Below the pieces are notes generated by a model. That model made no database searches. It saw only the letters and a list, made by a program, of their open reading frames with translations, and was not told the origin of the DNA. The position numbers and the translations under genes are program-made. DNA of 33,761 bases from contig PMJK01000181.1 of assembly GCA_003158505.1 (NCBI GenBank), positions 1-33,761 of the forward strand. Reading direction: 5' to 3'. This DNA comes from Holophagaceae bacterium (lineage in GTDB: Bacteria > Acidobacteriota > Holophagae > Holophagales > Holophagaceae). Of this stretch, positions 1 to 33,761 are shown piece by piece (the stretch's first letter is position 1; each line of letters opens with the position of its first letter).

Positions 1-582
1 GCCATCAACGAAAAGCGCGGCTGCATGATCGTGGACATCGGCGGCGGCACGACTGATGTGGCCGTCATCAGCTACAACGGCAAGGTGTTCTCGGACTCCA
101 TCCTGATCGCGGGCGATGAGATGGACGAGGCGGTCATCAAGTACATTCGCGAAAAATATAACGTGCTGATTTCCGAGGCCTCGGCCGAGGAAGTGAAGTG
201 GACCCTGGGTTCCGCCTTCCCCTCCGAGTTGACCCGCACCATGGAGGTGAGCGGCCGGGATCAGTTCGAAGGCCTGCCCAAGACCCTCACGCTGAATGAT
301 GCGGAAATCCGCGAGGCCCTGGCCGAACCCGTCAACGCCATCATCGACCTGGTGCGCAAGGCGCTGAACGAGACGCCCCCCCAGCTGGCAGCGGATCTCA
401 TCGACCGCGGCATCTGCCTCACGGGCGGCGGTTCGCTCATCCAGGGTATGGACGAACGGCTCCGCAAGGAGACGCACCTTCCGGTCTTCCGGGCAGAGGA
501 TCCCCAGACCGCCGTCGTGCGAGGCACCGCCCTGTTGCTGGAGAACATCCCGCTCCTGCGCCGCATCCAGATCCTCGACTAG
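1..582 (+). CDS. mreB: Rod shape-determining protein MreB, C-terminal part (5' truncated by window edge)
   Basis: Frame open from base 1 (AINEKRGCMIVDIGGGTTDVAVIS...); actin-like phosphate motif DIGGGTTD and LTGGGSLIQGMDERL; followed by mreC/mreD. Confidence 0.95.
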   Translation, partial: AINEKRGCMIVDIGGGTTDVAVISYNGKVFSDSILIAGDEMDEAVIKYIREKYNVLISEASAEEVKWTLGSAFPSELTRTMEVSGRDQFEGLPKTLTLNDAEIREALAEPVNAIIDLVRKALNETPPQLAADLIDRGICLTGGGSLIQGMDERLRKETHLPVFRAEDPQTAVVRGTALLLENIPLLRRIQILD

Positions 583-594
583 CCTGGAGGACGC

Positions 595-1482
595 ATGGTC
601 GTCCGTGCAACCAGGTGGAGATGGAGCCGCACGGTGTGGCAGCGCCTGTTCCTGTTGCTCCTTTGGCTGGGTCAGGGCGTCTGGGTGTTCCTCGGCCCGA
701 ACCCCGGCCGTCATTGGAGCCATCTGGCCGATGCGTTGTCCCGCCCTTCCCAGGGTCTCGCGTCGCGCTGGGATGGCTGGCGCGCCACCCGCCAGGCAGC
801 CCGTCGGAATCTTGCCGAGACCCGCGCGGAGAACGCCCGATTGGCGGCGGAATTGGCCCAGCTAAAAACCCAGGCCGCGCAGGAGGCGCCCAGGCTGTCG
901 GAGGCCGATGCTGCGGTGGGCCTGCTGGGCCTCAAGCAGCAGATCCCCCTCGACCTCAAAGCGGCCCGAGTGATCTTCACCACCCGCCCCGCCACCTTCG
1001 GCGGCTTGATCCTCGATCGGGGCCAGGACCTAGGCCTGGTGGCCGATCAGGGAGTGCTGGTGCCCGAGGGCATCGTGGGGCGGCTCTGGTCCGTCAGCGG
1101 CACCCAATCCAAGGTGCTCCCGGCCGACGCACCGAACGCCTCCGTGGCCGTGATGCTCATCCGCAGCCGGGCCACGGGCGTGCTCCAGGGCCTGGGTTCC
1201 GCGCGGGCGCTCATCCGCTACCTGAGCAACCAGGAGGTGGTGCAAGTGGGCGAGGCCGTGCTCACCAGTGGGCTGGACCGGGTCTTCCCGCGCGGGTTGC
1301 TGGTGGGCTACGTGGCTGAAGTGGCCCAGGGCGACCTCGAACTCCGGGTCATCGTCAACCTGTCTGCGCCCCTGGACCGCGTGAGCACGGTTCTATTGCT
1401 GCCTCCCCAGCCGCCCCTGGAGGTGCAGCCCCCCTTCCTCGCACCGGAAACAAAACCGCAGCGGAAACGGGGGATGCCATGA
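595..1482 (+). CDS. mreC: Rod shape-determining protein MreC
   Basis: N-terminal TM segment, coiled coil (ETRAENARLAAELAQLK), C-terminal beta domain (LILDRGQDLGLVADQGVLVPEGIVGRL); position between mreB and mreD. Confidence 0.93.
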   Translation: MVVRATRWRWSRTVWQRLFLLLLWLGQGVWVFLGPNPGRHWSHLADALSRPSQGLASRWDGWRATRQAARRNLAETRAENARLAAELAQLKTQAAQEAPRLSEADAAVGLLGLKQQIPLDLKAARVIFTTRPATFGGLILDRGQDLGLVADQGVLVPEGIVGRLWSVSGTQSKVLPADAPNASVAVMLIRSRATGVLQGLGSARALIRYLSNQEVVQVGEAVLTSGLDRVFPRGLLVGYVAEVAQGDLELRVIVNLSAPLDRVSTVLLLPPQPPLEVQPPFLAPETKPQRKRGMP

Positions 1483-1964
1483 GGATTCCCACGCCCTCCT
1501 CCACGCGCCAGAACCTGCTTTGCGCTGCGGCCCTGGGCCTGATCTTCCTTTGCGCGCCATTCCCCAAAGTTCAGATTGTCCTTCACGCCATGCTGGTGCT
1601 CGCGCTGGCGCCCCGCGCCGGAGCGCCCCTGACTGGAGTATTGTGGGCCATGGCAGCGGGATGGGCGCTGGAAGGCTCCTATCTGTACCCCCACATGGGC
1701 GGCACCGCCTGGGCGGACATGACCCTGACCCTGCTCACCGGATGGATGGCCGGGCGCTGGCCCCTGGAAGGCCTGAAGGGCTGGCTGGGTCGCCTGGCGG
1801 CACTCACGGTCCTTCATGCCCTGCTGGTGCATGGCGCGGTGCGGCTGGCGACGGCGCCGCATCCCTGGGGTTGGGGCTGGTTCTGGACCCTCCTGACCGT
1901 ACCGCTCTGGGGCTGGGTCGCCTGGAGGTTGCTCCAGGCGGGCACCGGATCCGGGCGGCGCTGA
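1479..1964 (+). CDS. mreD: Rod shape-determining protein MreD-like membrane protein
   Basis: 161 aa hydrophobic protein, ATGA overlap with mreC, canonical operon position before PBP2. Confidence 0.8.
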   Translation: MRIPTPSSTRQNLLCAAALGLIFLCAPFPKVQIVLHAMLVLALAPRAGAPLTGVLWAMAAGWALEGSYLYPHMGGTAWADMTLTLLTGWMAGRWPLEGLKGWLGRLAALTVLHALLVHGAVRLATAPHPWGWGWFWTLLTVPLWGWVAWRLLQAGTGSGRR

Positions 1965-1967
1965 GCC

Positions 1968-3859
1968 ATGGACCCACGGCAGCGACCCCTTCTGCGCCGG
2001 AGGCTCGGGGCCTTCAAGGCGATGACCTGGAGCCTGGTGGCCCTGCTGGTGCTCATCTATGCCTGGCTGCAGCTGGTCCGGCACGGCGAGTTCAAACAAC
2101 TGGCCATGCAGCAGGCCGTGAAGGTGCGTCCCATCCCGGCGCCGCGGGGCCTGGTGCTGGACCGCAGCGGGCAGCGTCTGGTGGACAATCGGCGGGCGCT
2201 CCACCTGGTCATCCAGCGGGAAGACCTTCCCAGCAAGCCCGAGGTGATCGCTTCCCTCGCGGATGCGCTGGTGCTGGATCCCGCGGCCCTGGCGCGGAAG
2301 ATCCTGAGCTACCGGCAGGCGGGGAAGGGACGCCCCCTGGTGCTCAAAGAGAACCTGGACGAGGCCGGCATCGCCATCGCCGAGCGCGTCCGGGCCCGCT
2401 ATGCCTTCCTCAGCGTGGAAGTGGCGCCCCGGCGCGTCTACCTCGGTGACGAGCTCGCCGGCCACGTGCTCGGCTACGTCGGGGAAGTGGATGAGGAACT
2501 GATGAAGGCCAAGCCTGGCATGTTCCACCTGGGCGAGACCATCGGCAAGGAGGGCTTCGAGGCCAGCGGCAACGAGAAGCTCAAGGGGGTGGACGGGCAG
2601 AAGCGTATCCTGGTGGATCAGCTGGGCACCGAGGTCGCGAACTTCGGGCAGCTGGACGCCACGGTGGGCCGCAGCCTCTTCCTCACCCTCGATGCGGGAC
2701 TGCAGAAGGTGGCCCAGGACGCCCTGGGCCAGGAGGCCGGAGCCGTGGTCGTGCTGGACCTGCGCGATGGCGGCGTGCTGGCGATGTACTCCAGCCCTTC
2801 GTACGATCCGAACCTCTTCCTCAACCGGCTCAGCCAGGACATGGTGGACCGCTACCTGGCCAACAACCTCACCCGGCCCATGGTGAACAGGCCTATCCAG
2901 GGCATCTACGCGCCCGGCTCCACTTTCAAGCTGCTGGTGGCCATTGCGGCGCTGGAGAAGGGCGTGGTCACCCCACAGACGATCATCTACTGTTCGGGAA
3001 AGAAGAACTTCTACGGCCGCGATTTCCGCTGCGACAAACCCACGGGCCATGGGGGCCTCTCCATGATCCAGGCCATCGCCCAGAGCTGTGACGTCTACTT
3101 CTACGAGCTGGCGTCCCGTCTGGACATCGATGACATCTACGCCACCGCGGAGAAGTACGGCCTCACAGAGCGTACGGGCATCGACCTGCCCCAGGAGAAG
3201 CGGACCCGCATTCCCAGCCGGGCCTGGAAGCGCAAGACCTATCCGCGGGATCCCAAGTGGTACGGCGGCGAGACCATCAGTGTGGGCATCGGCCAGGGCG
3301 CCGTGGGTGTGACGCCCCTGGGCTTGGCGCGCTTCTACGCCCTGCTGGCCACCAAGGGGAAGCTGCTGACGCCGCACCTGTTCTACGGCTTTCGGGACGA
3401 CCAGAACAACACCTTGGAAGTCGCCCCGACCCTGCCAGCCAAGGACACACCTCTGGACCCCAAAATCTGGGAGGTTCTGAACGAGGGGCTCCGCGAAGTG
3501 GTCCAGAGCGGGACGGCCTCCACCAATCCCTTCGTGCGCGAGATCGCCAAGGAGATTCCCTTCTCGGGCAAGACCGGCACCGCACAGGTGGCCACGTTCG
3601 TGGACAAGGCCCACTATGCGCGCCAGGCCAAGAAGCTGAAGGACCACGCCCTCTTTGCGGGCTACGCGCCCAGCGAGCACCCGCAGATCGCCTTCGCCGT
3701 GGTGGTGGAGAACGCAGGCTTCGGCTCCACCTCCGCCGCCCCCGTCGCGGCCAAGCTCGTGAAGTACTGGTGCGTGGACCGGCTCACCAATCCTCTGCCC
3801 CCGCCCAGGGGCAAGATGGTGGACCCCTTCGCCCCCGTACCGCAGGCGGAGGCCCCGGA

Positions 3860-3863
<4 letters not shown>
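1968..3863 (+). CDS. mrdA: Penicillin-binding protein 2 (elongasome transpeptidase)
   Basis: PBP motifs: APGSTFKLL (SxxK), SCDVYFYELA, SGKTGTAQ (KTG); N-terminal TM; syntenic with mreD and rodA. Confidence 0.95.
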
Positions 3864-6945
<3,082 letters not shown>

Positions 6946-6975
6946 TCCCTCGCCTATCGCCGTATTCATTTCAAT

Positions 6976-7002
6976 CACTTCGCGCGGCCTGCGCGCGAAG
7001 TG
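6976..7002 (+). terminator. Perfect 11-bp hairpin downstream of ligA, possible terminator or intergenic palindrome
   Basis: CACTTCGCGCG-GCCTG-CGCGCGAAGTG; no clear U-tract follows. Confidence 0.4.
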
Positions 7003-7096
7003 TGTGGCAGCGTTCCCCGGCCGCGCCGAGCATGGGACAGAAAGGCCTAGACTGGAACCCACACACGTCACATGATCTGACCTACCTCGAACGGAA

Positions 7097-8449
7097 TTGT
7101 TTGTGCTGACGCGTCTCGGCAAGTTCGAAATTGTCCGGTTGCTCGCCCAGGGAAGCATGGGTGAAGTCTACGTGGGCCTGGATCCCATCCTGGGGCGCGA
7201 GGTGGCCATCAAGGTCATTCATGCATCGGCCAGTCTGGGACCTCAGGCCCGGGAGCGCTTCGCCACGGAGGCCCGCGCCGCCGCAGTCCTGAACCATCCG
7301 AACATCGTGACCGTGCATGAGTTGGGCGAGGAGCAGGGTGTGCTCTACCTGGCCATGGAACTGGTGAAGGGCGAGGACCTCGGCACGCTGATCCAGATGG
7401 GGACCCTGAAGCCCATCGATATGCTCGAAGTGCTGGCCCAGGTCTGCGATGGCCTGGCGGTGGCGCACCGGCACCAGATCCTGCACAGGGACATCAAACC
7501 CTCGAACATCCGCGTGGTCTGGGACGGGAAGAACCTCCAGGCCAAGGTGCTGGATTTCGGCGTGGCCAAGTTCATCAACCGGGACACCACGGACGAAGGC
7601 ATCGTCTTCGGCACCGTGAACTACATGGCCCCGGAGTACCTGCAGAGCGGTCGCCCGGATTCCCGCAGCGACCTCTTCGCGGTCGGGGTGATCCTCTATG
7701 AAGCCCTGGTCGGCATTCCGCCCTTCGATGGTCCCAGCCCAGGCTCGGTGATCTACCGCCTGCTCCACGATACGCCTATGCCCCTGCCCCCCACGGCCTT
7801 CCAGGGCATCAGTCGGGATGTGCAGGGCATCTTGAACCATGCCCTGGCCAAGGATCCGAGTAATCGGTTCCAGAGCGCCGACGATCTGGCCGCCATGCTG
7901 CGAGCCGCCAAGGACCCGGCCTGGCGGTGGGAACAGGAACGGCCCACGATGGCACTCAAGATCAACCGCCCTGTCTCGGAGCGGGGTCCGGTACCGCAGA
8001 CACCCCCGCGAGGGTTCCCGATTGTCCCCTTGGCGCTACGGCCAGCCTCACCGGGCCCAGCCATTCCGTCACCTTCGGGCTCCTTCCCCAAGTCCATGGG
8101 GGTGCTCCGTTCGTCGGCGAGGGAAGTCCCTGCCTCCCAGGGAGTCGTTCCCTCCGGCCGGGACGAGGTCAGGAAGGACGTTCTGGAAACCACCCGACAT
8201 CAGCTTCTCCAGGCCCTGGAGATCGATCCGGACAATGCGAAAGCCCACGCCATGCTGCTGGTCACCCACTACCGTCTGGGGCGCATGGATGCGCTCATGC
8301 AGACGCTTCGCCAGGCGCGAAACCGGGGCATTCCGACAGCCGGTCTGAAGGCCGTTCCCCGTTGCCATCAGATGGTGCTGGAGGAGATGCAGACGTGCCG
8401 CCTGCCGCTGGAGCTCCACGGGGAGTTCATGGATTACCTCGGATCCTGA
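7097..8449 (+). CDS. Cytosolic Ser/Thr protein kinase (Hanks type) with C-terminal TPR-like domain
   Basis: Gly-rich loop LAQGSMGEVYVG, VAIKVIH, HRDIKPSNIRV, DFGVAK, APE; no TM between kinase and C-terminus. Start taken as TTG 7097; GTG at 7103 is an alternative. Confidence 0.9.
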   Translation: MFVLTRLGKFEIVRLLAQGSMGEVYVGLDPILGREVAIKVIHASASLGPQARERFATEARAAAVLNHPNIVTVHELGEEQGVLYLAMELVKGEDLGTLIQMGTLKPIDMLEVLAQVCDGLAVAHRHQILHRDIKPSNIRVVWDGKNLQAKVLDFGVAKFINRDTTDEGIVFGTVNYMAPEYLQSGRPDSRSDLFAVGVILYEALVGIPPFDGPSPGSVIYRLLHDTPMPLPPTAFQGISRDVQGILNHALAKDPSNRFQSADDLAAMLRAAKDPAWRWEQERPTMALKINRPVSERGPVPQTPPRGFPIVPLALRPASPGPAIPSPSGSFPKSMGVLRSSAREVPASQGVVPSGRDEVRKDVLETTRHQLLQALEIDPDNAKAHAMLLVTHYRLGRMDALMQTLRQARNRGIPTAGLKAVPRCHQMVLEEMQTCRLPLELHGEFMDYLGS

Positions 8450-8506
8450 AAGTCCTGCGCTCAACCGCCGATGAGACTTTGGAATCCCTGGTTTCCAGGT
8501 GGTGCA

Positions 8507-10078
8507 ATGTTACGAAGGCTGGGTCGATTCGAACTTCAGAAGAGCCTCGGACAGGGCGCCATGGGCGAGGTATACCTCGGTCTGGATCCCGCCATTGGGC
8601 GAGAGGTGGCCATCAAGACCATTCATCGCGAGGCGGCCCAGGGGGCCGAGGCCCGGGAGCGGTTCGCCCAGGAGGCCAGAGCCGCCGGGACCCTGAACCA
8701 CCCGAACCTGGTGACCATCCACGAATTCGGCGAGGACCAGGGCGTGCTCTATCTGGCCATGGAATTCGTGCCGGGCGAGGACCTGGAGGCCATGCTTCGG
8801 AGCCGTGCGCTGGCGCCAATAGAGGCCCTGGAAGTCCTTGCCCAGGTCTGCGACGGCTTGGCCTATGCCCACCAAAAGGGCGTGCTGCATCGGGATATCA
8901 AGCCCAGCAACATCCGGGTGCGTCGCGAGGGTGAACGCCTGCTCGCCAAGGTGATGGATTTCGGCGTCGCCCGGGTGACGGGCTCCGACCTGACCGGAAC
9001 GGGCATCCTGCTTGGCACCTTCGGGTACATGGCGCCGGAATACATCAGGACCGGCCTGCCGGATCCCCGCAGCGACCTGTTCGCCGTGGGGGTGATCCTC
9101 TATGAGGCCCTGGCGGGCCGCCGTCCCTTCGAAGGGGATACCACGGCCACGGTGCTCTACCGGGTGGTGAACGAGGAGCCAGCCCCGCTGGCGCCTTCGA
9201 ACCTTCATGGCATCAGCCCCCAGGCAGACCTATTGCTGGCCAAGGCCCTAGCCAAGGATCCCGCTCAGCGCTTCCAGGCCGCCGAGGCCATGGCCAGGGC
9301 CCTCCGCGATGCGAGGGATCCTGCCTGGGCGGGCCTTCCAGGCAGCCTGCCTACGCGCTCGCTGCAGCGGTCCGCGGCCGCTTCTGGAGGTTCGTTCGCG
9401 CCTCGAAGGCGGAAGGTCCGGTGGATCGCTGCGATGTTGACCCTCGGTGCCCTGGGCCTGGGCGCCTGGTTTCAATGGGGGCGGCCAAGGACTCCGAGGC
9501 CCATCCCGCTTCCGTCAGCGGTTTCCCCCTCGGCTCCAACACCGGAGGTCTCACCCCTGCAATCGGCCCAACTCATGGGGAAGGTGGAACCAGCACCCGG
9601 GGTCGCCGTGTCAGAAGGTGCTGCCTGGCCCTCACCAGGCACGCAGGCCACACCGAAGGAATCATCCCGACCTGTCCGGGCCCCGAAATCCCACCCCCTG
9701 TCCGAGCAGGAGGCCTCGGATCTGCTCAACGAAGCCGCCAAAGGGCTTAGGGAGCAGCCCCAGGGTAGCCTGGCCCTTTGCGACCGCGTGATCCGGGACC
9801 ACCCCAAAAATCCCCGGGCCTACGCCTTGAAGACCACCGCGCTCTATGGCTTGGGGCGCTACCAGGAAATGTCCGGCGTACTGGATGCGGGCCGGGAGCA
9901 CGGGGTGAAACCCGCGCAGTACCTGGCCTTCGGTCACTTCACAGCCATGCTTCGAGAGGAGCGCCGGGAGCGGCGCCTGCCTCCCAAGGTGCGCGAATCC
10001 CTGGTGGCCGAACTTCCCACCCTGCGGCCGGGGCAGGGACTACGGCAGCCGCGAGTTCAGCGGCCATCCAGTGATTGA
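8507..10078 (+). CDS. Membrane Ser/Thr protein kinase (Hanks type) with single TM and C-terminal TPR-like domain
   Basis: LGQGAMGEVYLG, VAIKTIH, HRDIKPSNIRV, DFGVARV; TM WIAAMLTLGALGLGAWF; start chosen at 8507 (MLRRLGRFELQ) by alignment to the upstream paralog. Confidence 0.9.
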   Translation: MLRRLGRFELQKSLGQGAMGEVYLGLDPAIGREVAIKTIHREAAQGAEARERFAQEARAAGTLNHPNLVTIHEFGEDQGVLYLAMEFVPGEDLEAMLRSRALAPIEALEVLAQVCDGLAYAHQKGVLHRDIKPSNIRVRREGERLLAKVMDFGVARVTGSDLTGTGILLGTFGYMAPEYIRTGLPDPRSDLFAVGVILYEALAGRRPFEGDTTATVLYRVVNEEPAPLAPSNLHGISPQADLLLAKALAKDPAQRFQAAEAMARALRDARDPAWAGLPGSLPTRSLQRSAAASGGSFAPRRRKVRWIAAMLTLGALGLGAWFQWGRPRTPRPIPLPSAVSPSAPTPEVSPLQSAQLMGKVEPAPGVAVSEGAAWPSPGTQATPKESSRPVRAPKSHPLSEQEASDLLNEAAKGLREQPQGSLALCDRVIRDHPKNPRAYALKTTALYGLGRYQEMSGVLDAGREHGVKPAQYLAFGHFTAMLREERRERRLPPKVRESLVAELPTLRPGQGLRQPRVQRPSSD

Positions 10079-10491
10079 ATTTCGAGCAGCTTCCAGTCCC
10101 CTCTGGCCTTGCGCCAAAGCAGCCAGAAACTGCGGTGCGAGGCGTCCTGGGGCAGCAGGCTTCCGCTGCGCCCCGTGAGGAGCAGATCCACTTCCTGGAA
10201 GGCCTCGCTCCTCTTCACCGTGATCTCGTTCCGCACGACGGTCACGCCGACCTTCTCCTGTCTTAAGATTCCGAGAAGGAACAGTCTCGCCGTGGCCTTA
10301 TCCATGCCATCGGGACCTCGGAACTCCGGATCCAGGCTTGACGTGGCTTCGGCCACGTCCCCCGACTCCACCCCGGCACGGCAGGTTTCAAAGGCTTTCC
10401 GGACCTGATCCTCCGGCTGGTCCGAATGGCAGGCGGCAAGGAAACAGAGGATGGACAGGGCGGCGGCCAAGGGACCCCAGCGTTTTCTCAT
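10057..10491 (-). CDS. Putative lipoprotein of unknown function
   Basis: Signal peptide with lipobox-like ILCFLAAC; 144 aa; NTF2-like flavour (QVRKAFETCRAGVESGDVAEATSSLDPEFRG). Confidence 0.75.
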   Translation of the reverse strand: MRKRWGPLAAALSILCFLAACHSDQPEDQVRKAFETCRAGVESGDVAEATSSLDPEFRGPDGMDKATARLFLLGILRQEKVGVTVVRNEITVKRSEAFQEVDLLLTGRSGSLLPQDASHRSFWLLWRKARGDWKLLEIQSLDGR

Positions 10492-10649
10492 CGAGCCTCC
10501 TCATTCCATCCCGCCTGGTGTCCATGGAAGGATAGCTCCCCGGATCAAGCGTCCAGGGTAATGGCCGGGAACCCTTCACGTCGGTCCGGACCTTTTCGGT
10601 AGCATGGGTGCAAGGAATCAGGCTCAACCGCATCCATCCGAGACCCGCC

Positions 10650-11942
10650 ATGGCCCACCACACCCTCAAGGCCAGCCACCAGAAGCTCGTGGAGCGACTC
10701 AACCGCTTCCCTCAGGGGGCGCCACCCTCGGAGCTGCTCTTTCAGATTCTCCGGGTCCTCTTCACCGAGGAGGAGGCCGGGTTGGTCGCCCTGCTGCCCA
10801 TCCGACCCTTCACGGCCGCCCATGCCGCGCAGGTCTGGAAGAGGCCCGAGGACGCCTGCCTGGGCATCCTGGATCGCCTGGCGGATCGCGGGATGCTGCT
10901 GGACCTGGAGCATCCCGATGGCACGCGGACCTTCGTGCTGCCCCCGCCCATGGCGGGCTTCTTCGAATTCTCCATGATGCGGATCGGCAACGGCTACGAC
11001 CAGAAGCTGCTGGCGGAGCTCTTCTACCAGTATCTGAACGTGGAGGAGGACTTCGTCCGGGAGTTGTTCGCGGGCGGGGAGACGCAGGTGGGCCGGGTCT
11101 TCGTGAACGAGGGGGCCCTTCCCGAGCATGCCCTCCACGTGATGGATTACGAGCGGGCCTCGGAGGTGATCCGCACGGCCTCCCACATCGGCATTGGAAC
11201 CTGCTACTGCCGCCACAAGATGGCGCACCTCGGGAAGGCCTGCCAGGCGCCCATGGACATCTGCATGACCTTCAACGGCACGGCCGGCTCACTCATCCGG
11301 CACCGCGTCGCCCGGCGGGTGGACGTCTCTGAGGGGCTGGACCTGCTGGCCCAGGCCGTGGACGGCAACCTGGTCCAGTTCGGCGAGAACGTGCGCGACC
11401 AGGTGGGGTTCATCTGCAACTGCTGCGGCTGCTGTTGCGAGGCCATGCTGGCGGCCAAGCGCTTCGCGGTGTTGAATCCCATCGCCACCACGAACCACCT
11501 GCCGGAGGTGGAGGCCGAGGCCTGCAACGGCTGCGGGAAGTGCGTGGAGGTCTGTCCGGTGGAGGCCATGGGCCTCGTGTCCAGTGGGGATCCCCAACAC
11601 CCGAAGCGCAAGAAGGCGCGGCTGGACGAATCCATCTGCCTGGGCTGCGGCGTATGCGTGCGCGCCTGCTCCCGGCGGGCCCTGCGCCTGCGCCCGCGGG
11701 CCCGTCGTGTCATCACCCCGGTCAACACGGCCCATCGGGTGGTGCTGATGGCCATCGAGCGCGGTCAGCTCCAGAACCTGATCTTCGATAATCAGGCACA
11801 TATCCAGCACAAGGCCATGGCCGCCATTCTTGGCGTGATTCTCAAGCTGCCCCCCTTGAAGCAGGCCCTGGCCAGCCGGCAGATGAAGTCCCGCTACCTG
11901 GAGAGGCTGTTGTCCCGGAGGGACGTCAGCCACCGGGCTTAA
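10650..11942 (+). CDS. 4Fe-4S ferredoxin-type protein with several Cys clusters
   Basis: CNGCGKCVEVCPVEAM and CLGCGVCVRACSRRAL ferredoxin motifs plus CNCCGCCCEAM and CYCRHKM...C; internal ATG 10650 preferred (MAHHTLKASHQKL). Confidence 0.85.
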   Translation: MAHHTLKASHQKLVERLNRFPQGAPPSELLFQILRVLFTEEEAGLVALLPIRPFTAAHAAQVWKRPEDACLGILDRLADRGMLLDLEHPDGTRTFVLPPPMAGFFEFSMMRIGNGYDQKLLAELFYQYLNVEEDFVRELFAGGETQVGRVFVNEGALPEHALHVMDYERASEVIRTASHIGIGTCYCRHKMAHLGKACQAPMDICMTFNGTAGSLIRHRVARRVDVSEGLDLLAQAVDGNLVQFGENVRDQVGFICNCCGCCCEAMLAAKRFAVLNPIATTNHLPEVEAEACNGCGKCVEVCPVEAMGLVSSGDPQHPKRKKARLDESICLGCGVCVRACSRRALRLRPRARRVITPVNTAHRVVLMAIERGQLQNLIFDNQAHIQHKAMAAILGVILKLPPLKQALASRQMKSRYLERLLSRRDVSHRA

Positions 11943-12513
11943 GGACCTGGGATCCGGGGTCCGTGGATCCCAGCCCGTAGGCCTGGTACAGCTCGGGGTA
12001 GCTGCGCGGTTCCGCGCGATCCGGTGCAAGGCCCAGTCCCTCCATGGCCGCGCGGATGGCCTGGGGATCCCCTTCCAGCTCGAGGTAGCAACCGAAAGGG
12101 GTCTCGTCGAGGCAGGCCTCCAGCTCTGCGCGCTCCCATACGGCGCGCCGTTTCTCCATGCGCAGGACGGGCTCGAAGCCGAGGGCTCGGAGGATGGCCT
12201 CCAGGGCCTCGCCGTCCTCGATGCCTGTCTCCTGCTCGGGACGGATCTTCAGGATGGCGTCGGGCACCTTGGGGCCCTTCCAGGTCAGGCGTATTCGTCC
12301 GGCGAAGCCGCGGATCCGAAGGGCTGATCCTGTGGCACGCAGCTCGCCATGCCGGTCCCAGAGCACGCTGACCTCGGGCTGCAGGGGGGTGGCCTCGTGG
12401 AAGCCCAGGGCCTCCAGCAGGGGCCGGAAGGGGCCCGTGGCCGGGATGCGCAGCTTCAGTTCGATCTCCAGGGCTGATTTGTGCTTCATCGCGGCGTGTC
12501 TCCGATCGGTCAT
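11926..12513 (-). CDS. CYTH-domain protein (adenylate cyclase class IV / thiamine-triphosphatase-like)
   Basis: ExExK-type motif in EIELKLRIP, LRIRGFAGRIRLTWKGP, ELEGDPQAI; start may be the internal MKHKSALEIELK. Confidence 0.8.
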   Translation of the reverse strand: MTDRRHAAMKHKSALEIELKLRIPATGPFRPLLEALGFHEATPLQPEVSVLWDRHGELRATGSALRIRGFAGRIRLTWKGPKVPDAILKIRPEQETGIEDGEALEAILRALGFEPVLRMEKRRAVWERAELEACLDETPFGCYLELEGDPQAIRAAMEGLGLAPDRAEPRSYPELYQAYGLGSTDPGSQVLKPGG

Positions 12514-12539
12514 GATGGTGCTGTGCCCATGGCCCCATC

Positions 12540-13844
12540 GTGATCCCTCAACGGTACATCATCGCCAGCCTCTTCATCGCCGCCATGCTGCTGCTCTTCG
12601 CGGTGGTGCAGGCTCCGCGCCCCGTGAGTGCCGGGGGTGTCACCGCCGAGGGAACACCGGCCATGATGAACCTGGGCAGCTTCGAAACCCTGGCCGAATT
12701 CCGCCTGGTGGATGGATGGGCGCCGCGCTTTCAGGGGGCCCAGGACCCGGATCAGTCCGAGGCCTGGCCCTTCGAGGGCGGATTCGGAACGCCTTGGGAG
12801 CCCGCCACGCCCTACCTGGCGGATCAGGGCCTGGCCCTGAACGGTCCTGGCGGCCACAGCGAGGTGGTGCTGTGGCGGGGGCTGGAGTGGCGGCACTACC
12901 GCTTCGACGCGCCCCTGTGCTCAGCCCGCCTGGATCCATCCAAGGGAAATCGCCTGCTGGTGACCCTTCAGATGGGACCCTCGCGGTTCGAGACCCGCCT
13001 ACTGGAGGTGCCCGAGGGCCGCATCCTCTGGTCTGCGCAATCGGGCCCCTGGAGCCGGTTCAGCTGGGACGGCCGGGTCGCGTTGATTGGCTTCTTCGAG
13101 CCCCCTGAGGGTCATGGCGAGTCCAGGCTTCTGCTGAGTGCCCTGCCGTGTGATGCAGAGCCCGGGGAGCCCACCCTGGCGGGCTGGGACGAACCGGGGC
13201 TGCCACCCCCGCCAAAGGGTGTGGCCACCCGGGCGGAGGCTCTGACCGAGGATGGCCAGGATCTGCCCGGCCTGCGGGTCGAGATTCCCTGGCATGCAGG
13301 GGATCGGATGTGGATCCCGCGCGGGAACAGGCTCTGGCATGGCGGGCCCCAGGGCTGGACGGCATGGGGACTCGAGGGGGGGCGCTGGCGTCGGCTGGTG
13401 GTTGGCACCGGCTTTCTGAGCGCCCATCCACCGCAACAGATGGGGCTGGTGGAACCTGTCCCAGAGGAGGGCATGATCCGTCTAACGAGCCCCCTGGCGA
13501 AGGTGGAGTGGACCGAGGTGGCGTCCGATGTTCCACCATGGCCTGCCTGGGACCCCGCCTGGGCCTGGCGGGACAATGGCGCCTTCGACGCGTGGGATCA
13601 GCGGTGGAACGAGCGTGCCCTGCCGCCGGAACGACAGCGGCAGAGCCTGTTTGAGTCCTACCGGTCCGAATGGCGATCAGCCATGGGGCTGCGGATCTCG
13701 GTCAAGGGCTGGCTGCCGCGGGGGCCCGAGATCGCCCTTCGCGAGCCCTTCGGGGTTGCCTGGATCTGGGTGGGGGACCGGGTGCTGCTGGTTCGGCTCG
13801 TGGAGGTCGAGCGGGTCCGGATGCTCAGGAAGTTGCTGCGCTAG
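12540..13844 (+). CDS. Hypothetical protein with N-terminal membrane anchor or signal, Trp-rich
   Basis: Long ORF with consistent high GC3; N-terminal hydrophobic segment YIIASLFIAAMLLLFAVV; no family recognised. Confidence 0.7.
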   Translation: MIPQRYIIASLFIAAMLLLFAVVQAPRPVSAGGVTAEGTPAMMNLGSFETLAEFRLVDGWAPRFQGAQDPDQSEAWPFEGGFGTPWEPATPYLADQGLALNGPGGHSEVVLWRGLEWRHYRFDAPLCSARLDPSKGNRLLVTLQMGPSRFETRLLEVPEGRILWSAQSGPWSRFSWDGRVALIGFFEPPEGHGESRLLLSALPCDAEPGEPTLAGWDEPGLPPPPKGVATRAEALTEDGQDLPGLRVEIPWHAGDRMWIPRGNRLWHGGPQGWTAWGLEGGRWRRLVVGTGFLSAHPPQQMGLVEPVPEEGMIRLTSPLAKVEWTEVASDVPPWPAWDPAWAWRDNGAFDAWDQRWNERALPPERQRQSLFESYRSEWRSAMGLRISVKGWLPRGPEIALREPFGVAWIWVGDRVLLVRLVEVERVRMLRKLLR

Positions 13845-13974
13845 GGGTCTGTCCAAGTCATTGGAATGCCCCATGGGTTCGCCTCCTTTTCGATCCTTGG
13901 TCTTCAGAAGTGCACATTTCTGGTAGCGTTGTGCCCAGCCACTCCTTCTCCCTTCCGGCTTCCCGAGGTTTCCG

Positions 13975-15426
13975 ATGCCGCGTCTCCTCCTCGTGGACGA
14001 CAATCCCAGCATCCACCGGATTGCCGAATCCCTCCTGGCCCCCACCGATGTGGAGCTTGTCTGCGTAGCCTCTGCCGCAGAGGCCCTGGACCGCATTGAG
14101 CGCGGCGAGCGCTTTGACGTGGCCCTCATCGACACGGCCATGCCCGGTATGGATGGATGGACCCTGCTCAGCCGACTCAGGGAGATGGAAGAGACGGTCC
14201 GCATGCCGATCGCCTTGATGGCAGGGGTGCTGGATCCTGTGGATCCCTCGAAGTTGGCCAAGGCCCCCATCCAGGGGTTCCTGAAGAAGCCCATCGAGCT
14301 TCGTGAGCTGGGGGACCGCGTCAAGGCCCTCCTGGCCACGCCCGTGGTGGTCAGTCCCTCCCCCTTCAGCACCATGCCCGCCATCCCCGTCAAGGATCTG
14401 TTGAAGCGCGGCGAGGAGGCCCTGCCGGAACTTCGCCCTGAACCTGCAGTTGAACCCGCCGGGCCTGTGGATCTGGATCTGAAACAGCCCGAGCCGGAGG
14501 ACGATCTCATCGTGCTCACCGCAGAGGACGTGTGGCCCGAGGAACCCATTCCGGTCGTTACCACCGAATCAGCCCCCCCCACCCCAGTCCTGCATGATGT
14601 GCATCTGGAATTGGAGGAATTGGATGTGGCCGAGCCAGCCCTCCCTGCTCCGGCGCTGCATGATGTGCATCTGGAATTGGAGGAATTGGATCTCGAGAGC
14701 CTTCAGGATCTGGCGGGCCAGCCCCTTAGCGTCACCGGGCCAGCGTCCGATCTACAGCCTGAAACTCCCTCTGAATTCGAGCCAGAAGAGATCCTGACGG
14801 TGGAAGAGGACAACATCCTCACCCTTTCCGGCCTGGAAGAGTTGGAAACAATTCCCGCGGATTTCATTGACGCATCCTACAGTCCAACTCCGGAACCTGT
14901 GGCCGAACTGGATGATTCCTTCTACAGCCCAGCTCCTGAACCCGTGGCCGAACCAGATGATTCCCTCGCCCATCTTCCTGAAGCGGCCACGCTGTTGGGA
15001 ATGGATGGGGCGGATGAGAGCCCAGAGCTGGTTACCTTTGCCTTCGTCGATGAGGCCGTAGAAGTCGATGAACTTGCGCCCGCCATTCAGGAACCTGCGC
15101 CGGTAACCCCTGAATCCGCGCCCGTCATGCAAGAGCTCTCGCCCGTGGCCGCAGAACCAGTCTTCGATCTGGAGATGGAGGAATTCGCACTCGTGTCTGC
15201 CGCAGGCGGGCAGGTGCCTGCCGTTCCTGGTCATGACGCAATGGTTCCTGCTGAGCAGTCACCCGTGACCACGGAACAGGCCCGGGCCGTGGTCCAGGCC
15301 ATGTTGGCGGACCCAGTACTGGTGGATGCCTTGGTCAAGGCCGTGGTGGCGCGCATGGGTGATCAGGTACTTCGCGAGATCGCCTGGGAAGTCATGCCGG
15401 ATCTGGCGGGAAGATTGCAAGGCTAG
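13975..15426 (+). CDS. Response-regulator receiver protein with long acidic Pro/Glu-rich tail and conserved-looking C-terminal helix
   Basis: Receiver LLLVDDNPSIHRIAESLL, VALIDTAMPGMDGW, K in FLKKPIE; low-complexity 150-430; C-term VLREIAWEVMPDLAGRLQG. Confidence 0.88.
   Translation: MPRLLLVDDNPSIHRIAESLLAPTDVELVCVASAAEALDRIERGERFDVALIDTAMPGMDGWTLLSRLREMEETVRMPIALMAGVLDPVDPSKLAKAPIQGFLKKPIELRELGDRVKALLATPVVVSPSPFSTMPAIPVKDLLKRGEEALPELRPEPAVEPAGPVDLDLKQPEPEDDLIVLTAEDVWPEEPIPVVTTESAPPTPVLHDVHLELEELDVAEPALPAPALHDVHLELEELDLESLQDLAGQPLSVTGPASDLQPETPSEFEPEEILTVEEDNILTLSGLEELETIPADFIDASYSPTPEPVAELDDSFYSPAPEPVAEPDDSLAHLPEAATLLGMDGADESPELVTFAFVDEAVEVDELAPAIQEPAPVTPESAPVMQELSPVAAEPVFDLEMEEFALVSAAGGQVPAVPGHDAMVPAEQSPVTTEQARAVVQAMLADPVLVDALVKAVVARMGDQVLREIAWEVMPDLAGRLQG
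14590..14691 (+). repeat. 36-bp perfect direct repeat within receiver-protein CDS (copies 14590-14625 and 14656-14691)
   Basis: CTGCATGATGTGCATCTGGAATTGGAGGAATTGGAT twice, 66-bp period, encoding LHDVHLELEELD. Confidence 0.95.
14878..14967 (+). repeat. Two 45-bp degenerate tandem units in receiver-protein CDS
   Basis: Encodes YSPTPEPVAELDDSF / YSPAPEPVAEPDDSL. Confidence 0.9.
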
Positions 15427-15480
15427 GCCCATGACCCAATCCTTCCTCGAGTTCCCAAGGCCGTCCCCCAGGCTCCTGCC

Positions 15481-16125
15481 ATGATCACCGGCTACAACAC
15501 GGATGTACGGCACGGGAACCGGGTCTTCCATGTCCAGACAGAGGACAAGGGTCGGTCCAACCCCAAGATTGAAACGCTCATCTATGTGGGCGGCGAAATC
15601 CTGGACAATTATCGTTCGTCCTACGGGGACCTGCTGGCTCGTCCTCCCGTGTCGGAGTCGGCCATCCAGGGGCTCATGGACGACCAGCATCGGGCCGTCA
15701 TCCGCGACATCAAGAATGGCAAGTACGATCCCACCCCGCCAGATCTCATGGAGTCGGAGGCCTTCAATGACCGCCCCCTGGATCAGGCCATCCTGGAATT
15801 TCTTCAACAGGAAGGCGATGTGGACTGCCTCGAATTGGTGTTGGACCAGCCCCTCAAGCCCGCCTTTGGGAGCTTGTTCCGGGTGGAGGTGCGGGCGCGG
15901 CTGTGCCAGAGCCAGAGCCCAGTGTCCGGTGCCGAAGTGGCCGTGAAACTGGTATCCAGCCTCAAGAAGGCCTCGAGCCTGCTGTCGGGGCGGACCAGTG
16001 CTGATGGCCTGTTTGTCGGCGAGGTCCAGCTTCCCCCCAGCCAACCAGGCCAATGCGCCGTCGTGGTGAGTTGCACCAGCGACCAGGGTTTCGATGAATT
16101 GAAGGCTGCCGTGGTGGTTGTTTGA
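15481..16125 (+). CDS. Conserved-looking hypothetical protein, possible C-terminal Ig/carboxypeptidase-regulatory-like fold
   Basis: MITGYNTDVRHGNRVFHVQTEDKGRSNPKIETLIYVGGEILDNYRSSY resembles a family I recall from Acidobacteriota; C-terminus VSGAEVAVKLVSS...GRTSADGLFVGEVQLP. Confidence 0.75.
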   Translation: MITGYNTDVRHGNRVFHVQTEDKGRSNPKIETLIYVGGEILDNYRSSYGDLLARPPVSESAIQGLMDDQHRAVIRDIKNGKYDPTPPDLMESEAFNDRPLDQAILEFLQQEGDVDCLELVLDQPLKPAFGSLFRVEVRARLCQSQSPVSGAEVAVKLVSSLKKASSLLSGRTSADGLFVGEVQLPPSQPGQCAVVVSCTSDQGFDELKAAVVVV

Positions 16126-16150
16126 GTGTCTAAATAAAAATTTAGACACT
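16125..16150. promoter_or_regulatory. Perfect 11-bp inverted repeat, candidate operator of the MerR/CarH-like gene
   Basis: AGTGTCTAAAT-AAAA-ATTTAGACACT; AT-rich island 40 bp upstream of ATG 16190; overlaps TAGACA (16143-16148), 16 nt before TATCCT (16165-16170). Confidence 0.6.
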
Positions 16151-16189
16151 TTTGCTGCAGCCCTTATCCTGGTCCTCACGGGGTGGGCC

Positions 16190-17038
16190 ATGGCCAAGGT
16201 TGAGCCGGAACTTCTGAGCATTGGTGATATCTGCTCGGAGACGGGCCTGTCGGCGGACGTGTTGCGGGTCTGGGAACGCCGCTACGGATTTCCGGTTCCA
16301 GTGCGTCTGCCTTCGGGTCATCGGCGCTATCGGCAGGCGGACCTGCACCAGTTGAGACTCATGGCCGAGGCTGTCGCCCAGGGGCATCGCCCCTCCATGG
16401 TGGCGAGGGCCGGGGAAGCAGCCCTGAAGCGGTTGCTCGTCCCCATGGACGACCCCAGGGTGGAAGCTTTGTTCCACACCGTGGTCGCGATGGACACGGA
16501 CCGGATGCGCTGGCTTCTGAGGGAATCGCTCGATCATTTGGGCTGGAAGCCTTTTCTTCAGCACATCGTCGCCCAGCTTCTGGATCGGGTAGGCATGGCC
16601 TGGGCCGATGGCAGCATCGGCATAGAACAGGAGCACCTGCTCACGGAAGTACTGGAGGATCTTCTTCGGGAACGGCGCCTGGCGTTCCCGACCCTGCCTG
16701 ATCAGGGCAGGGTCCTGCTCTGCACCTTGCCGGGGGAGCGCCACCGCCTGGGCCTGCTCATGGCGGCCCTGGCCTACGCGGCCCAGGGAATCAGCACGGA
16801 GCTGTTGGGCGTGGACCTTCCGGTGGCGAGCATCGCCCAGGCCGGACGGACGCTGATGGTGGATCGCGTGGCCGTGAGTCTTTCCATCCAGAGTGCCGGG
16901 GAGACGACTCGCCGACTGCTCATGGATCTCCAGGAACGCCTGCCTCCCAGGTGCCGGCTCATCGTTGGGGGCCAGGGTGCCGCCCGGACCAGGAAGATCG
17001 TTGGGGTGGAACGGATGACGGGACTGGACGTGATTTGA
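16190..17038 (+). CDS. MerR-family regulator with cobalamin-binding C-terminus (CarH/LitR type)
   Basis: MerR HTH SIGDICSETGLSADVLRVWERRYGFPVPVRLPSGHRRY; Wx9EH (W-ADGSIGIEQ-EH) and ExHxxG (ERHRLG). Internal ATG 16190 preferred over 16118. Confidence 0.88.
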   Translation: MAKVEPELLSIGDICSETGLSADVLRVWERRYGFPVPVRLPSGHRRYRQADLHQLRLMAEAVAQGHRPSMVARAGEAALKRLLVPMDDPRVEALFHTVVAMDTDRMRWLLRESLDHLGWKPFLQHIVAQLLDRVGMAWADGSIGIEQEHLLTEVLEDLLRERRLAFPTLPDQGRVLLCTLPGERHRLGLLMAALAYAAQGISTELLGVDLPVASIAQAGRTLMVDRVAVSLSIQSAGETTRRLLMDLQERLPPRCRLIVGGQGAARTRKIVGVERMTGLDVI

Positions 17039-17041
17039 GGG

Positions 17042-17959
17042 TCAGGGGTCCGCTGAGGACCCAGGGTCATCTGGGGCCCACTGCTTCCGGAGACGGTGAA
17101 GCAGGAGACGTAGCTCCAGCAGCAGGGGTCGGGCCGCCAGGAAGCACAGGAAGCCTGCGAGCGGCACCGTCAGCTTGAAGCCGATGTGCTTGAACCCGAG
17201 GGCCCCTACCACGCCGCCGCTGAGGAAGGACACGAGGATCAGCAGCAGGAGGATCAGCTTCGGGCGGTTGGCGAGGATTCGGGCCCGGCCGCGCCGCTGA
17301 TGGACGTTCACGTAGGTGAGCCGGCTCAGTTCAATGCCGATGTCCGTGATCGTGCCCGTCAGGTGCGTGGTGCGGACCGCGGCGCCGGAGATGATCGAGG
17401 TCACCGCGTTGTGCATGCCCATGATGAAGCAGAGCAGCATCACGGTCATGGGGAGTGTGAACTCCATTTCCTCCTGAAGCCGGTTCCCCATGAAGCCGAA
17501 TACCAGCATGAAGGCAGCTTCGACCACCAGGGTCAGCGCGTAGCGGCTGCGCATGCGGCGACGCTGCCCAAAGCTGATGAGGGTGGAACAGAAAAAGGCC
17601 CCGCCCAGGAAGCTCAACATCATGGCCAGGGCCGCGAGGGCCGTGGTGAGGTCCCCCTCGGCCAGTACATCCGCCATGGAGGAGACCACACCTGTCATGT
17701 GGGAGGTGTAGTGGCCCACCGCCAGGAACCCGCCCGCATTCACCGCCCCCGCCACGAAGGCCATGGCCCAGGCTAGTTGGCGGTTGAGGCTCTCCGATCG
17801 CAAGGCGCCCTCGCGCACCAGCAGCTTCTCCTGGATGGGCAGGCTGGCCACGGCCGACTCGATCACCGCCTGGAGCTGCTGCGTGTCCAGCCGGTTCCTG
17901 AGCAGCCTCCGCAGGTAGCGGGCCACGATCAGCTGGATGGCACGGGGGATGCGGCGCAT
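17042..17959 (-). CDS. DUF1275 (YoaK-like) family membrane protein
   Basis: AWAMAFVAGAVNAGGFLAVGHYTSHMTGVVSSMADVL and AVRTTHLTGTITDIGIEL typical of DUF1275. Confidence 0.88.
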   Translation of the reverse strand: MRRIPRAIQLIVARYLRRLLRNRLDTQQLQAVIESAVASLPIQEKLLVREGALRSESLNRQLAWAMAFVAGAVNAGGFLAVGHYTSHMTGVVSSMADVLAEGDLTTALAALAMMLSFLGGAFFCSTLISFGQRRRMRSRYALTLVVEAAFMLVFGFMGNRLQEEMEFTLPMTVMLLCFIMGMHNAVTSIISGAAVRTTHLTGTITDIGIELSRLTYVNVHQRRGRARILANRPKLILLLLILVSFLSGGVVGALGFKHIGFKLTVPLAGFLCFLAARPLLLELRLLLHRLRKQWAPDDPGSSADP

Positions 17960-18010
17960 GGATGCTTCAGTCTACTGACTCCGGTCCCCTGAATTTATGC
18001 CGAAGGCTAA

Positions 18011-18039
18011 CTCCAGACGCGCCATCGGCGCGTCTGGAG
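18011..18039. repeat. 13-bp perfect palindrome with 3-nt loop upstream of ansA
   Basis: CTCCAGACGCGCC-ATC-GGCGCGTCTGGAG. Confidence 0.9.
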
Positions 18040-18044
18040 CCCGG

Positions 18045-18050
18045 TAGACT
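18045..18050 (+). promoter_or_regulatory. Candidate -10 element of ansA
   Basis: TAGACT ending 6 nt before ATG 18057; same hexamer recurs upstream of other genes in the window. Confidence 0.4.
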
Positions 18051-18056
18051 GCTCCC

Positions 18057-19064
18057 ATGCGCAAAATCCTGCTCCTCCACACCGGCGGCACCCTGGGCAT
18101 GGCGCCCAGCGGAGAACCCGCCTCCCTGGCGCCGGGGCCCTTCCTCGAGCTCCTGCTGGAGCAGGTACCCGAACTGGGTCAGCTCGCGGAACTGGCAGTG
18201 GAGGTGCCCTACAACCAGGATTCCGCCTGCCTCGAACCCGCGAACATCCTGGCTTTGGCCCGAAGGGTGCGAGACGCGGCCAGGGACTTCGATGGATTCG
18301 TCATCATCCACGGCACCGACACCATGGCCTTCACGGCCTCCTGCCTCGGGTTCCTGCTGCCGGACCTCGGCAAGCCGGTGGTGCTCACGGGCAGCCAAAG
18401 ACCGCTTGCGTTTGTGCGCAGCGACGCCCGCAGCAACCTCGTCAACGCCGTGGACCTGGCCTGTCGTGCCATCCCCGAGGTCGGCATCTGTTTCGGCACC
18501 CACTGGCTGCGCGGCGTAGCCACCGACAAGCTCAGTGTCAGCCAGTTCGAGGCCTTCGAGAGTCCCAACCTGGCGCCCCTGGCCGAGATCGGTGCCGAGA
18601 TCCGCCTGCATCCGGAGGTGGGCCAGTTCCTTCGCCAGGTGCCCGCGGGCCTTGGAGGCGATCTCGATCTGAACATCCACACGGTCACGCCCCATCCGGG
18701 CATGGCCTGGTTCCCCGCGCCTGCAGGCGCGAAGGCCGTGCTCATCCAGGCCTTCGGCGCGGGCAATCTGCCCATGGACCGGGCCGACCTGGTGGCCTTC
18801 CTGGAGGACTGCCAGCTCCGCCGCTTGCCCGTGGTGGTCACCTCCCAGTGCGCCTATGGGGGCGTCGATCTCTCCGCCTACGAACTCGGACGGAAGATCG
18901 AGGAGATGGACGGCATTTCCGGTGGCCTGCACACCCGCTGGACCGCCCTGGCGAAGCTGGGCCTGGTGCTGGGTGCCGGCGGCGGGATCGCGGAGACACG
19001 GGAGGCATTCAGGATCGCCTGGGCCGGCGAGCCGATGCCCGAGGGTGCTTGGCCGCAAGCTTGA
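18057..19064 (+). CDS. ansA: L-asparaginase (type I-like)
   Basis: KILLLHTGGTLGM, FVIIHGTDTMAFTASCLGFLL, VLTGSQRPL, TSQCAYGGVDLSAYELGRK. Confidence 0.92.
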   Translation: MRKILLLHTGGTLGMAPSGEPASLAPGPFLELLLEQVPELGQLAELAVEVPYNQDSACLEPANILALARRVRDAARDFDGFVIIHGTDTMAFTASCLGFLLPDLGKPVVLTGSQRPLAFVRSDARSNLVNAVDLACRAIPEVGICFGTHWLRGVATDKLSVSQFEAFESPNLAPLAEIGAEIRLHPEVGQFLRQVPAGLGGDLDLNIHTVTPHPGMAWFPAPAGAKAVLIQAFGAGNLPMDRADLVAFLEDCQLRRLPVVVTSQCAYGGVDLSAYELGRKIEEMDGISGGLHTRWTALAKLGLVLGAGGGIAETREAFRIAWAGEPMPEGAWPQA

Positions 19065-19096
19065 TGGGTGCGGACCGTCCCATCCCACACGCAGGG

Positions 19097-19118
19097 CGCC
19101 GGGGCATGCGCCCCGGCG
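19097..19118 (+). terminator. 9-bp GC-rich hairpin after ansA, possible terminator
   Basis: CGCCGGGGC-ATGC-GCCCCGGCG; no clear U-tract. Confidence 0.35.
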
Positions 19119-19143
19119 TGAGAAAACAGAAAGCAGTTCAAAA

Positions 19144-19172
19144 CTCCAAACCCGCCTGTGGCGGGTTTGGAG
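19144..19172. repeat. 13-bp perfect palindrome with 3-nt loop upstream of serS
   Basis: CTCCAAACCCGCC-TGT-GGCGGGTTTGGAG; covaries with the palindrome at 18011-18039. Confidence 0.9.
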
Positions 19173-19177
19173 CCAGG

Positions 19178-19183
19178 TAGAAT
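19178..19183 (+). promoter_or_regulatory. Candidate -10 element of serS
   Basis: TAGAAT, 20 bp from palindrome centre, identical spacing to ansA. Confidence 0.4.
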
Positions 19184-19204
19184 AAAGGTTTCCTGGAACC
19201 GACC

Positions 19205-20473
19205 ATGCTTGACGCCAACCTCCTCCGCAACGACCTCGACGCCGTGGCGGCCCGACTCTCCGGGCGGGGCTATACCTTGGACCGGGATCGCTACCAGGAG
19301 CTGGATGCCCGCCGCCGGAGCATCCTGCAGGAGGCTGAGGCCCTGAAGGCCGAGCGCAACCGCGTGAGCGACGAGGTGGGCCGCCTCAAGCGGGCCAAGG
19401 AGAACGCGGATTCCCTCATTGCCCAGCAGCGTGAGGTCGGCGACCAGCTCAAGGCGCTTGAATTAGCCGAGCGCGAGATCGAGGCGGCCTTCAAGGATTT
19501 CCTCGCGGGCCTACCCAATCCGCCCCACGCAAGCGTGCCCGTCGGCCGCGATGAGCACGCCAACGTCGAAATCAAATGCTGGGGCCAGATTCCCGCGATC
19601 GAGAAGCCCTTGGATCACGTGGAGTTGGGAGCACGACTCGGGATTTTAGATGTGGAGCGGGCCCCAAAATTAAGCGGCGCACGGTTCTCTGTTCTCTTGG
19701 GTTTGGGGGCGAAGCTTGAACGGGCTCTAGCTCAATTCATGCTCGACCAACACGAGAAGGTTGGGTACCAGGAGGTCATTCCTCCTTATCTTGTCAACGC
19801 TGACAGCATGTTCGGGACAGGCCAGCTTCCGAAGTTTGAGCAGGACCTGTTTAAAGTGCCTCATGGCGATTCATTCCTCTATCTGATCCCTACGGCCGAA
19901 GTCCCGCTGACCAACCTGTTCCGAAATGAAATCCTCGAACTAGAAGCATTGCCCACGCGGCTCTGTGCTTTGACGCCCTGCTTCCGCAGCGAGGCCGGCA
20001 GCTATGGCAAGGACACCAAGGGCATCATCCGCCAGCACCAGTTCCACAAGGTGGAGCTCGTGGCATTCGCGGCACCGGACCAAGCGGAAGCGGAGTTGGA
20101 GCGGCTTACCTCAAACGCCGAGGCCATCCTGGAGGCTCTGGAACTGCCCTACCGCCGGGTCCTGCTCTGCACCGGCGACATGGGCTTCAGCAGCCAGAAA
20201 ACCTACGACCTGGAAGTGTGGCTGCCCTCCCAGAACACCTACCGGGAGATCAGTTCCTGCAGCTGGTTCGGCGACTTCCAGGCCCGGCGCGCCAACATCC
20301 GTTTCCGCCCGAAGGACGGCAAGCCCGGCTTCCTGCATACCCTCAACGGCAGCGGCCTGGCCGTGGGACGGACCTGGGTGGCTGTCCTCGAGAACTACCA
20401 GCAGCCCGATGGGAGCATTGTCGTACCGGAGGTGCTGCGACCCTACCTGAAGGGTCTCGAGGTGATCCGCTGA
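19205..20473 (+). CDS. serS: Seryl-tRNA synthetase
   Basis: MLDANLLRNDLDAVAARLSGRGY N-terminal arm; class II motifs TPCFRSEAGSYGKDTKGIIRQHQFHKVEL and NGSGLAVGRTWVAVLENYQQPDGSIVVPEVLRPYL. Confidence 0.97.
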   Translation: MLDANLLRNDLDAVAARLSGRGYTLDRDRYQELDARRRSILQEAEALKAERNRVSDEVGRLKRAKENADSLIAQQREVGDQLKALELAEREIEAAFKDFLAGLPNPPHASVPVGRDEHANVEIKCWGQIPAIEKPLDHVELGARLGILDVERAPKLSGARFSVLLGLGAKLERALAQFMLDQHEKVGYQEVIPPYLVNADSMFGTGQLPKFEQDLFKVPHGDSFLYLIPTAEVPLTNLFRNEILELEALPTRLCALTPCFRSEAGSYGKDTKGIIRQHQFHKVELVAFAAPDQAEAELERLTSNAEAILEALELPYRRVLLCTGDMGFSSQKTYDLEVWLPSQNTYREISSCSWFGDFQARRANIRFRPKDGKPGFLHTLNGSGLAVGRTWVAVLENYQQPDGSIVVPEVLRPYLKGLEVIR

Positions 20474-20475
20474 CG

Positions 20476-21228
20476 ATGGGCCCTCTCCTTTGCGCCGAAG
20501 GCCTTGGCCTTCTGCGTGAGGAAACCTGGGCATTGAAAGACGTCTCATTTTCCATCGCCCCAGGTGAAGCCTGGGGCGTGATCGGAGAAAGTGGAGCGGG
20601 GAAGAGCACCCTGCTGAATCTGGTCCTGGGCCTCATGGAGCCGACAGAGGGTCGGATCACATGGGAAGGAGAACTCTGGTCCCCGCTGTCCGAACGGGAG
20701 CGGCGGGTCCGCCGGCCTCGCCTGCAGGCGGTCTTCCAGGATGCCCTGGCCAGCCTGCCGCCCCACCGGACCGGCTGGGAGATCCTGCAGGAGCCCCTGG
20801 AGGTCTGGAAACATGGAGACGCCCGCTCGCGCCGGGCGGCCGCGGTGCGCATGGCGGCGCGCGTGAAGTTCCCTGAGGTTTCATTGGATCAGCGGCCCCA
20901 GGCCTGGTCCGGCGGGCTGGCCCAGCGGTTGTGTCTGGGAAGGGCCCTCATGCTGGGGCCAGCCCTGCTGGTCCTGGACGAGCCCACCTCGGCCCTGGAT
21001 CCCACCCTGGGAGGCCACCTCCTGGCCCAGCTGCAGTCCCTCAAAGCAGAGGGCATGGCCCTGCTTGTCGCGAGCCATGACCTGAACTTGGTGCGGGCCC
21101 TCTGTGACCAGATGCTCCTGCTCCACGACGGGGAGGTCCTGTGCCAGGGCCCCATCGGACAGTTGCTGTCCAATCCACCCCACCTACACCTGCGCGAGCT
21201 TCTGGAGGCTTTGCCTATCCTGGAATGA
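20476..21228 (+). CDS. ABC transporter ATP-binding protein (Opp/Dpp ATPase-like)
   Basis: Walker A GESGAGKST, signature WSGGLAQRLCLGRAL, Walker B LLVLDEPTSALDP; real start ATG 20476, 2 nt after serS stop, rather than track ORF start 20218. Confidence 0.9.
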   Translation: MGPLLCAEGLGLLREETWALKDVSFSIAPGEAWGVIGESGAGKSTLLNLVLGLMEPTEGRITWEGELWSPLSERERRVRRPRLQAVFQDALASLPPHRTGWEILQEPLEVWKHGDARSRRAAAVRMAARVKFPEVSLDQRPQAWSGGLAQRLCLGRALMLGPALLVLDEPTSALDPTLGGHLLAQLQSLKAEGMALLVASHDLNLVRALCDQMLLLHDGEVLCQGPIGQLLSNPPHLHLRELLEALPILE

Positions 21229-21360
21229 AAAGGAATTCAATAAGCGGAGGATAACGGAGGAGCGGAGGATAGCAGAGAAGGAATGGGGCAAGGCGTCTAC
21301 CCATCTTGTCTCCGCTGTCCTCCGCTTCTCAGCTTTCTCCGCTTTTACAAATTCTTTTCC
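21229..21360. repeat. Large imperfect inverted repeat built from GCGGAGGA-like short repeats, between convergent genes
   Basis: Left arm AAGCGGAGGATAACGGAGGAGCGGAGGATAGCAGAGAAGG; right arm reverse complement AAGCGGAGAAAGCTGAGAAGCGGAGGACAGCGGAGACAAG; flanks AAAAGGAATT / AAATTCTTTT. Confidence 0.85.
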
Positions 21361-21386
21361 ATGATGAGGAGGCCACGTCGAGGTGG

Positions 21387-23291
21387 CTATTCCTCCACCG
21401 ACACCTGTGCGGCGCTGGCGTTGACGTAGATGCCGCCGAAGTGGCCCCACAGGCTGCTGAAGCCAGGGCGCAGGCGGCCCTCCTGGTCCAGGGATTGCAT
21501 TTCTGCGGAGAGAAGCTTCTGGGCCTCGGCAGTCTGCACGTCCTGGATGAGGGTCCGGCGGGTCTCGAAGGTGAGGGCAGGTGCAGGTTCGCGCGAGGTG
21601 ATGCGGGCGACCCAAAGCTTGCCGTCCTGGGTCCAGAGCACCGGGGTCGTCTGACCCACGGGTGTGTCCAGCAGGGCCTTCCGGATTCCGGGGTGGGCGA
21701 CAAGGTCGCGGAGGCCGTTGAGGGGCGCGGCTGCCTGATCCGTGACGGGGCCTACAGCCTGCAGTCCGCCGGTCTTCATCGCCTGCTGGGCCTTGGCCAC
21801 GGCCAGCTTGCGGGCTTCCTCGAGTTGGTAGGCGGCAAGCACCTTGGCGCGGATCTCTTTGAAGGGCGGCACGGCCTCAGGCAGTTCCTCCTGCACCCGG
21901 AACAGCAGGTGGTGGTCCGGGAAGGGCAGGGGCTTCGACACCTCGCCCACCTTGAGGTGGAAGACTTCGCCGAGGATCTGCGGCAGTTCTGGAAGGCCCG
22001 GCGTCTGGGCAGAAGGCTCGTTGCTGAAGGGTTGGCTGAGCTGGGCGGCACTGCCTAGGCTCTTGGCGGCGGCCGCAAGATCGCCGCCATTGGCGCGCTT
22101 GCGGATCTGCTCGAGGCGCTCCTGGGCCCGGGTGTTGAACCGGCTGTTGGAGATCTCCAGGGCCAGTTCCGCTTTCACGTCTTCGAACTTCTTCTCGCGA
22201 CGTCCCTCCAGTTTGATGAGGTGGACGCCGAACTGGGTGCGCACGGGCTGGCTGATTTCGCCGGGCTTCAGGGCCGCGGCCGCATCGGAAAAAGGCTTGA
22301 CCATCTTGGAGGCATTGAACCAGCCCAGGTCGCCGCCGTTGCCCTTGGCGCTGGGGTCCTCGCTGAGCTCCTCGGCGGCCTTGGCGAAATCCTGACCCTT
22401 CACGAGACGCTCGCGGAGCAGCTTGGCCTTGGCCGTGGCTTCCTGGAACTGGGCGTCGCCCTCGGCCTTGAACAGGATGTGGCGGGCCTTGAACTCGGTG
22501 GTGTCCCCCTTGCGGGCCTCGAAGGCGGCCTTGAGGGCGGCCTCGTCCACCTGGATGTCCTTGCCGAGGGAGGCGCGATCGACGGTCACGAACTGGATGA
22601 CTCGCCGGGGTGGCTGGAGGAACCGCTCGCCGCCGGTCTTGTAGAAAGCCTCGAGGGTGGCGTCCCCGGGGTCGGCCACCACGCTGGGATCCACTGCCAA
22701 GGTGGCCTGCTGAAAGGCGACCTTTTCGTTGCGCAGGCGGTTCTCCAGGGCGATCCAGGCCTCGTCCACGGGAACCTGAAGGGCGGCCTGCTGGACCAGC
22801 TTGGTCCGCATCAGTTCGGAACGGATGCCCCGCTCCTGCATGGCCGGATTGAAGCCGGTCTCCTGGAAGATCTGCTTCAGCTCGGCGGTGGACTTCAGAT
22901 TGCCCTTGGCGTCCAGCAGCATGGGGTACTGGCGCAGGAAGGCCCGGAGACGGGCACCTACCTCTTCATCGGTCACCACCACGTGGTGCCGGTCGGCCAG
23001 TTCCTCCATGAGTTTCTGGTTCATGAGATCCCGCAGGGCCTGGGACTGGATGAAGGGCTTGAGGGTCTCCGGGCTGGCCTGCTTGCCGTAGCGCTGGTAG
23101 AGCTCCTGCATATGCTCGGCCAGTTCACGCATCAGGACCTCGTGTCCATAGACCCTGGCGATGACCGTATCCGCGGAGACAGCTCCCCCGGTCGGAGCCA
23201 GATAGGCCACGAGGCCCAGGAGGACCACGATCATGACCGCGGCCATGGGCGTGCGGTTGGATTTGAAAACCTGACGGAAGGAACGAAGCAT
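21387..23291 (-). CDS. Membrane-anchored peptidyl-prolyl isomerase (PpiD/SurA-like)
   Basis: N-terminal TM (TPMAAVMIVVLLGLVAYLAP), SurA_N-like region, PpiC/parvulin core FKARHILFKAEGDAQFQEA...GDLGWFNASKMVKPFSDAAAALKPGEISQPVRTQFGVHLIKLEGRR; start chosen at 23291 (MLRSFRQVFKSNR). Confidence 0.9.
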   Translation of the reverse strand: MLRSFRQVFKSNRTPMAAVMIVVLLGLVAYLAPTGGAVSADTVIARVYGHEVLMRELAEHMQELYQRYGKQASPETLKPFIQSQALRDLMNQKLMEELADRHHVVVTDEEVGARLRAFLRQYPMLLDAKGNLKSTAELKQIFQETGFNPAMQERGIRSELMRTKLVQQAALQVPVDEAWIALENRLRNEKVAFQQATLAVDPSVVADPGDATLEAFYKTGGERFLQPPRRVIQFVTVDRASLGKDIQVDEAALKAAFEARKGDTTEFKARHILFKAEGDAQFQEATAKAKLLRERLVKGQDFAKAAEELSEDPSAKGNGGDLGWFNASKMVKPFSDAAAALKPGEISQPVRTQFGVHLIKLEGRREKKFEDVKAELALEISNSRFNTRAQERLEQIRKRANGGDLAAAAKSLGSAAQLSQPFSNEPSAQTPGLPELPQILGEVFHLKVGEVSKPLPFPDHHLLFRVQEELPEAVPPFKEIRAKVLAAYQLEEARKLAVAKAQQAMKTGGLQAVGPVTDQAAAPLNGLRDLVAHPGIRKALLDTPVGQTTPVLWTQDGKLWVARITSREPAPALTFETRRTLIQDVQTAEAQKLLSAEMQSLDQEGRLRPGFSSLWGHFGGIYVNASAAQVSVEE

Positions 23292-23365
23292 GCGGGGCTC
23301 CAGACGGACCTCCCAGATTACCAAGGGATTGGCGTTCGATTACACTTGAATGCTGGAGAGGTTGA

Positions 23366-23869
23366 ATGGCTGTCTTGTCCGTGCTCACCTGGGGGGATCC
23401 CCACCTCAAGAAGAACAGCGAGGATGTTGGGGATTGGACTCCCGAGTTGGAACAACTGGTGGCGGACCTGTTCGAGACCTCTCTCCATGAAGAAGGGGTC
23501 GGCCTCGCGGCCCCCCAGGTCGGCGTGAACCTCAACCTGGCGGTGATCGATTGCTCTTGCGGGGAGGACCCCGAGCAGAAGCTCGTCCTCATCAACCCCG
23601 AGATCACGAAGGAAGAAGGCTCCCAGGTGGGTCCTGAGGGCTGCTTGTCGATTCCCGGCATCCGCGAGGTGCTTGAGCGCCCCCAGAAAGTGACCATCCG
23701 CAACCGGACCAGGGATGGCGCCTGGCAGGAACTGACGGGCGAAGACCTGAAGGCCCGGGCCTTCTGCCACGAGATCGATCACTTGCGCGGGCGGCTCTTC
23801 GTGGAGTACTTCGGCCCCGTGAAGCGCCAGTTCCTCCAGAAGAAGTATCTGAAGCAGGCCCGGGGATGA
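23366..23869 (+). CDS. def: Peptide deformylase
   Basis: GVGLAAPQVGVN, EGCLSIPGI, HEIDHLRGRLF. Confidence 0.96.
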   Translation: MAVLSVLTWGDPHLKKNSEDVGDWTPELEQLVADLFETSLHEEGVGLAAPQVGVNLNLAVIDCSCGEDPEQKLVLINPEITKEEGSQVGPEGCLSIPGIREVLERPQKVTIRNRTRDGAWQELTGEDLKARAFCHEIDHLRGRLFVEYFGPVKRQFLQKKYLKQARG

Positions 23870-24786
23870 CCCGGATCGCCTTCCTCGGCACCCCCAGAGT
23901 GGCCGTCCCGGCTCTGAAGGCGCTCGCGGAGGAAGGGATCGTGGCGGTCTTCTGCAATCCGGATCGGCCTGCGGGCCGCGGCAGGCACCTGGAAGCCCCG
24001 CCTGTGAAGGTGGCGGCCCAGGCCTGCGGCCTCGCCATCCACCAGCCGCAGAGCTGGAAATCCCCCGATACCCGGGCGTTGTGGGAGACCCTGCAGATCG
24101 ACCTGGCGGTGGTGGTGGCCTACGGCCACATCCTGCCCCGCTGGATGCTGGATTCCTGTCTCCTGGGTGTCTGGAACCTCCACTTCTCCCTGCTGCCCCG
24201 CTGGCGCGGGGCTGCCCCCGTGAACCACGCCCTGCTGGCCGGAGACGAGGAGGCCGGCGTCAGTCTCATGCGGCTCACGGAGGGGCTCGACGAGGGGCCC
24301 GTGCTGGCCCAGTGCCGCCGGGCCATCGGCCTGGAGATCACCGCCGAGGGGCTGCTGACCAAGCTGGCGGTGGATGCCTCCGAACTCCTCATGGACCAGC
24401 TTCCCATGCTGCTATGCGGCTGCGCCAGACCGGTGGAACAGCAGCATGAACTGGCCACCTACGCCCCGAAGCTTCGCCGGGACATGGGCCACCTGGACTG
24501 GCGCCTCCCGGCGGCCGAACTGCACCGGCGGGTGCGGGCCCTGTGGCCCTGGCCTGGCTCCGAACTGCGGATGGAAGGCCAGGCGCTCAAAGTCTGCGGC
24601 GTGGGAGCGCTCCGCGCCTGCCACGGCGAGCCTGGCCAGCTGCTCTGGGGCAAGGAGGGTGCTTGGCTTACCACCCCCGACGGCGCCCTCGAGCTCACCC
24701 AGCTCCAGCGCCCAGGCAAGCCCGTCCAGCCCGCGCTCCAGGCCCTTCAGCCCTGGGGGGCCACCGGCAGCCAGGTCCTCGGCTGA
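23866..24786 (+). CDS. fmt: Methionyl-tRNA formyltransferase
   Basis: RIAFLGTPRVAVPALKAL, GVWNLHFSLLPRWRGAAPVNHALLAGDEEAGVSLMRLTEGLDEGPVL; ATGA overlap with def. Confidence 0.96.
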   Translation: MTRIAFLGTPRVAVPALKALAEEGIVAVFCNPDRPAGRGRHLEAPPVKVAAQACGLAIHQPQSWKSPDTRALWETLQIDLAVVVAYGHILPRWMLDSCLLGVWNLHFSLLPRWRGAAPVNHALLAGDEEAGVSLMRLTEGLDEGPVLAQCRRAIGLEITAEGLLTKLAVDASELLMDQLPMLLCGCARPVEQQHELATYAPKLRRDMGHLDWRLPAAELHRRVRALWPWPGSELRMEGQALKVCGVGALRACHGEPGQLLWGKEGAWLTTPDGALELTQLQRPGKPVQPALQALQPWGATGSQVLG

Positions 24787-26186
24787 TTCTTAGAGAATCC
24801 CTTGAGGGCGGCGGCGACGGCCTCAATGACGGGCCCCCACCTTTCCGAGTCCGGTTGACGGAAGAGCCGCATGGAGCCCGGGTACCAGGGCGAATCCTCG
24901 CGGTCCTTGAACCAGCGCCAGTCGGTCTTGTAGTGGGGCAGCAGGACCCAGCAGGGCTTCCCGAGGGCTCCCGCCAGATGAGCAGCCGCCGTGTCCACAG
25001 AGATCACCAGATCGAGGTTGGAGACGAGGGCGGCTGTATCAGAAAAGTCCTTGATCCATGAGCTTGGATCAAAAAGCTCCAGGCCCTTCGGGATTCGCGC
25101 AGTTTCGTCCTCGCCCATGCCCTGCTGCAGGCTGACGAAGTGGAGGCCCTCCACGGCTGTCCATGGCGCCAGGAGGTCGAGTCCAGGCAGGGACCGATCG
25201 GCATCGTTCTCGAACCGGGAATTGCCCTTCCATGCCAGGCCCACGCGTATTCCCTGCGAAGGAAGCCGCGAACGCCACCTCAGAACCTCCTCCGGGGAGG
25301 CCCGCAGGTAGGGGATGGGTGCGGGAATGGTGTCGAGCCGCGTCCCACAGTGAAGAGGGAGGCTCTGGGGCAGGGTCCAGTAGTCCCAGTCGGGACCGGG
25401 GATCGTCTCGTCCATGGCCACCACCACATCGACCCCGGGAAGGGTCGCGAACAGCTTCTTCAGGGCCGGGTGGCAGACCATTCCGATCCGCGCGGCGCCC
25501 TGGCCCTTGAGAACCGAAGCGTATCGGCCGAACTGGATCATGTCGCCATATCCACCTTCGCATCCGACGAGCAGGGCTTTGCCTTCCAGGTTCTCTCCCC
25601 GCCATCGGGGACCGGGAATCTTGGCTAGAAGGTCCAGGTTCCAGGAACGGGCCTCCAGGGCCTGCCAGCCCTCCTCCAAACGGCCTTGGCGCAGCAGGAT
25701 GTAGCTCAGGTTGAAGCGGGCCTTGGCGTAGGTCGAATCGAGAGCCATGGCCCTTCGGAAGCAGCGTTCCGCCTCCGACTCGTCCTTCAGGCACGCCCGG
25801 AGTACTCCGAGGTTGGACCAGAGCGCCGCGGCAGTGGGAAACAGATCGAGCGCACCGTCGTAAAGCTTCGCCGCCTCTCCAAACCGCTTCTGGTTGACCA
25901 GGAGCGCGCCGAGGTTCAAGTGGACCTGCAGGCTGACAGGGGCGAGCGAGAGGGCACGCCCATAGCAGGCTTCGGCCTCCTTTAGCGCGCCCGTTTTTTC
26001 GAGAGTGACGCCCAAGTTGACATGGGCTTCAGCCAGATCCGGCGCGATCTGGATGGCCCTTCGAAAGGCCCTTTCCGCGCCCGGGAAGTCATTCACCTCC
26101 AGACATCGACTGCCCTTGCGGAAGCAGGCTTCAGCACCTACGGGGGCCGGGCTCATCGCCGTTTTCGCCGTTCTTCGCCGGTTCAT
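24747..26186 (-). CDS. TPR protein with C-terminal glycosyltransferase-like domain
   Basis: N-terminal TPRs (AHVNLGVTLEKTGALKEAEACYGRAL); C-terminal GT-like segment LDLVISVDTAAAHLAGALGKPCWVLLPHYKTDWRWFKDREDSPWYPGSMRLFRQ. Confidence 0.85.
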   Translation of the reverse strand: MNRRRTAKTAMSPAPVGAEACFRKGSRCLEVNDFPGAERAFRRAIQIAPDLAEAHVNLGVTLEKTGALKEAEACYGRALSLAPVSLQVHLNLGALLVNQKRFGEAAKLYDGALDLFPTAAALWSNLGVLRACLKDESEAERCFRRAMALDSTYAKARFNLSYILLRQGRLEEGWQALEARSWNLDLLAKIPGPRWRGENLEGKALLVGCEGGYGDMIQFGRYASVLKGQGAARIGMVCHPALKKLFATLPGVDVVVAMDETIPGPDWDYWTLPQSLPLHCGTRLDTIPAPIPYLRASPEEVLRWRSRLPSQGIRVGLAWKGNSRFENDADRSLPGLDLLAPWTAVEGLHFVSLQQGMGEDETARIPKGLELFDPSSWIKDFSDTAALVSNLDLVISVDTAAAHLAGALGKPCWVLLPHYKTDWRWFKDREDSPWYPGSMRLFRQPDSERWGPVIEAVAAALKGFSKNQPRTWLPVAPQG

Positions 26187-26208
26187 GTTGTCCCAGTGTT
26201 TCAGGCCC

Positions 26209-29025
26209 CTATGCCAGCCTCGCCGCCACGTCGCGGTAGTCGGGATCCATATCGTGGACAGCCTTGAACTCCTCCATGGCCAAGTCGGTATGGCCCTGCA
26301 GGAGATAGATATCGCCCAGGTCGTACCGCAGGCCGACGCAGTCCTCGGGTGGGAAGCCGGGGGCCAGGATTCCCTGTTGCAGCCACGTCACGGCTGCGGC
26401 GAGATCACCTCGGGCCTGCTCGCAGATGCTGAGCATGGAGCAGCACTCCAGGGTGCGCTCGGGATCGCCCATGGCGATCTTGAATTCTTCGATGGCGGGG
26501 TCGATGAGCATCATCTCCTTGTAGGCGATGCCCAGGTTGTAGTGGGTGTCATAGTCGTCGACCTTGACTTGCTTCTCCACGCCTTCGCGGAAGGCGCTGA
26601 ACAGCTCGTCCACACTCTGGATCTTTTCCACCACGTGGGTGGCGTCGTGCATCTCCTCGCCTTCGCCGCTGTCCATGAGGGCCGTGCCCAGCACGTCCGT
26701 GAGGTCGAAGAAGGAATTGGCGAAATCGCTTTCGTCCAGGGCGAGGGCCTGAACGGTCTTCCCCAGCTTCTGAAGGGCGGCTTCGGTGCGTTCGAGCCGG
26801 AGTGTCAGTTCGGGATTCCCCGGGAACTGCTTGAGGGCGGCCTCGATCTCGATCTTGGCCTCTTCCGGGCTGCCGTAGTCGAGCTGGAAGTCGATATCAC
26901 CGAGCAGGGTTTCGAGCTCCTCGGCGGTAGGCCCAACGACCGGCGAAAGTGCTTGAACCGCGGCGGCGGGTGCGGGTTCCACTTCGGGGAGCGCGGACAA
27001 GGCCTCGATGACCTCCGGCGCCAGCTGCAGGGTGGGCATGGGCGGCAGCGGCATGGTGGGTGCCGACGGAGGAGGAGCTGGCGGCTCCTCGGGCATGAAG
27101 TCGGAGAGCGTCGATTCCATCCAGCTTAGGTCAGAAGCCTCCAGGGCAGTAGCCTCTGGGGGCGCCGGGACGGGTTCTGTGCGTTGTGCCGAGGGGGCGA
27201 AGGAAACCGGCAGTTGGGGGTCCAGATCGGGTAACAGGGGGAGGCCATGACTCGGAGTGATGGGTTTGGCGGCCGATGGGGTCGGGGTCCGAGCAGGTGG
27301 GAGGGGTTCGAAACCCGGAAGATCGAGCCCGATCAGCATGTCCATGTCGCTTGGTATGACTTCGGATGGGGCCAATGCCGGGGGGGCTGAGGCGGGTATC
27401 GGCAGTCCGAGGGGTGTACTGGGCGCACTAGGCGCGATGGGCGCACTAGGCGTGATGGGCGGAAGGGCGCCCGGTTCAGGCAGGCCGAGGGTGCGGCGAT
27501 GGATGCGGGTGGAGCCCGGGAAGAGCTGTTCCGCCAAGTCCAGGAGGTGCGCGGCTTCGCGCTTCCTGCCGAGTTGCGCCAGGGTTTGGGCACTCTGCAC
27601 GTACTGCATCTGCACCTGGGTCAGGCGCCCCGTGGTGCGGTGGACGGAGACGATGGCTTCGATGATGGTCAAGTCGGCGGGATCCAGTTCCAGGGCCTTC
27701 TTGTAGGTCTCGATGGCCCGCTCGGGACTGCCGCCCCGCATGAAAGCCTCGGCTTCGCGAGAGAACTGGTCGATGCGCAGGCGCCGGATCGGATCCACCT
27801 CCGTACCGCCGCCCCCGCGCGTGGTTTCCGGGGGAGGCTGGGGCGCGAATCCTGTCGGGTCTCCCGGCGAGGAGAAGGCGAAAGTACCGACTGCCGCTGC
27901 GCCTGGTACGACGCCGAGGCTCTGGAGCTGTCCGCCGAGCCGACCGATGAGGGCCTGATCGTTATTCTGGTAGGCCATGCCATAGGCACTTTGGAGCGCC
28001 TGGATCTGGTCACCCCGGTTGCCGCTCTGATGCGCGATCTCGGCGAGAAGGACCCAACCTTCGATGCTGATGTTCCCTTGGAGGGCGGTCTGGAGACTGC
28101 GGCTGATGACATCGCCGGAACCGCGACGAGCCAGTTCCCTGGCGATGGGGGCGAACAGCCGGAGACCTTCCTCTCCCCGGTCCGCACTGACGAGATTCCG
28201 AAGGGCCTTTTCGCAGAGGGGCAGGGACTTCTCAGGCAGCTGGGCGATCTCCGCCAGGGATTCCAGGGCACGGTCCGGATGGCCACTGCGCAGCTCGATC
28301 TCGGCCAGGGCCTCGAGCAGCTCGGTATTGCGGGGATTGACGGTGAGGCCTTCTCGCAGACGCTGGGCGGCGGTGATGTAATCCCCCTGGATCACACCCA
28401 GACGGCTCTGGGTCAGAAAGACCTGGGGGGTGGAAATCATCGATTTGGCGCGTTCGAGGATCTGATTGGCCTCGGCGTGCATCTGCTCCATGGCCAGGGA
28501 TTCGGCCACCTCGAGGTAGATGCCCGCGGCGCGTTCCTTCATGCCCTCCTTGTTGTAGAGGTCCGCCAGCTTGACCTTCATCTTCAGGTTCTTGGGATCC
28601 AGGTCGACGACCTTGTTGAACTCCTCCAGCGCCCGTTTGATGAGCCCCTGCTTCTGGAAGTGCTCAGCCACCTGCAGGTGCACTCGAACCGAGTCGACGG
28701 GTCGGTTCATCTGACGGTAGAGGTCCGCCAGGCGCTGGGCTGCATCGATGTCATCCGGAGCGTTCCGAACCACCTTCTGGAAGATGGCGGCGGCTCGGGC
28801 ATGGAACCCATCCCGCTCGTAGGCGCTGCCGAGTCGCTTGTGGATCTCGACGCCCTCCTTCACCCGGCCGATCTGGACGGAGAGATCGCCGATCTGGTTC
28901 AGTGTGTTGTAGTCCTTGGGGTTGTCATCGATGAGTTTCTGGAACTCATCGATGGCCCGATCCACCTTGCCTGTCGACAGCAGCCTGTTGGCTTCCTTTT
29001 GGATTTTGCTGCGATCAATGGCCAT
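26209..29025 (-). CDS. Large TPR-repeat scaffold-like protein (938 aa) with Pro/Ala-rich central linker
   Basis: Repeated TPR helices from the N-terminus (AIDEFQKLIDDNPKDYNTLNQIGDLSVQIG), low-complexity linker, C-terminal TPRs (THYNLGIAYKEMMLIDPAIEEFKIAM). Confidence 0.88.
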   Translation of the reverse strand: MAIDRSKIQKEANRLLSTGKVDRAIDEFQKLIDDNPKDYNTLNQIGDLSVQIGRVKEGVEIHKRLGSAYERDGFHARAAAIFQKVVRNAPDDIDAAQRLADLYRQMNRPVDSVRVHLQVAEHFQKQGLIKRALEEFNKVVDLDPKNLKMKVKLADLYNKEGMKERAAGIYLEVAESLAMEQMHAEANQILERAKSMISTPQVFLTQSRLGVIQGDYITAAQRLREGLTVNPRNTELLEALAEIELRSGHPDRALESLAEIAQLPEKSLPLCEKALRNLVSADRGEEGLRLFAPIARELARRGSGDVISRSLQTALQGNISIEGWVLLAEIAHQSGNRGDQIQALQSAYGMAYQNNDQALIGRLGGQLQSLGVVPGAAAVGTFAFSSPGDPTGFAPQPPPETTRGGGGTEVDPIRRLRIDQFSREAEAFMRGGSPERAIETYKKALELDPADLTIIEAIVSVHRTTGRLTQVQMQYVQSAQTLAQLGRKREAAHLLDLAEQLFPGSTRIHRRTLGLPEPGALPPITPSAPIAPSAPSTPLGLPIPASAPPALAPSEVIPSDMDMLIGLDLPGFEPLPPARTPTPSAAKPITPSHGLPLLPDLDPQLPVSFAPSAQRTEPVPAPPEATALEASDLSWMESTLSDFMPEEPPAPPPSAPTMPLPPMPTLQLAPEVIEALSALPEVEPAPAAAVQALSPVVGPTAEELETLLGDIDFQLDYGSPEEAKIEIEAALKQFPGNPELTLRLERTEAALQKLGKTVQALALDESDFANSFFDLTDVLGTALMDSGEGEEMHDATHVVEKIQSVDELFSAFREGVEKQVKVDDYDTHYNLGIAYKEMMLIDPAIEEFKIAMGDPERTLECCSMLSICEQARGDLAAAVTWLQQGILAPGFPPEDCVGLRYDLGDIYLLQGHTDLAMEEFKAVHDMDPDYRDVAARLA
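27421..27456. repeat. 18-bp minisatellite (2 near-identical copies plus degenerate flanks) within the TPR protein linker
   Basis: GGGCGCACTAGGCGCGAT / GGGCGCACTAGGCGTGAT, encoding a SAPIAPSAP-type linker on the minus strand. Confidence 0.85.
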
Positions 29026-29094
29026 TCAGTTGCCTCGGAATACGAGCCTGGGAGTTCGGAAAGTGTAGGCGGGGCGGCCTGTCCTTGGATAGAT

Positions 29095-29511
29095 CTATCG
29101 AAATTGCTCGCTCGTGAAGCTGTGGGGGAGCAGGTTTTCCAGCCGATGGAGCTGGCGGACCTGACGGTTGGCCAGCAGCACGGGGAGTTCCTTCGCAAAC
29201 TCGACCAAGGCCTGGCGGCAGGCGCCACAGGGCGGCGTCAGCTCGGCTACGTCAGTGACCACCACCGCAGCTACCAGGCCGCCTGGTCTGAGGCCTGCTG
29301 CCACGGCCGCGCTCAAGGCCCCGCGTTCGGCGCATAGGCAGACTGGGTAGGCGGCATTCTCCACGTTGCAGCCGCCGAACACAGCCCCGGAAGAAGTCAG
29401 CAGGGCCGCACCCACCTGGAACCTGGAATAGGGCGCATGGGCGTGATCACGGGCCTTCCAGGCTGCATTCAAAAGGGGGGTCCAGGCCGGGGATTGCGGA
29501 TCGTCGAACAC
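29095..29511 (-). CDS. cdd: Cytidine deaminase
   Basis: APYSRFQVGAALLTSSG, GGCNVENAAYPVCLCAERGAL, TPPCGACRQALVEF; GTG start. Confidence 0.93.
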   Translation of the reverse strand: MFDDPQSPAWTPLLNAAWKARDHAHAPYSRFQVGAALLTSSGAVFGGCNVENAAYPVCLCAERGALSAAVAAGLRPGGLVAAVVVTDVAELTPPCGACRQALVEFAKELPVLLANRQVRQLHRLENLLPHSFTSEQFR

Positions 29512-29603
29512 CAGAGCCTCCAGTGCCTTACAGCTTAGGCCGTTGTTCAGAAAATGAACCTGAATGTTCCAGAGGGGAGAGCTTCCCTCACGAATGAAAC
29601 CAG

Positions 29604-29683
29604 GGACTCCGTCTGCATCGAGACGATGGACGAAGCCAAGAAGCAGAGAGAAAAAAGGGCGGAAGACGATGCAGACGGAGTCC
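29604..29683. repeat. Perfect 17-bp inverted repeat with 46-nt spacer
   Basis: GGACTCCGTCTGCATCG (29604-29620) and CGATGCAGACGGAGTCC (29667-29683). Confidence 0.95.
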
Positions 29684-29796
29684 GAATGATTGATGATGAC
29701 CAGGGAATGGGCGTTTCTGGGTGGGCCACCGCGAACCGTGCTGAATTGTGGCGCGAACGGTAACCCAGGCCCGGCGGAGAGAACTCCTGAATGAGC

Positions 29797-30735
29797 CTAA
29801 ACAAGCTGGGGAGCCATCGCGCTCTCTGCCATTCCCGCGGCCTGTGCCAGCGCCAGGGCGCGCCAGCAGGCGGTGTGCCCATGCACTTCGCGGATCCCTT
29901 GAACTCCGTGCAGCTCCAGGCTGGCATCGCGCTTCTGGAGCCTGGCCTGCAGCACGGCGCCGGACAGGTGCTCCAGTTCTCGCTCGAAGGGACGGCCGGG
30001 GGCCCAGGCCGCGAGATCCAGGCGAAGGTGGAGGCCCATGGGGCGCTCTTCTTCGAAGGTCCGCACCCAGGGTTGGCTTCGCTGTGCCGTGCGCTTCCAG
30101 TGGACCCGGCCAGGCGCATCGCCCATCCGCAGCGGCCGGGCGCCCTCGGGGCTGCTGGAGCCCTCCTGGGGCAAAGTCCGCTGCCCTTCGCCACGCCAGC
30201 TTGCGGGCTGGGCTGGTGGAGTGCGGGGATGGGGAAGCACCAGGACCGCTTGATCCAGTGGGACGAAGCGGGATTTTTCGATCAGGCCGAAGGGGAAGCG
30301 AGTTCGGAACTCCAGGGTGCGGACGCGAATCCAGCCCCGGTGTCCGGCCCTGGCATGCAGTACCACCAGGGTCTCGCCCGTGCGGCTGGCCGAGTCCAGG
30401 AAGCTGGGTTCCACGATGCCGTCCTCCATCACCAGATGCAGTTCGAGACCCCGAATGCGGCCATGCCCGGCGTCCTGAAGGAGCAACCGGAGGCCCCCTC
30501 GGACCCTGGCAAAGAGGTTGCCTTCCTCCAGCCCCACCACCTTGAGGTTCTGCAGGGCCCGGCGGCTGAGGATGCCGGAAACCAGGAAGAGGCCGAGCAT
30601 CAGGGCGAACACCAGGTAGAGCAGGTTGTTGCCGGTGTTGACAGAAAAGACGCCTACCGCCAGCAGGGCCAGCAGGTACTGGCCCCCCAGCCCCGTCAGG
30701 GACAGGCGCAAGCGGCGGTCGTTCCAGAGCCTCAT
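29797..30735 (-). CDS. DUF58 domain-containing protein
   Basis: Start at 30735 (MRLWNDRRLRLSLTGLGGQYLLALLAVGVFSVNTGNNLLYLVFALMLGLFLVSG); LEFRTRFPFGLIEKSR, MGDAPGRVHWKRTAQR. N-terminal extension in the track ORF is non-coding. Confidence 0.87.
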   Translation of the reverse strand: MRLWNDRRLRLSLTGLGGQYLLALLAVGVFSVNTGNNLLYLVFALMLGLFLVSGILSRRALQNLKVVGLEEGNLFARVRGGLRLLLQDAGHGRIRGLELHLVMEDGIVEPSFLDSASRTGETLVVLHARAGHRGWIRVRTLEFRTRFPFGLIEKSRFVPLDQAVLVLPHPRTPPAQPASWRGEGQRTLPQEGSSSPEGARPLRMGDAPGRVHWKRTAQRSQPWVRTFEEERPMGLHLRLDLAAWAPGRPFERELEHLSGAVLQARLQKRDASLELHGVQGIREVHGHTACWRALALAQAAGMAESAMAPQLV

Positions 30736-30925
30736 GGCCTCCAGCCTACCGCCGCCGGTGCATTTCCGGAGGGGCACCGGTTGGGCCTCCACCTCGCGGG
30801 TTGGCCTCCCCAGGGTCCGCCGGGCGGTCCCATCTGCGTCATGATGGTCCCGACCATGTGGGTCGCGGAGAAGGCTCCGGGGGAGTCTTCGGAGCGGGGC
30901 CCCCAAAGGGAGGGAATCAGCGACC

Positions 30926-31576
30926 ATGTTTACCGGACTGATTAGGTACCTAGGCACCCTGGAATCCCGGTCTTCTCGTCCGGGAGGAGCTAGGCTGCGA
31001 ATCGCGGCCCCGGCAGACCTCCTGGCTCGCGCCAAGGCGGGGGCCAGCGTGGCCGTGAACGGGACCTGCCTCACCAGCGTGTCCGTGGACCGCGGGGCCT
31101 GGGAGGCGGACCTCAGCGAGGAGACCCTGGAGAAAACAACCCTGGGAAGGCTGCCCCTGGGCGCGCCGCTGCACCTGGAACCGGCCCTCTGCGTGGGCGA
31201 TCCCTTGGATGGTCACCTGGTATCTGGCCATGTGGATGGCATCGGCCAGCTGGTGTCGAGACCCCACGTCCAGGGCGGCGTCGATGAGGGCATCTGGCGG
31301 TTCAGCATGCCCGCGGTGCTGGCACCCATGACCGCCCCCAAGGGTTCCGTGGCCGTCGACGGCATCTCCCTCACGGTGGTCGACTGTGGCACCGACTGGT
31401 TCACCGTGGCCCTCATCCCCGAGACGGTCACACGCACGGCGATGAAGGGCCTGCGCCCAGGGGATCCCGTCAACCTGGAAGTCGACCCCATCGGCCGCTT
31501 CGTGGCCCGGGCCCTCACCTTGCGGGCCAGCGACGAGAAGCTGGCCAGGTTCGCCCAGGGTGGTTGGAACGGCTGA
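30926..31576 (+). CDS. ribE: Riboflavin synthase (alpha subunit type)
   Basis: MFTGLIRYLGTL, SVAVNGTCLT, GHLVSGHVDGIG, SVAVDGISLTVV, two lumazine-binding repeats. Confidence 0.95.
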   Translation: MFTGLIRYLGTLESRSSRPGGARLRIAAPADLLARAKAGASVAVNGTCLTSVSVDRGAWEADLSEETLEKTTLGRLPLGAPLHLEPALCVGDPLDGHLVSGHVDGIGQLVSRPHVQGGVDEGIWRFSMPAVLAPMTAPKGSVAVDGISLTVVDCGTDWFTVALIPETVTRTAMKGLRPGDPVNLEVDPIGRFVARALTLRASDEKLARFAQGGWNG

Positions 31577-31759
31577 GACAATTTTACAGTACGACCAAAT
31601 CCTAGACCGGGAGGGGACCGGACGCCTTCCGAATTGCCTCAAATGACCCTCCTCCAGGGTCCACCGCGACCCTTTTCCAGAGACATGGATCCGGCTCTGT
31701 TCACAATGGAGTGTTTGAAGTCCCCATCCACCCATTCCCGCCCCTCAAAGGAGGTATTC

Positions 31760-32413
31760 ATGCTCGTTCGAGAACTGATGACACTGAAACCCACCGTCGT
31801 CTTGCCAGAAATGTCCGTGCCTGACGCGCTGATCCTCATTCGCGGCCGCAAAATCAACCACCTGCCGGTGGTAGACGAAAAGGGGAAACTCGTCGGCATT
31901 GTCGCCGAGCAGGACCTCCTCCACGCATCGGCTTCTTCGGTAACCACCCTGAGCGTCTGGGAACTCCCCAGTCTGCTGGCCAAGATCACCGTGAACATGG
32001 TGATGGTCAAGAACCCGGTGACGGTGAACGAGGACACTCCCGTCGAAGAAGCCGCCCGCATCATGGCGGACAAGGGCATCGGCTGCCTGCCCGTGCTAGG
32101 TGATGACGGCGGGATGATCGGTCTCGTCACCAAGAGCGACCTGTTCCGCGCCTTCATGGAGCTCCTGGGCGGCCGTCGGCACGGTGTCCGCATCTGGGCC
32201 GAGACCCCGGATACCAAGGGGACCATTGCCAAGATCACGGGAGCCATTGCCGCCGTCTCAGGCAATATCGTGGGGCTGGGATTCAATGAGATCCACGATG
32301 TCAAAGGCTCCCGCTGGGAGATTACCCTCAAGGTCCAGGATGTTCCCGCGGAAAAACTGGCCGAAGCCATCAAGCCATTCGTGATCAGCGTCAAGGATGT
32401 CCGCGAGAGCTGA
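31760..32413 (+). CDS. CBS-domain pair protein with C-terminal ACT-like domain (AcuB-like)
   Basis: MLVRELMTLKPTVVLPEMSVPDAL...HLPVVDEKGKLVGIVAEQDLL; second CBS ...GCLPVLGDDGGMIGLVTKSDLF; C-terminal ACT-like; SD AAAGGAGGT directly upstream of ATG 31760. Confidence 0.88.
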   Translation: MLVRELMTLKPTVVLPEMSVPDALILIRGRKINHLPVVDEKGKLVGIVAEQDLLHASASSVTTLSVWELPSLLAKITVNMVMVKNPVTVNEDTPVEEAARIMADKGIGCLPVLGDDGGMIGLVTKSDLFRAFMELLGGRRHGVRIWAETPDTKGTIAKITGAIAAVSGNIVGLGFNEIHDVKGSRWEITLKVQDVPAEKLAEAIKPFVISVKDVRES

Positions 32414-32447
32414 TTCACTTCCTTCATCGAGGTTCCGGCAAGAGGCG

Positions 32448-32903
32448 CTACTCGCGCGCGCCTTTCCGGATGCGATCCATCTCGCGTTTCTGCTCGCGCT
32501 CCTTCAGCGCGTCGCGCTTATCGCTGTGGGCCTTGCCCTCGGCCAGGGCCACCTTCACCTTGATCATGCCCTTGGCGTTCAGGTAGATGGCCAGGGGGAT
32601 GATGGTGAGGCCCTTGCGCACGACCTTCGCGGTCATCTTGGTGATCTCGGCCTTGTGCAGCAGCAGCTTCCGGGCGCGCAGGGGCTCGTGGTTGGCATAG
32701 GTGCCGAACTCGTAGGGGGAGATGTGGGCCTGTTTGAGCCAAAGCTCGCCGGCCACCACGTCCACGTAGGCGTCCTGCAGCTGTCCCAGGCCTGCCCGCA
32801 GGGCCTTCACCTCGGTGCCCTGGAGGGCGATCCCCGCCTCCCAGGTCTCGAGGACATGATAATTGTGGAAGGCTTTGCGGTTGCGGACGAGATCCTCGGA
32901 CAT
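32448..32903 (-). CDS. smpB: SsrA-binding protein SmpB
   Basis: VRNRKAFHNYHVLETWEAGIALQGTEVKALR, AHISPYEFGTYANHEPLRARKLLLHKAEI, basic C-terminal tail DKRDALKEREQKREMDRIRKG. Confidence 0.97.
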   Translation of the reverse strand: MSEDLVRNRKAFHNYHVLETWEAGIALQGTEVKALRAGLGQLQDAYVDVVAGELWLKQAHISPYEFGTYANHEPLRARKLLLHKAEITKMTAKVVRKGLTIIPLAIYLNAKGMIKVKVALAEGKAHSDKRDALKEREQKREMDRIRKGARE

Positions 32904-32950
32904 ACGAACAGTGTAGCCTCCCGCTAGACTCGTCCTTTTGGGATGGCTCC

Positions 32951-33607
32951 ATGCTGCAGAAGCTCCTCGCCCCGGTCGTCGCCTGGATGGTGGCCCTCAT
33001 GGCCGCCATGGGGCCGTTGGGCGTCATGCTGCTGATGGCCATCGAAAGTGCCTGCATCCCCCTGCCCAGCGAGGTGATCATGCCCTTCGCGGGCTATCTG
33101 GCCTACAAGGGGCAGCTCACCTTCTTCGGCCTGGGCGCGGGCCATCCCGTGGCGCAGATCTGGATCGCAGGCTTCTTTGGAGCCTTGGGCTGCAACCTGG
33201 GCAGCATCCCCGCCTACGAGGTGGGGGCCTGGGGCGGAAGGCGCGCCGTGGAGAAGTACGGCCGGTTCATCTGGCTGCACACCGGCCACCTGGACCAGGC
33301 TCATCGCTTCTTCGAACGCTACGGACCCGAGGCCATCATCCTGGGCCGCCTGCTCCCCGTGGTGCGCACCTTCATCGCCCTGCCCGCCGGCATCGCGAAG
33401 ATGGACCGCACCCGCTTCCACCTCTACACCTTTCTCGGCAGCCTGCCCTGGTGCCTGGTTCTCGCCTGGATCGGCTACAAACTCGGCGAGAAGTGGAGCA
33501 CCCTGGGCGCCTACTTCCACAAGCTGGATGCCATCATCGGCGTGCTACTACTCGTGGGTGCCGCATGGTTTGTATACGACCACTTCCGGAACCGGGCCAA
33601 GGGGTAG
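32951..33607 (+). CDS. DedA family membrane protein
   Basis: IESACIPLPSEVIMPFAGYLAYKGQ, GALGCNLGSIPAYEVGAWGGRR, FFERYGPEAIILGRLLPVVRTFIALPAGIAKMDRTRFHLYTFLGSLPWC. Confidence 0.94.
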   Translation: MLQKLLAPVVAWMVALMAAMGPLGVMLLMAIESACIPLPSEVIMPFAGYLAYKGQLTFFGLGAGHPVAQIWIAGFFGALGCNLGSIPAYEVGAWGGRRAVEKYGRFIWLHTGHLDQAHRFFERYGPEAIILGRLLPVVRTFIALPAGIAKMDRTRFHLYTFLGSLPWCLVLAWIGYKLGEKWSTLGAYFHKLDAIIGVLLLVGAAWFVYDHFRNRAKG

Positions 33608-33634
33608 GACCGGAGCCTGGGCTCGAGGCCACAT

Positions 33635-33761
33635 TCAGGAGGCGTGTTCCCGGGACAGGGCCCTGGCGCGTTCCACGCTCAGCAGGGCCTGCTTCCGCAC
33701 CGTGCCCCAGTGGTACTCACCCACGACCCCTGAGGCCCGGATGACCCGGTGGCAGGGGATC
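33635..33761 (-). CDS. Methylated-DNA--protein-cysteine methyltransferase, C-terminal end (cut by window edge)
   Basis: Minus-strand translation IPCHRVIRASGVVGEYHWGTVRKQALLSVERARALSREHAS* carries the PCHRV active-site motif. Not in the supplied ORF track. Confidence 0.88.
   Translation of the reverse strand, partial: IPCHRVIRASGVVGEYHWGTVRKQALLSVERARALSREHAS

Follow-up and report, generated by a model that had tools for sequence, protein, structure and literature searches.

The window, that is to say, the whole stretch of 33,761 nucleotides that was analysed, contains 2 perfect dyads of the same geometry, one upstream of ansA (copy 1) and one between ansA and serS (copy 2), each followed by a −10-like hexamer. 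Comparison with further genomes of the genus indicates that the dyad is a real conserved structure, most likely an ordinary gene-end hairpin in an unusually tight promoter-side position, accompanied by a transplanted copy. On the sequence evidence given below, copy 2 is probably a U-tract-poor 3′-end or terminator hairpin of ansA that abuts the serS promoter, and copy 1 is probably its relocated copy. The locus would be a worked case, from a phylum that has received little study, in which compensated changes preserve a gene-end hairpin beside the −10 box of the next gene, and in which a whole hairpin-plus-promoter block has apparently been copied to another gene. A further lesson is that palindromes located upstream of promoters are not necessarily operators.

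Organization of the ansA–serS locus

The closest named relatives of the SerS protein encoded in the window are from the Holophagaceae (83%), and the window comes from a genus within this family (Acidobacteriota). The comparison set comprised 46 further genomes of this genus and the genome of the window itself (G000). The features of the locus are as follows:

17042–17959, minus strand: divergent DUF1275 gene (Pfam PF06912, E = 5.8e-40)
17969–17974, minus strand: TAGACT, which by its sequence may serve the DUF1275 gene as a −10 box; relatives have a comparable TAGACT/TACACT
17999–18007, plus strand: mini-palindrome GCCGAAGGC, 3 nt 5′ of copy 1, common to the serS-side cassettes of G049, G052, G059, and G004
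18011–18039, plus strand: dyad copy 1 (13-bp arms, 3-nt loop), between the divergent DUF1275 gene and ansA; covariance model match of 67.4 bits
18045–18050, plus strand: TAGACT, probable −10 box of ansA, starting 12 bp before the ATG (leaderless spacing)
18057–19064, plus strand: ansA, type I asparaginase-like, 335 aa (NCBIfam TIGR00519, E = 1.2e-57, under the curated cut-off)
19097–19118, plus strand: second hairpin in the ansA–serS gap (CGCCGGGG-CATG..), GC-rich, also in G013 and G009
19144–19172, plus strand: dyad copy 2, 80 nt past the ansA stop codon; covariance model match of 60.7 bits; orthologues in 22 other genomes of the genus
19178–19183, plus strand: TAGAAT, probably the serS −10 box, conserved whether the dyad is present or not
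19187–19197, plus strand: serS leader GGTTTCC(G/T)GGA, conserved in the alignment of serS upstream regions
19205–20473, plus strand: serS, serine–tRNA ligase (TIGR00414, 525.7 bits, above the cut-off of 301.65)

Copy 1 reads CTCCAGACGCGCC-ATC-GGCGCGTCTGGAG and copy 2 reads CTCCAAACCCGCC-TGT-GGCGGGTTTGGAG. The copies differ at arm positions 6 and 9, and both differences are compensated on the opposite arm. The dyads are followed by a 5-nt spacer, CCCGG (copy 1) or CCAGG (copy 2), and then by TAGACT or TAGAAT, so that the hexamer sits 20 bp downstream of the dyad centre in both copies. A direct sequence check agreed with the preliminary description of the locus on the dyad sequences, their coordinates, the shared arms, stem and loop geometry, the 2 compensated differences, the flank C-C-(C/A)-GGTAGA-(C/A)-T, the centre-to-hexamer distance, and the location of copy 1 between divergent genes. 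RNA folding compared with dinucleotide shuffles gave z-scores of −5.75 for copy 1 and −5.27 for copy 2. Perfect stems of at least 10 bp are scarce, with only 26 found in sampled stretches of the same genome totalling 378 kb, and few of these reach 13 bp.

Conservation of the dyad upstream of serS and its linkage to ansA

The serS upstream regions of 43 genomes were compared, and the dyads were counted in a hand-checked set, the automatic dyad finder having also called unrelated hairpins. The serS-side dyad is present in 23 of the 43 genomes, and its arms come in 15 different sequences, of which 12 are perfectly paired; most arms measure 13 or 14 bp, and the total length is 28 to 31. In an alignment of 16 sequences, two-sided changes occur at 6 of the 13 pairs; 14 such cells were counted compared with 3.6 in shuffles, which ignore relatedness, none of 500 shuffles was as high, and sliding the partners abolished the signal. 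It is therefore the dyad and not its sequence that is conserved, as had been proposed from the 2 copies in the window. The most constant part of the dyad is its CTCC/GGAG feet. The mismatched cells (15 G-U and 10 A-C) exhibit no RNA-strand preference.

The serS-side dyad is exclusively linked to the 3′ end of ansA. All 23 dyads lie after an ansA 3′ end, 22 of them with ansA directly upstream and one (G047) with only a stump of the gene. Among 17 dyad-less genomes, ansA is adjacent in 9 and not in 8, with 2 decayed cases left aside; that is to say, the dyad occurs in none of the 8 genomes that lack ansA at this position (Fisher P = 0.002, uncorrected, with G047 counted against the linkage and phylogeny ignored). 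In 3 genomes with another gene before serS (G019, G044, and G007), this position holds an unlike hairpin whose 3′ side is T-rich. In G047, the stump encodes the ansA C-terminus (EIWPQA*) just before the serS dyad (G047:C66:4160-4460, L252), and a full-length ansA lies 5.5 kb off, which suggests that an insertion or duplication took place at the serS-dyad spot.

The hexamers as probable −10 boxes

The preliminary description had called the hexamers −10-like, and the comparison strengthens this reading. Before serS, TA.A.T is invariant at a fixed distance in 42 genomes, whether these carry the dyad or not; the dyad-less genomes keep the hexamer, so the −10 box does not need the dyad. The leader just past it (GGTTTCCGGGA) is also strongly conserved across the genus, dyad-less genomes included. 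Most genomes of the genus have TARACT or TAGGGT before ansA, at a constant distance from the ATG. In the window, the first T of this TANNNT motif (18045) lies 12 bp before the ATG (18057), the spacing reported for leaderless genes in bacteria (PMC3160421), although a dyad upstream is foreign to that class. The genome-wide count of leaderless-like TARAMT motifs was no higher than that of the control (16 versus 17), so the assignment depends on the conservation seen at ansA and serS, by which TAGACT and TAGAAT (TARAMT) are very probably −10 boxes. No conserved −35 motif was found in the serS-upstream comparison, and no TTGACA-type sigma-70 consensus was found around the dyads.

The distance between dyad and hexamer is 5 nt nearly always at both loci (4 in G042 and G051, 6 in G009), whereas the distance from ansA to the dyad varies between genomes. 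This contrast favours some tie of the dyad to the promoter, and a pure terminator does not account for the near-constancy. If the fixed spacing is functional, the finding becomes weightier. The spacing is also a point in favour of an operator, in which a dimeric protein would bind CTCC...GGAG over the −35 region and control both serS and ansA. Such an operator would be consistent with the constancy of the feet, the missing −35 motif, and the confinement of strong full-length model matches to these 2 genes (described below). We nevertheless consider it unlikely: (i) the middles of the arms vary yet stay paired, and with 15 arm sequences in 23 genomes and a dyad length of 28 to 31, neither the conserved half-site letters nor the fixed separation of a dimeric operator were found; (ii) an arm longer by 1 bp per side (14 instead of 13) shifts the half-sites by 2 bp; (iii) nearly half of the genomes are without the dyad and still keep the promoter; and (iv) CTCC...GGAG hairpins also occur at the ends of unrelated genes. 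The suggestion of a repressor operator over −35 is thus disfavoured by the covariation, the variable arm length, and the persistence of the −10 box without the dyad. A related proposal, to which we give still less weight, is that the dyad is a promoter part acting by its shape at −35, as a cruciform or through a structure-reading protein, that coordinates serS and ansA under selection on pairing.

A probable gene-end hairpin without a U-tract

The terminator reading had been set aside in the preliminary description on the grounds that copy 1 lies between divergent genes. This holds for copy 1 (the DUF1275 gene is on the minus strand and ansA on the plus strand), but the ansA 3′ end invariably precedes copy 2 and its orthologues, which have the look of gene-end hairpins. 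The genome of the window contains some 13 to 16 hairpins starting with CTCC(A). Its CTCC...GGAG hairpins lie mostly within about 60 nt past stop codons, several of them between convergent genes and one directly 3′ of a tRNA-like sequence, the surrounding genes having been called by a simple GC-by-codon-position script. The gene-end hairpin is therefore the natural class for copy 2. CTCC feet were found on 4 of 80 intergenic hairpins from 3 genome samples compared with 0.31 expected from a flat 1-in-256 chance that ignores base composition, a small but real preference. A genus-specific terminator signature was considered and rejected, the surplus being small and failing to reach significance in G059 or G048 individually.

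Both dyads form the stable GC-rich hairpin of an intrinsic terminator. A U-tract is absent after both stems, no terminator-like site was found in 17900–19300, and Rfam 15 gave no match at the gathering score within the window. Copy 2 and its 22 orthologues have the position of a U-less 3′-end hairpin, co-oriented with the gene and soon after its stop codon, and copy 1 does not. In Streptomyces clavuligerus, hairpin 3′ ends without a U-tract ("HS-U-lack") have been described, which are read as I-shaped terminators or trimmed Rho-terminated ends (PMC8269248), and U-trails were judged unnecessary in a survey of 13 genomes (PMC8355165). Copy 2 resembles such ends of GC-rich bacteria (PMC8269248) in its strong GC-rich stem-loop past a stop codon and in the missing U-rich tail; it differs in that the dyad abuts the −10 box of the next gene and that its CTCC/GGAG feet recur. 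It shares with canonical intrinsic terminators a hairpin past the stop codon, with the GC stem closed by AAAA/TTTT in G014, G024, and G041. By contrast, no U-tract follows the stem, and the sequence next to these A/T pairs is GGAG, itself part of the pairing.

According to the gene-end reading of copy 2, the ansA mRNA would fold a hairpin of 13 to 14 bp at its 3′ end, which may end transcription or fix and protect the mRNA 3′ end, and serS would be transcribed separately from the −10 box 4 to 6 bp downstream. Selection on pairing would then let the arm letters change as compensated pairs. This reading is weakened by the missing U-tract and canonical terminator, the near-fixed spacing to the −10 box, and the lack of strand preference among mismatches.

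Distribution of the dyad-plus-hexamer unit

The strict unit (CTCCA...TGGAG, 5 nt, TARAMT) occurs in 13 copies in 26 genomes of the genus, and every copy precedes serS or ansA. The genome of the window has only 2 copies, both in the window. It contains 2 further CTCCA N19 TGGAG dyads of exactly this geometry, with arms fully or almost fully paired (C16:723 and C133:11166), and the hexamer is absent after both. When 41 genomes were searched with a covariance model derived from 16 of the copies, strong full-length matches appeared at serS and ansA only; the other matches were mostly weak and covered the dyad only, with weaker full-length matches away from the locus at G015:C45 and G052:C117. The upstream half, GCCGAAGGC-N3-CTCCAGACGCGCC, had no convincing copy elsewhere in 47 genomes, near-matches appearing only at 2 to 3 mismatches, and the hexamer context TGGAGCCNGGTAGA with 2 mismatches exhibited no surplus over a reversed control (46+43 versus 46+42).

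The strict pattern, the covariance model, and the upstream-half pattern having yielded no convincing further sites, a dispersed cassette was rejected, and with full units at ansA and serS only, the dispersed regulatory palindrome proposed earlier finds no support. The dyad shares with REP/BIME or MITE repeats a short palindrome in more than one copy; unlike them, it is not dispersed, its arm sequence is not conserved, and it occupies only 2 orthologous positions. It could in principle be a mobile or self-correcting palindrome (either REP/MITE-like or a quasi-palindrome that template switching has perfected), whose pairing would be kept by mutation instead of selection. The paired changes without strand asymmetry and the apparently copied state of copy 1 are compatible with this, but the confinement of the unit and of its upstream half, and the persistence of serS-position dyads in divergent genomes whereas copy 1 loosens (described below), render it very improbable.

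Copy 1 and its probable origin

Copy 1 lies before ansA in G000, G005, G013, and G050 and, in degenerate form, in G012, a subclade of 5 genomes; most ansA promoters in the genus are without such a dyad. Its block, including GCCGAAGGC and the hexamer, agrees with the G049 serS cassette at 50 of the 59 positions and is closer to this cassette than to copy 2 of its own genome, whereas the average for ansA promoters without the dyad is 15. This difference makes a copying event likely. Copy 1 is thus likely to be a copied hairpin-plus-promoter block, although the event, its donor, and its direction are what we infer from these agreements. Of the mobile promoter cassette suggested previously, the resemblance of copy 1 to a copied promoter block stands, and the searches described above did not find copies at many unrelated sites. 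Under the preferred gene-end reading, a block of GCCGAAGGC, 3 nt, the dyad, 5 nt, and TARACT would have been relocated before ansA in the five-genome subclade, where only the −10 box has an evident use and would yield a leaderless ansA mRNA.

The copy 1 dyad is still perfect in G000 and is decaying in 3 of the 5 genomes. Unpaired cells amount to 17% at copy 1 compared with 7% at serS (Mann-Whitney P = 0.04, uncorrected, 5 versus 23 sequences), which would fit a hairpin without a role before ansA. This decay also bears on the possibility that the dyad serves as a boundary, in DNA or in RNA, that insulates the promoter from neighbouring transcription at both loci and, at copy 1, separates divergent promoters. 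The dyad does lie immediately 5′ of the −10 box at both loci, and copy 1 is located between divergent TAGACT boxes. However, copy 1 is not known to receive any incoming transcript, and most ansA promoters do without such a dyad; with the decay, these points make a boundary rather unlikely, a little more so than the operator.

Minor observations

On C16 of the window's genome (L001:722-796), 2 CTCC...GGAG hairpins lie between convergent moeA-like and Crp/Fnr-like regulator genes (names read by eye from the translations). The inner feet of this pair can instead pair mutually through a middle palindrome (L247: GGAGATAGGAAGAGATCTTCTCCTATCTCC), and these mutually exclusive alternative foldings are found in 5 genomes (L001, L245, L247, L248, and L249).

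In addition, the SerS matches at G018:C16:367482-369011 and G023:C130:5196-6725 each consist of 2 pieces within one 518-aa frame, which suggests an in-frame insertion of approximately 85 to 90 residues near residues 224–241 in the SerS proteins of these 2 genomes.
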